From assembly GCA_015231955.1 (NCBI GenBank), contig JADGAN010000023.1, positions 1-64,000 on the forward strand: a stretch of DNA of 64,000 nucleotides, in the 5' to 3' direction. This DNA is from Oligoflexia bacterium. Lineage in GTDB: Bacteria > Bdellovibrionota > Bacteriovoracia > Bacteriovoracales > Bacteriovoracaceae. Each line of letters starts with the position of its first letter. Positions within the stretch are counted from its first letter, which is position 1. The position numbers and the translations under genes are program-made. The notes below the pieces were generated by a model, which did no database searches, was not told where the DNA came from, and worked only from the letters and a program-made list of their open reading frames with translations. This document shows positions 1 through 64,000 of this stretch, piece by piece.

Positions 1-200
1 CAACTTTGAATTGCTTCTCTGTTGAGCATACTTTTTATCTTTATTTAATTGTAAAAGAACATCAGAGCTTTTGCTTTTTTTAAGTTTAAATTTGCTCTGA
101 GGAAACCTATACTAGTTTTCGAATAATAATTGGTCAACACTTATTTTTATTTTTTTTCCATTACTTAGAGCGCATTTTTTTGCATCAGCGCTAGTGCGCC

Positions 201-1541
201 TCAAGAGAAAAGATAGGAGCTAAAATTCTCAATTTTCTTACTTGTCTCGTACCACTCCCAATCGATATCTGAAGCTTCAACAATGCCTGCTCCTCCATAA
301 ACAATTACCTTATTGTCATCAAAGAGAGCAGAACGAATTCCTACTGCAAACTCTACCTCGACAGAGGAGATCATTCCAACAGGAGCAGCATAAAAACCTC
401 TATGCATCTCACTCTCTATCAACGATATAGCTTCCATTGCCATATCATAAGGATAACCAAGCACTGCCGGAGTAGGATGAAAATGCTCTATAAGATGAAG
501 AATCGATTTATCTACTGATGTATGCAGAACTCCTCTGAATTTAGAGTAAAGATGAAACAATTTTTTTAATCTCATTACTTTTTGATGAAAAACTGTCTCC
601 CAATTGTGGCCGCAAATACTCTGGAGTTTTGATTCAATATCTTTACAAACGATATCGTGCTCTCGAATATCTTTAGCTGATTGAGATAACTGCCTAGCAT
701 TACCCTTTTCACGCGGGAGAGTCCCCGCTAAGGCTTCTGTCTCAATTTCATCGCCGTGAAGCAGAAAAAGCCTTTCGGGGGAAATAGAGAGAAAAGCACT
801 CTTTGGAGCGAATTCAAGATAAAAAATATAGGCATACTCTTTTGATGCAAAAATATTTCGCAGTACTTGTCGAGAATAGAGAAATGAATCAAAGTAAAAC
901 ACTTTGTTTCTCGATAGAACAACTTTATTGTTGTAATCCAATTGTTCTTTGATCACACTCACTTGTTTCTTCCATTGAATCTCACTTGGAACCAACATCT
1001 CCTCAATCAGCTGGGCCCCATGTCGTACATCTCGATCACCCTTTATCCCTTCTGGCAATAGAAAAAATCTCTCTCGCATCTTTGTTTCTAAAAAATCTTG
1101 GCCACAACCGCTACGCTCCACCAAAGAGATCGTAATGGTCATAACTCGTTTTTTTCTCTTATCCTCTTCTAGCAAGATAAAAGGAATAAAAAAACAATGC
1201 TTGCTGCTCTTAGATGTAAAATAAAAGAAATCCACTCCTCCAAAAATTTTCAAATAAGGTGACAGCTTTCTCAAATGACAAAGATCACTAGCAAGTTGTG
1301 ATTTTGGTTGCTCCTCTGACAACCATCCTGAATTTCCACCACCAATACAAAAGAGAGAATCTCCTCGATTTTTCCAGCATACCATAGGAGGATGAAGAGA
1401 TAAGTTTTCAATAAAAGTTAACATCTCTCTTTTAGTGTCCCCTGCGATAACAACGCTCCTCCTCAAAATCAAACACTCAAATTTTTGATTTTGATAATAA
1501 TATTTCTCAAATGAATTTAGAGTAAGATCATTAGGAAGCAT
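201..1541 (-). CDS. menF: Isochorismate synthase (menaquinone biosynthesis)
   Basis: This 446-residue protein belongs to the chorismate-binding family and should convert chorismate to isochorismate, the first committed step of menaquinone synthesis. Family landmarks appear in order: KVVLSR (catalytic-lysine region), ETEALAGTLPR, the REHDIV helix, FHPTPAVLGYP, RGFYAAPVG and, near the C-terminus, GAGIVEASDIDWEWYET. The HPTPAVLG and FYAAPVG segments favour isochorismate synthase over anthranilate synthase. It lies 3 nt after the methyltransferase gene on the same strand, which supports a two-gene menaquinone operon. Other men genes are not in the window. Family assignment is firm. Whether it serves menaquinone or a siderophore rests on the ubiE neighbour. 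Confidence 0.93.
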   Translation of the reverse strand: MLPNDLTLNSFEKYYYQNQKFECLILRRSVVIAGDTKREMLTFIENLSLHPPMVCWKNRGDSLFCIGGGNSGWLSEEQPKSQLASDLCHLRKLSPYLKIFGGVDFFYFTSKSSKHCFFIPFILLEEDKRKKRVMTITISLVERSGCGQDFLETKMRERFFLLPEGIKGDRDVRHGAQLIEEMLVPSEIQWKKQVSVIKEQLDYNNKVVLSRNKVFYFDSFLYSRQVLRNIFASKEYAYIFYLEFAPKSAFLSISPERLFLLHGDEIETEALAGTLPREKGNARQLSQSAKDIREHDIVCKDIESKLQSICGHNWETVFHQKVMRLKKLFHLYSKFRGVLHTSVDKSILHLIEHFHPTPAVLGYPYDMAMEAISLIESEMHRGFYAAPVGMISSVEVEFAVGIRSALFDDNKVIVYGGAGIVEASDIDWEWYETSKKIENFSSYLFS

Positions 1542-1544
1542 TCT

Positions 1545-2291
1545 CTACTTTACTCCAATATAGATGGTAACTAGTCCCCAGCACATTTTATGTTCCTCAA
1601 GCTTTCCAAATCCCCTCTTTCCTAATAAGTGCAGAAATCTTTCTCCTGCAGGAAATTCAAAAATCGAGTTTGCAAGATAGGAGTAAGAACTTTTTTGCCC
1701 AGAAAAAAATTCACTTACTGGCAACATTACTCTCTGAAAATAAAAGCGCAAAAGCTTTCTTGTAAGGAGGTTATGAACATTCCCCCAAGAAAATTCCAAT
1801 ACAAATAGTGTTCCACCCTTACTGAGCACTCTATATATTTCCGTAATAGCACCCTCTAGATCTTCAAAATTCCTCACACCAAAAGCTACAGTCGCAGCGC
1901 CAAAACATCCTGCCTCAAATGGAAGTAACTCTGCATTTCCCTCTTGAAAAGTTATTTTTGCAGTGGGGAGTTTTGCTCTCTTATACTTTATCTTTGCAAT
2001 CGCAAGCATCTCCTTAGCAGGATCGATAGCAACAACCTCACCACTTTCCAATGCATGAGAACGCGCTATCATTAAGGAGAGGTCTCCGGTACCTGCTGCC
2101 ACATCTAAAACCCGCATGACTCCTTGGCCTTGTTCTCTTGCTTGTTTTTCAAGTAAAGATACCAATCTCCTTCTCCACCACACATCCATTCTCATCGATA
2201 AGATCCGATTTAACAGATCATATTTCGGGGCCAAATCGTTAAACATTTTAGTTATAGTTGCCAGTTTATGCTCTTTACTTTTCATGTGCAT
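1545..2291 (-). CDS. ubiE: Demethylmenaquinone/UbiE-type C-methyltransferase
   Basis: This 248-residue class I SAM methyltransferase catalyses the last, C-methylating step of menaquinone (or ubiquinone) synthesis. The UbiE signature is visible: an N-terminal FNDLAPKYDLLNRILS segment, the SAM-binding VLDVAAGTGDLSL motif, and VAFGVRNFEDLEGAI. Length matches the family (about 230-255). An ATG start preceded by GGGGAGG about 8 nt upstream fits. A second in-frame Met lies two codons on. It is first in the operon with menF, and the pairing implies a menaquinone role (menG). The start is divergent from the DAHP synthase gene, with under 70 bp between them for both promoters. Confidence 0.94.
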   Translation of the reverse strand: MHMKSKEHKLATITKMFNDLAPKYDLLNRILSMRMDVWWRRRLVSLLEKQAREQGQGVMRVLDVAAGTGDLSLMIARSHALESGEVVAIDPAKEMLAIAKIKYKRAKLPTAKITFQEGNAELLPFEAGCFGAATVAFGVRNFEDLEGAITEIYRVLSKGGTLFVLEFSWGNVHNLLTRKLLRFYFQRVMLPVSEFFSGQKSSYSYLANSIFEFPAGERFLHLLGKRGFGKLEEHKMCWGLVTIYIGVK

Positions 2292-2358
2292 CCCATTAAC
2301 CTCCCCTCGATCTTGCTATTTATTTCTATTCTATAAGACATTGGTTAGGAGAAACGTA

Positions 2359-3111
2359 GTGCTATTTATTATCGGCCCTTGCGCATTAGAAACAATCGAA
2401 CAGGTTAAACCCATCGTTTCCTTATGCAAAAAGTACGAGATTAAACACTTTCGTGCTCAACTCTTCAAGCCTAGAACCAGAGCACATTCATTTCAAGGCC
2501 TAGGTTTAAGCAAGCAAGGGCTAGATATCATCACTTACCTAAAATCTGAAAAGATGGCCATAGTTAGTGAAGCCGCATCGATCGAACAATTAGAGTCTAT
2601 CATTTCCTTTGCCGATATTGTTCAAATTGGCGCACGCAATATGCAAAACTTTGAACTTCTTAAAAATGTTGGCAAGATTCTTAAGAACGCATCACAAGAA
2701 AAGCCAGATTCACAATTTCCTTGCGTAATGCTAAAGCGTGGGTTTGCCAACACCCTCGAAGAGTGGCTAGCTTCGGCAAATTACTTAGAGATTGGTGGAG
2801 TACCCTCGTCCCACATCATTCTCTGTGAGCGAGGCACAAGAAATTTTTCATCACCGACAGGAATCACCCTTGATCTTGCCATGGCATACAAGGCCCAGCA
2901 AATAAGCAAATATCGTGTTATTGTCGATCCTAGTCATGGTACGAGAGAACGTGGTCTCGTCATTCCATTAACAAAAGCATCCATTGCCATAGGAGTTGAT
3001 GGTGTGATGATTGAAGTTCATCCAAAACCTTGGGAATCAGTGAGTGATCCTGCGCAGGCACTCTCCATAGAGGAGCTTGATGCTTATTTAGCTGTCAATT
3101 TTGCAAAATAA
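2359..3111 (+). CDS. aroF: Class I-beta DAHP synthase, short form
   Basis: Catalyses condensation of phosphoenolpyruvate and erythrose-4-phosphate, the first step to chorismate. Motifs in order: GPCALE, FKPRTRAHSFQGLG, VQIGARNMQNFELL, LKRGFANTLEEWL, CERGTRNF, VDPSHGTRER and IEVHPKPW, all typical of type I-beta enzymes of the Bacillus/Thermotoga class. The open frame extends upstream into ubiE, but a GTG at this position has AGGAG 8 nt upstream and begins just before the conserved FIIGPCA strand, giving 250 residues. This form has no N-terminal ACT or chorismate-mutase-like regulatory domain. The usual RGGAFKPRT is RAQLFKPRT here. It probably feeds chorismate to the divergent menF. Confidence 0.9.
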   Translation: MLFIIGPCALETIEQVKPIVSLCKKYEIKHFRAQLFKPRTRAHSFQGLGLSKQGLDIITYLKSEKMAIVSEAASIEQLESIISFADIVQIGARNMQNFELLKNVGKILKNASQEKPDSQFPCVMLKRGFANTLEEWLASANYLEIGGVPSSHIILCERGTRNFSSPTGITLDLAMAYKAQQISKYRVIVDPSHGTRERGLVIPLTKASIAIGVDGVMIEVHPKPWESVSDPAQALSIEELDAYLAVNFAK

Positions 3112-3205
3112 GCTGGCCGCTTGATCTTCTTGCCTGTAAATAAGTGTTACGTTTTACGTTAGTATTAGCAATAGTAGTAATCACTTGAGGAAAGGCAAAG
3201 CGTTT

Positions 3206-4195
3206 ATGTCGCGCGGGTTTAATCTAGTAAATAATCTTCCACCGCATATTCAAAAAGCATTAATGGAACTTGATCTTTCTATCCCGGAGGGGGGAACGTA
3301 CCATGAGATCATCTCTTTGCTTAATCAGACTGTTTTACTCGGGGGGAAACGTTTTCGCCCCATGCTCCTTTTTTTAATTGGTGACCTCTTTGCTATTCCT
3401 ATGGGCAGGCTTGCTCCATTTGCCAGAGCAATTGAATATGTACATGTTGCAAGCCTTTGTCATGATGATGTCATCGATAGCGCCTCGATGAGACGAGGTC
3501 TTCCTTCAATTAATGTTGTCGCTTCCAATAAAATGGCAATTTTAAGTGGGGACTATCTCCTTGCTAAAGTTATTCAAGATTTATGTATGAATGGACACTT
3601 ACCTTCGCTCCAAGCACTTTCTACTGTCATCATGGATCTTAGTCTTGGGGAATGGATGCAGTCACAAACCAATGGCAAATTTCAAGAACCGCCTGACAAA
3701 GAATGGATCGATACCATCATCAAGAAAAAAACTGCAAGTTTGATCGCTTGGAGCTGCTTAGTCCCAGCTCTTCTAAGCAACGCTCCCTCGTCCATGATGA
3801 ATGATCTTAAGCAACTGGGCCTGCTCCTAGGTGAGATTTTTCAACTTACCGATGATATTCTCGACTTTACCACTCCAGAAAATACACCACCTGAAGAAAT
3901 TCTCAGTGATCTACAAAGTGGAACAGTCAACTCGGTTCTAAGTGAATACTTTCACGAAAATCCTACCCAGTGGAGCAACTGGCGCGAAGGAAAGTTTAAT
4001 CTAGATAGTGCTGATTTTACTAATGCTATGTTAATTGTAGAAAAAAAGTGTGAAATAGTTGGAGATCAGGCACTAAAAACTTTCCAAGCTTTGATTCAAA
4101 ATATCTCCCATTTTACTACAAAAAATTTATTGGACTCACCCGCTTCCTTGGCATTAGAATTACTTATTCGTTATCTTCCTAACCGTAAAAAGTAA
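3206..4195 (+). CDS. ispB: All-trans polyprenyl diphosphate synthase
   Basis: An E-type prenyl transferase that elongates isoprenoid diphosphates, probably the menaquinone side chain given the neighbours. Visible are GGKRFRPML, the first aspartate-rich motif HDDVID (D87 to D91) followed by MRRG, the GDYLLAK segment, and the second motif TDDILDF (D216). At 329 residues it matches the hepta/octaprenyl synthase family. I chose the ATG at 3206 because GAGGAAAGG lies about 10 nt upstream. A TTG seven codons earlier is open but has no comparable site. It follows aroF by 94 nt and is 9 nt before the ankyrin lipoprotein gene. Chain length cannot be read from the sequence. Confidence 0.9.
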   Translation: MSRGFNLVNNLPPHIQKALMELDLSIPEGGTYHEIISLLNQTVLLGGKRFRPMLLFLIGDLFAIPMGRLAPFARAIEYVHVASLCHDDVIDSASMRRGLPSINVVASNKMAILSGDYLLAKVIQDLCMNGHLPSLQALSTVIMDLSLGEWMQSQTNGKFQEPPDKEWIDTIIKKKTASLIAWSCLVPALLSNAPSSMMNDLKQLGLLLGEIFQLTDDILDFTTPENTPPEEILSDLQSGTVNSVLSEYFHENPTQWSNWREGKFNLDSADFTNAMLIVEKKCEIVGDQALKTFQALIQNISHFTTKNLLDSPASLALELLIRYLPNRKK

Positions 4196-4204
4196 GGATT
4201 CTTT

Positions 4205-5203
4205 ATGTCACGGCACCTTTTGTTTCTTTTACTTCTGTCTTTTCTCATAACGTCTGGATTTACGACTGGATGTGGCAACGATAAAATGAAAAGCAAGAGA
4301 AGATCAGCGTCCAATGAACAACAACAACAAAATCGCATCAACCCTAGTGAAGGATTGATTCCCGTAACCAATATTACTCCTGATATGCCTTTTGATCAAA
4401 GAGAGAGCATTTGTAAGAATCACACTGGATCGCTCAAAGCAACTTGCACCTATGATAAAGAGATGGTGAAGAGTCTTCTTCGCTACTATCCCATAGACCA
4501 GACAGTTAACTTGCAAAACGATTATGGATGGACGCCACTGATGTGGGCCTGTAAAAATGGACAAAGCGATTTGGTAAAGCTTTTTCTCGAGCAACCTAGT
4601 GTGGATATCAATCTCCAAGATAAAGTAGACAGAAGCGCTCTCACCTATGCACTCTCAGAAAAAGAACGAACAGAAATTGTCGAGCTACTGCTTGCACGTC
4701 CTGAAATTGACATTTCTTTAGAGGATAAGTGGAAAGACACAGCGATCAAACTTGCTTACAAAGCACGCCTGCTCGACGTAACTAGAACATTGCTAAAAAA
4801 AGGTGCCAAGGTCAATGACCAATACCTTTTAGTCAAGGCCACCCAAGATAATCTTCTCGATTTTGTAGAGCTTTTTTTAGAATTCAAGGCCATGCCTAAT
4901 ATGTTCGACAGTGAGGGTTCTTCGGCCCTTTGTGAAGCTGCACGCACTGGTTCTATTGTTCTAGTCACCTTGTTGATCAAGCACAACGCTGATATCAATA
5001 TTGTTGATCATAAAAATGGCAGCACCCCTATGATCTATGCGACCAAGAAAGGAAACTATGAAATTGTCTCTACACTTCTACAACACGGCGCAAATCCGAA
5101 CATTCGTGAGAGGGGAGCAGGAAAAACAGCTCTTTGGTACGCAGTGTCTCTCAATCGCCCCGAGATTGCAGAGCTAATTCGCTCTTATGGAGGGCAATTC
5201 TAG
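4205..5203 (+). CDS. Ankyrin-repeat lipoprotein
   Basis: A 332-residue exported protein. The N-terminus has a hydrophobic stretch of leucines and phenylalanines ending in TTGC, a plausible but not ideal lipobox, so it is probably a lipoprotein. From about residue 95 to the end there are about seven ankyrin-type repeats, for example GWTPLMWACKNGQSDLVKLF, GSTPMIYATKKGNYEIVSTL and KTALWYAVSLNRPEIAELI. Some middle repeats are divergent. Ankyrin repeats bind other proteins; the partner is unknown. A good AAGGA site precedes the ATG. It probably shares a transcript with the prenyl synthase 9 nt upstream, but no functional link is evident. Confidence 0.8.
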   Translation: MSRHLLFLLLLSFLITSGFTTGCGNDKMKSKRRSASNEQQQQNRINPSEGLIPVTNITPDMPFDQRESICKNHTGSLKATCTYDKEMVKSLLRYYPIDQTVNLQNDYGWTPLMWACKNGQSDLVKLFLEQPSVDINLQDKVDRSALTYALSEKERTEIVELLLARPEIDISLEDKWKDTAIKLAYKARLLDVTRTLLKKGAKVNDQYLLVKATQDNLLDFVELFLEFKAMPNMFDSEGSSALCEAARTGSIVLVTLLIKHNADINIVDHKNGSTPMIYATKKGNYEIVSTLLQHGANPNIRERGAGKTALWYAVSLNRPEIAELIRSYGGQF

Positions 5204-5234
5204 GTTAAATTTTCAACATTTAACAAATTCGTTC

Positions 5235-5263
5235 TAGTCAATTATTTTCTGTTCGGCTATGAT
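5235..5263 (+). promoter_or_regulatory. Candidate sigma-70 type promoter for rpsU
   Basis: TAGTCA and TATGAT are separated by 17 nt, upstream of rpsU. The -10 matches five of six consensus bases and the -35 four of six. It sits in the short gap after the ankyrin lipoprotein gene. Seen by eye only; there is no transcript evidence. Confidence 0.4.
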
Positions 5264-5345
5264 GCCCCCTACGAGTTGGTTAATTGGCTGAATTATGCTC
5301 ACAGCATTTAAATAAGAAAATCATGAAAGGAGAGTGTCACGTCTT

Positions 5346-5570
5346 ATGTCAAGCGAAACCATTAAAGTGAAAATTGATGATCAACAAAATGTAGACCGCG
5401 TTCTAAAGAAGTTTAAAAGGTTGTGTGAAAGTTATGGGATTGTGAGAGAGTATAAAAAGAGACAATCGTACGCTAAACCATCGGTATGCTTAAAAGAGAA
5501 ACGTAAATCTGCAGACAAAAGACGTAAAAAAACAATCTTAAAGCAAAAATACTCAGGTGACCGTATTTAA
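5346..5570 (+). CDS. rpsU: 30S ribosomal protein S21
   Basis: This 74-residue basic protein matches S21 of the small ribosomal subunit: VDRVLKKFKRLCESYGI, then REYKKRQSY and a lysine/arginine-rich tail (KRRKKT). S21 assists initiation on mRNAs through the anti-Shine-Dalgarno end of 16S rRNA. I take the ATG at 5346. An in-frame GTG at 5334 lies directly on the AAGGAG site and cannot use it, while 5346 is about 13 nt downstream. It stands alone, without dnaG or rpoD beside it, and converges with the FHA-RDD gene 20 nt away. Confidence 0.93.
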   Translation: MSSETIKVKIDDQQNVDRVLKKFKRLCESYGIVREYKKRQSYAKPSVCLKEKRKSADKRRKKTILKQKYSGDRI

Positions 5571-5590
5571 TCCGTGCTTCCTGCATTAGT

Positions 5591-8293
5591 TTAACTTCTA
5601 GAAGTTTTCACTAAAAGTAATGATCTGGTTACATACTCTTTAGCTGTCGGTAAGCCTAAAACAATTGGCAATTCCAAAATAACAAACGGTAACGTCAGAA
5701 TTGAAATCGTCCCCCTGAAAAGACCTAAAATGTATGCATTAGAAAAGCTCTCCATTGGTTTTATCCCCACAATGTATTGAAAAAAAGTTGTCCCTACAAT
5801 GGTTATAGGGAATACAAACGCAAAGATTAATGCGGTTGGAGTAAACTCAGAATAAAAGAAGGCAATATAATCCCAGAGGAAATTTAAATCTTTTATACTT
5901 ACATAACTTAGTAGCTCTTCACTCGATTTAACAAGAATTGAGTACTTTGCAAGATAGGCCAATACCACTCGATCTAATTCACTCACAGCAGAACTTAAAT
6001 GGTGGAGGTACTTACTTATAAAATAAGCTAACACCAAGTCGCCAGCAAGAGAAACCCCCCTGCGCAAAGGCCCTGCAAGTGCATAATCATTACCATAGTT
6101 CACACACAAGATCTCTTTAATGCAAGTTACAACCATGGAAAAGAGTTTTGAAGAGGCCTTAAGACGTTTGATTATATTAGGTGAAAGTTGGCGTAGTTGC
6201 TTTAGCTTAAGATAGAGCCTCTCTCGCTTTTTGCGTAAGAATTGATTCATTCCTACAATATGTGCCCATGCTCTACTCTCAGCAACTCCTAGAAGCTCTT
6301 CATTTTGACAAATTAAAAGTGAGCGTGAGAAGATTTCTTTCATCGAGGGAATTCCTATTGCCATCGTCAAATCCAAAGGGGCCAGTGGTAATAACACCAA
6401 TCCCAAACTACATCGAATGCAAGTGGTTACTCTGCCAATACCTCCTCTCATCGGTCCATCAATTTGTAAGATGAACTGCCCAAGAGTCGAACCTAACAAT
6501 AGAGGAATCATCAACAAAAAAAATATCGCGAGCAAAAATGAAATTTTTTCCAAAAGAGAAAAACTCATGTTCATATAGATGAACACAATATCACCGCTAA
6601 TACCCGTGGCAGAGAGCACGTATTGATAAGCATAAAGCATTTTTGCAAACAAGAGGCGATCCCATTCATTAACTATGGGAAAAAAATCTCCAAGCAAATG
6701 CGTAAATGCAAAGATTATTGCAAGATCAATGGCAAAAGCACAACTCCTCCTACGCCAACGAGGAATTAAATAAATGGGCAAACCCGTTGCTAAATCACGT
6801 TCCGGCAACATCAAGAGGATGCGAATCCATCGCACCAATCTGCGATAAAGAGCACTTTTTTCTAATATGGCCTTAATCTTTGCAATGATTTTTTCAAACA
6901 AAGCAGATAGCGCTTCTGCTATTCGATCCCGGAAAGAGAGTTTTTTTGCCTCACCATGAACACTTTCTAAAACAATATCTACATAGGTTGTATCAATATC
7001 TTTGTCTTTATTATCTTTGCTTTTATGTCGCCTTAATTTCCTTAGTCGCATCATCTCAAGCGAAGGCAGTGTGACAAGACAAGACCGAAAAATCATCTCT
7101 TTGATTGTAGGTAATCCCATAATCAGTGGAATCTCAAGCACAAAGAATGGTAGCGTAACTGCTCCAAAAATGGCCTTTAGTGGCGGCAGGATTCTTTGAG
7201 TAATAGGATCATTTAATACACGCACTCTTAATAAGTAAGCAGGGATGGAGACTCCGTACAAGAGTGCTCCTAATAGCGTCCAAAAGAGGTAAGTCGTAAT
7301 CGGAAATGCCTCTAAAAAACGTTCCAGAAAAAAGAAAATAATCGAGTTACTTGAAAACCATTGATCTAGCAAAAATCCATACCCTTCGGTTATCGCATGA
7401 ATAATATCTGTGCATACAAGATTATAAGAGTTTAATGACCGCAGGAAAAAATCTGCCCAAAAGCAGATCATCACATCTATAGAAAAGAGAAGAAATCGAA
7501 ATTTCCTACTTACGATTTCAATTCCTTTACCTTCTAAATTTGCATAGCTGAATTTCTTTAATAGCCGAATCCCTTCTCTACATAAAAAGCTCCAAAACTC
7601 GGCCAGTTGTTCTGATAATGTTTTATTTTTTTTCACCGCCTCTGCTTCTGTGACCTTTTTTCTATAAGCGTGATCTACCTTTCTTGGCTCCTCTAAAATC
7701 AAAGGTCTCGTCTTGGTCACTGAAATCATCACACCACCAAGACTAATCTTAGAAGAGGTATCCAATACCCACAATTTTCCTGCAGAAATATCTCTTTCAC
7801 CCACAGTAATTCCACGCATTTGATGTTGTGACATTAAAACTAGATAGTTGTTCATCAAATACACTTTGCAGTGGCGCAATACTCCATCTGGGTCGTTTAC
7901 TACGATATGAGAGTGTTCACCACATCCAAAAGCAATCGCAGTTTGCACATTAAAAAAACGCTTTTCTTCACAGTTTTCCATACCTTCTACGCAAAGATAG
8001 AACGTTTTTTCATCATCATCCTCACTCTCTAATTCAGTTGGAGAGGCCTTTGCTTTTCTTACCTCGACATGTTCCTTTTCTCCTTTTCGATTTTGTTTAA
8101 TCAACTTCCCATGAGCATCATACTTTCTCTCATACTTGTTATTAGTCAATGTCACCTCTTGATTTTTCGGTTTCTCTCCTTGCTCCCCATTGCTAGAGTG
8201 ACCATGCCCCACGGTATTCACCTCTATTTGCATGGTCTCATCAGGGTTAAAATCTGGAGTATTGTTCTCTGGGAGTGGTTTTTTTTGCGACAA
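5591..8293 (-). CDS. FHA-like domain protein with three RDD membrane modules
   Basis: A 900-residue membrane protein. About 85 charged residues precede an FHA-like domain (about 95-195, with FGCGEHSHIVVNDPDG and LRHCKVYLMNNYLVL). Three membrane modules follow, starting near residues 262, 511 and 741, each opening with an Arg-rich segment and a Asp-containing helix (FRFLLFSIDV, RRRSCAFAIDLAI, RRGVSLAGDLVL). Each ends with a related segment, for example LPFVILELPIVLGLPTAKEY. This is the RDD family layout, tripled. The start is TTG with AGGAGG 5 nt upstream; no ATG occurs before residue 21. FHA domains usually bind phosphothreonine, but no kinase is adjacent. RDD function is poorly defined; transport of small solutes or ions has been proposed. 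Confidence 0.78.
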   Translation of the reverse strand: MSQKKPLPENNTPDFNPDETMQIEVNTVGHGHSSNGEQGEKPKNQEVTLTNNKYERKYDAHGKLIKQNRKGEKEHVEVRKAKASPTELESEDDDEKTFYLCVEGMENCEEKRFFNVQTAIAFGCGEHSHIVVNDPDGVLRHCKVYLMNNYLVLMSQHQMRGITVGERDISAGKLWVLDTSSKISLGGVMISVTKTRPLILEEPRKVDHAYRKKVTEAEAVKKNKTLSEQLAEFWSFLCREGIRLLKKFSYANLEGKGIEIVSRKFRFLLFSIDVMICFWADFFLRSLNSYNLVCTDIIHAITEGYGFLLDQWFSSNSIIFFFLERFLEAFPITTYLFWTLLGALLYGVSIPAYLLRVRVLNDPITQRILPPLKAIFGAVTLPFFVLEIPLIMGLPTIKEMIFRSCLVTLPSLEMMRLRKLRRHKSKDNKDKDIDTTYVDIVLESVHGEAKKLSFRDRIAEALSALFEKIIAKIKAILEKSALYRRLVRWIRILLMLPERDLATGLPIYLIPRWRRRSCAFAIDLAIIFAFTHLLGDFFPIVNEWDRLLFAKMLYAYQYVLSATGISGDIVFIYMNMSFSLLEKISFLLAIFFLLMIPLLLGSTLGQFILQIDGPMRGGIGRVTTCIRCSLGLVLLPLAPLDLTMAIGIPSMKEIFSRSLLICQNEELLGVAESRAWAHIVGMNQFLRKKRERLYLKLKQLRQLSPNIIKRLKASSKLFSMVVTCIKEILCVNYGNDYALAGPLRRGVSLAGDLVLAYFISKYLHHLSSAVSELDRVVLAYLAKYSILVKSSEELLSYVSIKDLNFLWDYIAFFYSEFTPTALIFAFVFPITIVGTTFFQYIVGIKPMESFSNAYILGLFRGTISILTLPFVILELPIVLGLPTAKEYVTRSLLLVKTSRS

Positions 8294-8357
8294 GGATGCC
8301 TCCTATATTGTGAGCAAAAGATGTCATAGTATAATTATAGATAGGAGGGCCATAGAA

Positions 8358-9044
8358 ATGAATCTTGTAAAAATTGTATTCTGCTTAGAAGATAAACAAG
8401 ATCTCGCATTGCTTAGAACCAAATTTAATACCAATGAAAAATTTATCTTTGAATACATCATAAACATTGAAGATTTAGATAAGATCATTCAAGCTGGAGA
8501 GGTCTCTCTGATCATTTTTAATTATGGTGAGCAAACACTCGAGCTTGGACGGCAAATCAAGGAGAAGCTGAGCGAAGTTCTCTGCTTTTACATTTTTCCT
8601 CAAGATGTCGAGCTAGATACATTACTGAAATTACAGCTATCCTATAAAAATTTTGATGGCCCAATCATTCGCCCTCTCAATGTCTCTCTTCTCGGAAAAA
8701 TCTTCTACGATCTCTTCGTCATTAAAAATGTGGATCCATTTACAGAAGCAGAGGCATCTTCTTATGATACCCCTCCCGCTAAAGAAGCTCAAAAAGAGTC
8801 CAAGGAAATTGCTTTTAGCAAAGAAGATGAGGAAGGCGCCAAAGAGATTGCTATTGAACAACAGAGCTATGATAAGTTTAACACTAAAGAGTTTATGGAG
8901 CTTGCAGAGTTCAAGAGAGAATGTGCACAAGAGAAAGCTCTTGCAGATCTACTGTCAGAGGGGGAGGAGCAGGAGAAAAAACTTTACGAAGAGATCTTAG
9001 CGAAGGAAGAAGCGGAGAAGCGCAAAATTATCAAGAAAAAATAG
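8358..9044 (+). CDS. Receiver-like (pseudo-receiver) protein with acidic tail
   Basis: A 228-residue protein. The first 120 residues look like a receiver fold (MNLVKIVFCLEDK, VSLIIFNYGE, CFYIF, GPIIRPLN), but the phospho-acceptor position in the third strand reads FNYG rather than an aspartate and the usual Lys-Pro is Arg-Pro. It is therefore probably not phosphorylated. The remainder is acidic and helix-forming (EDEEGAKEIA, EEQEKKLYEEILAKEEAEKR). The ATG has AGGAGGG 8 nt upstream; the open frame further 5' overlaps the divergent gene and is ignored. It is divergent from the FHA-RDD gene across a 64-nt gap, so the two may be coregulated. Function unknown. Confidence 0.7.
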   Translation: MNLVKIVFCLEDKQDLALLRTKFNTNEKFIFEYIINIEDLDKIIQAGEVSLIIFNYGEQTLELGRQIKEKLSEVLCFYIFPQDVELDTLLKLQLSYKNFDGPIIRPLNVSLLGKIFYDLFVIKNVDPFTEAEASSYDTPPAKEAQKESKEIAFSKEDEEGAKEIAIEQQSYDKFNTKEFMELAEFKRECAQEKALADLLSEGEEQEKKLYEEILAKEEAEKRKIIKKK

Positions 9045-9063
9045 TTACCTCTCTTTATCTTCT

Positions 9064-10065
9064 TTAGTTTTGCGCTTTAACTGCACAAGCGGCCACAACA
9101 TTTACAATATCATCCACACTACAGCCACGAGAGAGGTCATTGTATGGCTTTGCAAGTCCTTGTGATAAGGGACCAAAAGCGATGGCATTGGCCAGGCGTT
9201 GAACCAGTTTATAACCAATATTTCCAGCGTTTAAATCAGGAAAGACCAAAACATTGGCATTGCCACCAATAACACTATCTGGGGCCTTACTCTTGGCAAC
9301 TTTAGGGACTATGGCCGCATCTGCCTGAAGCTCACCATCCAACTTAAGATCTGGTCTACGCTCGCGCACAAGCTTGGTGGCCTCTACAACTTTGTCCACC
9401 ATTTCATGTTTTGCACTTCCTTTAGTTGAGAAAGAAAGCATGGCAACTTTAGGTTCATCTCCTACTAAGGCCCGACGAGTGTCTGCTGTTGCAATAGCAA
9501 TGTCTGCAAGCTCACTGGCATTTGGATTTGGGATGATCGCACAATCTGCAAAAAAGATATTCACATCCTTTTGTCCGAGGTATTCAGGGATGATCATAGA
9601 AAAACAACTTGAAACAATAGAAGTGCCCTTTGCCTTACCAATCAAATGAAAAGCAGCAGTCATTACATCACCGGTGGAGTTTACAGCACCAGCAACACCT
9701 CCATCAATCACACCTTTACGAACCATCATCGCGCCATAAAAGAGTTCCTTTGACATTTTCTCTTTTGCTTCTGCAAGAGTCATTCCTTTTTGTTTTCGAA
9801 GTTCGTAATACTCATTTGCATACTCTTCAAAGTTCTTTGCACTCTTTGGTTCTATAATTACAGCTTCTCCAATATTTAATTTTAATTCGGAAACTCTTTT
9901 TCTAATGGCATCTTCATTCCCAAGTAGAGTCACGTGTGCAATTTTTTCTCTCATTAAAACTGCCGCTGCCTCCAGCATACGATCATCCATCGCTTCAGGA
10001 AGCACAATGCGTTTACTATTTTTTTGGGCCTTACTACGAATGCTATCAATAAATGCATTTGACAT
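9064..10065 (-). CDS. pta: Phosphate acetyltransferase
   Basis: Interconverts acetyl-CoA and acetyl phosphate. The 333-residue length fits the short Pta form (catalytic PTA_PTB domain only). Family segments include [73 protein letters not shown] and [19 protein letters not shown]. It is downstream of ackA on the same strand with a 50-nt gap containing AGGAG, which indicates one operon for acetate overflow or acetyl phosphate homeostasis. Acetyl phosphate can phosphorylate receivers that lack a kinase, which could matter given the orphan receivers in this window (inference). Confidence 0.96.
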
Positions 10066-10115
10066 AAATTAGATCTCCTAAATAGACTAGTTTAAAATTG
10101 TAATTTGAAAACTTT

Positions 10116-11360
10116 TTAAAGCAATTTTTCAATACAAAGAACTGTATCACGAGCAATCACCAGTTCCTCATTGGTTGGCACTACCAATGTTTTCACCTTA
10201 GCATCGCTCGCACTAATGTCGGTTGGTCGTTCATATTTTCCAAGCACCCCATTATTCATGGTGTTTTTACTTTGATCGATTTTAATCCCCATAAAATCGA
10301 GGTCTTTCGTTGCCAGTTCACGCACAATACAGGAGTTCTCTCCAATGCCACCGGTAAAAACCAAGGCATCGGCACCACCAAGCACGCCCATATAGGATGA
10401 GATATATTTTTTCAATCGGTAACAAAAAATATCTAGCGCAAGGGTTGCCATCTCATGCCCCTTATCCCGCGCATCTTCAATCTCTCTTAGGTCGTTTGAA
10501 AGCTGTGAAATTCCAAGAAGTCCGCTCTTTTTATTCATCATCGCATCTGCTTCAGCAATACTTAGCCCCTCTTTATTCATAATATGTAAAATCAGTGCAG
10601 GATCGATATCGCCACAGCGAGTTCCCATCATTAATCCTTCGAGTGGAGTGTGCCCCATCGAGGTGTCAACAGAGCGGCCTCCTCTTATAGCAGTAATGCT
10701 GCAACCATTGCCTAAGTGGGCGGTAATCAATTTACTCTTTTCACTAGGAATCCCTAGAAGTTCTGCAGCTTGCTTTGAAACAAAACGATGAGAAGAACCA
10801 TGAAACCCGTAGCGGCGGATCCTATGTTTTTGATAAATATTATAAGGTAGTGGATAAATATAAGAGTAGTTCGGCATTGTATGATGAAAACCAGTGTCAA
10901 AGACTGCAACATGAGGAATATGGGGAAAAAACTCACTGGCAACTTGAATACCAATAAGATTTTGTGGGTTATGAAGCGGAGCAAAGTCAGAGCATGCAAC
11001 AATCTCTTCTTTCACTGCACTATCGATAACAACAGACTTAGTGAAGGTTTCCCCTCCGTGCACTACCCTATGTCCTACTCCTGCAATTTCCTCCAAACTT
11101 GATAAAATCTTTGGGTTATCACCTGTTAAAATCTCAATAATCTTTTTCAGCGCCTCTTTATGATCATTTACCGGCATTTTCACTTTAGAATCGTGCCCAT
11201 GATGTGTTTTAAAACGCACAATGGCTTCATTGGAGCCAATTTTTTCAATAATACCTCGAACAAGACTTGAATCTTCATTTCTTTGCATTTTTTCAATGGT
11301 GGTATGAATCACATCAAACTTAAGCGAGGAGCTCCCGCAATTCAGCGTTAGGATTTTCAT
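10116..11360 (-). CDS. ackA: Acetate kinase
   Basis: Transfers phosphate between acetyl phosphate and ADP, yielding acetate and ATP. The 414-residue protein begins with the family hallmark NCGSSSLKFDV. It also shows GVGHRVVHGGE, FDTGFHHTMP, RYGFHGSSHRFV, TAHLGNGCS, DTSMGHTPLEGLMMGTRCGD and FTGGIGEN. Length is slightly above the usual 400. The start is the ATG directly before KILTLNCGSS. It is the first gene of the ackA-pta pair and is divergent from nifU across 186 bp that must hold both promoters. Confidence 0.97.
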   Translation of the reverse strand: MKILTLNCGSSSLKFDVIHTTIEKMQRNEDSSLVRGIIEKIGSNEAIVRFKTHHGHDSKVKMPVNDHKEALKKIIEILTGDNPKILSSLEEIAGVGHRVVHGGETFTKSVVIDSAVKEEIVACSDFAPLHNPQNLIGIQVASEFFPHIPHVAVFDTGFHHTMPNYSYIYPLPYNIYQKHRIRRYGFHGSSHRFVSKQAAELLGIPSEKSKLITAHLGNGCSITAIRGGRSVDTSMGHTPLEGLMMGTRCGDIDPALILHIMNKEGLSIAEADAMMNKKSGLLGISQLSNDLREIEDARDKGHEMATLALDIFCYRLKKYISSYMGVLGGADALVFTGGIGENSCIVRELATKDLDFMGIKIDQSKNTMNNGVLGKYERPTDISASDAKVKTLVVPTNEELVIARDTVLCIEKLL

Positions 11361-11546
11361 AGTATCAGTTTATCCTTTTCTCGTCTTTAAAGGGTTAAAT
11401 TAGTTACACGTCATACGACTATATTGGCAAGAATAAAACTTTTTATACCACATTTCTATAAGATCATAGGAATATTTAGTAATGACTTTCAGTTTAATAT
11501 TTAATAAAAGTACAATCTATGACAATTATTTCGAAGGCGGCAAATT

Positions 11547-12533
11547 ATGGGTTGGCAATACTCTGATAAAACTAAAAAACTTTTCATGGATGCAGTTCAA
11601 GGTGCACCAGGAACCCACCTTGGTGAGATTCCTTCTCCAGACGGCCTAGGTGAGCACGGTTCTATTGCTTGCGGAGACGCTATAAAGTTTACCTTCAAAG
11701 TAGACAAACATGCGTCTGACCCCTTGAAAGACGTTATTGTTTTGGCAAAATACCTGACTTTTGGTTGCACTTCTGCCATTGCCTCCTCTGAGGCCCTTTG
11801 TTCTATCATTGAGCAAAAGCGCCTCTCTCCCGTAGATGCTTTAAAAATCACCAATCAAGATATCGTCGATTTTTTAGGCGGATTGCCTGAACAAAAGATT
11901 CACTGTTCTGTAATGGGTGCAGAGGCACTTGAAGCTGCCGTCATCGATTGGGCCCAAAAGAGAGGTGTTGATCTAAGATCGCTTGGAATTAACATTGGAA
12001 CCCACGAAGAGATTGACGAGGGGCGCTTGGTTTGCCAATGCTTCTCCCTGACTGACGTTTACTTAAAGCGAAAAATAAAAGAGCTTAATCTTCAAACATT
12101 AGATGCAATAACCCACTCGCTAAAGGCAGGTGGTGCTTGCCAAGCATGTAAATATAAACCAGGTGGGCTCCAGGACATCCTAAACGAGGTATGGGGATCT
12201 ACTAATGCAAACAACAATAAAACAACAAAGGAAGAGAGCATGAGTCACCATCCAGACCACAAACATAGCACTGACAATAGCGAAGAAAAAGTAGAGGCAT
12301 CCCCTTATCAACTGGGAAAAAAAGTTGAAAATGTCATTGCAGAAAAAATTCGTCCGCTACTACAGCGTGATGGCGGAGATATTGAAGTCGTGGACATTAA
12401 AGATTACATTATCTACTGCCAACTACAAGGTGCCTGTAGTGGCTGTATGGGTGCTCAAATGACTCTAAAAATGATGGTTGAAAGAATACTCAAAGAGGAT
12501 ATTGATCAAAGAATCAAAGTAATTTCTGTATGA
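11547..12533 (+). CDS. nifU: NifU-type Fe-S cluster scaffold (three domains)
   Basis: A full-length modular NifU of 328 residues. Residues 1-135 are the IscU-like scaffold with cysteines C42 (ACGD), C74 (GCTS) and C120 (HCSV). Residues 160-205 are a BFD-like [2Fe-2S] domain with C163, C165, C198 and C201. Residues 258-328 are the NifU C-terminal domain with C297-x-x-C300. A His/Glu-rich linker separates the last two. It assembles and delivers Fe-S clusters. It overlaps nifS by 4 bp (ATGA), so translation is probably coupled. No nitrogenase genes are present, so this is more likely the general Fe-S assembly system, as in Helicobacter. Confidence 0.95.
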   Translation: MGWQYSDKTKKLFMDAVQGAPGTHLGEIPSPDGLGEHGSIACGDAIKFTFKVDKHASDPLKDVIVLAKYLTFGCTSAIASSEALCSIIEQKRLSPVDALKITNQDIVDFLGGLPEQKIHCSVMGAEALEAAVIDWAQKRGVDLRSLGINIGTHEEIDEGRLVCQCFSLTDVYLKRKIKELNLQTLDAITHSLKAGGACQACKYKPGGLQDILNEVWGSTNANNNKTTKEESMSHHPDHKHSTDNSEEKVEASPYQLGKKVENVIAEKIRPLLQRDGGDIEVVDIKDYIIYCQLQGACSGCMGAQMTLKMMVERILKEDIDQRIKVISV

Positions 12534-13753
12534 AAAAAATTTATCTCGATAATAATGCTACTACACCTATTGCAAGCGAAGTTTTCGAAGCAATGTCTCC
12601 TTTTTTAAAAGAGGAGTTTTATAATCCCAGCTCCTCTTATAAATTTGCAGATATCCCTGCGAAAACAATTGCACACTCTAGAGATATTGTTTGCCGCTTT
12701 CTTGGCAACGTCTCTCCTAAAGAGGTGCTCTTTACTTCAGGGGCCACTGAAAGTAACAATGCTGCCATTTTTGGGGCCATCAAGGCAAACCCTAGTCGTC
12801 GCCATATCATTACAACCACTATTGAACATCCTGCCGTATTAGAGGTATGCAAAGAGGCCAAGCGTATGGGACTAGAGGTGACTTTTCTTCCTGTCGACTC
12901 TAACGGAGAAATCTCTACTCGTGCTTTCGTACAAGCACTCCGCCCTAAAGAGACTCTGCTTGTCTCTATTATGCATGCAAATAACGAAACAGGTGTGATC
13001 TATCCTGTAGAAACGTTTGCTCGTCTTACAAAAGAAACCGATGCAGAGATTTTGTTTCACAGTGATGCCACTCAATCCATAGGAAAGTTACCCATTAATC
13101 TTAATGAGAACTTTATCAATGTTGATATGCTTTCCATGTCCGCACATAAAGTCCATGGCCCTAAAGGCACAGGAGTTCTTTTTATTCGTAAAGGAAGTTG
13201 CTGGCGTCCTTATCTTATTGGTGGGCACCAAGAACAAGGAAGGCGTGCAGGCACAGAAAATGTTGCAGGAATAACAGGTCTTGGGCGTGCACTAGAGCTA
13301 GTATGGGAACACCAAGCAGGACCAACACTGGGAAAAATTCGTCGTTTGCGGGACAAGCTGGAGAACGCTTTAATCGAAAAGGTGCCTTTTATTAAAATCA
13401 ATGGTTCCAACGAAAACAGATTACCCAACACCTTGAACATCTCCTGTCACTTTATCGAGGGAGAAGGTATCCTCTACCAACTAGACACTCATGGCATCTC
13501 TGCTTCTAGCGGTTCTGCCTGCACCTCTGGCTCGCTGGAACCATCCCATGTCCTACGCGCCATGAATGTCCCATTTACCGCCATTCATGGATCGGTTCGC
13601 TTTAGCCTTGGGCGCTACAACAGCGAAGAAGATATCAATTATGTGATTAAAGTATTTCCAGAGATCATCTCTAATTTACGTAAAATATCTCCTTATTGGA
13701 ATCAAGAGAAGAATTGTCCAAGAGATGAGCAACTGATTGCTACTAAATTGTAA
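12530..13753 (+). CDS. nifS: Cysteine desulfurase (NifS/IscS type)
   Basis: A PLP-dependent enzyme that takes sulfur from cysteine for Fe-S assembly on NifU. At 407 residues it matches the family. Evidence: N-terminal YLDNNATTP, FTSGATESNN, MHANNETGV, HSDATQSIGK, the PLP lysine K207 in SAHKVHGPKG, and the active-site cysteine C331 in SSGSACTSGSLEPSHVL, the long-loop form of group I desulfurases. The start codon overlaps the nifU stop. The 3' end overlaps the convergent HD-domain gene by 11 bp. Confidence 0.96.
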   Translation: MKKIYLDNNATTPIASEVFEAMSPFLKEEFYNPSSSYKFADIPAKTIAHSRDIVCRFLGNVSPKEVLFTSGATESNNAAIFGAIKANPSRRHIITTTIEHPAVLEVCKEAKRMGLEVTFLPVDSNGEISTRAFVQALRPKETLLVSIMHANNETGVIYPVETFARLTKETDAEILFHSDATQSIGKLPINLNENFINVDMLSMSAHKVHGPKGTGVLFIRKGSCWRPYLIGGHQEQGRRAGTENVAGITGLGRALELVWEHQAGPTLGKIRRLRDKLENALIEKVPFIKINGSNENRLPNTLNISCHFIEGEGILYQLDTHGISASSGSACTSGSLEPSHVLRAMNVPFTAIHGSVRFSLGRYNSEEDINYVIKVFPEIISNLRKISPYWNQEKNCPRDEQLIATKL

Positions 13754-15080
13754 TCTTTTCTAAAATATCAATGATTTTCTTAAATCTTGCCGTTGGAAAT
13801 TTTCGCTTCAGGTACCCTAAAACCATTACTTTGTTTAACTTCTCTGAACCAGCGTCAATAATCTGGTTGGTGTACTCTTCTGCAACCATAAAAGCAATTG
13901 TCAGTGGGGAGAGATTCAAGTTTATCGACTCCTCAAATCCTATCCCATTAAGCGTACCGTGATGTTGCCTCACCACCAGCTCTACACCTGAAGGTGCATT
14001 CGGATAAGCTTGAATAAGATCAGCAGCATTTCTTGCATGATTACTAACAAGCTCCGCAGTAGTGCGATCTAAATTGGCCTTAACTAACTCCTCTTTAGAA
14101 GAGATTCTTGCCCACGCATCCTCTCTGAGCACAATGTCATGAAAAAAGGCAGCAAAGGCCAATTTTTCCTCATGTTCTTTACTTCCCCAATCAATATTTT
14201 TCACTAAATGTAAAACCACATAGGTTAAAATTTGGGTGTGCTGAAATAGATATCCCGCTTTATTATCGAGTAAATTTTTCATCAACTTTTTTATATCTGG
14301 AGTCTCTACCACACTGGTTACGATAGTATTCATGGCATTTTTTGCAAGTGCCACTGTTTCGTGAGTAATTCCGATCTCTCCAATTTTTCCACTTAATACT
14401 TCCATCGAAATTTTACCAACTAAAACTCTGTCTCCCTCTTCAATCTCTTTGTCTGTCAATTTAGAGATCATTTCATTGGTTACTTGATTAACAAATTCCA
14501 GTCTTTTATCTCTCATGACAAAAAAATCGACTACACCGGAGCTAATTAAAATTTTGACTTTTTCCGCATCAAACACCTCTCCGGCAGCAAGAACTTTAGG
14601 ATAAATCTTCTCACCTTTGTCATTAACATCTTCTCTAAAAACATCACAGTTTGATGTAGTTAATTCTAAAAAGTAATTAGCGGGAATAGTAAAATATTTA
14701 GGAACCTCTTTCGATGCCATAATTTGCGCAGTGATATTGATTGCCTGAGCACATCGACGGATCAACGTCTTTAAATCAACTCCTCCTTTCAAAACAATAC
14801 TCGACTGTTTTAGTGTCAAATCAGTTACATTGCCAACAACAATCATCGGAATCTTTTTCTGTTTTTTAGATAGTGAATTAAAAATCATCATTGCAGTGTC
14901 TTCTTCTGCAATTTTTGCACGAGTAATCACTAGCGATATATCACTCTCCGTTTCCAGCATTTTCACAGCAAATTGAGCGGCCCTTTTAGTGACAGGCTCG
15001 AGGTCTAAAAATACTCGAAGATTTAGGGTATAAATGCTCTCTAACTTTGCATTGCTCTCAATCACAAGAACTTTACTCAT
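13743..15080 (-). CDS. HD-domain signalling protein with receiver-like N-terminus
   Basis: A 445-residue cytoplasmic protein. The N-terminal 120 residues resemble a receiver (MSKVLVIESNAKLESIY, DISLVITRAKI, IPMIVVG), but the expected phospho-aspartate is not evident. The C-terminal half (about 270-430) is an HD-type phosphohydrolase domain: HTQILTYV, FFHDIV, NHARNAADLI and HHGTLNGIGF. In HD-GYP c-di-GMP phosphodiesterases the last motif is HHExxDGxGYP. Here the Glu and the GYP are altered, so activity on c-di-GMP is uncertain. It has the same layout as the protein at 34562-35998, so the two are probably paralogues. Confidence 0.75.
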   Translation of the reverse strand: MSKVLVIESNAKLESIYTLNLRVFLDLEPVTKRAAQFAVKMLETESDISLVITRAKIAEEDTAMMIFNSLSKKQKKIPMIVVGNVTDLTLKQSSIVLKGGVDLKTLIRRCAQAINITAQIMASKEVPKYFTIPANYFLELTTSNCDVFREDVNDKGEKIYPKVLAAGEVFDAEKVKILISSGVVDFFVMRDKRLEFVNQVTNEMISKLTDKEIEEGDRVLVGKISMEVLSGKIGEIGITHETVALAKNAMNTIVTSVVETPDIKKLMKNLLDNKAGYLFQHTQILTYVVLHLVKNIDWGSKEHEEKLAFAAFFHDIVLREDAWARISSKEELVKANLDRTTAELVSNHARNAADLIQAYPNAPSGVELVVRQHHGTLNGIGFEESINLNLSPLTIAFMVAEEYTNQIIDAGSEKLNKVMVLGYLKRKFPTARFKKIIDILEKITI

Positions 15081-15322
15081 TTACTCTTGTTTATCCCCCT
15101 ATAACATTAACAAGAAAAATAAAAAGACTTTATTAGATTTTATAACACTATTTGATCTCTATAAATAGGTGATATCTTTACCTCATTACCACAATCACAA
15201 GTCGAAATCCTTGCCACTCAAAATAAGGGCCTACCTAAGATTTTCCTTATCCTAATTGAAAATTTTCCGACAAGTCTGCATGTGCTTTTTTGAATTTCAC
15301 GAATCAATGGAGTAATTTTTTT

Positions 15323-15694
15323 ATGAAAATTCTTATCATTGACGATTCTCGAAGTGTAGCAGAAGTCATTGATCTTATGCTTAACGATCCTACTGCTAAC
15401 ATCATTTGGGCCTGTAATGGTGAAGAAGGAATTTCCCAATTAAAGAGCGACCAAAGCATTGAGCTTATCTTTCTGGATTGGTATATGCCTGTAATGGATG
15501 GTGCCGATTTTTTAAAAAAGCTATCTGAGTTACCCCATGAAATTCCTCCAATAATCTTAATGTCCATCGACAATTTAGAAAAAATCCAATCACAAATTCA
15601 GCATGTAAATATTGCAGGAAAATTATCAAAGCCATTCAACAAAAGACAACTGCTCGCTCTTGTAAATAATTTTCGCTCTAGTAGCAATAAATAA
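15323..15694 (+). CDS. Single-domain response regulator receiver
   Basis: A 123-residue stand-alone receiver. It has the acidic pair in LIIDDSRSV, the phospho-acceptor in LFLDWYMPVMDG, a Ser switch position (LMSIDN) and the Lys-Pro of GKLSKPF, so it should be phosphorylatable. The open frame begins 11 codons earlier, but the ATG at 15323 has GGAG about 10 nt upstream and starts exactly at the first receiver strand. A coiled-coil protein gene follows after 12 nt, which suggests that is its output partner. No histidine kinase is nearby. Confidence 0.87.
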   Translation: MKILIIDDSRSVAEVIDLMLNDPTANIIWACNGEEGISQLKSDQSIELIFLDWYMPVMDGADFLKKLSELPHEIPPIILMSIDNLEKIQSQIQHVNIAGKLSKPFNKRQLLALVNNFRSSSNK

Positions 15695-15706
15695 GCAGAG
15701 TGTTGC

Positions 15707-16879
15707 ATGCAAAAAGAACAATCCCTAAAGCAACAAGTTACTCTTCTTCGAAAAAAACTCTCGGAGTTCGTTAAGCGGCATCGTATTATTGTTGCCTCTC
15801 TCAAAAAAAAATCGCAAATACAACTTGCAAAAATTATCAAAGTTGGACTTCGCTACAAGCAGATTGCAAAAACTTTAAAACAAAAACTCGATACAGAAAA
15901 AGAGCGCTCAATCAGAGTTGCGGCCGAAAGTCGAGCAGAGATCTCCTATCTTCAAAGTGAGCTACTGCGAGAAAGAACTAAAAATTTAACCATGCAGGCC
16001 CCTCAAGTTGTACAGGCACAAGCAGTTCCTAGTGCTATTGATACCAAAAGCGCAGAGGAGCTAGAGGCATTAAAAGATGCTACCTATGCCAAAGCACAAA
16101 TCGACTCTCTCCGACAAGAACTCAAAAATGAGATTTCAAAATCTGCTAAAATCGCTGCCAATGCTGATGCACGATTGGTGGCATTAGAAGAAGAACTTTC
16201 GCAAGAAAAAGAAAAACTGCAAAACATTGATAAAAAATATGCCGATAAATACTCTTTATTTGAAAATGAACAAAGCACAAAGCTTGAAGAACTGCAAAGG
16301 CAAATTCAAAACATCTCAGAAGAGAACAATCGCCTCTTAGAGGATAACAAATACAAACAAGAAAATATTGATCAAAAAACTGCGACTATTGCACGCCTAG
16401 AGGAAGAATTGGCAAACGCAAAAAAAGAGATTGCAAGTTTAAAAGCGGAAATTGAGACAAATCAACAAAAGCACCAAGAGGATTCTCGTCTAAAAAACAT
16501 TGAAATTACAAAACTCAATAAACATGTTAGAGGCATTCAGAATCATGCAAAAAAATTATATAAGTTAACAAGAACCTACGATGTGTTCAAAATTTATGAT
16601 GATATTGGCCTTCTAAAAATCACTGTCAATAAGAATGTAAAAATCCCTGAAAAAAACACGATGAATAGTCTACTAGAGAAAGTAGACGATCAAACGCAAA
16701 CAGTGCACATTTATGAAAGAAAGGTTAATGAAAAACTCGCTAATTTTGAAAATGATTTAAATGATCTACTTGAGAAAGTTAAAAACTGTGTCTATATCGA
16801 TGAAACGTCCTTTAATGAATGTGAAAAAAACAATTCCCTTGCTTTAGCATCTCAAGACGAAAGCATTAAGGGCCTGTGA
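15707..16879 (+). CDS. Coiled-coil protein of unknown function
   Basis: A 390-residue hydrophilic protein with no signal peptide or membrane segment. Residues 1-60 are strongly basic (QQVTLLRKKLSEFVKRH, LKKKSQIQL). Residues 60-265 show long heptad-like Glu/Lys/Leu stretches typical of coiled coil (LEELQRQIQNISEENNRLLE, IARLEEELANAKKEIASL). A more globular C-terminal 110 residues includes TYDVFKIYDDIGLLKITV. It is 12 nt after the receiver gene and probably cotranscribed, so it may be a scaffold or output for that receiver (inference). I do not recognise a named family. Confidence 0.72.
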   Translation: MQKEQSLKQQVTLLRKKLSEFVKRHRIIVASLKKKSQIQLAKIIKVGLRYKQIAKTLKQKLDTEKERSIRVAAESRAEISYLQSELLRERTKNLTMQAPQVVQAQAVPSAIDTKSAEELEALKDATYAKAQIDSLRQELKNEISKSAKIAANADARLVALEEELSQEKEKLQNIDKKYADKYSLFENEQSTKLEELQRQIQNISEENNRLLEDNKYKQENIDQKTATIARLEEELANAKKEIASLKAEIETNQQKHQEDSRLKNIEITKLNKHVRGIQNHAKKLYKLTRTYDVFKIYDDIGLLKITVNKNVKIPEKNTMNSLLEKVDDQTQTVHIYERKVNEKLANFENDLNDLLEKVKNCVYIDETSFNECEKNNSLALASQDESIKGL

Positions 16880-16906
16880 AAGAAGCATAATCATAGTGAA
16901 TACAAA

Positions 16907-17677
16907 TCACAAATCTTTTTTGACAATAGTGCTACTAGCTTGGGCGGTTGGAAAAATAATCACATCGGCAATATTTACGTGCAAAGGCCTTGTGGCCATA
17001 AATAAAATGGTCTCTGCAACATCTTCCGCGACCAAAGGAGTGTATCCTTTATAGACTGAATCAGCACGCTCTTGATCACCTTTAAAGCGAACTAAAGAAA
17101 ACTCTGTCTTTACTAAGCCAGGGTTAATACTGCTAACTTTAATACCAAATTTATTAAGATCCATGCGCATACCCTTGGTAAGCGCATCAGCACCATGTTT
17201 AGAGGCACAATAGACACTTCCCATGGGGTAAACCTCTTTTCCAGCAATAGATCCCACATTAATAATCTGTCCACGCCCCATTGCAATCATTTTGGGAATG
17301 ATCTCTTGGGAGATATAGATGATACCTTTAAGATTAGTATCGATCATCTTCTCAAAATCCTCCAAACTCGCATTCTCAATACTCGCAAGCCCGTGAGCAT
17401 TCCCAGCATTATTGATGAGAAGTTCAATCGATTGAAACTCTGCTGAAAGTGACGATATTGCCTGCTCCACCTCCTCTCTTTTAGACACATCAAAACAGAG
17501 CGAAGACACCTTGCACTCACTATTTTTTGAAACGATCTCCTTTTCTAAGAGGGCCAATCGCTCCTTTCTTCGTCCACAAATCACTAAGTTAAAGTTGTTT
17601 TCTGCTAATAATTTAGCAGTCGCAAGCCCTATACCCGATGTGGCACCTGTGACCAATGCATATCTTCTCATACTCAT
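16907..17677 (-). CDS. Short-chain dehydrogenase/reductase (YdfG-like)
   Basis: A classical SDR of 256 residues. It has the Rossmann motif TGATSGIG at the N-terminus, CGRRKERL (Arg after the second strand, suggesting NADP preference), NNAG, a serine in NVGSIAG, and the YCASK catalytic Tyr-x-x-x-Lys, followed by NPGLVKTEF. The closest familiar group is YdfG, NADP-dependent 3-hydroxy acid or serine dehydrogenases. The substrate cannot be read from the sequence. The start has GGAG upstream (GAGGAGTAGGAAAT). It converges with the coiled-coil gene and lies alone. Confidence 0.88.
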   Translation of the reverse strand: MSMRRYALVTGATSGIGLATAKLLAENNFNLVICGRRKERLALLEKEIVSKNSECKVSSLCFDVSKREEVEQAISSLSAEFQSIELLINNAGNAHGLASIENASLEDFEKMIDTNLKGIIYISQEIIPKMIAMGRGQIINVGSIAGKEVYPMGSVYCASKHGADALTKGMRMDLNKFGIKVSSINPGLVKTEFSLVRFKGDQERADSVYKGYTPLVAEDVAETILFMATRPLHVNIADVIIFPTAQASSTIVKKDL

Positions 17678-17818
17678 ATTTCCTACTCCTCTTTTGAGAG
17701 AAGTATCATAAAAAAATAGACTTGCACTAGTAAAATGTGCTATCAGAGGGGCCTAGTGTCAGAAGTTTGATCTGACAAAAGAACCAAACATTCATCAAGA
17801 ACAGGAGATTACTTACCA

Positions 17819-18637
17819 ATGAGCTTAAACAAAAATTTACTAGTAACGCTATTATTTATGGCCATATCGCTACTAGCTTTTAGTGGATGCGCTACGAACA
17901 CCACCAAGAGTACTGGGGGGAGCTCTCAAGACCACCTTTTAAGTGCTGTTTTGTGGTTTCAAACCAGTGCCGAATACAAGGCACTTTCCTATCAGGCCTA
18001 TAATCTCGCCAAAGATCGCCTTGACCAAGAAATTGCCAAACATCGCAAAAGTAAATCAAAAAAACCACTGGCCATCGTCTTAGATATTGACGAAACCGTA
18101 TTGGATAATAGTCCCTATCAAGCAAAATTAATCCAAGACAATAAATCCTTCTCTTCCGATTCATGGAAAGAGTGGACGTTAAAGGCCATAGCAAAACCAC
18201 TTCCTGGAGCAGCCGATTTCTTGAAATATGCCGAATCAAAAAAGATTGCTATCTTCTACGTTACCAATCGCAAAGGTGATGAAGAGGTGGCCACCCTTGA
18301 AAATCTAAAAAAAGAAAATCTTCCACTCGGTCATTTGATTTTAAGAAATGGACCATCTAGCAAAGAAGAGAGACGCAATAAAGTAAGCAACACTCACAAC
18401 ATTGTTTTACTTTTTGGTGACAACTTAAACGACTTTTCTAAAGTGTTTGAGGATAAAAATATTGCTGATCGTGCTAAAGAGACTGACTCTTTACGTTTAG
18501 AATTTGGCAAACGCTTTATTGTTTTTCCCAACCCAATGTATGGAGATTGGGAAAGCAGCATGTTTAAAAGCATCAAAGACAAAAATAGCGATACAGAGAA
18601 ATACCAGATCAGGAAAAGCTCTCTACAGAGCTTCTAA
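17819..18637 (+). CDS. Acid phosphatase lipoprotein, e(P4)/HAD-IIIB type
   Basis: A 272-residue lipoprotein with a signal peptide ending in LLAFSGC. The mature part matches the HAD subfamily IIIB acid phosphatases such as Haemophilus e(P4): the nucleophile motif VLDIDETVLDN (DxD), FYVTNRK (motif II), and LFGDNLNDF (motif III). The domain starts with AVLWFQTSAEYKALSYQAYNLAK, a segment typical of this family. It should dephosphorylate nucleotides or other phosphomonoesters at the cell surface, as in nucleotide scavenging. Monocistronic in appearance, with a 140-nt AT-rich gap before the FKBP gene. Confidence 0.9.
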   Translation: MSLNKNLLVTLLFMAISLLAFSGCATNTTKSTGGSSQDHLLSAVLWFQTSAEYKALSYQAYNLAKDRLDQEIAKHRKSKSKKPLAIVLDIDETVLDNSPYQAKLIQDNKSFSSDSWKEWTLKAIAKPLPGAADFLKYAESKKIAIFYVTNRKGDEEVATLENLKKENLPLGHLILRNGPSSKEERRNKVSNTHNIVLLFGDNLNDFSKVFEDKNIADRAKETDSLRLEFGKRFIVFPNPMYGDWESSMFKSIKDKNSDTEKYQIRKSSLQSF

Positions 18638-18777
18638 AAATCGCTAACTATTAAAATATATTATAATTATCCTATTTTTTTGATATTATTTCTTAAATAG
18701 CATAAAATAACTAATAATATACCAATTGAAGACTATTTTAGTTCGTAAACAATTCAACTTTTAAAAGGAAAGGGCCT

Positions 18778-19575
18778 ATGAAGAAAAATTATTCAAAAGC
18801 AATTGTTATCTCCTTATGTCTTGCCTTTGCCTCTTTGGCAATGGTTGTCTCTTGTAGCCGAGGTGGTTCAACAAACTTTAAGACCGACGACGATCGTGCT
18901 CTATACTCGATGGGGATTATGTTTGGTGGTCGAATGGCAGACTTAAGGCTAACTGACAAAGAGCTTGATTTCTTGATCCAAGGGATCAGGGATGCTGCTC
19001 AGAGCAAAAAGCCTGCAGTAGATATCAAAGATTATCAACAAAAAATTCGCTCACTCTTTGATGAAAGATTAAAAAAACAGTCTGAAATCACTCGTAAAGA
19101 GGGTACTACATTCTTAGAAGATTTCATCAAAAAAGAGGGGGCAACGAAAACAGCTTCCGGCCTTGCCTATAAAATTCTAACTCCAGGAACAGGCAAGACT
19201 CCTGCTGAAAGCGATGTGGTTGAAGTTCACTATAAAGGAACATTGATCAATGGCACCGTTTTTGATTCATCTTATGAAAGAAACGAAAAAGTAACTTTTG
19301 CTCTAAATCGTGTTATTAAAGGCTGGACTGAAGGCCTACAACTCATTAAAGAGGGTGGAAAGGTCAAGTTAGTTATTCCTTCTGAATTAGCGTATGGCGA
19401 TCATGGTGCTCCTCCTAAAATTCCTGGTGGAGCAACCCTTGTTTTTGAAATTGAACTCTTTAAGATTACTAATGCTGCTTCTCCAGAAGCTCCTGCTGTG
19501 GCCCCACAAGATAAGGCAGAAACTCCATCAGAGTCAGAAGAGCAACCAAAGAAAGGCAAGAAAAAGCAAGGATAA
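18778..19575 (+). CDS. FKBP-type peptidyl-prolyl isomerase lipoprotein
   Basis: A 265-residue protein with a signal peptide and a lipobox-like AMVVSC. It is laid out like Mip/FkpA: an N-terminal helical dimerisation region (about 35-115) followed by the FKBP domain (about 120-225), recognised from VEVHYKGTLINGTVFDSS, GWTEGLQL, IPSELAYGDHG and PGGATLVFEIEL. The tail is Pro/Ala/Lys-rich. It should speed folding of exported proteins in the periplasm or at the outer membrane. A strong ribosome site (AAAGGAAAGGG) precedes the ATG, and a bidirectional terminator follows the stop codon. Confidence 0.93.
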   Translation: MKKNYSKAIVISLCLAFASLAMVVSCSRGGSTNFKTDDDRALYSMGIMFGGRMADLRLTDKELDFLIQGIRDAAQSKKPAVDIKDYQQKIRSLFDERLKKQSEITRKEGTTFLEDFIKKEGATKTASGLAYKILTPGTGKTPAESDVVEVHYKGTLINGTVFDSSYERNEKVTFALNRVIKGWTEGLQLIKEGGKVKLVIPSELAYGDHGAPPKIPGGATLVFEIELFKITNAASPEAPAVAPQDKAETPSESEEQPKKGKKKQG

Positions 19576-19587
19576 TTTTTTTCAATT

Positions 19588-19624
19588 AAAAAAGGCCAAA
19601 TTAATAATTAATTTGGCCTTTTTT
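19588..19624. terminator. Bidirectional rho-independent terminator
   Basis: A perfect 37-nt inverted repeat: six A, GGCC, an AT-rich centre, GGCC, six T. Arms are 18 nt around position 19606. Because it has A-runs on one side and T-runs on the other, it can end transcripts from both the FKBP gene (+) and the convergent metalloprotease gene (-). Confidence 0.9.
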
Positions 19625-19643
19625 ATTACAATGAAATTACAAT

Positions 19644-20492
19644 TTATGGCTTATACCAGCAAAGAGGTCTTAGACCAATTTTTTGTCCATTAGCAGTTGT
19701 ACAAGTTCCAGTGTTTACATTTGTGTTACTTACATCTTCTTCTTTATCCACTTCGCATAGAGCTCCTGCAAAGTAAGTATCAAGACGGCACTGAGCAGCT
19801 GGATGAGCATCATTTGTTCTAGTCACAACAGTTCTATCTGGAGTTGAAAACTCAATCGCTCGTCCTCTACTTAACGCTACAAAGAGGTCTCCAACCGATT
19901 TACCGGCCATAGCACTTCTTTTGCAAATTGCAGCGTCTAAAATATTAGGATGAGCTTCATCACACGCCTTTTGTACAGCTACAGGAACGTTAAGAGCAGC
20001 TACAACTGCTACGTTATCATCAAACTCGAAATATCTCCTTAAGCATTTCAGCGAAGAAAAATAGTCTGATTGCCCTTCATTGCTGGCCCATGTATTATAG
20101 CGAATTTTAGGAGCGCCACCAATATGGTGTCCTAATTCATGGCAAACTACTAATGCAAAACCATCTGGAGTGACTGTTTCATGTCTTGCAAGCCCACCAA
20201 ACATTGCAACATTCCAAGTATTGCCAGATCTTGAAGCGTAAGCATTCACTGTGCCATCATCCCAATTCCTATTAACGACAAGTTTTCCACCTTTTGCACT
20301 AACTATCGGAACATAAATTGTCTCTACATCAGTGATAACTTTGTTAAACACCTCTTTCGTGATGTTGGCATTTTTTACACCCACAGGAATATTGAGCCCA
20401 TTTTCTTCAACAAATCGTTGATCCACTTTTGCTGTAACAACATTTGAAGCAAGTAGCGCTGTGAAAATAAAACTAGCATAAACTTTTTTCAT
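19644..20492 (-). CDS. Secreted HEXXH metalloprotease-like protein
   Basis: A 282-residue protein with a clear N-terminal signal peptide (cleavage likely after NVVTAK or nearby). The zinc-binding HELGHH lies in ALVVCHELGHHIGG. A candidate third ligand glutamate is in ASNEGQSDYFSS, resembling the gluzincin Glu-x-x-x-Asp arrangement of M48-like peptidases. Several cysteines suggest disulfides in the periplasm or outside. I do not recognise the exact family. Substrate unknown. The start ATG has AGGAGG upstream. It converges with the FKBP gene and is one of six exported hydrolases in this window. Confidence 0.78.
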   Translation of the reverse strand: MKKVYASFIFTALLASNVVTAKVDQRFVEENGLNIPVGVKNANITKEVFNKVITDVETIYVPIVSAKGGKLVVNRNWDDGTVNAYASRSGNTWNVAMFGGLARHETVTPDGFALVVCHELGHHIGGAPKIRYNTWASNEGQSDYFSSLKCLRRYFEFDDNVAVVAALNVPVAVQKACDEAHPNILDAAICKRSAMAGKSVGDLFVALSRGRAIEFSTPDRTVVTRTNDAHPAAQCRLDTYFAGALCEVDKEEDVSNTNVNTGTCTTANGQKIGLRPLCWYKP

Positions 20493-20783
20493 TAAATACT
20501 CCTCCTTGAGTTTTTAGAAAAACACTTAACTCTTCTCCATAAGATAATTTTCAACTCTATTAAAAAAAAAGTCTAACTATTGATCATTATTGTAAGGAAA
20601 TGTTGGCCTTCACTATTTAAAAGCGTAGACATTTGTTATGATTGGAAATTTTTCACTCTCTAATAAAATTTATTTTTAAATTTTCACAACATTATATGGA
20701 ATTTTCTGCCTATTACATTATGATACTATTTCATTGTCTGCATTCCAGAACTATAATTAAAGTTATCTTAAAAGATAATTAAC

Positions 20784-21263
20784 ATGGATATTAAAATGCT
20801 ACAGACTACACTTTTTCTAATTATCACTTTTACTTTCCTTACCTTCAATAACAGCTATGCGCTTGCTGCCTATAAAAATTCAACAATAAAGGTTGAAAAA
20901 GAACTTCGCTCTCAAGCAACGGCAGTAGCAACACCATCTACTTCATTTAGTCCTTTTGTGATCTCTATCTTTGACAATAAAATCAATGTCGTCTCGCCTA
21001 AAGTAGAGACATCAGAAGTACAAATTATTATTATTAATAAAACGATGGTCAAGTTGGCCGCAAAGATCGATACTGCGATCACAAGTAATAACAATCCCTT
21101 ACATTTTCTACTGTATCCAAATTCAAAAAACACCCTTAGTTATCATTGGAAAAGCAGAAGTGGAAAAACAGAAAAACTATTTTTTGTTCCGCTAGCTCCT
21201 GCACTACAGGAAGTAGAATTATCTTTTGGAAAAGAAAGCTATGATGTCCCCTCAAAAGAATAA
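20784..21263 (+). CDS. Small exported protein, unknown function
   Basis: A 159-residue protein with an N-terminal hydrophobic signal sequence (LFLIITFTFLTFNNSYALA). The mature part is predicted to be mostly beta-structured (VQIIIINKTMVKLAA, HFLLYPNSKNTLSYHWKS) with no cysteine and no recognised motif. Its 3' end overlaps the metallophosphoesterase start by 23 nt in another frame, so the two genes are probably cotranscribed and perhaps translationally coupled. No family recognised. Confidence 0.62.
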   Translation: MDIKMLQTTLFLIITFTFLTFNNSYALAAYKNSTIKVEKELRSQATAVATPSTSFSPFVISIFDNKINVVSPKVETSEVQIIIINKTMVKLAAKIDTAITSNNNPLHFLLYPNSKNTLSYHWKSRSGKTEKLFFVPLAPALQEVELSFGKESYDVPSKE

Positions 21264-22404
21264 AATTGTTTTAGTTGTATCAGACCTACATCTCGGTGCA
21301 GGTCATTTGGTTAACAGCAGGAAGAATCTACTCGAAGATTTTGATTTCGATCAAGAATTTTCTGAATTTATCGACTATCATTCTTCGGAAAGCTATTACG
21401 ATACCGAAGTAGAACTGATTATCAATGGTGATTTTTTAGATTTCCTTGCCATTCCTTTTGTCCCGTACTTCGATGATGAATACTGGAAGGAATCTGCTTC
21501 TATCGAAAAATTAAAACTTATCATTTCAGCTCATCAATTGGTCTTTAATAAATTAAAAAATTTCCTCCTCTGTCCAAATAAAAAGATTGTCTATCTCTTT
21601 GGCAATCATGATGCAGAGATGTTGTTTCCCAGAGTGCGTGAGTATTTTATTAAAACTATAATGCCAGAGCAATTTTCTCTGGAAAATCGGCCTCATTTAC
21701 TAATTTTCCCTTTAGAGCACAACCGCTACTCCCCACTTAGTTCTATTTTAATCAAACATGGACACGACTATGAATCTGCTCATTCATTTAAAATTGGAAA
21801 ATCCATTATTAAAGGAAGTTCTGGTGAACTTTACTTTCGTCCACCTTGGGGGGTTTATTATGTTACTAGAGTATTGAATCGCTTTAAAGATGAAAGACGT
21901 TTTATTAATGCCATCCGGCCTATAAGAACTTTCGTTATCTATGGAATCATCTTTGATACACTTTTTACACTTAGATTCATCTTTGCCAATATTTACTATT
22001 TCATCATGGTTATTTTTTTGAGTATGTTTCGCCAAAAGAAGAAATTAAAATTGAATTATTTACAACTCCTCAAGAAAAGTTTCAATGAAACAAAACTTTT
22101 TCAAGATTATGAATCACTCACAAAAGAAGAATTCATCAAAGATCCTCAGTTAAAAATTCTCATTGTAGGACACACCCATATTCCTGTTTTTCGCACTTTT
22201 GCCGACGGTACTTCTTTTATCAATACTGGTAGCTGGGTTCGCATGTTTCACCTGGATTTTTCCCGCAGGCAAGATGGTCACAGACTTACTTATGCCCAAA
22301 TTACAATTGAACCCGATGAAAATGATTTTGGAAAAATATTAGATCACAATCTCTTTGTGTGGGAGGGAAATCGCAATCTCCCCTATGCAAAATTCAATCT
22401 CTAA
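21241..22404 (+). CDS. Calcineurin-like metallophosphoesterase
   Basis: A 387-residue protein with all five metallophosphoesterase motifs: SDLHLGAG, INGDFLDF, FGNHDAEM, IKHGHDYE and VGHTHIP. A hydrophobic segment (FVIYGIIFDTLFTLRFIFANIYYFI, about residues 225-255) interrupts the domain and suggests membrane association. The overall form resembles LpxH-like UDP-diacylglucosamine hydrolases, but it is much longer. The ATG at 21241 is preferred; a TTG five codons upstream is open. It overlaps the preceding exported-protein gene. Substrate unknown. Confidence 0.85.
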   Translation: MMSPQKNKIVLVVSDLHLGAGHLVNSRKNLLEDFDFDQEFSEFIDYHSSESYYDTEVELIINGDFLDFLAIPFVPYFDDEYWKESASIEKLKLIISAHQLVFNKLKNFLLCPNKKIVYLFGNHDAEMLFPRVREYFIKTIMPEQFSLENRPHLLIFPLEHNRYSPLSSILIKHGHDYESAHSFKIGKSIIKGSSGELYFRPPWGVYYVTRVLNRFKDERRFINAIRPIRTFVIYGIIFDTLFTLRFIFANIYYFIMVIFLSMFRQKKKLKLNYLQLLKKSFNETKLFQDYESLTKEEFIKDPQLKILIVGHTHIPVFRTFADGTSFINTGSWVRMFHLDFSRRQDGHRLTYAQITIEPDENDFGKILDHNLFVWEGNRNLPYAKFNL

Positions 22405-22418
22405 TTAATGTCTGAACG

Positions 22419-22919
22419 TTAAAATTTAAAACATAATTCCATATAAAATTCACCATGAGCACTAATGATGGGAATTAATACTACAGTGGTATCTATAGGA
22501 TAGGATATCGTATGTCCCTGTCCACTGATTGTCGATGGAATTGTCATATCTAACGAATATCCCAATGCTTTTAAATCTCTCTTAGCATTGCCTAATATCA
22601 TGTTAGAAATTTCTGCCCCAGTATCCGAGATAGCATCACTATATTCGGTAAACGATTCCATCAACATAGCATTTGCTATTTTAACATACGTCGACATTGG
22701 CCAAGAAATAACCATCATCCCTCGAATAGGGCCATCTCCTTCTTTGCCTTCATACATGCCAGTAAGCCCAATTACAGCACTTATATCCCCTCTCGGCCGT
22801 TGATCTTTTTTGATAGAAGGCTTTCCTGCTTCAATCTTCGTTGCGATCATTGTCTCAAAAATGACCTTCGATGCCTGAACAAAGGGCCTGGAGAATTCAA
22901 TAAATCTTTGTGCACCCAT
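22419..22919 (-). CDS. cheX: CheX-type CheY-P phosphatase
   Basis: A 166-residue protein of the CheC/CheX/FliY family. The catalytic Glu-x-x-Asn appears in GAEISNMILGNAK, and glycine-rich strands around it (GPIRGMMVISWPM, HTISYPIDTTVVLIPI) fit the CheX fold. CheX dimers dephosphorylate CheY-P. The ATG at 22919 has GGAG 9 nt upstream; the upstream TTG in frame overlaps that site. It is the last gene of a three-gene minus-strand cluster after cheY and the HPt-like gene, which supports a role in resetting that CheY. It converges with the metallophosphoesterase gene 14 nt away. Confidence 0.85.
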   Translation of the reverse strand: MGAQRFIEFSRPFVQASKVIFETMIATKIEAGKPSIKKDQRPRGDISAVIGLTGMYEGKEGDGPIRGMMVISWPMSTYVKIANAMLMESFTEYSDAISDTGAEISNMILGNAKRDLKALGYSLDMTIPSTISGQGHTISYPIDTTVVLIPIISAHGEFYMELCFKF

Positions 22920-22956
22920 GATCTTTCTCTCCAAAGGCTAGTAAATCTGATTGCCG

Positions 22957-23454
22957 CTAAAAACCCAAACTTTTCATAATATCGTCAATTGAAGCTTGGC
23001 TTAGCTCTTTCTCTTTTTGACTAGCACATAAATTATTACTAATATCCACACTTTTAAATTTTTCTGAAAGCCATTTCAACCTTGTAATAAATGCCTGCGT
23101 GTTCATACCCTGTAAAACATTGCGATCACCTGTGCGCAGATGTTTAACCATCTTTTCCAAAATATAAACGGCATCAAAAAGTACTGCTACCACCACCTGC
23201 AGAAGTTTTTCGTCTTTTACCTGTGCGGCCTTGATTCCAATTATTTTTCCAAGCTCACAAAAAGAACAAATTTCTGCAGCATTAAAAGACCGAGCACTGC
23301 CTCGAATTCTATCGATTACCTGCCCGAAATGATCAAATTTATCAAGCTTGGCAACATCCGCTTCTAGTTCTACAAGAATGGTATCGAGTTCTCCTATGAG
23401 CATTGTCGTCTCATCACAAAACTCTTTTAATAATTCTTCTGTTTCGTTGCTCAT
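22957..23454 (-). CDS. HPt-like helical protein with CheZ-like C-terminal peptide
   Basis: A 165-residue all-helical protein between cheY and cheX. Residues 41-72 read like a CheA/HPt core (IRGSARSF, then AAEICSFCELGKIIG), but the phospho-histidine position is aspartate (D48 before RIRGSA). The same helix contains D41-x-x-x-Q45 in DHFGQVIDR, similar to the Asp/Gln catalytic pair of CheZ. The extreme C-terminus, SIDDIMKSLGF, closely resembles the CheY-binding tail of CheZ (VDDLLDSLGF in E. coli). A Pro-poor linker joins them. I infer a CheY-binding protein, perhaps a phosphatase. The ATG at 23454 is chosen; an earlier ATG at 23505 overlaps cheY. Confidence 0.7.
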   Translation of the reverse strand: MSNETEELLKEFCDETTMLIGELDTILVELEADVAKLDKFDHFGQVIDRIRGSARSFNAAEICSFCELGKIIGIKAAQVKDEKLLQVVVAVLFDAVYILEKMVKHLRTGDRNVLQGMNTQAFITRLKWLSEKFKSVDISNNLCASQKEKELSQASIDDIMKSLGF

Positions 23455-23501
23455 ACTTTTTATTCCAAATTCACATGGATGATAAAAACCCAAGGCATCT
23501 A

Positions 23502-23915
23502 TCAAGCAGCTGCAGCTCTTTTGGCAAAAATTTTATCAATTTTTTCTTTTAATACTTGTGCTGAAAATGGCTTAACAATAAAATTATCCACACCGGCCTT
23601 AACTGCGGTCATCACATTTCCTTGCTCAGCTTCGGCAGTAATCATGAGAAAAGGAATATTCTTATGGGCATCATTGGCCTTAATAAGCTTCAAAAATTCT
23701 AGACCATTAACATCTGGCATATTCCAGTCGGAGAGAATAAACTCTACTGGCTCTCCTAATTTGTGAGCCGATTCTATTGCCTCAATGGCCTTACGCCCAT
23801 CTTCTGCCTCAATGATATTTTTGAACCCAAGTTGTGTTAGCATATTCTTGATAATTTTTCTCATTGTAGACATATCGTCTACGATTAAAACTTTCATGTT
23901 AGGTTTATATGACAT
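23502..23915 (-). CDS. cheY: Chemotaxis response regulator CheY
   Basis: A 137-residue single-domain receiver very close to CheY: VLIVDDMSTMRKIIKNML, LSDWNMPDVNGLEFL (phospho-Asp), MITAEAEQ (Thr switch), and FIVKPFSA (Lys). A short AKRAAAA tail follows. CheY-P binds the flagellar switch. The ATG has GGGAGG upstream. It is first in a cheY-HPt-like-cheX cluster. No CheA, CheW, receptor or flagellar gene is in the window. Confidence 0.94.
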   Translation of the reverse strand: MSYKPNMKVLIVDDMSTMRKIIKNMLTQLGFKNIIEAEDGRKAIEAIESAHKLGEPVEFILSDWNMPDVNGLEFLKLIKANDAHKNIPFLMITAEAEQGNVMTAVKAGVDNFIVKPFSAQVLKEKIDKIFAKRAAAA

Positions 23916-24119
23916 ATGGATCCTCCCGTATTAAAATTAAGTTCTCAAAACCCCCAAATATACTCCATTCAGTGTTTTTGAGTTTTACTCCCACAACTTT
24001 TCGCCAAAAAAAAAATAAAATTTAATCTTTTTGTACAACTTTTTAAAAGTTTCCATTTACATAAAAATTTTTTTGTAATTTTAATAGGTTACAAAGTTTG
24101 TTTTAGCCAAAGAAGTCGT

Positions 24120-25058
24120 TCAAGATAGATTTTGACAGTAGATAGCAATTTGATCCATCAAAACACGCACTCTAGTGGGAATACTTCTTTCTTCAACATA
24201 GGCAATACTAATCGCATTCAACAATTTCTTAGAACTACCAGGAAAAATATGTAATTCGTGCCCTTCAACTTCCAATTTTTTTACATGGTGATATGGCAGC
24301 ACTCCTACTCCCATCCCACAAATAATCATTTTTGCGATTCCTTGCACATCCATCATTATTGATTTCAGAGAGGGCCGAATCCAATTTTGCTTATTATAAT
24401 GAAAATTAAACCAAGCAAGAATTAATGGAGCATGGGAGGCATAATCGATATAGGCAAGTGACTCAAAAAAAGTTTTTTCATCCTCTGTTTTATAACTTTT
24501 CTGTGATTGTGAAAGGTTTTCCATGTACTCTTTCGAGCAACAAAGGCACAACGCTTCGTCATAAATTTTAGAAATTTTAATGGCCTTATCCATCGGTAAA
24601 TCATCAACAATGGCAAAATCCAAGTCACCAGTTAAAAGTGCCTGATCCATCTCCGATGCCAGACCATATCTTATTGAATAACTCACCAAAGTATGCCTTT
24701 TCGCAAAGTCCACTAATAGAGGGATAATGAAATTGTTGCCAAACTCAATAGGGAGTCCTATCGCAATATTCCCACTAAGCACGCTCTCTGTGCCCTTAAG
24801 ATTCATTAATGCCTGCTCAATATGATTTAGTCCCACTGAACACTGCCGATAAAGCGTAAGTGCTGCTTGTGTGGGCACTGGCCGTTGCTTAATGCGATCA
24901 AAAAGAGTCACATCTAACATATCCTCTAAAACTTTGATATGCTGGCTCACTCCCGATTGAGTCATATGTAACTCTTCGGCTGCCTTAGTCATACTGCGAT
25001 TGCGACAAACGCTCTCAAAGATTCTTAAATGATTTAGATTAATCTTATCGATCAACAT
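24120..25058 (-). CDS. LysR-family transcriptional regulator
   Basis: A 312-residue protein. The N-terminal winged helix-turn-helix is plain (INLNHLRIFESVCRN, MTKAAEELHMTQSGVSQHIKVLEDML, LFDR), followed by a two-lobed periplasmic-binding-like effector domain. The open frame begins 30 codons earlier, but the ATG at 25058 has AAGGAG about 10 nt upstream and starts at the usual place for LysR proteins. It lies 37 nt after gmhB on the same strand. LysR regulators usually control a divergent or nearby gene; no such target is clear here. Confidence 0.92.
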   Translation of the reverse strand: MLIDKINLNHLRIFESVCRNRSMTKAAEELHMTQSGVSQHIKVLEDMLDVTLFDRIKQRPVPTQAALTLYRQCSVGLNHIEQALMNLKGTESVLSGNIAIGLPIEFGNNFIIPLLVDFAKRHTLVSYSIRYGLASEMDQALLTGDLDFAIVDDLPMDKAIKISKIYDEALCLCCSKEYMENLSQSQKSYKTEDEKTFFESLAYIDYASHAPLILAWFNFHYNKQNWIRPSLKSIMMDVQGIAKMIICGMGVGVLPYHHVKKLEVEGHELHIFPGSSKKLLNAISIAYVEERSIPTRVRVLMDQIAIYCQNLS

Positions 25059-25095
25059 TGCCGGCCACTCCTTGTGGGGGTAACTTAAATTTAGC

Positions 25096-25653
25096 TTAAC
25101 TCCAATGGTGAATAATAATATATTGCAACAGCAAGCGCAGGTCTGCAAAAATGATCTTTTTATCCCCTCCGCCTAGCGAGTAGTCCCCTTGAATTAAATA
25201 GCTCTTGATCCCTTGGTGCTCAATAACATCAGAAAGCTTATCTCCAATCATGATCGAGCGATCTAAATCGAGTTGTAGATCTTTTGCTGCCTGAAAAAAC
25301 ATTCCGGGATGGGGCTTTCGCCAATCACTCTCTTTGAGGTAAGAACCTATTCCTTTGGTAGGGTGATAAGGGCAGTAGTACCAGCAATCAACTTTTACCG
25401 CTAAAGCAGCGAGCAAGTGATCTATATGCTGATGCATACGAATACAATCGCTCTCTGTAAAAAGGCCACGGGCAATACCTGATTGATTAGTGGCCACTAC
25501 CACGGCCCATCCCGCTCTTTGTGCGTGTTGGATAATCTCTACAACTCCCTCCATTAAAACCACCTTATCAGGATCATGAAGGTAAGGAACATCCTTAATC
25601 AAAACACCATCTCTATCTAAAAAGAGTGCTGGCTTTAAGCCTTCCACAGTCAT
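25096..25653 (-). CDS. gmhB: D-glycero-D-manno-heptose bisphosphate phosphatase-like (HAD-IIIA)
   Basis: A 185-residue HAD phosphatase of the histidinol/GmhB group. Motif I is FLDRDGVLIKD, motif II ATNQSGIARGLF, then YYCPYHPTKG, RKPHPGMF (Lys motif) and MIGDKLSDV (motif III). GmhB prepares ADP-heptose for lipopolysaccharide core. The zinc loop looks incomplete: the first Cys-Pro-x-His is present, but the usual Cys-x-Cys before RKP is replaced by KESDW. That fits the variant HAD phosphatases that lack the structural zinc, so substrate specificity is less certain. TAGGAG lies upstream of the ATG. Confidence 0.85.
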   Translation of the reverse strand: MTVEGLKPALFLDRDGVLIKDVPYLHDPDKVVLMEGVVEIIQHAQRAGWAVVVATNQSGIARGLFTESDCIRMHQHIDHLLAALAVKVDCWYYCPYHPTKGIGSYLKESDWRKPHPGMFFQAAKDLQLDLDRSIMIGDKLSDVIEHQGIKSYLIQGDYSLGGGDKKIIFADLRLLLQYIIIHHWS

Positions 25654-25762
25654 AATCGCTCCTATCTTTTCTATCCTTACTAATTTTTGTTGACCTTACC
25701 TTCTCGCTTAAATTAAAACTATTTCTGATAATCATACTCATTTGTTACAAGTAGCTCATAAA

Positions 25763-26707
25763 ATGCAAACTAGTTCATTTACTTTTAGTGTAATGCTCCT
25801 CCTTTCAATCCTTTTGCTGGCAACCACCTCTTGTCAAAACATCTCCACTCCTCCCGATGAATCTAAATCTGAAAGCAAAGCGAAAAACATAGGTCTCCCT
25901 CCGCCTATGCCTACACCCACGGCCGCTCTACCCAACGAAGAGCTTACCTCTTATTGTACCGAAACACTAAAACTCCTGCCTGGAAAATTTAGCATAACAA
26001 AGCTACAACAGGCTTGTGCAAAGGTCAACAAACTCCCTGATTGCTCCTCGACCGAAGATGCTCCTATCTACCACTTTGACCGTTTGGCCAATAAATCCAA
26101 ACTAAAAATCCTAGTGATTGGAGTCGTGCATGGAGATGAGCACGCCAGTGGTAGTGTGGCCCGCTCTTGGATAGAGCGACTTATTGATATCGAACCAAGG
26201 AATAGTTGGAGAATCATTCCCATTGCCAACCCAGATGGTATGAAAGCAAACACTCGCACCAATAAAAAGGGGGTAGATCTTAACCGTAATTTTCCCTCAA
26301 AGAATTGGAATGTTGAGGCCATCTCTTACTGGAAGAAAAGTAGCAATAAAGACCCTCGCCGCTTTCCCGGCAAATCTGCCGCGAGTGAGAAAGAGACTAT
26401 CTGCCTTATGAAGCAAATTAGCGACTTCTCTCCACACCTGATTGTTGCCATTCACACACCGCTGGGAGTGCTCGATTTTGATGGACCGGAACTTAAGTAC
26501 CCTCAATACTCAGGGTTGCCTTGGATTCGCCTTGGAAATTTTCCGGGCAGCCTCGGACGCTTTATGTGGAAAGATCGACGTGTTCCTGTGCTTACTATTG
26601 AGCTTAAAGGGGGACAAGTCATGAAAAACATGGCCGAACTTGATCGCCTACAAGATGTCTCTGGCTTAATTGCTATCAAGGCCAACGAAAAAAATGCTAA
26701 TGATTAA
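25763..26707 (+). CDS. M14 zinc carboxypeptidase-like lipoprotein (MpaA-like)
   Basis: A 314-residue lipoprotein: a signal peptide ends in LLLATTSC and a Pro-rich spacer follows. The catalytic domain has M14 features: the zinc site His-x-x-Glu in GVVHGDEHASG, the third ligand in VAIHTPLG, the substrate-binding DLNRNFPS, and the catalytic Glu in VLTIELKGG. NPDG and NRNFP resemble murein tripeptide amidase MpaA, so a cell-wall peptide substrate is plausible, here in the periplasm. Four conserved-looking cysteines occur in the mature part. The 3' end overlaps the RlmI-like gene. Confidence 0.85.
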   Translation: MQTSSFTFSVMLLLSILLLATTSCQNISTPPDESKSESKAKNIGLPPPMPTPTAALPNEELTSYCTETLKLLPGKFSITKLQQACAKVNKLPDCSSTEDAPIYHFDRLANKSKLKILVIGVVHGDEHASGSVARSWIERLIDIEPRNSWRIIPIANPDGMKANTRTNKKGVDLNRNFPSKNWNVEAISYWKKSSNKDPRRFPGKSAASEKETICLMKQISDFSPHLIVAIHTPLGVLDFDGPELKYPQYSGLPWIRLGNFPGSLGRFMWKDRRVPVLTIELKGGQVMKNMAELDRLQDVSGLIAIKANEKNAND

Positions 26708-27908
26708 GATGATTCGAAAAGTAGAGTTGCACCCAGAAACTCAAAAAAGAGTACGTCAAGGCCACCCTTGGATCACCAAAGATTCCTTCACCGATAAATT
26801 CCCAGTAGAAGAGGACTTCCTACTCGGAGGCAATACCCTTTTTCTACATGATCCTCACCATAAATTGATAAAGGGAAGGGTGTGGAAGCACCCTTTTTTA
26901 GAAAAGAGTTTTTCTAAAGAACAATTCTCTCTAGAACTTTTCGAGCGAATATCTTGCGCAATCAAGAAAAGAATCGATTTAAATTTACAACGTGAGAGAG
27001 ACAACTTTTACTTGATCTTTTCAGAGATAGATCTACTCCCAGGTTTGAAAGTTCTCCATGTAAAGGATAAAATTTTCATCCAAATCTATGCTCTCTTTTG
27101 GGAAAAATATCGAGAAATCTTGACCGCTCATCTACAAAAAGTGCTGTGCTTATTTTGGCCGCAAAAAACCTTCTCTCTTTTCATTCAATATCGCCTGCAA
27201 AATAAAATAGATGTTAATAATCCTGCTGCAAAAGAACGCTTTATTATTAAGGAATATGGCATAGGCCTTTACTATGATCTCTCTTTAAGTGTCGATGCTG
27301 GAATCTATACCGATATGTCCTCAATCCGCCAAGAACTCCTTCCCTATTTTAGCGAGAGCCAAAATATATTAAACCTTTATGCACACACAGGTGCTTTTTC
27401 ACTCTTGGCATTAAAGTGTGGAGAAAAAAAACGAGTCGTCTCCGTTGATCTCTCTAAAAAGTATCTTAAGGCACTCGAAGAGAATTTATCTTTAAACCCA
27501 GATCTCCTCATACCCAGAGGCAACACTCACGAAAATCGCTGTACCTCTGTTGAGGAGTATCTTAGGCTTGCAATAAAAAATAAAAAAGAGTGCTTCGACC
27601 TCATCATATCAGATCCCTCCTCTTGCTCAAGTGATGGTAGTAAGCTATCTAAGGCCATTGCTTCACAAATCGATTCCCTAGCTCTTTTGCATAAGTTATT
27701 AACGGATAATGGGCACGTAATTCTTTTTCTTAACACTCACAAGATCACCCTTCACGCTTTTAAAACAAAAATTGCAAAGGCGATCGCTGCAAAAGGGATG
27801 CACTTTAGCGAAGTAAAATACCTTTCAATGAGTAAAGATTGTCCTATTAGCAAGAATTTCCCAGAAGGCAACTATATCAAAGGGGTTATTTTAAGAAAGC
27901 TCCGTTAA
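26694..27908 (+). CDS. rlmI: RlmI-like rRNA methyltransferase
   Basis: A PUA-plus-Rossmann SAM methyltransferase of the RlmI (23S rRNA m5C1962) class. The N-terminus has a PUA-like RVRQGHPWITKDSF. The SAM site is ILNLYAHTGAFSLLAL followed by VVSVDLSKKYLKALEENL, and DLIISDPSSCS takes the place of the usual DPPxF motif. About 404 residues, close to the family's 396. Three nearby ATG codons (26694, 26700, 26709) overlap or abut the M14 gene stop and the start is uncertain by a few residues. The last 18 nt overlap the convergent GT2 gene. Confidence 0.82.
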   Translation: MLMIKMIRKVELHPETQKRVRQGHPWITKDSFTDKFPVEEDFLLGGNTLFLHDPHHKLIKGRVWKHPFLEKSFSKEQFSLELFERISCAIKKRIDLNLQRERDNFYLIFSEIDLLPGLKVLHVKDKIFIQIYALFWEKYREILTAHLQKVLCLFWPQKTFSLFIQYRLQNKIDVNNPAAKERFIIKEYGIGLYYDLSLSVDAGIYTDMSSIRQELLPYFSESQNILNLYAHTGAFSLLALKCGEKKRVVSVDLSKKYLKALEENLSLNPDLLIPRGNTHENRCTSVEEYLRLAIKNKKECFDLIISDPSSCSSDGSKLSKAIASQIDSLALLHKLLTDNGHVILFLNTHKITLHAFKTKIAKAIAAKGMHFSEVKYLSMSKDCPISKNFPEGNYIKGVILRKLR

Positions 27909-28763
27909 CATCAGCTCAACCTCTCTTAGTTTTTCAAGATTGTTATGCTTTTTATACCCTAATAACAAATGCTCTGCCTTGCGAGCGATCTCCTCTCGCA
28001 CCAGCACTTTTTGCACGAAGGAGAGTCTCTCCCCATGCTCTTTATAAAGGAGCACCATCGATTTAATCCGCCAATAATCCATGGCCACAAAACGGCGAGA
28101 AAGTTGATCCTCATGCCCTCCATACTTAATAATCAAAGGAAGATCCAAGTAACCAACCTCAAAATAGAGGGCCATCCGCAGCCAAAAGTCGTAATCCTCA
28201 CACACAATAAAATCTTCACGAAAAAAACCAATAGTCTTAAAAACCTCTTTATGAATAAGCGATGCAGAAGGACTGATTCGACACATTGATAAGCACTTAT
28301 CAAAGATCTGTCCCCCGTATTTTTGGTGCTTCTTCATCTGATTAACACGCAGCCCATTACGAACCCATACCTCATTACTATGAAAGGCCCGAAGCGCAGG
28401 GTGTTCACTTACAAACAGCATCAAGCGCTCTAACTTCCTTTTCTGCCACTCATCATCAGAATCCAAAAACGCCAACCACTCCCCTTGGGCCTTCTTAATC
28501 CCAAGATTTCTTGCATGGCTTACTCCTAGTGGAGAAGCTGAGGATACGCGAAGAACTGTCAGGCAATCACAGCGCTCCATTAAAGAAGCAAGCAGCTCCC
28601 CTGTTTCATCGCTTGAGGCGTCGTCAACAACTAAAATCTCTAGACTTGGGTAGTGCTTTCTTTGAATCAGCACCGAATCGATGGCCCGCTTAATTGTCAA
28701 GGCGCGATTATGGGTGGGTATAATAACACTAATCATTGGGGCCATGCTGTTCTTACTGCTCAT
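27891..28763 (-). CDS. Family 2 glycosyltransferase
   Basis: A 290-residue GT-A fold enzyme: SVIIPTHNRALTIKRAIDSV at the start, VVDDASSDET, the metal-binding AFLDSDDEW (DxD) and the acceptor-site motif CEDYDFWLRM. No transmembrane segment. It should transfer a sugar from a nucleotide sugar to lipopolysaccharide, capsule or another glycan; donor and acceptor are unknown. It stands alone rather than in a polysaccharide cluster. The 3' ends of this gene and the RlmI-like gene overlap by 18 nt. Confidence 0.9.
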   Translation of the reverse strand: MSSKNSMAPMISVIIPTHNRALTIKRAIDSVLIQRKHYPSLEILVVDDASSDETGELLASLMERCDCLTVLRVSSASPLGVSHARNLGIKKAQGEWLAFLDSDDEWQKRKLERLMLFVSEHPALRAFHSNEVWVRNGLRVNQMKKHQKYGGQIFDKCLSMCRISPSASLIHKEVFKTIGFFREDFIVCEDYDFWLRMALYFEVGYLDLPLIIKYGGHEDQLSRRFVAMDYWRIKSMVLLYKEHGERLSFVQKVLVREEIARKAEHLLLGYKKHNNLEKLREVELMLTELS

Positions 28764-28878
28764 GAGGAAGAAAGCTCTTCTCTTTTATAATGGAAGTAAA
28801 TAGAATTCTTTACATTCCATCGATTATTACATATTAAAGAATGGTTTTATTACTTTTGAATACTACTGGGGCAGAGTT

Positions 28879-29112
28879 ATGTCGAAGATTTGTGATCTTA
28901 CAGGAAAGAGAAGATTAATTGGAAATAGAGTTTCACATGCTAATAACAAAAAGAAAATGGCTCAACAGGTTAATCTTCATGTTAAGCGCGTTTTCGATCC
29001 CGAAAGTGGCGAAACAGTGAAGCTTAGATTGTCAACAAGAGCAATTCGTACTTTAGATAAGCTCGGTTCACTCTCAAAATTTGTACGCAAATACGCCCAC
29101 CTTATTCCTTAA
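28879..29112 (+). CDS. rpmB: 50S ribosomal protein L28
   Basis: A 77-residue L28: SKICDLTGKR at the N-terminus, GNRVSHANNKKK, then FNLH-like VNLHVKRVF and the C-terminal LRLSTRAIRTLDK. Length agrees with bacterial L28 (about 62-78). It is monocistronic here, not paired with rpmG as in E. coli. Its last 11 nt overlap the convergent pseudo-receiver gene. Confidence 0.96.
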   Translation: MSKICDLTGKRRLIGNRVSHANNKKKMAQQVNLHVKRVFDPESGETVKLRLSTRAIRTLDKLGSLSKFVRKYAHLIP

Positions 29113-29563
29113 ACTCCTCTTGTAGTGATAAACACTCTTGAATCTTTTTAAGCAACCATATAGGCGCAAGTGGCATTTTAATTAACTCATTAACAAAGCT
29201 CTTGGTAACTGTATCAATGCCTTCTTCTTTGTCATTAACATTCAGCACCTGAATAATAGGGAGATCTTTCTTCGCATACCTTGCTCGAATCAGAGAGATC
29301 ACTTCAGGTGCAGTTAGCACTTGAATATCTGGCCCAATGATGACAATCATTACTGGGATAGGCGAGTTCTCTAGCAGATTGAGCGCCTGAAAGCCATGAC
29401 CACTTTGAACTACGTCAAAATCGTTCATCCTCAAAAAAGAGGAGAATGAATCACGAAACCCTTCATTTGATGTGATAAAAAGTACCCTTCTTACCGATCT
29501 TCTATTAATAAGTGCTGAAGTCATGACTGATGATACCTTTTTGGTGGATCTGGCCTTATTCAT
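29102..29563 (-). CDS. Pseudo-receiver protein
   Basis: A 153-residue protein whose residues 25-150 look like a receiver: RRVLFITSNEGFRDSFSSFL, then MIVIIGPDIQVLTAPEVISLI, LPIIQVLNVN and ELIKMPLAPIWLLKKI. The acidic pair of strand 1 (TSNE) and the phospho-aspartate of strand 3 (IIGPD) are missing, so phosphorylation is unlikely. The gene starts 1 nt inside the end of the subtilase gene (shared base), so the two are probably translated from one message. Its role is unknown. Confidence 0.65.
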   Translation of the reverse strand: MNKARSTKKVSSVMTSALINRRSVRRVLFITSNEGFRDSFSSFLRMNDFDVVQSGHGFQALNLLENSPIPVMIVIIGPDIQVLTAPEVISLIRARYAKKDLPIIQVLNVNDKEEGIDTVTKSFVNELIKMPLAPIWLLKKIQECLSLQEEFKE

Positions 29564-31305
29564 TAAGGAATATATTCGATTGACTCAATAATAAAACCCC
29601 ATTTTGTAAGACTAGAATCGGAGGTAAATCTAATAGTAACGCTGTCACCCTCAATGTAATCACTCACATAATTCTCGCCAGCTCCACTAACCTTCTCTGT
29701 CTCCACACCTTTCTTATCAACTAAGCGAACAAAATCGTAGCCGCTCTCAAGATCATATTTTTTAATTTGAACTCTCACATATTTTGCACCAGGAATAGAG
29801 AATACTTTTTGGAAATTCTCATTATCCTTATAGGGGTGTGTGCTTTCGAAAGGGACAGCAAGTGGATATTTGACCCAATCACTAGGGTTAGGTTCACTGC
29901 GTGGTGGTCTTGTATCTGTCAGCAAATTATAAGCATTAACTCTTCCTCTAGAGATTAACTTCCCTTTGTATGCAGCACTTGGAACTGAAGTGGCCATTAT
30001 ACGCTCTCTTAAAGATGCAAAATCTATTCTTCCCTCTTTACTTAAGAGCAGGCCTACTATACCAGAGACATGAGGGGTGGCCATGGATGTGCCTGAATAA
30101 ATACCATACCCGTTCCCCTTTACTGTTGATAAAATATCTTGTCCTGGAGCGGCCACATGAACTGTGTTTCGTCCATAACAAGAAAAATTGGCAAGCACAT
30201 CATCTATATTATGAGCAGCAACTGAAATCACATTTTCTACTGGATAGTTGGAAGGGTAGTGAGGAGAACGATCATTATCAGCAGCATCATTGCCAGCAGC
30301 GGCCACAAAAACAATTCCTTTATCCTTTGCACGAATAATAGCATCCTCTAAAAGTTTAGAGTATCCGCCACCTCCCCAAGAGTTAGACATAATATCCACA
30401 TTCATCATGGTTGCATAGTCAATGGACTGAATAGCAGCTTCTAAAGAACCGCTCCCACCAGCAGTAAGGAATTTTACTGGCATCAGAGTTACTCGATCCA
30501 TTACTCCTGCTACACCTAGTCCATTGTTATGAATCGCACCGATAGTTCCAGCACAATGTGTTCCATGACTGTGATCATCGATAGGATCTCCATCTCTATT
30601 GGCAAAATCGTAGCCATAAATATCATCAATGAATCCATTATTATCATCATCAATACCGGTCTTACCCTCTTTCTCGGCCACATTTACCCACATATTTGCA
30701 CTTAAATCTTGATGAGTATAATCAATACCAGTATCAATCACCGCAATTTTAATATCACGACTTCCTTTAGTGATTTCCCACGCACGAAGTGCATCTATAT
30801 CAGCACCAACAACTCCTTTTCGAGGAGAATTATTACCAAGATTTTTTAATCCCCATAGCTTTGCAAACATAGGATCACTTGGAACAGAAGGATCAAACAG
30901 ATCAATACTGAGATCATTTTTTGTCATCATCTCTTTGATCTCTGCTTTTGTTAACACTCGTTCATTGCTAGGGCGTACAATAGAGACAATATAATTTGGC
31001 TCTACCACTCTTACTGCAGGAGACGCCTTTAACTTATTTATTACTTCAAGTAGTGGGCGCTCAACAGTAATTTTGGCAAGATAAATATCTGGATCGATAG
31101 TATTTAATTTACGCTCAACTCTTATTCCAAATTGATCTTGATTTTTGTGAAACCAATCACTCTTATTGCTATCTAATTTAATGAGCAATCCATCAGATGG
31201 AAAATCACTGCCTTTATCGCTAGTGTAAGCACCAAAACTACTTAATAAAAACGCTGACACTAAAAGCGTTCTCATCACACTCTTCCATGAATTTCGACTT
31301 TTCAT
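29563..31305 (-). CDS. Secreted subtilisin-family (S8) serine protease
   Basis: A 580-residue exported protease. A signal peptide is followed by an I9-type propeptide (DGLLIKLDSNKSDW to VRVVEPNYI) and the S8 catalytic domain: Asp in VIDTGIDYTHQDL (near 191), His in HSHGTHCAG (near 245), oxyanion Asn in AAAGND, and Ser in GTSMATPHVSG (near 404). The last 90 residues (FQKVFSIPGAKYVRVQIKKY onwards) form a beta-rich C-terminal domain. The ATG at 31305 has AGGAG about 6 nt upstream; the longer open frame adds 19 residues before it. It probably acts outside the cell. Confidence 0.94.
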   Translation of the reverse strand: MKSRNSWKSVMRTLLVSAFLLSSFGAYTSDKGSDFPSDGLLIKLDSNKSDWFHKNQDQFGIRVERKLNTIDPDIYLAKITVERPLLEVINKLKASPAVRVVEPNYIVSIVRPSNERVLTKAEIKEMMTKNDLSIDLFDPSVPSDPMFAKLWGLKNLGNNSPRKGVVGADIDALRAWEITKGSRDIKIAVIDTGIDYTHQDLSANMWVNVAEKEGKTGIDDDNNGFIDDIYGYDFANRDGDPIDDHSHGTHCAGTIGAIHNNGLGVAGVMDRVTLMPVKFLTAGGSGSLEAAIQSIDYATMMNVDIMSNSWGGGGYSKLLEDAIIRAKDKGIVFVAAAGNDAADNDRSPHYPSNYPVENVISVAAHNIDDVLANFSCYGRNTVHVAAPGQDILSTVKGNGYGIYSGTSMATPHVSGIVGLLLSKEGRIDFASLRERIMATSVPSAAYKGKLISRGRVNAYNLLTDTRPPRSEPNPSDWVKYPLAVPFESTHPYKDNENFQKVFSIPGAKYVRVQIKKYDLESGYDFVRLVDKKGVETEKVSGAGENYVSDYIEGDSVTIRFTSDSSLTKWGFIIESIEYIP

Positions 31306-31573
31306 TGACACTCCTATCGTTTGAAGTAAATAAGCAAACAAACGCATCTGCAATTTGTACACTCTCTCTTTCTTTTATAACAAATAATTGTATCCTCTTA
31401 TTGAAGGAATAATCTTCCACAATAAAGTTTATTTATTAGAAATCCACCTTATCATTCCTACTTCAATGTTACCCAGATTGAAAATTTTATAAGTTAAGAG
31501 AGAATAAATAATATGAAACGATCATGTAGATAAATATTTCCAGCACATCAGTAGGAGAGGATAAAAACCACTT

Positions 31574-32257
31574 ATGCTATACAAAAACAGTAACGATCCC
31601 ATCGAGATGAAAAAAATCTCACTGCGGATTTTCTCCATGAGGAGTTATCTCGAAGCATTTATCAAAGGCTATGTTAAAAACATTGAAGTTGATGATTTAT
31701 CAATTCAAGAATTAAATGCACTTTTCAATCAATACTATCAAGATACCTATCTTATCGAACACTTTCCTCATGTGATTCAAGACAAAACGGTACTTCCTGC
31801 AGTCAAAGAAAATCCAGAAGAAAATAAAAACAATAAAGAAGGAAACAAAGGAAACAACAATGAAGATGGTCCTATCCAAATGAGTTTTGGCATTCCCATT
31901 CATCCTTTAATTCCAGAGGAAAAGACTGCTTATGGAAAAACATTCATCTCCGATATCAATATTGCAAATATTGGGCTATTTTCTACCAAACCTTATCTCA
32001 TTGGACAAAATATTATTATAGAGTTCGATTTACCTCACACCTTTTCTGTGGGAGCAGAAGTTCTATCTTGTAAAAATTTCAACATTCACAGTCGAATCAT
32101 TAGCACCAACCGACCTCCCTTTAGGATTCATGCATCTTTTGTGTTTACACGCAAAGGAGAACGTACACTGCTTCGAAATTTTATTGAGTCAATGGAACCA
32201 GATCGACCTAACAAGAAAAGCGCAGATCAAGCAGCAGATCCAGCTGCTGCTGCTTGA
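31574..32257 (+). CDS. PilZ-like domain protein
   Basis: A 227-residue cytoplasmic protein. Residues 1-75 are helical (ISLRIFSMRSYLEAFIKGYV), then comes an Asn/Lys-rich linker (ENKNNKEGNKGNNNED) and a beta-rich domain with DINIANIGLFSTKPYLIG and IIIEFDLPHTFSVGAEVL, which looks like PilZ. The c-di-GMP contact motif DxSxxG is changed to NxAxxG and the RxxxR is not apparent, so ligand binding is doubtful. The final codons (AADQAADPAAAA-like tail) lie within a strong hairpin that probably terminates transcription. No clear operon partner. Confidence 0.65.
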   Translation: MLYKNSNDPIEMKKISLRIFSMRSYLEAFIKGYVKNIEVDDLSIQELNALFNQYYQDTYLIEHFPHVIQDKTVLPAVKENPEENKNNKEGNKGNNNEDGPIQMSFGIPIHPLIPEEKTAYGKTFISDINIANIGLFSTKPYLIGQNIIIEFDLPHTFSVGAEVLSCKNFNIHSRIISTNRPPFRIHASFVFTRKGERTLLRNFIESMEPDRPNKKSADQAADPAAAA

Positions 32258-32264
32258 TCATTTT
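32225..32264. terminator. Terminator hairpin embedded in the 3' end of a CDS
   Basis: A 13-bp perfect stem (GATCAAGCAGCAG with CTGCTGCTTGATC) closes over a 9-nt loop and is followed by A then five T. The downstream arm contains the stop codon of the PilZ-like gene, and the stem encodes its Ala/Gln-rich tail. The convergent exbD ends 10 nt away, so it may serve both directions. Confidence 0.8.
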
Positions 32265-32266
32265 TA

Positions 32267-32731
32267 TTATTTTAAATTGCTTGCTCCATTATTCACTGGC
32301 GCCGCACCAGATGCAGTATCAGTGGCCACTGCAAATTTTTGTGCCCCTGCCGATTTTGCTATATCCATAATTTCAATCATCTTTCCAACCGTCGAAGAGG
32401 TATCACCTTCAAAAATCACCTCATCACTCTTCTCTCTGGTCAATGCACTTGCAATTTCTGCTTTTAAATCAACCTGATCTTTTTTTTCGATCTTTTTTCC
32501 TTGAATAGAAACAGTACCAGCGGCATCAAGTGAAATAATGACAACATTATTGGATTTTTGTTCCGTTTTGGCCGAGGTTTTGGGAAGCTCTATATCGAGC
32601 CCCGATTCAAGTGTAATCGACGAGGTCACCATAAAAACAATCAGCAACACTAGCATGATATCAATAAGCGGAGTCATGTTGATCTCTGCTAAGATATCTT
32701 CTTTGGTATCGTTATCAAAGCGTAATGCCAT
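32267..32731 (-). CDS. exbD: ExbD/TolR-family proton-channel protein
   Basis: A 154-residue protein with a single N-terminal transmembrane helix in the pattern INMTPLIDIMLVLLIVFMVT, whose aspartate is the proton-carrying residue of ExbD/TolR/MotB-like proteins. A periplasmic domain (TVSIQGKKIEKKDQVDLKAEI, VIFEGDTSSTVGKMIEIMDIA) follows. The ATG at 32731 has GGGAG upstream; the longer open frame lies inside exbB. It overlaps the exbB stop by 17 nt. It powers a TonB- or TolA-like energy transfer; no tonB or tolA gene is in the window. Confidence 0.92.
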   Translation of the reverse strand: MALRFDNDTKEDILAEINMTPLIDIMLVLLIVFMVTSSITLESGLDIELPKTSAKTEQKSNNVVIISLDAAGTVSIQGKKIEKKDQVDLKAEIASALTREKSDEVIFEGDTSSTVGKMIEIMDIAKSAGAQKFAVATDTASGAAPVNNGASNLK

Positions 32732-33395
32732 TAGAAAGCTCCCTTTTCTCCGGCAAAGTTTTTTGTGCAGACTTATTGCTTGCCTCATCCTCTCCGGCAT
32801 GGAGATCAGCAAGATCCTCTAATTTATTTTTTAACTCCACTCCCAAATTACTCACCTTCACTTGAAAATAGTTGTAAAAAATAATTGCAACTACCGCTAC
32901 AAAAATCCCAGCAGCGGTTGCAATCAGTGCCTCTGCAAGTCCTGACGCCACCACTGAAAATCCACTTTTACCTGTAACAGCAATCGATTCAAAGGAGCGA
33001 ATAATACCGCTAACTGTACCAAACAACCCAATAAATGGGGCCATCGACCCTACAGTTCCTAATATCCATAAAAATCTCTTTAACCCTATTTGTGTCTCCT
33101 GCAAGCGTCTTGCAACCTTGCTCATACGCACCTCTCTAGCAAGGTGAGCATTCTCAAAAAGTGCTAAATGTGGAGCGGATATCAATTCATCTGAGTTTGC
33201 GTAAATAAATTTCACCTCTTCTTTTTTTCCATTTTTTAAAAATTCTAAGGCCTTCGCATAAAGGCGATTAACCTCTTTTCGAAATTTGGAAAGAGACCAA
33301 ACTTTTTCAAAAATCACCGCCCATACAATGAGTGAACAAAAGAGAAGTGGATACATAATAATTCCACCATCTCTAAATAATGCAATCAGTCCCAT
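32715..33395 (-). CDS. exbB: ExbB/TolQ/MotA-family proton-channel protein
   Basis: A 226-residue inner-membrane protein with three transmembrane helices: YPLLFCSLIVWAVIFEKVWSL near the start, and the pair LWILGTVGSMAPFIGLFGTVSGI and GLAEALIATAAGIFVAVVAIIFYNYF, the ExbB/TolQ signature. It forms the proton channel with the ExbD encoded just downstream (17-nt overlap). The ATG at 33395 has AGGA 6 nt upstream; a GTG seven codons earlier lacks a site. The C-terminus is Ser/Lys/Glu-rich. The system type (Exb, Tol or gliding-like) is not determined. Confidence 0.93.
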   Translation of the reverse strand: MGLIALFRDGGIIMYPLLFCSLIVWAVIFEKVWSLSKFRKEVNRLYAKALEFLKNGKKEEVKFIYANSDELISAPHLALFENAHLAREVRMSKVARRLQETQIGLKRFLWILGTVGSMAPFIGLFGTVSGIIRSFESIAVTGKSGFSVVASGLAEALIATAAGIFVAVVAIIFYNYFQVKVSNLGVELKNKLEDLADLHAGEDEASNKSAQKTLPEKRELSNGITL

Positions 33396-33505
33396 GTTTT
33401 TTCCTTTGATGCTCACAAAGGAGCAAAATTAATCTCGACAATGTGTACTCAAAACCTCAAGATTATAATACTAGGATATACTTAATCCATCGATAGGGCA
33501 ATAGA

Positions 33506-34555
33506 ATGGGTTTTTCCAACTTGCTTTTACAGCTTTTCTCTTTCAACAAATCCACTTGGTTTATTATAGTATTTGCTCTTTTTACCTCACTCATGGCACT
33601 CTTAAGCGACTTTTACCATACTCCCTTTGTCTATATTGGTAGCGGTAACTTATACCAAAGCCCTATTCCCAGCGATCTCTTCGTGGGCCTTAATAAAATC
33701 ACTCTCGAAAACAAACAAGAAACTATTCACCTGGAACTCACGAACAGCGCTGCGAATCCCAGCGAATCTGTTTGGGAATTAAAAAAACCACGAGAAGCTT
33801 TAGCAAACCCAAAAAACATCAATAATATTCTGCTGGCATTAAAAAACTTAAAAGTACGAAAAAACTTTCATCTTGATAAAATTAATATCACTAACTTTTC
33901 TATCGATCGGCCAGCAATAACACTTACACTAGAAAATGCGAACAAAAAGAGTCTGCAAATTAAAATTGGATTAGTGAACTCCATTGATAATACTGCTTAC
34001 ATTTTTGTCTCCTCTCAAAATTCCATCCTACAAATCGACATTCCGACATTTCCGTTGGAAACACTCACAACTGGACAGCTCATTGATGCCAGGATTATCC
34101 CCATCACCGTAAGCAACATCGAGCAACTACAAATTTACAACCAAAAGCGAGATAAAAAAAATTTACTGCTATCCCTTACTCAAAATCCTAACAACCAGGA
34201 ATGGATCAACAATGCTGACCCTACAACTCCAAAGGTCATTCCATCAAAAGTAATTGCCCCATTAATTGACAACACGCTAGCATATCAAGGAACGCTTATT
34301 CTCGATCGCCCGAGTGAAGATTTAAAAAAAATTATGGAAAAATATTTGAATTCTCACCAATACATTATCGATATTACCACCATTGATAAAAAGCTTTCCT
34401 CCTATAGTATATCTACCCTCATCTCTGAGCGCTTAAGCGAAGTGAAAGATTTAGACAAGAGCGCTATCGTCTCCTCTTCTACTATTACCGCCCCTATTCT
34501 TGTCAACGCTGACCTCTACAAAAACATTGCTATCCTCGAAAATACGTCCCGATAA
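33506..34555 (+). CDS. DUF4340-like exported or membrane-anchored protein
   Basis: A 349-residue protein with one N-terminal membrane helix (WFIIVFALFTSLMALLSDF), then a soluble domain. SVWELKKPREALANPKNINNILLALKNLKVRKNF, followed by strands such as LQIKIGLVNSIDNTAYIF, resembles DUF4340 proteins (WxLxxP, A(D/N)xxxVxxLLxxLxxL), which are often linked to gliding or ABC-type operons. That match is by eye and tentative. It is divergent from exbB across about 110 nt. Confidence 0.6.
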   Translation: MGFSNLLLQLFSFNKSTWFIIVFALFTSLMALLSDFYHTPFVYIGSGNLYQSPIPSDLFVGLNKITLENKQETIHLELTNSAANPSESVWELKKPREALANPKNINNILLALKNLKVRKNFHLDKINITNFSIDRPAITLTLENANKKSLQIKIGLVNSIDNTAYIFVSSQNSILQIDIPTFPLETLTTGQLIDARIIPITVSNIEQLQIYNQKRDKKNLLLSLTQNPNNQEWINNADPTTPKVIPSKVIAPLIDNTLAYQGTLILDRPSEDLKKIMEKYLNSHQYIIDITTIDKKLSSYSISTLISERLSEVKDLDKSAIVSSSTITAPILVNADLYKNIAILENTSR

Positions 34556-34561
34556 AAAGCA

Positions 34562-35998
34562 TTATTTTCCTTTATTTTCTTCATGGGCCTGCCCCATGTT
34601 CTGTGCTATTTTTCTTGGGTCGGCAAACACTTTAAGAAAGCTCTCTAAAATAACAGCACTATGGCGTTTAACACAAGAGGGATCACTGAGCATTTTCCGA
34701 AGCGCCGCTGGTGGCTGCAGCTTATTATCAACCATATGCCTTGTAAACTCATCAGCAAGTCCTACAATCTGCGCAAGCACAAGAATGCGGTGAGAACGAA
34801 TACCATAAGGAAAACCCTCTCCACTGATACGCTCATGATGCTGAAGCACAATCTGCTTGACCGCTTGAGGAACCACCGGCTGCTCACTTAAAATCTGTAC
34901 ACCAAGCTCACAATGGGCCTTATATAGTCCTAATTGTTCTGGAGTCATTTTTAAGTAGGACATCTCGCGGATCTCAGGAGCAAGCTTGGTACAACCAATA
35001 TCATGAAAGAGCGCGGCCATCACCAATGTCTCATTGATGATCCTTGATTCCCATTCAAATTGCTTTACAATCATTCCTGAAAAAAGACCTACCAAATAAG
35101 AGTGAGTATAGAGAGAAGGATCGAAAACCGAGTAGTCTCGCATCAGCTTAAAAAGATCATCGTTTTTATGAATAATTTCATAGACGTTATCACATAGAAC
35201 TTTGCCTTGATCAAAAATAAGCGGCTTTAGACCTTCGGTAAAAACCGCTTCAACAAATACTTGAGAGAGTCCTTTGACTACACTTACCTTAGTATTAAGA
35301 GAAATATTGGCATTAGCGGCGGCCTTCTCTGCAACAAAATTTTGTACGCGAATAAATTTAATCCTGTCCTCTTTAAGGAAGTATAAAAACTCCACCTTCT
35401 TTTCATTTTTGTACTTATCAAGTCGTTCCCTACTAAAAGTATCCCCTGCATGCAAAATTTTAACATAACGACCAGATCTCAACTGAATAAAGATATCAAA
35501 TTGAACCGCCTTGATCGAAACAAACTCTTCAATTCTAATTTGCACAAAACGATCATCAGAGAGATCCATCTCCTGCTCTTCTGAGGCACCTTCATTACTT
35601 GCCTGCACCAGGAGTGTACGATAGTCACGATGCCCCTCAATGGCACCTTGAATATCTTTACTAGCAACCTCGGCCCCAATAAACACATCAAACACCCCTT
35701 GTTTGGCCAAAGTGTTTCGATCAAGACCTGCATCTGCCAAGGTTTGCTCACTCTTCATGGTGAGGATAACTTTTGTGGAGGGATGATTGGTGCGAATAAA
35801 TTTTAAAACTTGCCCTCCAGAGTATTCTTGAATATCCAAGCTTAATATAATAGCAAAAAACTGTTTATTATACATTTTGAGTTGGGCCGTTCGCCCATTC
35901 ATGCAGGAGTCGGCTTCATAGCCTAGCTTTACAAGAAAACTTGCAAGCTCTTTCCCCTTCTCCATATCTGGATCAGCAACTAAAATTCGGATGGCCAT
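34562..35998 (-). CDS. Receiver-like plus HD-GYP-like signalling protein
   Basis: A 478-residue regulator. Residues 1-130 are receiver-like (IRILVADPDMEKG, AIILSLDIQEYSGG); the phospho-acceptor alignment is ambiguous. A middle beta-rich region (about 170-230, IQLRSGRYVKILHAGDTFSRERLDKY) resembles the N-terminal domain often found before HD-GYP. The C-terminal HD domain has MAALFHDIGCTKL, HCELGVQILSE and HHERISGEGFPYG, close to the HHExxDGxGYP consensus with D to G and Y to F. C-di-GMP hydrolysis is plausible. The ATG at 35998 is preferred (GGGAG 7 nt upstream). Related in layout to the protein at 13743-15080. Confidence 0.78.
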   Translation of the reverse strand: MAIRILVADPDMEKGKELASFLVKLGYEADSCMNGRTAQLKMYNKQFFAIILSLDIQEYSGGQVLKFIRTNHPSTKVILTMKSEQTLADAGLDRNTLAKQGVFDVFIGAEVASKDIQGAIEGHRDYRTLLVQASNEGASEEQEMDLSDDRFVQIRIEEFVSIKAVQFDIFIQLRSGRYVKILHAGDTFSRERLDKYKNEKKVEFLYFLKEDRIKFIRVQNFVAEKAAANANISLNTKVSVVKGLSQVFVEAVFTEGLKPLIFDQGKVLCDNVYEIIHKNDDLFKLMRDYSVFDPSLYTHSYLVGLFSGMIVKQFEWESRIINETLVMAALFHDIGCTKLAPEIREMSYLKMTPEQLGLYKAHCELGVQILSEQPVVPQAVKQIVLQHHERISGEGFPYGIRSHRILVLAQIVGLADEFTRHMVDNKLQPPAALRKMLSDPSCVKRHSAVILESFLKVFADPRKIAQNMGQAHEENKGK

Positions 35999-36179
35999 GG
36001 CCACTCTCCCTCTGCTAGAAGAAATAAAACACGATAAGCGTTTCCAAGCTTTTCGGCTTATTTGTAGAAGAGTTAATGGAGAGCGATAGTTTTTATGATT
36101 TTGCTTACTTTATTAACCAAGAATTTAAATCGGATTTAAAGAGCGGAACGTAGTGAATTACGCAAGGAACCAAAAATAT

Positions 36180-36359
36180 CTATTTTGACTCTTTGTGAAC
36201 TGTATGTTTGCGCTCGAACTTGCAATATTTTTTCATTTCCAAACGATCTGGCGTCGTCTTTTTGTTTTTTGTTGTTGAGTAGCGATTTACACCTGGCATG
36301 TTACTTGTTGGACAACTTGTGCACTGCAGATGAATAATAACTCTATTACCTTTTGCCAT
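36180..36359 (-). CDS. rpmG: 50S ribosomal protein L33
   Basis: A 59-residue protein read directly from the minus strand: [16 protein letters not shown], then [31 protein letters not shown] and a TAG stop. This is L33. It keeps the first zinc pair (C13-x-x-C16), but of the second pair only C46 is present (CKFE instead of CxxC), so zinc binding may be partial. A short intergenic space separates it from the divergent rpmE. The gene is shorter than many ORF finders' cut-offs. Confidence 0.93.
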
Positions 36360-36600
36360 AAATACCCCTTAAATGAATAATCTAAACTTTAAGTTTACTA
36401 CCTTTTTTCTCAAGAGACGACAACAGAAATATTTGATGAGCTGCTCGTAAAAACAGTGCTTGACGGAAAACAATCGCTAGTGCACATTGTTTGGATCAAG
36501 ATTGAGATTCATTCGTATCTTAATTGTTCATATTAGACTTAAGCTTAGATTAAAATTACTTGTGATATTAATTGTTCAAGACAACTTCGGGGTTATAGAA

Positions 36601-36816
36601 ATGAAAAAAGAGATTCACCCTCCATACCAAGAGACTACTATTAATTGCGTCTGTGGAGCATCATGGAAAACTAAAAGCACTGCAAAACTAACAAAAGTAG
36701 ATATCTGCGCGTCATGCCACCCATTCTACTCAGGTAAACAAAAAATTATGGACTCTGAGGGAAGAATTGAAAAATTCCGTAAAAAGTACGCTCGCACGGC
36801 CACTCCAAATAAGTAG
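36601..36816 (+). CDS. rpmE: 50S ribosomal protein L31
   Basis: A 71-residue zinc-form L31: MKKEIHPPYQETTINCVCG, then VDICASCHPFYSGKQK and RIEKFRKKY. Cysteines in CVCG and CASC complete the zinc site. An open frame extends 38 codons upstream, but this Met matches the conserved L31 N-terminus. The gene is divergent from rpmG (241-nt gap) and converges with lplA at 2 nt. Confidence 0.95.
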   Translation: MKKEIHPPYQETTINCVCGASWKTKSTAKLTKVDICASCHPFYSGKQKIMDSEGRIEKFRKKYARTATPNK

Positions 36817-36818
36817 TC

Positions 36819-37643
36819 TTACTCGCCTCTGAATAACTGCAAAGCTCGCCTTAAATCATTGTCATCATGATCGGCAACCGTAAATTTGGGTGTTTCATCG
36901 TAAATCCACGCTCTACTACGATAAAGATTTTCGTCTTCACCTAAGCTTCCAATTTCATCGCGGTTCATATACTCCCACTCTCCTGCAAACCGCTTGGCCA
37001 AGCGCTCACCTATGTACACACCCATTCCATCAGCAATCGTTTGAATCGCCATCTCTTTTGGCATTACCTCCTGTAAATTGATAACTGGGGCACGAACCGA
37101 TCGCACCCCTTTAGCAACAATCACACTCTCCCATTCTCGAGGCACCTTAAGCGAACTCCGAAGGAGTTCTAAGTTAGCAGAAATCAAAAGTGTCCCATGG
37201 TGAATGACCTTATCTCTTACCATACGAAAAGCACTCCCCGAGCACTTACAATTATCCACCATTAGGTCATCACGGGAAGAGCGATAAACGGTCACCAGGC
37301 CACCACTCAGCTGATTTAAATAATCCACAACAAAATCTAAAAATTCACCCTTGTTGTGGCCATCTTTGGGCGACAAAAAAGAAAAATTGAGATTCCCCAA
37401 GTCGTGGAAAACAGTCCCTCCTCCGGTGCAGCGTCTAACCAGTGGGATTGCGTGGCGACGCATTTCTAAAAGATTACACTCAAGAAGTGGATTTTGAAAT
37501 CGACCGATTACCACACAAGGAGAGTTGATCCATACCATGAATACTAACTCCCTCTTGGCATCAAAATCTTTAAAGAGCCTCTGTTCTAAGGCCAGGTTTT
37601 GGTAGGGATCATTGCAAAAAGATTGCACAACTTTAATTTTCAT
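36819..37643 (-). CDS. lplA: Lipoate-protein ligase A family
   Basis: A 274-residue biotin/lipoate ligase-fold protein that attaches lipoate (or octanoate) to E2 and GcvH proteins. Evidence: NLALEQRLF, VVIGRFQNP, RRCTGGGTVFHDLGNLNF and KCSGSAFRM, with the conserved lysine region before the SGSA segment. The ATG at 37643 is preferred over the GTG one codon earlier. It overlaps the upstream Rsm22-like gene by 11 nt, indicating cotranscription. Its length lacks the additional C-terminal domain of E. coli LplA (338 residues). Confidence 0.92.
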   Translation of the reverse strand: MKIKVVQSFCNDPYQNLALEQRLFKDFDAKRELVFMVWINSPCVVIGRFQNPLLECNLLEMRRHAIPLVRRCTGGGTVFHDLGNLNFSFLSPKDGHNKGEFLDFVVDYLNQLSGGLVTVYRSSRDDLMVDNCKCSGSAFRMVRDKVIHHGTLLISANLELLRSSLKVPREWESVIVAKGVRSVRAPVINLQEVMPKEMAIQTIADGMGVYIGERLAKRFAGEWEYMNRDEIGSLGEDENLYRSRAWIYDETPKFTVADHDDNDLRRALQLFRGE

Positions 37644-38790
37644 CACTTAGTTTCTCACCATTGATAGAGTGAATATTGATTCTGGAAATTTGCATAGAAC
37701 CTTTAGTGAAAATTTTATCTAAAGAGTAGAGAATAGTATCTCCTACGAGCAGTCGCTTTAATCTCTTTTCCGCAGATTTAGATAGGCCTCGTTTTAACAC
37801 TTCAACAGTTAGAATCTCCTCTTTGCTACAGAGTTGAAAGGTGGTAAGTCCTTTTTGATCCTCAAGAAAACGTAGTGGCCTTCCAGAACTTAAAGACGTG
37901 GAGTCTCTCATCTGCTTTTTTGCATTTTTTGCATAAAGGTGTCCCTGATAGGGAAGATACCTTCTGTCAATTTTTAATTTTTGAGAGAGTCGCTGCCATG
38001 GTAGCGGTAACTCTGTTTGGCAAACTTGATGACACCAGCGATTTGCAGTCATCTGCTTTTGCTGACGAAGAAAAGGGCAGGCGGTGCCCCCTATTTTCGT
38101 ACAGGGAAATAGCGTGTGATAACCTCTTTGCAACAGCACACTACGAAGAGGCAGAGCAAAGCGATAAAAAAAATCACTTGTTCCCGGTTCAATAAAACAG
38201 AGGAAATCAGGGTCAATCACACTCTCTATTTTAAGGGCCGCCTCCGTCCCCATTTCGGTGATAGAGTTCCCAAAAAAAAGAATTTTAGGCGAAGGCCATG
38301 TCATCACCTCTCTTTCACTAATCTCTCGTAAATGGGCATACCAAGAACTCCCTTTGGTCTCCCGAGGAAAAAAGTGGTGAAAACACTTTTGGGCCATTTG
38401 TTGCATAAATAAAGATGACTCTAAGGCAACCACTTTCCCTGTAAAGCTAGCATCCAGTGAGTCTAAGAAAGCAAGCGTATAGGTTCCAGGCCCCATGCCT
38501 ACATCGATAAATGTTCCTTGCTGCCACTGCCACTCCTCCTCAATAGCTACTCTTTCAAAAAGCGAACGCCACTTTTGAAAATTAGTCGGCATATAATAGA
38601 TGCCATATGCAGAAGCACTCTCCTCATCGTAGGTGAAAGCTTTTCCTCCACTCCCAACAAAGTTCTCCTGAAGGTGTTTTACTTGTCTTAACAACTCTTG
38701 CTCATTTCGATTTTTCTCTGTCGCTAAAAGTTCATACACCTCTTCGTAATCACCCAAGAGTAAGGGACGTTGCTGCTGCTGCCTTTTCAC
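37633..38790 (-). CDS. Rsm22-family methyltransferase-like protein (METTL17-like)
   Basis: A 385-residue protein similar to Rsm22, a family of small-subunit-associated SAM-methyltransferase-like proteins in mitochondria and some bacteria. Visible are YDEESASAYGIYYMPTNF, the SAM site FIDVGMGPGTYTLAFL, and a cysteine cluster PCTKIGGTACPF to NRWCHQVCQ that matches the family's Fe-S cluster cysteines. An extended RYLPYQGHLYAKN-like segment follows. The exact start is unclear: GTG 38799, TTG 38793 and GTG 38790 are all near TAGGAA; the last has the best spacing. It is in an overlapping pair with lplA. Confidence 0.82.
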   Translation of the reverse strand: MKRQQQQRPLLLGDYEEVYELLATEKNRNEQELLRQVKHLQENFVGSGGKAFTYDEESASAYGIYYMPTNFQKWRSLFERVAIEEEWQWQQGTFIDVGMGPGTYTLAFLDSLDASFTGKVVALESSLFMQQMAQKCFHHFFPRETKGSSWYAHLREISEREVMTWPSPKILFFGNSITEMGTEAALKIESVIDPDFLCFIEPGTSDFFYRFALPLRSVLLQRGYHTLFPCTKIGGTACPFLRQQKQMTANRWCHQVCQTELPLPWQRLSQKLKIDRRYLPYQGHLYAKNAKKQMRDSTSLSSGRPLRFLEDQKGLTTFQLCSKEEILTVEVLKRGLSKSAEKRLKRLLVGDTILYSLDKIFTKGSMQISRINIHSINGEKLSDEN

Positions 38791-38901
38791 CAAAAACACT
38801 TCCTATTTTTTTTAACATTAAAATAACAGGCCATTGACAGAATTCACTAAAACAGATAGCTCTCCCTGCAATAAAGATCTCTAACCAAAGAGTCCTATAG
38901 T

Positions 38902-41265
38902 ATGTCAACAACTCCTTTTGTTTTTCTCTGTTTACTCCTATGCTCATTCATTGCTCTTATGGTCACCACTGCTTGTGGCCCCTTTAACCCACCGATAAAT
39001 CCCAAAGAAGCAGTACACTCCTTGCCGCCGCTCTCGCCCTCCGAAGGATTGAAAGAGAACCCCCTCTCACCTACTATCACCACCCCTCCCCTGCCTGCAC
39101 TCAATAAATCCAAAGAGTGGGTGATCACACTCCAGAAGAGTGGTTTAAAATCGCCACTACTAATGCAAAGTGCTCTTATGGCCGGAGTTCCATTACCTCT
39201 TGGCGAAGCGCTTGCCAGCAAAGTGGTTTACTTTGAGCAACGAGAGCATAAGCTCTACCTCTTTCAGCATACGAGTGGGCAGCTGCAAACCCCTTCGCTC
39301 CCAATCATCACCTTAATTGCAGAATTTCCTATTATCGAGGAAAGTCCATTAGAAATCGTCTTTGACTTCAAGTCTGGAATTGGGTCACTTATCGATGATA
39401 AGAACGCTCCTATCAACGTTATTTCAAAGTATATTAACACGATCAATGTAAGTGACAACGCAGTTATCACCATTGACCTCTTCTATTTGGTTGAACAAAA
39501 AAATACAAGAAAGAATATTGAGGTGATCTACTCCTTCTCTCCTTACAAACCCAAAAATAGTTTCACTCGTAAAAAAATACAGGTTCAAGAACAGGCGCAG
39601 GCCCCGTCTCCTTTTTTCTTAGGTGAAAAAATTTTTGATGAAAAAGCACCCTGGCCCTCTCAACACATTTTAAAGTTGGATCTGCCAATAAAATTTACCC
39701 TCTCCATGAATACTCCCAAGATATTCCACGAGGCAGTTCGCGATGGAATCAACTACTGGAATCAGATTTTTCAAAAAGAGATCTTAACACTAGAGATTGC
39801 TACACGCCCCTTAAAAGCGTTTTCCCTAAGTGCTCATCAGATCCAGTGGATAGACACCAATGCAATGGATTATGCCTACACCGATGTGCAATCTGACCCG
39901 CTTACGGGAGAAATTCTTTCCTCGCAAATCTACATTCCCTCCTCATTCCTTAATCTCACCGCTAGTCAGCAAAAATCTGTTCACCCTCTAGGTATTCATC
40001 CGGAGGAATTTGTTCCCGCTCACCGCTGTATCTATCCCATCAAGTTCTCACACGCCTCTGTGGAAGATTCAAATAAACATCAGCAAAACTATTTTCGCAC
40101 TCTCATTGCTCACGAAATAGGGCACGCCCTTGGACTGGCGCATAACTTTGCAGGAAGTTTAGAGGAGTATCCTTCGTCAACGGTAATGGATTACCTGCGT
40201 TTACAAGAATCCTCTTTGGTGGGAGAGCTGATCAAACAAGGCAATATTGGTGCTGATCATTTTACCTATGATAGAAAGGCAATCGCATGGGGGTATCAAA
40301 GCAACGATACAAATTTCGATCTTTCTACAACCCTCTTTTGCTCTGATAACAATGCCTCATCCATGACAGACTTATTAGACTTTGAAAATTTCTTTAAGCG
40401 TCCCTCTTTTTACGACTGTTTTCAATTTGATTCCTTGGCAAATCCTCTCCTCGGGGCCATTCGCGATCAAGAGTCTGCTTTAGTGATGCTTACAAAAAGA
40501 GTGCTTGGACAAGTTGCCTACTTAAAGCAGAGCGCTGCAATTGATCGCTCTTTGGCAATCCTTGCAACCAAACTTTTTCCTATCAATGATGCAAAAAAAA
40601 TATTCAACTACCACTCTCGCCTATTTCACTTCTTTTCCTCTATGGCAAAGAGTATCAAGAGTGAGGCATCTGCCTACGATCTGCTCTCATCGGCTCTTCC
40701 AGAAGACGAATCTTTAGGAATATTGCTTTTTCCCCCTATTGGAAATACTCTTGCTAAAAAAATTTACCATGAAATTGACCTATTAATTCCCTCTCTCTCT
40801 AAAAAAGAAGAGAGTGCTCTTCGCCAACTCTTCGCTCAATACATTAAACTTTTTGATCAAGAGATTTTACAGCAAAAGCTCTTACTGCTCCAGCTCTTTG
40901 AACTTCATAGCACTTATCCTCCCCACCCACTCCAGTATCAAGCAAGCATCGCTTATATAGATTCTCTTAAAGCGTTTCTTTATGATCTTATCTTTCCTAA
41001 AAACTTGACCCCTTACTCTATTCGCAAGCAAGCTGTCTCCTTGGTGGTAGAATCTCCTTCCATGCAGTACCTCCCCTATGAGCAGCAAGAGTTTATAGAG
41101 CGTCTTCTCAAAGAGCATCAGAGTGATCTTGCTATTCGCGAAGCAGAAATTGCTAAGCTTCTTGGCCTAGGAGAAGCTGGACGTGAGCGTGCTCGTGAGC
41201 AACAAAATGCCCTCTCTCAAGAAAAGGCACTCTTTTCTTTACTTCATCGCAATAGGATTCTATAA
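38902..41265 (+). CDS. Large metzincin-type zinc metalloprotease lipoprotein
   Basis: A 787-residue exported protein. The signal peptide ends in VTTAC (lipobox-like), followed by a Pro-rich spacer. The zinc site is HEIGHALGLAHNF (H404 onwards), a metzincin His-Glu-x-x-His-x-x-Gly-x-x-His, and a Met-turn candidate follows in SSTVMDYL. The layout resembles zinc-dependent metalloproteases with a DUF4953-like domain. The C-terminal 350 residues are mostly helical with no recognised motif. Cell-surface or periplasmic proteolysis is likely. The ribosome site is weak. Confidence 0.82.
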   Translation: MSTTPFVFLCLLLCSFIALMVTTACGPFNPPINPKEAVHSLPPLSPSEGLKENPLSPTITTPPLPALNKSKEWVITLQKSGLKSPLLMQSALMAGVPLPLGEALASKVVYFEQREHKLYLFQHTSGQLQTPSLPIITLIAEFPIIEESPLEIVFDFKSGIGSLIDDKNAPINVISKYINTINVSDNAVITIDLFYLVEQKNTRKNIEVIYSFSPYKPKNSFTRKKIQVQEQAQAPSPFFLGEKIFDEKAPWPSQHILKLDLPIKFTLSMNTPKIFHEAVRDGINYWNQIFQKEILTLEIATRPLKAFSLSAHQIQWIDTNAMDYAYTDVQSDPLTGEILSSQIYIPSSFLNLTASQQKSVHPLGIHPEEFVPAHRCIYPIKFSHASVEDSNKHQQNYFRTLIAHEIGHALGLAHNFAGSLEEYPSSTVMDYLRLQESSLVGELIKQGNIGADHFTYDRKAIAWGYQSNDTNFDLSTTLFCSDNNASSMTDLLDFENFFKRPSFYDCFQFDSLANPLLGAIRDQESALVMLTKRVLGQVAYLKQSAAIDRSLAILATKLFPINDAKKIFNYHSRLFHFFSSMAKSIKSEASAYDLLSSALPEDESLGILLFPPIGNTLAKKIYHEIDLLIPSLSKKEESALRQLFAQYIKLFDQEILQQKLLLLQLFELHSTYPPHPLQYQASIAYIDSLKAFLYDLIFPKNLTPYSIRKQAVSLVVESPSMQYLPYEQQEFIERLLKEHQSDLAIREAEIAKLLGLGEAGRERAREQQNALSQEKALFSLLHRNRIL

Positions 41266-41446
41266 TGCTGAAGACTTCCACCCTCTCTATAGAGGGCCTA
41301 ATTTAAAATAGATCGAAATAAAATGTAGACAAAATCGATAAAGGATTTTAGTTTTATAGCACATTTTTATGTAACTAATCATTAATTTGGTAATTTTTAG
41401 TTTACTTCATTATTATTAATCTTGTTCCGAGTTTAGGAGGATCATC

Positions 41447-41848
41447 ATGAAAAAAGTTCTATTACTCACAGGTCTTATGTTTGTTTTAGTTGTTGGATGT
41501 AGCAAAAAAGAAGAAGCTACAACAACTCCTGGCACAGAGGCAGGTGCACAACCAGCGGAGAAGGTAACCTATCTTTTAAATGTTGTTGTTGAGCCAGAAA
41601 ATGCAGGTACTATCGCTCCAGCTAACGGCGCTTTCGATACAGGCGCAACTGTTGAGCTAAACGCTACTGCAAACACTGGTTTCGCATTTGACCGTTGGGA
41701 AGGTGATATTGTTGGCACAACCAATATGGTTCAAGTTGTTATGGATGCGAATAAGAACGTAAAAGCTATCTTCAAAGCAGCAGACGCAGCAGCAGCTCCA
41801 GCAGCAGATGCAGCAGCACCAGCAGCACCAGCAGCTTCCGGAAACTAA
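41447..41848 (+). CDS. Small lipoprotein with one InlB B-repeat-like domain
   Basis: A 133-residue lipoprotein: signal peptide ending LVVGC, a Thr/Glu/Ala spacer, then one beta-grasp-like repeat (LNVVVEPENAGTIAPANG, TVELNATANTGFAFDRWEGD, KNVKAIFKAA), the divergent InlB B-repeat. The tail is repetitive Ala/Pro/Asp (AAPAADAAAPAAPAA). An AGGAGG site lies before the ATG, and a terminator follows, so it is monocistronic and likely well expressed. Function unknown; such repeats often bind partners or stiffen surface proteins. Confidence 0.82.
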   Translation: MKKVLLLTGLMFVLVVGCSKKEEATTTPGTEAGAQPAEKVTYLLNVVVEPENAGTIAPANGAFDTGATVELNATANTGFAFDRWEGDIVGTTNMVQVVMDANKNVKAIFKAADAAAAPAADAAAPAAPAASGN

Positions 41849-41880
41849 TTATTAAAAAAAATAAAAGTTTTTAAAGAAAC

Positions 41881-41910
41881 AAAAAACCCGCTCTTTGCAG
41901 TGGGTTTTTT
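41881..41910. terminator. Rho-independent terminator
   Basis: AAAAAACCC pairs with GGGTTTTTT around a 12-nt loop (three more inner pairs are possible). It lies 32 nt after the lipoprotein stop. The T-run and stem are typical. Confidence 0.85.
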
Positions 41911-42045
41911 ATTTCTCCCCCCAAAAAAAAACAATAACAATAAAAAACTCAACTGCTCAACTTTTAAATTTTTTTCTTTCTCTTCATAAATTCAGTTTAG
42001 AATAAAAGCATAGCAAATGTCTTTTGCAACTTTTAGGAGCAAGAA

Positions 42046-44865
42046 TTGAGAATGCTTAGTGCGATCCACTGCCGTTACTATTTAATTACACTTATGGTCT
42101 TACTTATAGTGTCACTTGTTAGTTCGGCCGTTGCACTCGAGATGCCTCCTAAAATTTTCCTAGAGGAAGATAGCAGCAGCGATAGTAGTGTTGAATACCC
42201 ACAAGATGTCTATGAGCGAATAGAGCGTGCCACCAGCTCCTTTGGCAATGCTAATACTGCTCTTTTTCAAGGACGACATCGCATTGCTATTCTCGATTTA
42301 GAATCGTTTAACATGCAGACCAAAGAGAGTGAAAAGAGCACAGATACTTATGCAGAACCAGAGACCATTGAGCTGAACCTTTTTAAGGAAGATCAGGATG
42401 CCAATATCATTGCACGAAAAGAGCGCGTGGTACGCCGAGGAGAAAGGGATCTCACTTGGATTGGATCCATCGATGGTGACGATTTGAGCATGGTTATATT
42501 GACCATGCACGAAGGAAATATCGCAGCACAGATTGATACAACTAAAACATCCTATACCATTCGGCCAATGGGCAGGGGCGTGCATATCGTAAAAGAGTAT
42601 AAGAACTCCCATCATGAAGATTTAAAATCGGATAAAGATGACTTCATCGTTCCTGACAGCAATAGTGATAATCAGCATGTGGCAAAGATCGCTTCTGCCA
42701 TTAAGAACAAGGGCCTTCTAAACACCTTTACCAAGCAACCATCAACATCGCCCTCAGAGTTAGAGGGAAACTTTATTGATGTAATGATCGTTGTTAGTGA
42801 CGAGGTGTCCAGTGCCTCTGCCGATATTGCCGCCGAAATCAACACCGATATTGAGTATTCTAATCAAGCACTCGCCAAGAGCTGTGTTCAAACACGCTAC
42901 CGCCTTGTCTTTGCCGGAACGGTCTCCTACACTGAATATGGATATATGGATTACGATCTCTACTGCATCACCTATCCCGACATCGCTTATTGCGGAAATC
43001 AGACTAATTTAAATGCAGCGACTGCGATTCAAAGCGCACGTGATACTTACGCTGCTGACATTGTTCAGTTCTGGGTAGAAACCAATATGGACTACTGTGG
43101 AATTGGCTGGGCACCTCCTCTTAATGTAATGGACTCAACTTACGGTTATTCCGTAAAGCTACGCCTTTGTGGTTCAGCAACCAGCGCACACGAAATTGGC
43201 CACAACTTAACACTACAACACGATCGCTATCAAAGTCGAGCATCCATGTACAACACCAGTTTAGGCGGTAATTATGGCTTTGTGGTCACTGCTCTAAAAG
43301 TGCGAGATATTATGTCCTATAACACTGAGTGCTCTGATTCCGGACTTACCTGCTCACGCATTGGATACTTTGCCAACCCTCGAGTTGTCTATCAGGGAAT
43401 TCCCTTTGGGATTCCAAATATCGCTGATGGTGCCAAGGCATTGAATGCTTCTCGGGTTATTGCCGCCAACTACCGTACTGCTACTAGCGACTACTCTCCC
43501 GATGTTACTAGCGGCTGTGAAGCAGCAGCAGAAAAAAAGGCGGGAGCTTCACCTTGCTTTATTGCCACCGCCGCCTATGGAACACCACTTGATCGCCGAC
43601 TTTATGTGCTACGCGATTTTCGCGATCACACTCTACTAAATTACACTTGGGGCAAGAGCTTTGTTAAGTGGTACTATGTCCACGCTCCCCAATATGCAGC
43701 GATTATTGAAAAACATGAAACACTAAAATTTCTGGTGCGCACTCTCATCCTCTCTCCCCTAATTTTTTCTATTCAACATCCAATCACCCCTTTGACTTTT
43801 TTTCTTTGCACGCTACTTCTAATCAGTGTGGCAATTGCCAGAAAGCAACGGCAACACTTTTTTATTTACTTACTCATAGGCTTACCTATGGTATATGCAA
43901 CAGATACATTGTCTCAAGTAACATCACCCAGTTTAGATTTATCGGAAAAAAGTATAAATCCTGGCATTGTCTCAATCAACGATCATAAGAGGAAATTTTC
44001 AGTTGCAGGAAGGATGGGAGAAGGAACGGGGAGTACCGATATTTCAGGAAAAAATCGTGAGTCCCGAGACATCACGTTTAATGAAGCTGTGGCGGCCATA
44101 AATGCCTCTCAATTTGGTGCAGAAGCTTACTCTTTATTTAGTCGCAAAGATAGCATCACAGAAAAAGGGGCCAGTAATAGCAGCTTCAAAACCGATCGTA
44201 CAGAAAAGGAGACACAATTGGCAGTGGCCAGCTCCTTTACTCGCTATTTATCCCTTGGTGCTGGATATACAAAAAATCAAGTGAAGCTCTCCTCTACAAC
44301 CGACGATACCACACGCATGGGTGGTGGCAGTGTAGTTGAGTTTGCAGATCTTCTTTCCATCGGTGGTGCCTACTATTTAGTCAGCAATAAAAAAAAAGAT
44401 ACCAAGGATAATAGTTGGACTTATGGTATTGCCGGTGTAGGCATCAAAGGGATCGATCTCTCCTTCTCTTGGAAAATCGAAGTCTCCTATGCCAAAACAC
44501 CAGAAAGTGTTGCAGCGGGAACAAGTGAAGGAGCGGCCACCAATTTTCATCAGGCAACAGAAGACACTACTATGGGTGGAGAGGTCTATCTTGGAAACGA
44601 TTTTATCAGCAAGCTTTTTATTGGAAGTTTAAATGGCGTTATCGTTACCGCATCAAGGGCCAACAAAAAAGCAAAGGCCCTCTCTACTTCAGGGAGCGGT
44701 GAAGGGTCAGAGGAAAGTATTAATGTAACCAAGGCAGCAATACTTTTAGTGCTCTGGCGCCGCCAAATGCAAATTGGAGTAAGCGTACAAAAGACAACCG
44801 CCACGAGAGGAAATAATCAATACTCTGAAAGTCTAATGATGGTTGCCGGAGGATTTAAGTTTTAA
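42046..44865 (+). CDS. Metzincin protease with CFI-box segment and beta-barrel-like C-terminus
   Basis: A 939-residue exported protein of unusual composition. After a signal peptide, residues 230-480 form a metzincin domain: SAHEIGHNLTLQHDRY (near residue 381) and a Met-turn candidate in VRDIMSYNTECSD, like reprolysin-type peptidases but with Thr for the usual Gly. At about residue 504 a CFIATAAYGTPLDRR segment begins, matching the CFI-box-CTERM type sorting region, followed by a hydrophobic helix (about 580-605). A further 330 residues look like an outer-membrane barrel: alternating strands ending in VAGGFKF with a terminal Phe. The start is TTG at 42046 or ATG at 42052 (AGGAG 6 or 12 nt upstream). 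Confidence 0.8.
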   Translation: MRMLSAIHCRYYLITLMVLLIVSLVSSAVALEMPPKIFLEEDSSSDSSVEYPQDVYERIERATSSFGNANTALFQGRHRIAILDLESFNMQTKESEKSTDTYAEPETIELNLFKEDQDANIIARKERVVRRGERDLTWIGSIDGDDLSMVILTMHEGNIAAQIDTTKTSYTIRPMGRGVHIVKEYKNSHHEDLKSDKDDFIVPDSNSDNQHVAKIASAIKNKGLLNTFTKQPSTSPSELEGNFIDVMIVVSDEVSSASADIAAEINTDIEYSNQALAKSCVQTRYRLVFAGTVSYTEYGYMDYDLYCITYPDIAYCGNQTNLNAATAIQSARDTYAADIVQFWVETNMDYCGIGWAPPLNVMDSTYGYSVKLRLCGSATSAHEIGHNLTLQHDRYQSRASMYNTSLGGNYGFVVTALKVRDIMSYNTECSDSGLTCSRIGYFANPRVVYQGIPFGIPNIADGAKALNASRVIAANYRTATSDYSPDVTSGCEAAAEKKAGASPCFIATAAYGTPLDRRLYVLRDFRDHTLLNYTWGKSFVKWYYVHAPQYAAIIEKHETLKFLVRTLILSPLIFSIQHPITPLTFFLCTLLLISVAIARKQRQHFFIYLLIGLPMVYATDTLSQVTSPSLDLSEKSINPGIVSINDHKRKFSVAGRMGEGTGSTDISGKNRESRDITFNEAVAAINASQFGAEAYSLFSRKDSITEKGASNSSFKTDRTEKETQLAVASSFTRYLSLGAGYTKNQVKLSSTTDDTTRMGGGSVVEFADLLSIGGAYYLVSNKKKDTKDNSWTYGIAGVGIKGIDLSFSWKIEVSYAKTPESVAAGTSEGAATNFHQATEDTTMGGEVYLGNDFISKLFIGSLNGVIVTASRANKKAKALSTSGSGEGSEESINVTKAAILLVLWRRQMQIGVSVQKTTATRGNNQYSESLMMVAGGFKF

Positions 44866-44899
44866 AGAATCAAAGATTAGCAAGAGCAAGGAGAGTCAA

Positions 44900-45208
44900 A
44901 TGCGCAAACACCCCAGAAAAAAAGTACATTGTGAATTTAGAGTTTATACCAGCATTAAGTCAGGGGCCTACACCACCAAAGTTGCAGATATCAGCAAAGG
45001 GGGGGCCTTCATCCAAACGCCCTTTTTACCCAAGCAAGGGGAGGTGATCTCCTTTGAAATTATCAACCATTATCTACAAACTTTAGAAAGTGGTAACGCC
45101 AGTGTGGTTTGGACAAAATCCACAGGGCCAATCAAAGAGCATGGTTTTGGAATCTCTTTTCATGAAGAAATTGCAGATGCTCTCCTTGATAGCTTATCTT
45201 CAACATAA
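44900..45208 (+). CDS. PilZ domain protein (c-di-GMP receptor)
   Basis: A 102-residue single-domain PilZ protein. Both ligand motifs are intact: R2-x-x-x-R6 (RKHPRKK) and DxSxxG in DISKGG, so c-di-GMP binding is expected. The ATG at 44900 has AAGGAG 7 nt upstream; the open frame upstream overlaps the protease gene. It starts 35 nt after that gene's stop and 68 nt before the large fusion gene, so it might be cotranscribed with either. Confidence 0.92.
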   Translation: MRKHPRKKVHCEFRVYTSIKSGAYTTKVADISKGGAFIQTPFLPKQGEVISFEIINHYLQTLESGNASVVWTKSTGPIKEHGFGISFHEEIADALLDSLSST

Positions 45209-45276
45209 TATAATTCTTATATTTTTCTGATCTTTAAGTTTTTATTTTTAATTTTTCTTAAGCAAAGAGTGCATCC

Positions 45277-48200
45277 ATGGAAAACATTTTTCAAAAAATT
45301 TACACACAAAAACTTCCTGAAAGTCACAATCTTCCCTCTTATAAAAACTTTGCTGATCTGCTCTTTCAAAGAGAGCTTCCTGCAAAGAGCGATCACCCTC
45401 TACTCATGGGTGTTTGTAATGGGCGCCCCATTTCCATTGACTTAACTTATCTTCGTAACATCACCGCGCAATTGATGCTAAAAATTCATTCCCTACAAAT
45501 TAAAAAAGGTGATCACGTTTTATTACTTCGCCCCTCTCACTCTAATGATATCTATTGCGCTCTAACTTACATAGCGCTTACCTCACTCGGAACCACAGTC
45601 ACTTTTATCGCTAAACTGCATCTCGATCAACTTCAAGAACTCAAGGCAAATATTCCATTTAAGTGCATCTTCATGGGCCGAGATGGATACACTTTTCAAG
45701 GTCGAGAAACCAAAGAGAGTAATTTACTTGAAGATATTGCCAAACTTAGGCCACGCACGCCCGTCTATTTTTTCGCTCGCGATTTAAAGATCCCTTTGAT
45801 TTTGCAATATCAATTTTCACACGAGCAATGGCGAGAAGATTTATCCAGCATGCAAGATGCCTTTCAAGTCAAGAGTAGTGATAAATGCCTTATCACCGTT
45901 GATAATAATAAGTTTATGAGCATATTCACTCATGAGCATCTCCTCAAAAGTTGTGAAAGCTGGTATCATGCAGGTTTGCTTACCCCATCACTCTTTGGTA
46001 GTAAAGGCCTCTTTCTCTCTTTCACTCCTATTATTCCGGTCATCTCACTTTGGAATGCTCTTTGGAATGCTCACACCATGTGCATCCTTTCCTATGAGTA
46101 TTTTACAGAACTGCCGACTCACGCGCAGGCCAACTTTGTTAAGATGGCCCCAGAGCATATTTTAGGCAGCAATGCGACGTTTGAAAATCTTTTGGATCTC
46201 ATCAGTGCTTTTCCTAAGCTCAAAGATTTTTGCCTGCAAACTCTCAAGGCATTAAATATTAATGGCTCCCGCTTTGATCAAACGACTGCCAAACGCACAC
46301 AAAATGCGTTTAAACTCTATCCATCTAACGCCTATACAGGGCATAGCTTTTTAATGGCAATGAATACTCTTATTGCTGGAGAGCTTAGTAATTCTAGTGC
46401 TGGCGCCCTTGGTAATCCCTTACCAGGAGTAAGTATTGCACTTAAAAAATTTGATCCTGATAAAATTGACATCAATCTGCCTACACATGGAGTGCATATT
46501 CAAGGACGTGCTCGCACTTTATACACAGTTTTTCTTAAGGCCCCCTTTATTGGCAAAACCTTGCCCTTCTCTCCTATTGATAACATTCAAATACACGATG
46601 AAAATGAGTGGCTACATACCGGTGATCTGGTGGAAGAAAAAGATGGTGGTCTGCACTTGGTTTATCGTTACACCAATGATTTTATAAAAGACAACTTTGG
46701 CAGTAAAATTTTTTATGAACGTTTTCACCACCACTATAAAAAACTCTACAAAGAGGCGGCCTTCATTGAGATCTTTTCTCTTAAAAACACTCCTGGACTA
46801 GGAGTGATTATCTTTGTTCCAGATAAAAATAATAGTATTACCAGGGGGGTCTCCCGGGTGGTTAAAGATAAAAAATATTTAAGTGCTACCAAAAACACCA
46901 TTGAGGCCACCTTAGAGCGCTTACGAGTGGAGATTGAAGAGGGTGAGTTTCGGCACTATTTTATCGAGCGCTTTGCTATCCTTAAAGTCAATGCCTGCAT
47001 GCTTGATGAATATATCAAAGTGATTACCTCAGGTGCCTTAAGGCTTTTTGATTACGACTCTGCCTTTATTAACGATCTCCTAAAGGCAAAAATTCAACTG
47101 ATACAGCAACTAACCGGCCATTATAAAAAAGTCTCAGAAGTAGTAAAAATCGATCGCGAACGTTTTATGCGTTCTGAAACCACTCGCTTTACCAGCCCCA
47201 GAAGAGGGGAACTGCTTCACGTTGCCAATTTGGATAAGAGTTACATTCGCGGTAAAGGTGATAAATTATACTACCTTCACCAAGAAGGAAAGGAGTGTGA
47301 GGTTCTCGATTTTGTTGGTGGTTTTGGTGGTAATTTACTGGGACATCGAAATCCCAAAATATTAAAGGAGGCCAATCGTTTCTTAAAAGGCCAAGAGATC
47401 TTCCTTTTTGATCAAGGATCAGAGCGGCCCATTCTCGGTGAATGCGCTAAAGAGTTATCGCTGGAAGTTGGTAAATATACCGATTGTGTTTATGTCGTTC
47501 GCTTTGGTTCTACTGGTGCTGAAGCCGTGGAGATGGCACTAGCGCACGCTTTCTTAGAACGCGATAAAAAAATTCATAATATCATTCGCGATCAAAAGCG
47601 CTGCTTTGGCTCTATTATGCCGGAAAAGGTACGAGAAATTGAACATAACATGAGGCGCTTGATACGAGAAAATTCACCAAAAATTATCGCTCTAAAAAAA
47701 GGGTTTCATGGTCACTCCCTAAGCGCGCGCTCTGTCTTGGCAAACTTCAATAAAAGACAAAAATTTGAACCGATGACTGCCATGGAGGCAATCTTCCTTG
47801 ATGAAAATTTATATCCACAAATTGCTGAGATTGTGGCGCGTGAAACTTTGAGCATAAATATTTTAGTACAGCAAGGACGAGAGGTGGTGGAGCAATCAAT
47901 CTCCATACCTGGCATCATTGCCGCCATTGCCGAACCTGTACAAGGTGAAGGTGGTGTAAATATCATTAATCCAGAGGTGCTCTCTAAACTCAGTACTTAC
48001 GATTTTCCGCTTATTCTCGATGAAATTCAATCGGGACTTGGGCGTTGTGGGAGCTTTCTTGCCTCAGAAGGGGTGCATGGCCATTATTACCTTTTCTCCA
48101 AAGCACTTGGCGGAGGTGTTGCTAAAATCTCGGCACTCTTAATTGAAAAAGATCGCTATGTTGATAAATTTGACGAGTTATACTCCTCAACTTTTGCAGG

Positions 48201-49815
48201 TGATGTCTTCTCCACTACCATGATGAAAAAAACTTTGGAGGTTATTCGTAATGACGAGATTGCCAAACGCTGCAAAGAGATGGGTGAGCATATTAAAGAG
48301 CAACTACAAAAACTCTTGAAAAAATATCCTGACATCTTCAAGGAGGCACGAGGAGTAGGGCTTTTACAGGCCATTGAACTTCGAAGCGACAACCTTCAAG
48401 ACTCTGCCTTTATGAGAGCAGTCAATGAACAAGAGTTCTTTGGTATTCTCTGCTCCGGTTATCTCTTGAATAATTTCAACATTCGCTTGCTTCCCACGCT
48501 CTCGTCCCCGAATGCATTAAGAATTGAGCCGAGCGCTTATATTGAAAAGAGTTCTATCAGCAAACTGATGAAGGCGTTTGAAAATCTTGCCACTATTCTA
48601 CGTCAGAAAGATTATGCAACCCTTCTATCCTTTCTTATAAGCGATGATATTCCAAAAAAAATACCTTCCAAATCCAAAACAGAAGATGGTCGAGCACCGG
48701 CTTACTCTACCATCATTGAACCACCCGCTCCCGATGCCGTCCGTGTTGGCTTCATTAACCATTTTGCCATTCCCGACCAGGAACTGATGATGGCCGAACC
48801 TTCGCTCAAGAGACTCACCGCTACCGAAAGGCAGATGCTTTTTGAAAAACTGATTCAATTTTACGAATTAAAGCCTTTTATTGGGTTTGCAAAAAATCTT
48901 TTCGGTGGAAAAATTTGGTTCTTATCGGTGGTGATTCCCGCTGATGCATCCTTGTTAGGTCATCTCCATCAAATGGGAAGTCTTTACCTAGAAACGGAAC
49001 GCATCCAAGATGCCATCGATTTAGCGGCCAAACATGGCTGCAAAGCTGCTGCACTTGGAGGCTACACTAGTATCATGACTAAAGATGGACTGGCCATTCT
49101 TCCGCCTCCAGGAATGAAGATCACTTCTGGTAATACCTTCACCAGCGTTGTCGGTGTTCGTAACATCATTGACACTTGTAAACGCCGGGGTGTCATCTTC
49201 GACGATCCTCAAAACACCATCGCCATTGTTGGCGCAACTGGCAATATTGGCCAAAGTCTTACCAGGCAACTCTTAGGGGAGAAAAAATTATTTAAAAAGG
49301 CACTACTCATTGCACGAGACCAACTAAAATTAAGGCAGCTGCAAAACGAAATCTTAGAACGAACCAAGAGCAGTGGTTTTGAACTCGATCTGCAAATCTC
49401 TACCGATCTTAACGAAGTCAATCGCTGTAATCTTATCGCCATCGTTACTAACACCAATGAACCACTCATCTACCCTCACCACATCGATACTAGTCGCGAT
49501 ATTCTCATCGCCGACCTCTCGGTGCCCTCTGCGGTTTCTGCAAAAGTTTGGGAGATGAAAAATGTCAAAGTAATGTCCATTTTTGGCACTGTTCCTGTAC
49601 CTGGAGAAAATGACTTTGTGATCAGCTCCCACACAAAACCAGGTACCACTTTTTGTTGCTCGGCCGAAGCGATGTTAATCGGTCTTGAATATGAACGTAC
49701 AAAAAACCTTTCGCTCACGGGTTCCATTGAACTTGCAAGTGCTACTGCTCTCGAAGAGCTTGGAGATACTCATGGATTTCTCACCAGTTTTGGTGTTGGT
49801 GGTTTTAAATTTTAA
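45277..49815 (+). CDS. Fusion: AMP-ligase-like, class III aminotransferase, acyl-ACP reductase
   Basis: A 1512-residue three-part enzyme. Residues 1-610: acyl-adenylate-synthetase-like with LHTGDLVEE, but the phosphate-binding motif is replaced by ITVDNNKFMSIFTHEH and the catalytic lysine motif (TSGK) reads TSGALR, so activity is doubtful. Residues 650-1130: class III PLP aminotransferase with FGSTGAEA (743), AEPVQGEGG, LDEIQSGLGR and PLP lysine K942 in FSKALGGG. Residues 1160-1512: cyanobacterial AAR-like reductase with GGYTSI (1261), NADPH motif GATGNIG (1319-1325), and a Cys-x-Ala-Glu-Ala-Met nucleophile at C1461. No carrier domain is seen. Likely acyl thioester to aldehyde to amine (inference). 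Confidence 0.88.
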   Translation: MENIFQKIYTQKLPESHNLPSYKNFADLLFQRELPAKSDHPLLMGVCNGRPISIDLTYLRNITAQLMLKIHSLQIKKGDHVLLLRPSHSNDIYCALTYIALTSLGTTVTFIAKLHLDQLQELKANIPFKCIFMGRDGYTFQGRETKESNLLEDIAKLRPRTPVYFFARDLKIPLILQYQFSHEQWREDLSSMQDAFQVKSSDKCLITVDNNKFMSIFTHEHLLKSCESWYHAGLLTPSLFGSKGLFLSFTPIIPVISLWNALWNAHTMCILSYEYFTELPTHAQANFVKMAPEHILGSNATFENLLDLISAFPKLKDFCLQTLKALNINGSRFDQTTAKRTQNAFKLYPSNAYTGHSFLMAMNTLIAGELSNSSAGALGNPLPGVSIALKKFDPDKIDINLPTHGVHIQGRARTLYTVFLKAPFIGKTLPFSPIDNIQIHDENEWLHTGDLVEEKDGGLHLVYRYTNDFIKDNFGSKIFYERFHHHYKKLYKEAAFIEIFSLKNTPGLGVIIFVPDKNNSITRGVSRVVKDKKYLSATKNTIEATLERLRVEIEEGEFRHYFIERFAILKVNACMLDEYIKVITSGALRLFDYDSAFINDLLKAKIQLIQQLTGHYKKVSEVVKIDRERFMRSETTRFTSPRRGELLHVANLDKSYIRGKGDKLYYLHQEGKECEVLDFVGGFGGNLLGHRNPKILKEANRFLKGQEIFLFDQGSERPILGECAKELSLEVGKYTDCVYVVRFGSTGAEAVEMALAHAFLERDKKIHNIIRDQKRCFGSIMPEKVREIEHNMRRLIRENSPKIIALKKGFHGHSLSARSVLANFNKRQKFEPMTAMEAIFLDENLYPQIAEIVARETLSINILVQQGREVVEQSISIPGIIAAIAEPVQGEGGVNIINPEVLSKLSTYDFPLILDEIQSGLGRCGSFLASEGVHGHYYLFSKALGGGVAKISALLIEKDRYVDKFDELYSSTFAGDVFSTTMMKKTLEVIRNDEIAKRCKEMGEHIKEQLQKLLKKYPDIFKEARGVGLLQAIELRSDNLQDSAFMRAVNEQEFFGILCSGYLLNNFNIRLLPTLSSPNALRIEPSAYIEKSSISKLMKAFENLATILRQKDYATLLSFLISDDIPKKIPSKSKTEDGRAPAYSTIIEPPAPDAVRVGFINHFAIPDQELMMAEPSLKRLTATERQMLFEKLIQFYELKPFIGFAKNLFGGKIWFLSVVIPADASLLGHLHQMGSLYLETERIQDAIDLAAKHGCKAAALGGYTSIMTKDGLAILPPPGMKITSGNTFTSVVGVRNIIDTCKRRGVIFDDPQNTIAIVGATGNIGQSLTRQLLGEKKLFKKALLIARDQLKLRQLQNEILERTKSSGFELDLQISTDLNEVNRCNLIAIVTNTNEPLIYPHHIDTSRDILIADLSVPSAVSAKVWEMKNVKVMSIFGTVPVPGENDFVISSHTKPGTTFCCSAEAMLIGLEYERTKNLSLTGSIELASATALEELGDTHGFLTSFGVGGFKF

Positions 49816-49847
49816 CTGTTATCTGTAGATTGATGCGAGTGAAAAGA

Positions 49848-51008
49848 CTATTCGGCGGTTAGATCGTAAGTGCCTCGTGCTCCTTGGTATCCTTTGACCG
49901 CAATATAGTAACGACCTGCTTGGATGGTACCACTGATGCTATCACTGTCATTGGAAGATTCGCTCTTTGCAAGCACTTTTTTATTTCTATCTGTCACATA
50001 CAAATCTAAGTCTCCAATATTTGCACTGTAGGTTAAGAGTATCTTGATCTTGCTGGCCTTAGCGATAGTTAGATCATAATAATCCACCTCTGTTTCTGTT
50101 GCAATCTCCCCTTTTGCCGTTAACAAAGGAGTGCTGACAAATACTCCTCCTAAATTTTTCAAGGCCCCTACATTGGCACGAAGGTAATCGATTACTTTAT
50201 CAATTGCTACTCCAGAGTTACGATCCCCCCTTCCCTTACTGCTGTAATTTTGCCCATGTCCATTGTGATGAAGTGCGATCACCTTATGTTCGTTGGCCGA
50301 AAATACAGGACTACCGGACGAACCACCAAGCGTATCCGCATCGTAGAAGAGGTCTAACTCTCGTGCAGGAGCAGGCACACTGCCCGCAGTGACAATTTTT
50401 CCTGGAGAGTATTTTTTTGTGGGAGCACACTCACTCTCGTTCCAATAGTCACAATTTTGATGGATCACATAGATACTCTCATTCACCTCATGTATTTTTC
50501 CAGGATACTCAAAAGTCACCACTCCATATTTTTTACCAGGAGTACCAGAACATTTTAAAACCGCCACATCCAGTGGTTCATAAGTCACAACCAACTCCTC
50601 ACATGCATAAGCTTCACCTTTCTCCGCCCCATCTTCTATATAGGTAGGATAGAACTTTGCTCCCCTGGTATTTACTACAGTTGGAAAGCAGTGCCAGTTC
50701 GTCATCAGCATATCCTCACTGATAAGAAAGGCAGTACATCGAGACTTTTCTGCAGGAATATCGATTAATCCTACAGCTTGGAGATTCTTTCCCACTTCTG
50801 CATTATACGTTACATTTGCAATCCCTACCCAATTTAAAGCACCAACAATGGATTTAGAGGAAGTTTCATTGTTCAAACTCTCCTCTTGTTCAACTTTTCT
50901 TTGCATCTCATCCTTTATTTGTTTTCCGCAGGCAACAGAAAAGAGCATGATAAAAAGAGAAGAAGCAACTGTCGTAAACGTTCTGAATGTTTTTTTATTC
51001 GCTCTCAT
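49848..51008 (-). CDS. S1-family serine protease lipoprotein with PPC domain
   Basis: A 386-residue lipoprotein (signal peptide ending FSVAC). The trypsin-like domain has CTAFLISEDMLMTNWHC (His), DVAVLKC (Asp), and GGSSGSPVF (Ser). Residues about 300-386 are a pre-peptidase C-terminal domain (YYDLTIAKASKIKILL, DLDLYVTD, GRYYIAVKGYQGARGTYDL). Six or more cysteines suggest disulfides. The ATG at 51008 has AAGGAG 6 nt upstream; the longer open frame adds 8 residues. It probably degrades proteins outside or at the surface. It converges with the fusion gene. Confidence 0.92.
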   Translation of the reverse strand: MRANKKTFRTFTTVASSLFIMLFSVACGKQIKDEMQRKVEQEESLNNETSSKSIVGALNWVGIANVTYNAEVGKNLQAVGLIDIPAEKSRCTAFLISEDMLMTNWHCFPTVVNTRGAKFYPTYIEDGAEKGEAYACEELVVTYEPLDVAVLKCSGTPGKKYGVVTFEYPGKIHEVNESIYVIHQNCDYWNESECAPTKKYSPGKIVTAGSVPAPARELDLFYDADTLGGSSGSPVFSANEHKVIALHHNGHGQNYSSKGRGDRNSGVAIDKVIDYLRANVGALKNLGGVFVSTPLLTAKGEIATETEVDYYDLTIAKASKIKILLTYSANIGDLDLYVTDRNKKVLAKSESSNDSDSISGTIQAGRYYIAVKGYQGARGTYDLTAE

Positions 51009-51251
51009 TTTTTTCTCCTTGTGAGCAGTCATCCTTATGATAGATCATGCAAAAACCAGGAAAAAAAATTAGCCTTTAAATTGTAAATTTATTTTACAAA
51101 AGCTTACAAATGAGTACGAAAAGAGAATGTTTTATAAAAATTTCTTACACTACCTTTCAATGACAAAAGCACCAGTATCTTATTGACAATATCAAGAGGC
51201 AAAACGACTCTAGGGAGTGTGAAAAATATCTGCAGATCAAGGAGTGGTAAA

Positions 51252-51566
51252 ATGGATTACATCATGGTTTATATTCCTCATCCAAGCAAAGAGAGCGCGC
51301 TAAAAAGCGCACGATATCTTGTGGAAAAAAAACTTATTGCTTGTGCTAACATCATCGATCCAATTCTCTCTATCTACACTTGGGAGGGTAAACTAGAAGA
51401 GTCCTCTGAAGTTTTAGTACTGGCAAAAACTCACAAACGACATTTTGAATTGTTAAAAAATGAAGTGAGTAAAATTCATCCCTATACCTGCCCTTGTATT
51501 ACCTCGATAGAACTCAGTGGGGCCAATGCCGCTTATCTCGAGTGGATCAATCAAGTTATTGCTTGA
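51252..51566 (+). CDS. cutA: CutA1-like divalent cation tolerance protein
   Basis: A 104-residue CutA: MVYIPHPSKESALKSARYLVEKKLIACANI, then IYTWEGKLEESSEVLVLAKT and the C-terminal HPYTCPCI. It forms trimers, and copper binding or tolerance has been proposed. The ATG at 51252 has GGAG 7 nt upstream; 23 upstream codons are open but do not match the family. A short GGGCC/GGCCC hairpin follows the stop with no strong T-run. Confidence 0.93.
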   Translation: MDYIMVYIPHPSKESALKSARYLVEKKLIACANIIDPILSIYTWEGKLEESSEVLVLAKTHKRHFELLKNEVSKIHPYTCPCITSIELSGANAAYLEWINQVIA

Positions 51567-51655
51567 GGGCCAAAGGCCCCTTAGCAGCTTTTGCCTGCTT
51601 TAGTCCACTTTGTAGCTTTGATAGTCTATAGTTATCACTTTAAAAAGGACTAGCT

Positions 51656-52342
51656 ATGATCCCCAAAGATACACTTTTTTTACATTTAGAAGATATGACC
51701 GCCATCCGTGAACTTTTTAAAAAAGATTTAATCGCGCTAGGAATAGAGACGCCTCCTCTCGAAGCAGAAAATGTAGCGATGGCCTTTAAGCTTGTACAAG
51801 AGAATGTTAACTCCAATAAGAAAATTCAATTCATCGTTTCTGATTGGAACCTCCCAGATGATACTGGTCTCAATTTTTTAAAGCGCATCCGCCAATTCCA
51901 AGAATTTAATAGTGTCCCCTTTGTCATGGCCACCACCGAAAATGAAATTACCTACATGCTGGATGCAATTAATGCCGGTTGCTCCAATTATGTAGTAAAA
52001 CCCTGGAACTTTAACGATTTCAAAGAAAAAATTGAGAATAGCTGGGGTAGTAAGTATGCCCCACCTGCTGGCCAACAACAAATGCAATTAAGTTCACTCG
52101 CAACAGGTACTAACATCGCCAAAGATAGCGCTCCTCCTAAAAAGACATTAATCGGCCGTATTTTCAAAAAGAAGTCGCCAGCGAATGTTACTAGCGGCAA
52201 CACTGGCGCGAGTACCAGTAGCGCCAAAAGTAGATTTAAGCTAAAAAAACCGGCAACAAAATCAGCAGACTCTGGGGATGATCTACCTCTTGAAGAATCG
52301 CCCTCTTTCTTTGAAAAAATCTGGAATCTCTTTTTCAAGTAA
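51656..52342 (+). CDS. Receiver protein with basic linker and amphipathic tail
   Basis: A 228-residue protein. Residues 1-130 form a complete receiver: the acidic pair in HLEDMTAIREL, phospho-Asp in IVSDWNLPDDTG, Thr in MATTENE, and Lys in YVVKPWNF. Residues 130-215 are a Ser/Lys/Ala-rich linker with IGRIFKKKSP. The last residues (SFFEKIWNLFFK) look like an amphipathic helix that could associate with membrane or a partner. No DNA-binding or enzymatic output. It is 25 nt upstream of an unknown protein gene, likely cotranscribed. Confidence 0.82.
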   Translation: MIPKDTLFLHLEDMTAIRELFKKDLIALGIETPPLEAENVAMAFKLVQENVNSNKKIQFIVSDWNLPDDTGLNFLKRIRQFQEFNSVPFVMATTENEITYMLDAINAGCSNYVVKPWNFNDFKEKIENSWGSKYAPPAGQQQMQLSSLATGTNIAKDSAPPKKTLIGRIFKKKSPANVTSGNTGASTSSAKSRFKLKKPATKSADSGDDLPLEESPSFFEKIWNLFFK

Positions 52343-52367
52343 CCCATAATTAGGAGTTAAGATATCA

Positions 52368-53141
52368 ATGGAATTAACCATTCCGGAACGAGATCGAGCA
52401 AAAAAGTATCAAGGCATTGAAAATCTGCAACTGATGCTTCGAGGATCTTATGAATACACTTCTCATAAAAAAATTTATTCTGAAGAGAATTTTTTAGTCT
52501 ATAAAAATAGTAAAGACAACTCTATGATCTTTGATAGTGAGCTACTAACTAGGCTTGATTCTGGAGAGTTTTTAAAAGTAATGCTTAGCTATCACATCAA
52601 CAAAAATTGGGTGCCTCTCGAAGTTACTATCAACAAACAAGTAGGCAAACAAAATGCCACCGAGATCTACCAGATGGATCTCAAAAAGAACACACTCACC
52701 TACCAGTTTATTGCGAACAATCAGGCAAAGGTAATGAAGCTGCAAGTGCCTCCCAAATATCAGATTGCCACCTATAACACTGTCTCTTCCTTTCTCTTCA
52801 TATCCTCTAAAAAGTACGATCCCACCGGTCGCAATTATTACAACATTTTAGTAACCAACAATCTCCTCGAATATCAAGGGCCGCCCCAAATGAACTATAT
52901 CGTGCTGGAGAGAATCAGCACGACACCTCAAAATGTGCGCGTCAACGATAAAAACCTCAAGGCAATCATCTACCGTATCTACAGCCAAAGCGGCCATGAA
53001 AAGAAGACGGAGGAGCCCATCATATCGTGTATTAGCCGTCACTACAGTATTCCCTATGTTGTAGAGGGACCTAAGAATTTACGCATTCAAATTAAATTCT
53101 TAAGCGAAGTTGAGGGCAATGCGCTTAGTGATTTTTCTTAG
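52368..53141 (+). CDS. Conserved-looking protein of unknown function
   Basis: A 257-residue soluble protein, no signal peptide. Beta-rich segments such as SMIFDSELLTRLDSGEFLKVMLSYHI, ATEIYQMDLKKNTLTYQF and PPQMNYIVLERIST dominate. The ATG has AGGAG about 10 nt upstream. Cotranscription with the receiver 25 nt before is probable. I do not recognise the family. It could be an output protein for that receiver, but this is only proximity. Confidence 0.68.
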   Translation: MELTIPERDRAKKYQGIENLQLMLRGSYEYTSHKKIYSEENFLVYKNSKDNSMIFDSELLTRLDSGEFLKVMLSYHINKNWVPLEVTINKQVGKQNATEIYQMDLKKNTLTYQFIANNQAKVMKLQVPPKYQIATYNTVSSFLFISSKKYDPTGRNYYNILVTNNLLEYQGPPQMNYIVLERISTTPQNVRVNDKNLKAIIYRIYSQSGHEKKTEEPIISCISRHYSIPYVVEGPKNLRIQIKFLSEVEGNALSDFS

Positions 53142-53155
53142 CCCGTAAATTTCAC

Positions 53156-53614
53156 TTAGTGGTGGTAAGGGTGTCCAGATGCAATCGTATCTGCCCGGTA
53201 GAGCTGCTCAATTAAAATGATTCTTGCTAGCTTATGAGGAAAGGTGAGCGGAGATAAAGAGATCATCTCTTTTGCAACGTCATAGAGGGCCTTACCATGC
53301 CCCATAGCACCTCCCATAACCAAGACAATTTTTTTATTTGTATGTTTTTCCGCCATAGCAAAGAGAGCCCGCGAAAAATCGTCGCTGCTTTGATAGAGTG
53401 TTCCTTTCTCTGCAAGCAACACAAGATGGTAGGGAGAAGTAAAGTCGCTTAATTTTTTTACAACACTTGCCGCTTCAATATCAACATTGCCTTGAGCTGC
53501 TTTTACCTCAATAATATTTAACTTTATTTTGCTTAGACGTTTGATGTAGTTGCTTTCAATGGCACTTAATGAGGGGTCTTTTAATTTTCCAACAATGATG
53601 AGATCAATTCGCAC
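53156..53614 (-). CDS. rlmH: 23S rRNA pseudouridine1915 N3-methyltransferase
   Basis: A 152-residue SPOUT methyltransferase of helix 69 of 23S rRNA: RIDLIIVGKL at the start, VLLAEKG, LVMGGAMGHG, and the C-terminal LARIILIEQLYRADTIASGHPYHH typical of RlmH. The start is GTG at 53614, 4 nt after the rsfS stop, where homology begins; the ORF upstream runs inside rsfS and contains no Met matching the family. It is the last gene in the rplU-rpmA-obgE-rsfS-rlmH series, a common ribosome-assembly arrangement. Confidence 0.93.
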   Translation of the reverse strand: MRIDLIIVGKLKDPSLSAIESNYIKRLSKIKLNIIEVKAAQGNVDIEAASVVKKLSDFTSPYHLVLLAEKGTLYQSSDDFSRALFAMAEKHTNKKIVLVMGGAMGHGKALYDVAKEMISLSPLTFPHKLARIILIEQLYRADTIASGHPYHH

Positions 53615-53618
53615 AATT

Positions 53619-54170
53619 TTAATAGTAATCTTTTTCGCTATCAGCACTATTATGCTCAAGATACTTGCTGGCGCTGTTTTGAGAATTGTAATAAAAGGCA
53701 TCAGGAACAGTAATACGGATAGCATGTGGCCAAAGCGATTCTAAATTATAAATCTCACGTGACTTCTCAATAAAGAGGTGAACAATAACACTATTTAAAT
53801 CAATCAGTGTCCAATTAGATTCACTCCCACCCTCAACTCCACGAATCTGTCGCTGCAGACGTTTTACTTGATAGGCAATCTCACTGGCAATAGCGCTGGC
53901 CTGAACTGAATTTTGGACATCGGCGATAACAAAGTAATCAGCAAGAGGAGAAATTCCTTTCATATCTAAAATTTTAACATTTAATCCTTTATAAAAGAGC
54001 AGAAGGTAGCTCACGGCCATGGCAAGGTTTAGCGAATCGCCTTCAGCCGCTGTGGCCGTATATTCATTTGAAGTGTAGATTTTATCTAACTCGCAGGCCA
54101 AGTAATCGCTCTTGCTTTTACGAGCAGAATGCTGCTCCTTTTTTTGACTGACATCACTTAAATAACTCAT
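53619..54170 (-). CDS. rsfS: Ribosome silencing factor RsfS
   Basis: A 183-residue protein with the RsfS (DUF143) domain at about residues 48-150: [58 protein letters not shown] and YNLESLW. It binds ribosomal protein L14 and blocks subunit joining in nutrient limitation. About 45 N-terminal and 30 C-terminal residues are additional and low in complexity. The start overlaps the obgE stop by 4 nt. Confidence 0.94.
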
Positions 54171-55183
54171 CCTTCACTCTCCCTAATACTCTTTAGCATT
54201 AATCTTTTTAGAGTCTCAACATTTTTCCCCGATACGCTCGATATGGGGAGTACCTTGCGGCCTAATTGTTCTTCAAAATAGTTTTGATAATTCGAAATCT
54301 CCTCCTCACTCATAGCATCGATCTTTGTGAGGCAAACAACTTCGCGTTTATTTAAGAGTGACTCATTATATTTCTCAAGTTCACTCCTGACAGTGACATA
54401 GGCCTCATAGGCCTCATAGGGATCAACACACATTGCAGGATCTATAATGTGCACAAGAACTTTGGTTCTTTCTATATGCTTTAGGAATTGTATTCCTAAA
54501 CCCTTGCCTTCAGAGGCGTGCTCAATTAGCCCAGGAATATCCGCGCATACAAAGGAACCGCCACCATCCTCTTCGTTTCCAACTTGCACCACACCTAAGT
54601 TTGGCACTAGTGTGGTAAAGGGATAGTCAGCAATTTTAGGCCTAGCATTGGAGATAACTGAAATCAGCGTCGACTTTCCTGCATTAGGTAAGCCAATCAA
54701 CCCAACATCTGCTAAAAGCTTTAACTCAAGCGTAATCTCTTTGGCCTCTCCTGGCTTTCCATCTTGAGCATAGCGCGGCGCTTGATTGGTTGGTCCCTTA
54801 AAGGCCATATTGCCGAGCCCACCCATTCCTCCAGAGACAACTTTGAAACGTTGTTCGTGGAGAGTAAGGTCAGCAATGACCTCTCCGTCATATTTTATAA
54901 TAGTTCCTACAGGGACAGGAATGAGGAGATCGTCACCTGATTTACCATCGCACTGACTGCCTTGCCCACCCTCCCCATGCTCCGCCTGATACACTTTGCG
55001 GCCACGAAACTTTACCAGGGTGTTTAAGTTTTGATTGGCAACCAGATAGACGTTGCCACCTCGGCCGCCATTGCCACCATCAGGCCCGCCATAAGGGACA
55101 TATTTTTCGCGACGAAAACCGATGCAACCGTTGCCGCCATTACCGGCCAGGACTGTAATTGTAACTTCATCAATAAATTTCAT
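54167..55183 (-). CDS. obgE: GTPase ObgE/CgtA
   Basis: A 338-residue Obg GTPase. The Gly-rich Obg fold (1-158) is followed by the G domain: G1 [11 protein letters not shown]3 [10 protein letters not shown]4 LTKID and G5 SSVSG. The C-terminal extension (OCT domain) of longer Obg proteins is absent. It works in 50S assembly. Inside the gene, three imperfect copies of a nine-base unit at about 54399-54420 encode YEAYEAY; this is a coding repeat rather than a separate element. Overlaps rsfS by 4 nt. Confidence 0.96.
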
Positions 55184-55244
55184 AAAAATAACAATTCAAA
55201 AGAGATAGAGTGTGGTTTTTAGGTCTGAGATGATTTAACTTTAT

Positions 55245-55499
55245 TTATGCGGGAAGTACAGAGACAATTTTTCTTTTGTGGGTAAAATTAGCAAATTTTA
55301 CAACGCCTTCGGTAATTGCGAAGATTGTGAAATCGCGACCCATGCTAACACCTTTACCAGGATGAATGCGCGTTCCAACTTGTCTTACAATGATGTTTCC
55401 TGGCGTCACTTTTTGCCCACCGTATGCTTTCACACCACGCATTTTGGGGTTAGAATCTCGTCCGTTTCTGGTGGAACCACCGGCCTTCTTATGTGCCAT
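55245..55499 (-). CDS. rpmA: 50S ribosomal protein L27
   Basis: An 84-residue L27: [19 protein letters not shown], then [15 protein letters not shown] and [12 protein letters not shown]. The N-terminus begins directly with AHKKAGG and lacks the cleaved extension found in Firmicutes. It lies between rplU and obgE on the same strand, the usual arrangement. Confidence 0.97.
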
Positions 55500-55553
55500 A
55501 TATATTATCTCCTTTTATCAAATCTCTTTTATTGGTTCTTTACTACTGAACAA

Positions 55554-55919
55554 TTACTGCAAATATTTCTTTGCTTCTTTTGATTCTGCATCAATGATAG
55601 CGCTATTACCACGCCCATCTTTAAGTTCAGTAATCAATAGGCATGTATAATCTTGGCGGTGACCTTTTTTCTTATGACCAACGCGTTGCTTTCTTTTCAT
55701 CATAAGAATCTTGCGCCCACGATCATGCTCAATTACTTTTGCCTTAACAGAGGCACCATTCACAACTGGGTAACCAACTGCCGGAGTATCCCCACCAATA
55801 AAAAGCACCTGATCAAGCTCTATAAAGGATCCAACCTCTGCCTTCAAAAGCTCAACATCGACAAGTCTGCCGGGAGCAACTTTATACTGATGCCCAGCAA
55901 TCTCCACTACTCCGTACAT
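55554..55919 (-). CDS. rplU: 50S ribosomal protein L21
   Basis: A 121-residue L21: MYGVVEIAGHQYKVAPG, LFIGGD, RKILMMKRKQRVGHKKKGHRQDYTCLLI. It is about 18 residues longer than E. coli L21 at the C-terminus. It is the first gene of the rplU-rpmA-obgE-rsfS-rlmH series, and its promoter lies in the 255-bp gap shared with the divergent lgt. Confidence 0.95.
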   Translation of the reverse strand: MYGVVEIAGHQYKVAPGRLVDVELLKAEVGSFIELDQVLFIGGDTPAVGYPVVNGASVKAKVIEHDRGRKILMMKRKQRVGHKKKGHRQDYTCLLITELKDGRGNSAIIDAESKEAKKYLQ

Positions 55920-56110
55920 GAAACTCTCCTTATCTCGATAAATTTCGAAAATAACAAATTATAAATCATAGTCCTTATATACAAAAAGGAGTGATCTCGT
56001 AAAGTGTAAATTAATTGTGAACCACAGATTATTTTTGACTCTACATCATTGGTTATTAGATTACCTCAGCTCTAATGTCAACCCTAGATTTTATTTATAA
56101 AGTGAGTTAC

Positions 56111-56142
56111 CTTAGATTATCTAAGATTCTGTAAGATTATCT
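56111..56142. promoter_or_regulatory. Candidate operator: palindrome and direct repeat
   Basis: CTTAGATTATCTAAG (56111-56125) is a near-perfect palindrome. The core AGATTATCT recurs at 56134, 20 bp after the first copy at 56114, about two helical turns. It sits in the rplU-lgt divergent gap, 33 nt before the lgt start. A paired-site operator is plausible; the binding protein is unknown. Confidence 0.35.
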
Positions 56143-56174
56143 GATAGCAACAAATACAAAAAGGTGACCACATC

Positions 56175-56963
56175 ATGTTCACTCATAATTTTGATCCAGT
56201 AATTTTTTCTTTAGGTCCAATTCAAGCACGCTGGTATGGACTCATGTATGTCATAGGCTTTATTCTGGGTAGTCGCATGTTGCTAAAACTAGCACGTGAA
56301 CGAACTCTTAAGCTTATGCCAGAAAAAGTAGATGTCTATGTACTCTACCTCATTGTAGGTATGTTTATTTGCGCTCGAAGCTTTTACATGCTTGTCTATG
56401 GACTAGAGGATTTGCTAACAAATCCCCTCGAAATCTTTGCCGTCTGGCACGGAGGTTTAAGTTTTCATGGCGGCCTTATCGGTTTTGTGCTGGCAACTTA
56501 TATCTATTCTAGACGTGAGAAAATTGCCTTTTGGAATCTTGGAGACGCGGCCGCCCTCTGTGCGGCCCAAGGTTTTTTTTGGGGAAGGCTCGGCAACTTT
56601 ATCAATGGTGAACTTTATGGCCGTACAACTGATCTTCCATGGGGAATAGTCTTTCCTATGGGTGGTCCTTATCCTCGTCATCCTTCACAGCTTTATGAGG
56701 CCATCGGTGAAGGCATCATCCTTACAATGGTGTTGTGGTTTTTAAAAGGGAGAGTCAAGCGCGATGGCATTTTGATCTCCGTTTTTCTTATTGGCTATGG
56801 AATTATTCGCTTTATAGTGGAATTTTTTCGAGAGGCAGATATGCAGATGGGATACTACTTTGGTGAATTTCTTACCATGGGACAAATTCTATGCTTCCTC
56901 ATGATTATTGCAGGGGTGTCTCTCCTTTACTTTCTTCGTAAAGCACCATCTGATCGTGGATAG
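56175..56963 (+). CDS. lgt: Prolipoprotein diacylglyceryl transferase
   Basis: A 262-residue, seven-helix inner-membrane enzyme that moves a diacylglyceryl group onto the lipobox cysteine. Diagnostic segments are RWYGLMYVIGF, HGGLSFHGGLIG, GRLGNFINGELYGR and HPSQLYEA. AAGGTGACC precedes the ATG. With six or more lipoproteins encoded in this window, this is the enzyme that would process them. Its 3' end overlaps the convergent exported-protein gene by 59 bp. Confidence 0.96.
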   Translation: MFTHNFDPVIFSLGPIQARWYGLMYVIGFILGSRMLLKLARERTLKLMPEKVDVYVLYLIVGMFICARSFYMLVYGLEDLLTNPLEIFAVWHGGLSFHGGLIGFVLATYIYSRREKIAFWNLGDAAALCAAQGFFWGRLGNFINGELYGRTTDLPWGIVFPMGGPYPRHPSQLYEAIGEGIILTMVLWFLKGRVKRDGILISVFLIGYGIIRFIVEFFREADMQMGYYFGEFLTMGQILCFLMIIAGVSLLYFLRKAPSDRG

Positions 56964-57486
56964 ATTTATAGCTATTCTCTTCACCCTCTTCTGTAGCAAC
57001 CGTAGTAACAGGAAAGGCCACGGAGAGATAGAGAGGAAAACAGAGAATCGTGCAGGTAGCACTGTAAATAATCTGCTTTGAATCATCCTTCCAAATATAA
57101 ATGGCACTCTCTTCAATACGAAAATACTCCTTTTGTTTCTTAAAAAGCTTTACGAGGTCGCTGAAGAAGACGTCGTGAGAAAAGTAAGAAGGCAGTGGCA
57201 TAAAGAAGTCGGTCACTCTTTGCTTTTTTTCCTCAACTTGGACAAGTAGTGTAAATTTAAAAGTTGAGTGGGAAAGTTCAAAAGCGTAGATGGAATGGCC
57301 CCCTTTCGAGGCCATCAACTTCTCTTTTTTCAACTCTTTTCTTAATTTTTGAAATTCTTGGCCCTCTAATAACTTAGGTGCAAGAGTTTCCAACTGAAAA
57401 GAGTAATTAGGGGGTTTGACTTCAGCAAAAAGATTGGATAGAGAAAACGGAAGGAGCATTGCAAAGAGCAGAATAAATTTTATCAT
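56905..57486 (-). CDS. Exported protein of unknown function
   Basis: A 193-residue protein with a signal peptide (IKFILLFAMLLPFSLSNLFA). The mature part is mixed alpha/beta with no recognised motif; two cysteines are close together (ATCTILCF). The ATG at 57486 has GGGGAAAGG 3 nt upstream, a short spacing; a start eight codons earlier is possible. The last 59 nt overlap the end of lgt on the opposite strand. Function unknown. Confidence 0.6.
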   Translation of the reverse strand: MIKFILLFAMLLPFSLSNLFAEVKPPNYSFQLETLAPKLLEGQEFQKLRKELKKEKLMASKGGHSIYAFELSHSTFKFTLLVQVEEKKQRVTDFFMPLPSYFSHDVFFSDLVKLFKKQKEYFRIEESAIYIWKDDSKQIIYSATCTILCFPLYLSVAFPVTTVATEEGEENSYKSIHDQMVLYEESKGETPLQ

Positions 57487-57576
57487 ACCTTTCCCCCTAT
57501 TTTTATACACAGCAGAATGCTTTATAATAGATCATAAATAGCTCTCTATGCCACAGAGGGAAAAAGGGTACTAAAT

Positions 57577-58791
57577 TTGGATCATCCAAGCTTTAAACTC
57601 AAGAATTATCTTCAAGGTCTATTGATGATTGATGGGATTTATATTAGAAAATTAAATATGATGAGGATTAGCTATTGTATTTATGTTGTGCTTTTTTTAA
57701 TTCTACTGATCCAGCATAAGGATGGCGCAGTTGCTTCCATTCTAAAAAGTGATACAACGCTAACAAATAAACTTCAAATCTACTCGCTGCCTAAAGCGAC
57801 AGCAAAGTCGCTCGCCCTCAGCAACTACCATTTTGATATTCCAGTGGTCTACAATGCCGCTGTTAAAAAGTGGATTAGCTATTTCACCAATGAAGGACGA
57901 AGTGCCTTCATTAGTTATGGCAAGCGCAGTGGCCGCTATGCCCCCATTCTTCGCAATATATTAAAAGAACAAAATCTTCCTGGTGATTTAATTTTTCTAG
58001 CAATGGCAGAGTCAGGTTTTTTTAATCGCGCAAAATCGAGTGCTCATGCTGTTGGCCCCTGGCAATTTATCAACGGAACTGGAATACAGTATGGTCTTAC
58101 CATCAATTGGTTCGTTGATGAGAGGCAAGACCCTATTAAATCCACCATCGCTGCCGGCCGCTACCTCAAAAAGCTTCACCAGGAATTTAGAAGCTGGGAG
58201 CTTGCCTTTGCCGCTTACAATGCAGGAGAGGGGAAAGTTTGGGACTCCATTCGTAGGTTTAAAAAGCACAACTTCTGGCAGCTGGCGGCCACTCCTGGTG
58301 CACTTCATAGTGAGACTAGAGAGCATATTCCCAAAATTATGGCACTGGCCATTGTTGGAAAAAATTTAGAGGCCTACGGATTTAGTCATATCGATTTTGA
58401 AAGCCCACTCGATTTTGATGAAGTTTTAGTGCCTGCTAGCACCGATTTAAAAAAATTGGCGTTTAAAATGGCCCTTAGTTATGATGAAATCAAAAAGTAT
58501 AATCCAGAATTAAAGCGCTGGTTTACTCCTACTACTGGCAGCAACTATCCTTTACGATTGCCTCTAGGTTATGGGAGGGTCTGGAACAAATGTTGTAAGA
58601 ACAGCACTAACTTTGCTGCACTCAACTCTTTTCAAAGAATGTTGGTAGAATCGCATGAGATCACTCTCCGTTACCTTGGGAATAAATTGAATATCGATGC
58701 CCATATTCTCTCGCAAATCAACAATATGCCTCTTGAAAAAAAAATAAAAAGAGGCGATATTATCTTGTTACCAATTCGCTCCGAAATTTGA
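57577..58791 (+). CDS. mltD: MltD-like lytic transglycosylase
   Basis: A 404-residue (or shorter) exported lytic transglycosylase. The catalytic Glu is in MAESGFFNRAKSSAHAVGPWQF, followed by DERQDPIKSTIAAGRYLKKL and LAFAAYNAGEG, the GH23 type 1D motif set. The C-terminal 45 residues (HEITLRYLGNKLNIDAHILSQINN) look like one LysM. It cleaves glycan strands of murein. The start is uncertain: TTG 57577 has AAAAAGGG 9 nt before it but gives a 40-residue leader before the hydrophobic helix; ATG 57658 starts directly at a conventional signal (MMRISYCIYVVLFLILL). Confidence 0.88.
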   Translation: MDHPSFKLKNYLQGLLMIDGIYIRKLNMMRISYCIYVVLFLILLIQHKDGAVASILKSDTTLTNKLQIYSLPKATAKSLALSNYHFDIPVVYNAAVKKWISYFTNEGRSAFISYGKRSGRYAPILRNILKEQNLPGDLIFLAMAESGFFNRAKSSAHAVGPWQFINGTGIQYGLTINWFVDERQDPIKSTIAAGRYLKKLHQEFRSWELAFAAYNAGEGKVWDSIRRFKKHNFWQLAATPGALHSETREHIPKIMALAIVGKNLEAYGFSHIDFESPLDFDEVLVPASTDLKKLAFKMALSYDEIKKYNPELKRWFTPTTGSNYPLRLPLGYGRVWNKCCKNSTNFAALNSFQRMLVESHEITLRYLGNKLNIDAHILSQINNMPLEKKIKRGDIILLPIRSEI

Positions 58792-58824
58792 GATCTTTGA
58801 GATCTAAGACTTGAGAATTAAATT

Positions 58825-59967
58825 ATGAATTTGCTGCGCCGACGTTTGGGAAAAGATTCCAAAGACAATATGTTGTCTCATGCTCGTGATGAATCAACAC
58901 CCACTTACTCCACTCTTATCCTTGGGTATAATACCGCAATGGCACTTCTTTTGGATCAAATGGGTGATGAAGAGAAAAGCAGTGTTGCCTTAGTGACAGA
59001 AGAGAAAGATTTCCTGGTGAATCATACGATTAACCAAGGATTATTGCTCTTTCGGGGAGAGGTAAAAAAGTGCTTAGAACAAGTAAACAGCATGGCCTTG
59101 ACCTTGCAGATAGCGGAAGAAGCTCTTGAAGTAAAATATTATCGTGATCATCTGTTTCGCCCCATTAGTGATCGCTTACGGCCTCATATTAAACTGACTG
59201 CTAACGAGCACTACTTTATGGAGTGTGGAGTGCCTTACTCCTTGAATTTAACGAGTTCAGAAAAAGCAGTGAATCACTTTAAACGCTCCTTTAAATCCAT
59301 CTCTTTTTTACAAGAGTGTAGATCATGGGAGGTGGCCTTTCATGATGGTGATTCGCTAATTGCAAAGAAACTTGTTGTCGCTATTGGTCCTCAGCGTTTT
59401 TTTCAGCTGCTAACTGACAAGAGTTTATTCCCTGAAGATTTAGTGACCAGCTTAGGGACTAGCAAGCGTGAAAGCGTGGTGCTCTTAAAGCTCACGACCA
59501 AACAAGAGGTGTTTACAGAAAAGGGCACGCTGTTTATTCCCAAATCGCTCACGCACGAGCTTGGCCACTTTATCGGAAATGTTTCTCCCTTTTCGCTAGA
59601 GCAAGGAGTACAAAATGCCTTTTTCTTTTGGCTTCCTAGTGAAAGTGAATCCAGTAGTGATGAGATCACCAGGGCACTTAAGAATTTAAAGCGCCAGTTA
59701 CAAAAGGTATTTCCTCGCTATGAGCGTGCCTGTGTGCAACTGCAAGTCGAGGAGAATATCTACGTTGGACAATTTATACCCTCGCCTATAGCATCAGGGA
59801 TGGACGACTATTTTATCAATTTGCGAAGTATTGCTCCTTCCCTTTATTTTATGAGTATGGATGCACCTTTAAACCCAGAGTATGCCTCTCAATATGCCAA
59901 ATCCCAGCTTTTGGAACGAGAGCTTCTCTCCTATCAACAATTTTCCGCTGAGGTTCACCAACAATGA
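58825..59967 (+). CDS. Unknown protein, possibly a degenerate flavoprotein
   Basis: A 380-residue protein without signal or membrane segment. YSTLILGYNTAMALLLDQMG followed by VALVTEEKDF and, later, AKKLVVAIGPQRFFQLL give the sequence feel of an FAD-dependent amine-oxidase or phytoene-desaturase fold, but the GxGxxG dinucleotide motif is not conserved, so this is only a suggestion. It overlaps the outer-membrane protein gene by 4 nt (ATGA), so the two are translationally coupled and likely act together. A strongly conserved family is not recognised. Confidence 0.6.
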   Translation: MNLLRRRLGKDSKDNMLSHARDESTPTYSTLILGYNTAMALLLDQMGDEEKSSVALVTEEKDFLVNHTINQGLLLFRGEVKKCLEQVNSMALTLQIAEEALEVKYYRDHLFRPISDRLRPHIKLTANEHYFMECGVPYSLNLTSSEKAVNHFKRSFKSISFLQECRSWEVAFHDGDSLIAKKLVVAIGPQRFFQLLTDKSLFPEDLVTSLGTSKRESVVLLKLTTKQEVFTEKGTLFIPKSLTHELGHFIGNVSPFSLEQGVQNAFFFWLPSESESSSDEITRALKNLKRQLQKVFPRYERACVQLQVEENIYVGQFIPSPIASGMDDYFINLRSIAPSLYFMSMDAPLNPEYASQYAKSQLLERELLSYQQFSAEVHQQ

Positions 59968-61106
59968 AACACTACTCCTTATTTGCTCTTCTGATCTTTG
60001 TCCTTTCCTTGCTCTTTGCTGCTGACTCTTATGCCAGTAAAGCACGCATGGATTCGCTTGGTGGTGAAGAGCGCGCACGCTATTACTTTGATGACTCCCG
60101 TAATATCTTAATCAATCCGGCCTATATCAATATCGTTAAAGATTTTCTCATTTTTGAATGGGGCAACGACACCGATAGTGCCGACAGTGGTGCTACTGGC
60201 CCCAAAGGGGAAGGTGGCGTGTATAAGTCGGGGGATTTTTTTATCTATGGCATCTACCTTGGTAATGAAGATGGCCACAGCAACCGTGCGCTTGCAACTT
60301 CTGGCACCAACTCAGCAATTCTTTATCAAGATAATCCTGTAGAACTTTTCATTGGAGGTAACCTAGGAAATGAGTGGGGCGCCTCCATCAAAATCAGTCA
60401 AAATCACGACGAACAAGGAGTGAAAAAAACACAACAGGCCCTCTCGGTGAAGTTTGGTACTATCATGAAACGACTAGAAGGTTATGTGAATGTAAACATC
60501 TACGATAAATCGCTCGGAGGAGTGACCACTTCCGAGGAGTTTAGGAATGATCTTGCCGCCACCGCAGGTGCAAGCTATATCTGGAGCGATTTTATTTTTT
60601 ACAGCTCAGTCGCTTCTGATGGCCATACCTATCGCCGCGATGATGGACAAAAAGATGGTCGCTATACCACAAAATCACTGACGGTAGGAGGCGGACGATC
60701 AGTGCAAGTAAGTGAGCGTGCCAAGATGTTTTATGACCTTCACTATATTTGGAATGAGTCGCAACGCGATTACAACACTGCTGCCGCCGGTGCTGGTGTA
60801 AAAGATTATACCCATTACTGGAAACTTCCCATCACCTTTGGGTTAGAGGTGCAAGCTAAAGATTGGCTAGCACTAAGAGGGGCCATCTCGCAAACGCTGC
60901 TCTCGAAGTTTTATAATAACGACAAGAAAAATAGAAGCGAACGCAACACCACCAATGTGAACAGTGGTGCTAGTTTGATCTTTGGTAAACTCAAGATCGA
61001 AGGACTTATTGGCATTGGAGATAATGCTGCAGTTACCTCTGGCAAGAAAGGAGTGCTCTCACTTGGGAATGTGCTTACGCGAACTTCTATCACCTACTCT
61101 TTTTAA
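59964..61106 (+). CDS. Outer-membrane beta-barrel protein
   Basis: A 380-residue protein with a signal peptide (LLIFVLSLLFAADSYA), then a segment SLGGEERARYYFDDSRNILINPAYINIV, and about 14 alternating strands. It ends with SITYSF, a C-terminal Phe typical of barrel recognition by BamA. The N-terminal NPAYI segment resembles long-chain or 'DUF' outer-membrane proteins in which a short plug leads into the barrel. Translationally coupled to the upstream unknown protein. Cargo unknown. Confidence 0.78.
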   Translation: MKHYSLFALLIFVLSLLFAADSYASKARMDSLGGEERARYYFDDSRNILINPAYINIVKDFLIFEWGNDTDSADSGATGPKGEGGVYKSGDFFIYGIYLGNEDGHSNRALATSGTNSAILYQDNPVELFIGGNLGNEWGASIKISQNHDEQGVKKTQQALSVKFGTIMKRLEGYVNVNIYDKSLGGVTTSEEFRNDLAATAGASYIWSDFIFYSSVASDGHTYRRDDGQKDGRYTTKSLTVGGGRSVQVSERAKMFYDLHYIWNESQRDYNTAAAGAGVKDYTHYWKLPITFGLEVQAKDWLALRGAISQTLLSKFYNNDKKNRSERNTTNVNSGASLIFGKLKIEGLIGIGDNAAVTSGKKGVLSLGNVLTRTSITYSF

Positions 61107-61122
61107 TTAAGCTTAAATTTAA

Positions 61123-62160
61123 ATGAAAAATTTTCTCTATTTTCTTACAGTCAAAGAGTGTGAATCCCATTTAAAACAAGAGATTGCTTTACGCTATCCG
61201 GAGCTTCGTTATGCCTACTCACGAGCAGGATTTCTCACTTATAAAATAGCTGCAGATCATGAGATCGATAACCTAGAGGTTATCTTTGCTTATTCCTATG
61301 GGAAAAGCTTAGGCAAAAGTTCAAAGATGAACTTCTTTTCTACACTCGAGTCCATTTTAAAGGAGGAGAAGGGGGAGGTTTTATTAAATACTTATGTCGA
61401 TATCGATTTTCACTTAAATCTTTGCGAGTATTTAAAAGCACACCCTAAGATAATCAGCGAAGGCAATAAAGCTTCAGCGCAAAGTGTGGTTTTAAACATC
61501 ATCAAAGTGGATGAGGATGAGTATTTTTTTGGATCACACCTTTATGGCAAAAATCGCACCATCATCAATGACTATGCTTATGCAGCAGTAGCAGAAGGAG
61601 AGAATACCACGATCCCCTCTCGTGCCTATCATAAGATACGTGAGGCGCTCTTGCTCACGAAAGAGGAGATTAAAAGTGGTGACTATATTTTAGATGTAGG
61701 GTCGGCACCAGGAGGGATTAGCTACTACTTCCTTGAACGCGATGCCTTTGTTGTGGGTATTGATAGTGCCGAAATGAGTAAGCAGTGTTTAATGCACAAA
61801 CGCTTTAAACATATCGCTCTTCCCATTGAAAAGGTGCGAGCGCCTGAATTTGGAAACCACCCTTTCAAAATCATGGTGGTGGATATCAACCTTGATCCTC
61901 TCTTTGTCCTGCATGAAATTCGCCGTCTTTTTACCTCCGTAAAAAGTTGCTCTGAGATTAGATCGCTCTACTTTACAGTAAAGCTTACTCAAAAATTTTC
62001 AATGGATAAACTTCCAAGGATCATCAAAGAGTTAGAGTCTTTAGGGTTTGTCCGCTTTCTTAAAAAGCAACTCCAAAGCAATCGTAATGAGTTTTTACTT
62101 TACGCTACCAAAGGACAGCGTAAGATCGTCAGCAAGCGTACATGGTCGATAAAAGGGTAG
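61123..62160 (+). CDS. rlmM: RlmM-like FtsJ-family RNA methyltransferase
   Basis: A 345-residue protein. Residues 1-170 form a THUMP-like N-terminal domain, then the FtsJ-type SAM domain: SRAYHKIREAL, ILDVGSAPGGISYYFLERDAFVVGID, and KIMVVDIN, with the catalytic Lys of the LYFTVKLTQKF segment. RlmM methylates the ribose of C2498 of 23S rRNA. The GSAPGG motif and layout match. It lies 16 nt after the outer-membrane protein gene. Its last 66 bp overlap the convergent membrane protein gene. Confidence 0.85.
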   Translation: MKNFLYFLTVKECESHLKQEIALRYPELRYAYSRAGFLTYKIAADHEIDNLEVIFAYSYGKSLGKSSKMNFFSTLESILKEEKGEVLLNTYVDIDFHLNLCEYLKAHPKIISEGNKASAQSVVLNIIKVDEDEYFFGSHLYGKNRTIINDYAYAAVAEGENTTIPSRAYHKIREALLLTKEEIKSGDYILDVGSAPGGISYYFLERDAFVVGIDSAEMSKQCLMHKRFKHIALPIEKVRAPEFGNHPFKIMVVDINLDPLFVLHEIRRLFTSVKSCSEIRSLYFTVKLTQKFSMDKLPRIIKELESLGFVRFLKKQLQSNRNEFLLYATKGQRKIVSKRTWSIKG

Positions 62161-64000
62161 TTTACGCGGGAGCTCTTCATACCCTAAAAAGTCACCTTTA
62201 TCGAAATAGCTCATCACCTTTCGGCCACCACTATAAAAGTGTACTTGTGGAGTCAAGCTTAAAACACTCTTCCAGTATTCTCGGGCCCAAAGCTCTTTAA
62301 TCTGTAAGATCACCAAATCACAACCGTGAGTGTGAATTTTTGCAAGCGTCTCATCAATGGCAAAGGAGTAGTGGGTTTTACTTTGAATGGCATCTTTTAG
62401 AATTGCGGGATAGGAGTTTCCTGCATAGGGAACATTTGCCACAAAATCATTGGAGAGCCCACTTAGAATTCTCCAAGGGGCCAGGGATAGTTGATGAAGC
62501 ATGAAAATAACCAATAGAACTTTCTTCAAACCTCCCTTATCAGCAAGCGAGAGCACTATGACAATTAATAAAAGAGGCGAGACAAACGTCAGCGCCTTCC
62601 CTGCTGACCAAAATTGCTGCTTTAAAACCAACACAGCGATGGCGGCCAAGGAGATAAAAATGATGAGTGTAAGATAGAAACGTTTCTCCTTGCTATCACT
62701 ACTATCATTGTACTTAAGGTACTTAGGCCTTAAGAGCGATTTCCAAAGGTAAGAGAGCGCAAAGAAGTAGAGGGCCGCTAAATAGAAAAGCAATAAAAGA
62801 CTCCATAGAGTCGTAAGCGAAAAGGAGATACCTCGCATAGGGGTCAAAAAATAGTGGCCAGAAAATGCCGCTAAAATATTTACTACAATAAAAAAGATAA
62901 TAAGAATTCCCGAAGCGTCGCTGAGGAAGAAATTTTTAAAGAACCAAAACCAGTTCACCTTGGCCACAGCGGCCCCTTTATCAAGAGGACTCATCGCTAG
63001 AAGATAACTATCAGCTTTTGCCTTAAGCTCTAGCACCAAGTCTCCCTTGCCAAAAAAGAATTTTTGAAAATAGGTCCAAAAAAAAGAACCTCCACCTACC
63101 CCATAGCGTGCCTGTTTAAAAACAAAGGCCAGCGTCCCGTCTAGATAGAAGAGTCCACTTGCCACGACAGTGATTGCGGCCAAGAGTACCTTTTTCCCAA
63201 TCGATTTTCGTAACAATATGGCCACAAGCAAAAGTGCAGGGGAGTAAAAGAGCAAAATCTCTGGATAGAGGTAAAGGGTGGCCACTCCCCATGCTGAAAG
63301 TCGAAAGTAGGAGATCTCTTCAAAACATAAAAGCTCTCCCACAATCAGTAAGATAAAGGGCAAGGCCGCAATCTCACTCCACGCATTGATATCAAAAATA
63401 TATTGCCCCCAAAAGCCAACGACAAACACCACTCCGACCAAATAAGGAAGAAGAACGCTTCTCTTCTGCAGCTCCAATTTGCAACATAGTCTTGAAACCA
63501 CGAGTGCAGAAAATGAAAAGAGCGTGGCCAAAAAAGTGTAGCTTAGTTTATAGAGTAAAAGTGGTTTAAAGGCCCCGCTCAAAGCGAATAAGATGTGCAC
63601 GCTAGGCCTAACGTTAAGGTTGTCTTTAGCAATAAGATAGAGTGAATTTTGCAAAACATCTTTTGTCGTTAAATTTTGTAAAAAGGAGTAGGACTTGGTT
63701 AAGTAGATGACCGCTGATTGAAAATAACCAAAGTGATCCCATTGGTTCCCTTGAAAAACAGCATAATTTGCTCCTAAAATCCATTTGGGCAACATGAGGA
63801 GCAGAAAAACTGCCAACAGATAACTCCAAGTTTGTAACGGCCAATGGTCAAAACGTCGCTTCCAAAGCAGCGTGAGTAGGGCGACGATATGCAAGATTAC
63901 CCAGGTTATGGTGAGTGGCATATGCAGTGTTGTGTAGCTTACTGTTGCGACAAAGGCGGTAATTGCAAGCCCCATAAAGGGAACATAAAAACGGTCTTTA
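62095..64000 (-). CDS. Polytopic membrane protein, 5' end beyond the window
   Basis: At least 626 residues with about 11 or 12 hydrophobic helices and a C-terminal soluble part (HTHGCDLVILQIKELWAREYWK). The layout resembles lipid-linked sugar (GT-C-like) glycosyltransferases or flippases, for example HPLNVRPSVHILFAL-type loops, but no diagnostic motif is clear. The frame stays open upstream of the Met at 63975 to the window edge and reads naturally (KDRFYVPFMGLAI), so the gene probably begins outside. The 3' end overlaps rlmM by 66 bp. Confidence 0.72.
   Translation of the reverse strand, partial: KDRFYVPFMGLAITAFVATVSYTTLHMPLTITWVILHIVALLTLLWKRRFDHWPLQTWSYLLAVFLLLMLPKWILGANYAVFQGNQWDHFGYFQSAVIYLTKSYSFLQNLTTKDVLQNSLYLIAKDNLNVRPSVHILFALSGAFKPLLLYKLSYTFLATLFSFSALVVSRLCCKLELQKRSVLLPYLVGVVFVVGFWGQYIFDINAWSEIAALPFILLIVGELLCFEEISYFRLSAWGVATLYLYPEILLFYSPALLLVAILLRKSIGKKVLLAAITVVASGLFYLDGTLAFVFKQARYGVGGGSFFWTYFQKFFFGKGDLVLELKAKADSYLLAMSPLDKGAAVAKVNWFWFFKNFFLSDASGILIIFFIVVNILAAFSGHYFLTPMRGISFSLTTLWSLLLLFYLAALYFFALSYLWKSLLRPKYLKYNDSSDSKEKRFYLTLIIFISLAAIAVLVLKQQFWSAGKALTFVSPLLLIVIVLSLADKGGLKKVLLVIFMLHQLSLAPWRILSGLSNDFVANVPYAGNSYPAILKDAIQSKTHYSFAIDETLAKIHTHGCDLVILQIKELWAREYWKSVLSLTPQVHFYSGGRKVMSYFDKGDFLGYEELPRKLPFYRPCTLADDLTLSFGSVK

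Follow-up and report, generated by a model that had tools for sequence, protein, structure and literature searches.

The window that we analysed is a stretch of 64,000 nucleotides from an Oligoflexia bacterium of the Bacteriovoracaceae (GCA_015231955.1, contig JADGAN010000023.1). Its minus strand carries an unbroken reading frame coding for a protein of 900 amino acids from a TTG start (Table 1). This start is credible because AGGAGG is placed 5 nt upstream of the TTG (8304-8299, minus strand) and TATAAT approximately 40 nt before it (8339-8334, minus strand), and because the two closest relatives start in register with the N-terminus of this protein in the alignment. When searched as a whole, the protein matched no Pfam family, even at E 10. 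It consists of an FHA-fold domain followed by three RDD-like membrane modules, between which two linkers rich in Lys and Arg are found. A divergently oriented gene follows upstream that looks receiver-like by eye, and the window's copy of it matched no Pfam family up to E 1. The arrangement is real and well bounded, and the novelty lies in this arrangement of known parts. A search of titles and abstracts, with most subscription journals outside its scope, found no publication on this family or on chains with multiple RDD modules.

Table 1. Features of the locus, numbered from the first letter of the window.
Feature	Position	Strand	Protein residues	Remarks
Gene of the 900-aa protein	5591..8293	-		TTG start; intact ORF
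FHA-fold domain without the canonical phosphate-contacting Arg (Cys124)	7703..8008	-	96-197	from the structure model
RDD-like membrane module 1	7058..7510	-	262-412	R266, D273, R367, K373, K398-E399
Lys/Arg-rich linker 1, predicted cytoplasmic	6773..7057	-		charge counted over residues 397-510
RDD-like membrane module 2	6290..6772	-	508-668	R516, D523, R621, R627, K652-E653
Lys/Arg-rich linker 2, predicted cytoplasmic	6086..6289	-		charge counted over residues 650-741
RDD-like membrane module 3	5597..6085	-	737-899	R745, D752, Y854, R860, K885-E886
Divergent gene, receiver-like by eye	8232..9044	+		second ATG near 8358

The earlier note on this DNA had described three tandem membrane segments that share a repeated motif, and internal alignment bears this out. 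Smith-Waterman scores between the module pairs were 107, 123 and 115, compared to 76, 65 and 64 for the best shuffles (1000 shuffles per pair), and phmmer searches with single sequences joined modules 1 and 2 (E 2.5e-8), 1 and 3 (E 3.6e-11) and 2 and 3 (E 1.4e-10). The segment that recurs in the three modules reads LPFFVLEIPLIMGLPTIKE, LPLAPLDLTMAIGIPSMKE and LPFVILELPIVLGLPTAKE. Furthermore, each module was matched by different relatives in the sequence search, and an hhalign comparison of the target modules with those of the relatives gave 99.3% (E 1.7e-20). The comparison between modules, the relatives' matches per module and this hhalign run are independent tests of homology; the later module HMM contains the target's own modules, which makes its E-values for the target circular. 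The pairwise identity of the three modules amounts to 22-23%, which indicates that the tripling is old or was fast, and not recent.

The module has no family name in Pfam or NCBIfam. Its naming as RDD by the earlier note stands as a remote homology of the family and falls at the Pfam cut-off. None of the target modules passes the curated cut-off of Pfam RDD (PF06271), RDD is absent from the 24 Pfam families matched by the 26 members of alignment A1 (E 1), and one family member lacking the FHA domain reached E 0.023 with 15.4 bits at a cut-off of 24.1. In contrast, hhalign of 36 family modules with 27 true RDD domains gave 80.5% (E 1.3e-5, 120 columns) in a run in which row L132 was over-long (trimmed for the module tree), and the reversed controls gave 0.2% and 0.1%. 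The RDD domains came from 32 loci in the window's own and related genomes, from which four loci ending at contig ends and L074, which stops within its frame, were dropped. A smaller earlier set of 29 modules resulted in 57.9% (59.3% without the target; 64-65 columns), and with only the three target modules the value was 34.4% over 94 columns. Alignment A3 excludes L010, the modules of genome G129 and the second module of genome G024. Against an E of 0.71 for the best reversed decoy, the individual comparison to the true-RDD profile gave E 0.0027 for module 2 and E 0.22 for module 1, and module 3 scored worse than the decoy (E 2.6); hmmsearch with the RDD profile placed 8 of the 36 modules above the inclusion line, including target module 2 and excluding modules 1 and 3. 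Because of these weak individual scores, modules 1 and 3 are RDD-like solely in that they are homologous to the other members of the family. All three target modules have in helix 1 an Arg and an Asp seven positions apart (the first two residues per module in Table 1), while the second conserved Asp of RDD, beside a His near the C-terminus, is replaced by a Lys-Glu pair (Glu in 36/36 modules, Lys in 34/36). Judged from its sequence, the module is remotely related to RDD; we call it RDD-like, and it is not PF06271 by cut-off.

Several charges are strongly conserved among the 36 modules. The Arg of TM1 is found in 34 (Lys in 2) and the Asp seven residues further on in 20, the column of R621 is Arg in 35 and that of R627 Arg in 34 (Lys in 2); in module 3, Y854 stands where the other modules have the first conserved Arg of that helix. 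The loops between helices 1 and 2 contain 2.3, 4.8 and 8.9 Lys plus Arg per 100 residues, the linkers 21.1 and 17.4, and the short stretches after helix 2, which are less telling, 13.0, 6.2 and 5.6. This distribution of charge suggests that the helix 1-2 loops lie outside and the linkers inside. In the full-length model, module 1 has a pLDDT of 78-95 by block over residues 261-410, but 67-68 over 311-330, and modules 2 and 3 are of low confidence; module 2 folded alone together with its homologs gave a pLDDT of 80.2 and a pTM of 0.67. Searches of the PDB and BFVD with the module model returned no clear structural match, and in BFVD nothing at E 0.001. A likeness to the Pex retro-translocon (7t92_A, Z 8.3, rmsd 3.5, 121 aligned) was set aside because its Foldseek E was 4.8 and such Z values are common for helical models.

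The FHA-like domain postulated in front of the modules is predicted as a beta-sandwich, with a pLDDT of 84-94 in ten-residue blocks over residues 101-190 and of 75 over 191-200. The model superposes best on the FHA domain of Bdellovibrio DgcB (6hbz_A, Z 15.0, rmsd 2.0, 102 residues), and Foldseek reported 73 matches at E <= 0.001, the top ones being FHA domains. The FHA region of the target has no match to Pfam PF00498 (up to E 10), 20 of the 26 A1 sequences do match Pfam FHA (E up to 1, best 5.2e-16), and the A1 profile found FHA domains in the PDB, the best being DgcB at E 1.7e-12. In FHA domains, the Arg of the GR motif contacts the phosphate, and a further motif is S-x-x-H. Among 34 aligned sequences including the target, the column of the GR Arg is occupied by Ser (31), Cys (1, the target's Cys124), Ala (1) and Lys (1), and the Ser position of S-x-x-H is Val in the target. 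As a control, ten further FHA domains of the same genome were compared, and 8 of them retain GR. One relative from genome G135 (L081/L145), omitted from the 34-row alignment since its stretch is incomplete, does have the GR Arg. The window genome contains eight matches to Ser/Thr kinase domains, seven of them over the cut-off, and we found nothing that links these eight to the 900-aa protein.

These observations bear on the proposal of the earlier note that the protein is a phosphothreonine-regulated transporter or channel, in which kinase signals received via the FHA domain gate the three modules. The predicted FHA fold and the kinase matches speak for such gating, the absence of the Arg from all 34 aligned sequences and the Val in S-x-x-H against it. 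Phosphothreonine control was hence given up as the leading idea, with the G135 relative as the counter-case, and we regard it as most improbable. Generally, an FHA fold need not imply phosphothreonine signalling.

A search of 96 genomes gave matches to the target in 44 (E 0.01), among them its own genome, and all 44 belong to its own family. The survey of the module covered 368 genomes of the phylum and found it in 115, namely in 115/129 inside this family and 0/239 outside; it scored at most ten candidates per genome with a family-built profile, so that remote modules may escape. The usual member has an FHA-like domain, one module and, at the C-terminus, a further domain of approximately 350 amino acids; some are without FHA. 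More than one module occurs in 4 of 33 module proteins examined, i.e. the target (three) and proteins of G024, G129 and G036 (two each), of which the first two are the nearest relatives. In the module tree, all seven modules of the target, G024 and G129 are on one side of a branch with a support of 93/98, and within this group only the second modules keep together across species (93/57). A third module is so far known from no genome other than that of the window. Judging from the tree, the first duplication is probably older than the separation of the genera of target, G024 and G129. Internal multiplication, as the earlier note had assumed, is supported by the existence of two-module relatives and by the common position of the seven modules. 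An origin of modules 2 and 3 from the fusion of unrelated paralogs is not favoured, because the tree joins them to the clade of module 1. The G036 protein, which seems to have doubled its module independently, lacks FHA, has retained its C-terminal domain and is surrounded by other genes, on which grounds we read its duplication as a separate event.

The longest end branches in the tree lead to the three target modules (2.05-2.82 compared to a median of 0.99). Such long branches leave the placement of the modules in the tree unsure, and relaxed constraint is possible. Together with the low identity between the modules, they are what could be expected of a paralog that evolves fast, is perhaps decaying and lacks a function of its own. 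Against this reading speak the 900 intact codons with Shine-Dalgarno-like and -10-like sequences in front of them, the retention of the helix-1 Arg/Asp and the Lys-Glu pair in all three modules, and the divergent receiver-like gene, which accompanies the target and its two-module relatives in 3/3 genomes of the clade. We consider this reading highly unlikely.

The single-module parents occur in other surroundings. The module matches listed cover at least 152 places in 110 genomes. Among them, module and uppP, whose product recycles the lipid carrier of the cell wall, lie on the same strand with uppP downstream in 66 of the 104 genomes that have both, a ratio to be read in view of the many fragmented genomes and incomplete lists; in these 66 genomes, 1.07-1.42 kb separate the module match from the start of the uppP match, and the remaining 38 of 104 have no uppP linkage among the matches listed. 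The second copy in the window genome (G000:C11), a protein of 738 amino acids with one module beside uppP, is counted in the 66. When 14 loci with uppP or its customary neighbours nearby were opened (L092-L097, L105, L108, L116, L129-L132, L140), UppP directly adjoined the module gene in 10; it is situated several genes further along in L140 and outside the stretch opened in L092, L095 and L096, which belong to one genus. Most of these loci also code for very large proteins, which by eye appear to be exported. A single 1008-aa frame in G135, which could be taken for a fusion with UppP, has an undetermined residue X at the junction, is indistinguishable from two adjoining genes and was not used. 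Other single-module members adjoin tgt, in 10 of 20 relatives' loci and in three more elsewhere (the Pfam TGT assignment was checked in one), and L138, L143 and L144 show none of the three settings, i.e. uppP, tgt or the receiver-like gene. The triplicated gene itself is not adjacent to uppP.

The genome context of the parents points to undecaprenyl-phosphate metabolism. We propose, with a probability of roughly 40%, that the triplicated protein is a lineage-specific paralog within a family of RDD-like membrane proteins from the Bdellovibrionota, and that its modules act on the phosphate of an anionic lipid or lipid carrier at the cytoplasmic face of the membrane, with the FHA fold as a phosphate-independent dock. 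The ordinary member of the family combines a usually present, degenerate FHA fold with one RDD-like module and the C-terminal domain of approximately 350 amino acids; in the lineage of the window this last domain is missing, and the module was first doubled and then tripled. Each module may enter and exit the membrane on the cytoplasmic side, which would place the FHA fold and both basic linkers in the cytoplasm, as their charge suggests. The conserved Arg, Lys and Glu/Asp of each module would form a putative site for a phosphate-bearing lipid at this face. Since the single-module parents often lie directly upstream of uppP, we propose as the most likely ligand undecaprenyl (pyro)phosphate or some other anionic lipid. 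The same position speaks for a step in the recycling of undecaprenyl phosphate that both genes share, and it offers a concrete, testable substrate. The FHA fold, in turn, most likely serves to dock a partner protein, independently of phosphothreonine. What the analysis establishes is the arrangement of the domains, the homology and duplication of the modules and the linkage of the parents, while topology, site, ligand and docking are inferred.

A published analysis of RDD proposes a conserved intramembrane site that faces the cytoplasm and ties to lipid carriers, and notes frequent fusion to VanZ (PMC12419801). The role of RDD is disputed between this lipid-carrier proposal, a report of an antiporter (PMC5996927) and one of a protease inhibitor (PMC7568657). 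Several observations run against the lipid reading, namely the linkage of the triplicated gene to a receiver-like gene and of some single-module members to tgt, the 38 of 104 genomes without uppP linkage among the matches listed, the low RDD score and the long branches of the target's own modules, the antiporter report (PMC5996927) and the distribution of DedA (PF09335), which was detected in 129/129 genomes, 128 of them over the cut-off. DedA-family proteins are carrier-lipid flippases. Since DedA is missing from none of these 129 genomes, no transport gap calls for the protein, and the idea that it fills a flippase gap was rejected.

As an alternative to the lipid reading, the modules could work by secondary transport, as does the Na+(Li+,K+)/H+ antiporter RDD of Halobacillus andaensis, and the protein would then be a three-unit transporter in one chain. 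In that protein, the one RDD protein assayed for transport and reported as a cation/H+ antiporter, antiport needed D154, R124, R129 and D158, and D154E retained growth complementation (PMC5996927). The invariant Glu and the conserved Arg of our modules stand at roughly comparable places, but this correspondence depends on a remote alignment, module 3 lacks one conserved Arg (Y854), and the genes nearby have to do with tRNA modification or with undecaprenyl phosphate and not with ions. Moreover, the SppI study reports that deletion or overexpression of sppI left the resistance of B. subtilis to NaCl and alkaline pH unchanged (PMC7568657). An antiporter therefore appears unlikely to us.

A scaffold or regulator in the membrane, whose modules bind membrane proteins and whose FHA fold collects cytoplasmic partners, is conceivable, if doubtful. 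Its model would be SppI, an RDD protein that is reported to form a complex with SppA and to inhibit it (PMC7568657). The FHA fold was kept though its phosphate-contacting Arg is gone, many uppP-linked members lie amid genes of the very large, exported-looking proteins, and multiplied modules would suit such a role. On the other hand, near-invariant charged residues in the modules are expected of a ligand site.

The two- and three-module paralogs raise the question whether the working unit of the module is an oligomer. The single-module form might be a dedicated membrane partner of UppP, and the modules might handle undecaprenyl phosphate of the inner leaflet as oligomers, of which the window protein would be a single-chain concatemer, i.e. 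a pseudo-trimer with three non-equivalent subunits. We consider this quite unlikely, but if true, it would reveal a lipid-carrier function for the RDD fold and its working stoichiometry.

Among known systems, RDD proteins of PF06271 such as H. andaensis RDD and SppI share with our modules the Arg and Asp seven apart in helix 1 (R35/D42 in H. andaensis) and, in register in the profile-profile alignment, a Gly-containing motif, a following Arg and an acidic residue near the C-terminus. They differ from the modules, which are below Pfam detection, have Lys-Glu for His-Asp and occur in three copies behind an FHA fold. VanZ-RDD fusions likewise combine RDD with another domain in one chain and have a suggested link to lipid-carrier metabolism (PMC12419801); the window protein has no VanZ match in Pfam, and its connection to a carrier lipid comes via the uppP genes adjacent to its parents and not via fusion. 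The FHA domain of Bdellovibrio DgcB (6hbz, 6hc0, 6hc1) has the same fold as the target, but it contains the Arg of GR and, according to the structure title, was solved with a phosphorylated peptide, whereas the target has Cys and its family mostly Ser at this place. In the FHA/RDD-like proteins with a single module from the target's own bacterial family, an FHA-like domain, lacking in some, also precedes the module; in contrast to the target, they carry one module and the additional C-terminal domain.

The window genome's own single-module copy (locus L116) lies in a gene cluster that recurs at other loci of module proteins and frequently surrounds uppP. This cluster combines a protein of approximately 1000-1700 aa, the RDD-like protein, a second large protein (approximately 1000-1200 aa) and a protein of approximately 700-860 aa that resembles a lipoprotein and, by eye, looks exported; locus L129 shows only the first part of the cluster. 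None of the cluster proteins tested from L093 and L116 gave a Pfam match above the cut-off. The cluster looks like an undescribed cell-surface system.

Other single-module members are directly adjoined by tgt, encoding queuine tRNA-ribosyltransferase (L098-L104, L106, L107, L109, L139, L141, L142), with a DEAD-box helicase homolog and a DksA-like homolog occurring in 7 and 8 of the 20 relatives' loci, respectively. Both uppP and tgt are absent from the 13 kb fetched at L138, where the protein has two modules and the C-terminal domain and lacks FHA; it apparently represents a second, independent module duplication. The apparent fusion at L145 was rejected, its RDD-like/UppP junction containing an undetermined residue, and is probably an assembly effect.

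Features at loci of module proteins (L) in genomes (G) and contigs (C)
Feature	Location	Coordinates	Strand	Remark
Recurring gene cluster	L116 (G000:C11)	within 68500-87000		also L092-L097, L105, L130-L132, L140
Two-module protein	L138 (G036:C14)	4586-6865		separate protein
Apparent RDD-like/UppP fusion frame	L145 (G135:C34:21500-26500)	536-3556		
Divergent gene	window	8232-9044	+	receiver-like domain by eye
Ankyrin-repeat protein gene	window	4205-5203	+	Pfam match
Polyprenyl-synthase-like gene	window	3185-4195		named by eye

In the window, the polyprenyl-synthase-like gene is located immediately upstream of the ankyrin-repeat gene, whose product has a lipoprotein-like N-terminal start by eye. 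The window copy of the divergent gene has no Pfam match. By eye, its product carries Asn at the expected phospho-acceptor Asp position, whereas the copies in G024 and G129, the genomes with the target's two-module closest relatives, have Asp there.

Follow-up and report, generated by a model that had tools for sequence, protein, structure and literature searches.

PtTamH, from the tambjamine YP1 pathway of Pseudoalteromonas tunicata, is a 941-aa protein in which a class III transaminase (TA) domain precedes a thioester reductase (TR) domain; it binds PLP, aminates C7-C14 aldehydes, does not use C12-CoA, and together with PtTamA (an ANL-ACP protein) converts C12 acid to C12 amine in vitro with NADH, not NADPH (PMC9594044). 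PigE, which acts in prodigiosin biosynthesis in Serratia, has the order TR-TA, with evidence for both thioester reduction and aldehyde transamination, and its product cyclises (PMC8341465). The condensing enzyme of the tambjamine pathway, TamQ, corresponds to PigC (PMC6667630). TamH has been described as a unique fusion of a tambjamine producer; in the present analysis TA-TR proteins were found in Bdellovibrionota, Planctomycetota, Actinomycetota and Bacillota.

The window analysed here is a stretch of 64,000 nucleotides from an Oligoflexia bacterium (GCA_015231955.1 JADGAN010000023.1:1-64000), on the forward strand of which positions 45277 to 49815 form one open reading frame of 1512 aa with an ATG start. 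A sequence-only reading of the locus had proposed a single chain of AMP-ligase-like, aminotransferase and acyl-ACP reductase (AAR) parts, and the frame and all motifs that it quoted are present (Table 1). The protein is a divergent but genuine TamH-type TA-TR enzyme, of a kind already known; the only novel element is the pseudo-ANL domain at its N terminus. Like PtTamH, it carries in one chain a class III TA followed by an AAR-like TR, with a PLP lysine, a GxxGxxG-type motif (GATGNIG) and a nucleophilic cysteine; PtTamH, in contrast, has no fused ANL domain and is encoded in a tam cluster with TamA and bipyrrole genes. PigE combines the same two domain families in reverse order. Cyanobacterial AAR shares the Cys294 equivalent, GGYTSI and GATGNIG but is a single-domain protein, as is the caerulomycin aminotransferase CrmG. 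The ANL-then-TA-TR order is reminiscent of tambjamine biosynthesis, where PtTamA acts just before the TA-TR enzyme, although PtTamA stands alone and combines an active ANL with an ACP, whereas the domain here is fused, lacks an ACP and has lost ANL motifs. The earlier statement that no system with this architecture had been described is thus mistaken as regards the two core domains (PtTamH, PMC9594044; PigE, PMC8341465): the basic TA-TR design is already described, and the novelty lies in the extra domain at the N terminus and its probable link to a pathway still unexplored in these bacteria.

Table 1. Features of the 1512-residue protein and their positions in the window (TA, class III transaminase; TR, AAR-like thioester reductase).
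Feature	Residues	Position	Strand	Basis
ANL-like + TA + TR, whole open reading frame	1512 aa	45277..49815	+	domain and profile searches
Degenerate ANL-like N-terminal domain (approximate boundaries)	about 20-615	45334..47121	+	hhalign, residues 23-464; no Pfam match
Expected ANL P-loop (A3) region, CLITVDNNKFMSIFTHEHLL, glycine-free	204-223	45886..45945	+	sequence; alignments with intact ANLs
ANL A7 motif WLHTGDL, kept	445-451	46609..46629	+	alignments
ANL A10-equivalent TSGALR; Ala587 at adenylation Lys position	584-589	47026..47043	+	alignment with TSGKLRR / TSGKVQR of L087 and L089
Class III PLP aminotransferase domain (TA)	636-1117	47182..48627	+	PF00202 E 1.1e-46; sequence and fold matches to CrmG and PigE
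PLP lysine	Lys942	48100..48102	+	invariant 17/17
AAR-like thioester reductase domain (TR)	1151-1504	48727..49788	+	TIGR04058 E 4e-17; 6jzq E 2e-11
GGYTSI motif	1261-1266	49057..49074	+	alignments
GATGNIG nucleotide-binding motif	1319-1325	49231..49251	+	alignments
Catalytic Cys, second Cys of CCSAEAM, on AAR Cys294	Cys1461	49657..49659	+	alignment; invariant 17/17

In a Pfam scan of the whole protein, Aminotran_3 matched residues 660-1075 with E 1.1e-46. The solved structure nearest to the TA domain by sequence was CrmG (29% identity), and when residues 636-1512 were modelled with AlphaFold (mean pLDDT 78) and the model was compared by Foldseek, the TA fold was again nearest CrmG and then PigE. 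Because the best 50 Foldseek matches listed for this TA-TR model were all aminotransferases, the assignment of the TR domain rests on sequence. The C-terminal domain matched the NCBIfam model AcACP_reductase (TIGR04058) with E 4e-17 and 62.5 bits, against a curated cut-off of 449.7 bits, and by this measure is related to AAR rather than being a TIGR04058 equivalog. Its best solved-structure matches in sequence searches were AAR and PigE, led by the S. elongatus AAR chains 6jzq and 6jzu (E 2e-11), with Cys1461 aligned on Cys294; in the 6jzz chain the corresponding position is Ser. TA-TR proteins or parts of them were detected in 35/369 genomes of the phylum, and the identity of the window's protein to its TA-TR relatives was about 25-33%. 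In an alignment of the window's protein with 16 TA-TR relatives from the phylum, Lys942, Cys1461, Glu1464 and the GxxGN motif were invariant (17/17). All 16 relatives thus keep both the PLP lysine and the AAR cysteine, so that the catalytic reading, a class III PLP aminotransferase acting through Lys942 joined to an AAR-like domain with a nucleophilic cysteine, stands.

The proposal that one polypeptide reduces an acyl thioester and aminates the resulting aldehyde gains support by analogy from PtTamH, which has the same domain order and is active in vitro (PMC9594044). We regard it as fairly probable that this is a bifunctional enzyme of the TamH type whose N-terminal ANL domain is probably inactive and whose amine product is probably passed to enzymes encoded elsewhere in the genome. 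As in AAR, an acyl group would be transferred from a carrier thioester, probably acyl-ACP, to Cys1461, and the acyl-enzyme would then be reduced to the aldehyde by hydride from NAD(P)H. As in TamH and CrmG, the aldehyde would be converted on Lys942 to a primary, probably fatty, amine. Neither the NADPH nor the chain length named in the sequence-only reading can be read from the sequence, and the cofactor of PtTamH is NADH. This account is weakened by the low identity to other TA-TR proteins (about 25-33%), by the position of the protein on the longest branch of the TA-TR tree, by scores far below the AAR and PigE cut-offs, by the lack of a partner or carrier-protein gene in the window, and by the occurrence of the fusion in one assembly only.

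The N-terminal domain had no Pfam match, PF00501 (AMP-binding) included, and its NCBIfam matches were weak, with an acyl-CoA synthetase model at E 0.001. With a profile built from eight ANL enzymes, however, residues 23-464 were collinear with these enzymes at an hhalign score of 65.2, as compared to at most 31.1 for 60 shuffled sequences and 21.5 for the reversed sequence; the domain is, as judged by this profile comparison, of ANL superfamily ancestry. Alignments with intact ANLs showed no glycine anywhere in the P-loop (A3) stretch, where a glycine-rich loop is expected, and placed His at the A5 Glu position and Ala587 at the A10 Lys position (TSGK to TSGA), the A5 and A10 placements being the less certain ones at such divergence. 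Since the glycine-rich P-loop is missing and both of the other residues are apparently replaced, the adenylation site is probably dead, and with the P-loop and apparently the adenylation lysine lost, fatty-acid activation by this domain is probably gone. The AMP-ligase-like label thus holds for descent, and activation of a fatty acid is not to be assumed. A single-sequence AlphaFold prediction of the domain reached a pLDDT of 31.6. No relative of the domain was found in 129 genomes of the family, and 369 genomes of the phylum gave short weak matches only, the best of which was not ANL-like on inspection. The domain is the descendant of an ANL ligase, probably once encoded by an adjacent gene, and may serve to dock the acyl chain or its carrier, or have a structural role. 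Such a pseudo-ANL, fused to TA-TR, would offer a natural example of the scaffolding of fatty-amine cascades.

A self-sufficient enzyme, in which the ANL domain adenylates a fatty acid through an unusual ATP site and the acyl group reaches the TR domain directly or via CoA or free ACP, would account for the fusion of an ANL-like domain ahead of TA-TR and for the kept TGD of A7. TamA plus TamH carry out the same conversion as two proteins (PMC9594044), and an ANL gene adjoins the TA-TR gene at a planctomycete locus (L087). We nevertheless consider this unlikely, given the motif losses described above and the lack of an ACP domain; the Pfam scan of all 1512 residues contained no PP-binding or carrier-protein domain. 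Moreover, none of 20 loci with standalone TA-TR genes in the phylum has an ANL gene in the neighbourhood, adjoining ANL genes being found only at L087 and at L089, a Nocardia locus.

The TamH-type reading is also to be weighed against PigE-like chemistry, in which the aldehyde bears a ketone and the aminated product closes to a cyclic imine or pyrroline instead of being a linear fatty amine. The PigE model matched both the TA and TR parts and was among the best family matches for each, and the product of PigE cyclises (PMC8341465). The PigE equivalog model NF053554, however, gave 194.2 bits against a curated cut-off of 850 and requires TR-TA, whereas the order here is that of TamH, and no PigD- or PigB-like gene was seen among the translations read within the window. 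PigE-like chemistry therefore appears improbable.

The fusion of ANL with TA-TR was seen in this one assembly and in no other genome examined. A check for signs of an artefact where the parts join showed no stop, no Shine-Dalgarno-like sequence before Met631, and similar codon-position GC on either side. At L087 (Planctomycetota isolate OFTM393), an intact ANL frame (6098-7903) ends 10 bases ahead of a TA-TR gene (7914-10850), with PigC-like and UbiA-like genes downstream on the same strand. In a tree of TA-TR parts, the window's protein grouped, with support of 91/92, with planctomycete and actinomycete sequences including L087, apart from the majority of sequences of its phylum; because it is the longest branch in the tree, this grouping is suggestive only. 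The simplest account is that an ANL/TA-TR gene pair, possibly from another phylum, was fused and that the ANL part decayed later. Relaxed selection on the whole protein, such that the gene is decaying or non-functional, would be consistent with the very long branch and the lost ANL motifs, but the frame is open over 4.5 kb, all TA and TR catalytic residues are kept, and the codon-position GC pattern is similar in all three parts, which makes general decay a distinctly improbable explanation. A fusion of glutamyl-tRNA reductase with glutamate-semialdehyde aminomutase for tetrapyrrole precursor synthesis, which would follow the same logic of pairing a reductase with a PLP enzyme, was rejected as highly improbable, since the TR domain matches HemA only weakly (TIGR01035, E 3e-4), the E value of its AAR match (4e-17) is lower by about 13 orders of magnitude, AAR and PigE are its best solved-structure matches, and no aminomutase model is among the 25 matches listed.

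Translations read from the window revealed no biosynthetic partner gene, carrier protein or bipyrrole (MBC) biosynthesis gene. Upstream lie a PilZ-like and a large metalloprotease-like frame and downstream a secreted-protease-like frame; as judged from translation, positions 42046-45208 hold the 939-aa metalloprotease-like frame, the C-terminal half of which is repeat-free, and then the overlapping PilZ-like frame. In relatives of the phylum, one cluster of neighbour proteins adjoins TA-TR in 17/19 loci, and its tested members are PPDK_N plus PEP-utiliser proteins, a family to which the prodigiosin ligase PigC belongs. Two tested neighbours matched the PigC model (7e-74 and 3e-79), but with scores far under the cut-off, and phosphoenolpyruvate synthase models fitted them at least as well, so that the label "PigC-like" is a guess from context. 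Genes for UbiA-like and CarS-like membrane enzymes are also frequent neighbours; TA-TR and strong UbiA-like matches occur together in 19/369 genomes, as compared to about 3 expected (Fisher p 3e-14), and counting by genus, which controls in part for kinship, gave p 4e-8. Another contig of the window's genome, C40 (L181:7039-11247), carries this trio of TA-TR neighbours without TA-TR itself: a UbiA-like gene (312 aa), a CarS-like gene (186 aa) and a gene for a PigC-like protein of PPDK_N/PEP-utiliser type (880 aa) adjoin one another. In Nocardia sp. CNY236 (L089:7929-13886), one 1986-aa frame contains TA, TR, PPDK_N, PEP-utiliser and thymidylate-kinase-like domains, with ANL and P450 genes downstream.

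The window's TA-TR enzyme may feed the products of the C40 genes, and more speculatively these (PigC/TamQ-like, UbiA-like and CarS-like) would carry out condensation or lipid assembly with the amine. The broader picture, in which Bdellovibrionota and relatives share a tambjamine-like module of TA-TR, PigC/TamQ-like, UbiA-like and CarS-like enzymes for the synthesis of some as yet undescribed lipid or metabolite derived from an amine, and in which a dead ANL was absorbed here as an acyl- or carrier-docking domain, is put forward as a possibility that we hold doubtful in this full form. The recurrence of TA-TR beside PigC-like ligases points to a family of metabolites or lipids with an amine that has so far gone unrecognised, as well as to further fatty-amine enzymes, and the association of TA-TR with PigC-like, UbiA-like and CarS-like genes is a more interesting lead than the fusion itself.

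A search of viral contigs gave no match. A second PPDK_N/PEP-utiliser-type protein (874 aa) is encoded on contig C18 of the window's genome (L182:6612-9236). Two related clusters without a transaminase (L191:1020-13187 and L192:2816-14889) both encode PigC-like, UbiA-like, formyltransferase-like and DUF3419 proteins, an intact AMP-binding ANL, and a 680-aa protein with an AAR-like domain at its C terminus; the first additionally has lipid-kinase-like and NAD_binding_4 reductase genes. Such a set of genes suggests a lipid or metabolite pathway that has yet to be described. A gene for a protein of about 370 aa with no Pfam match (L082:10861-11988) adjoins TA-TR, as do matching genes across 7/19 loci (cluster c3), and by eye the protein is acetyltransferase-like.
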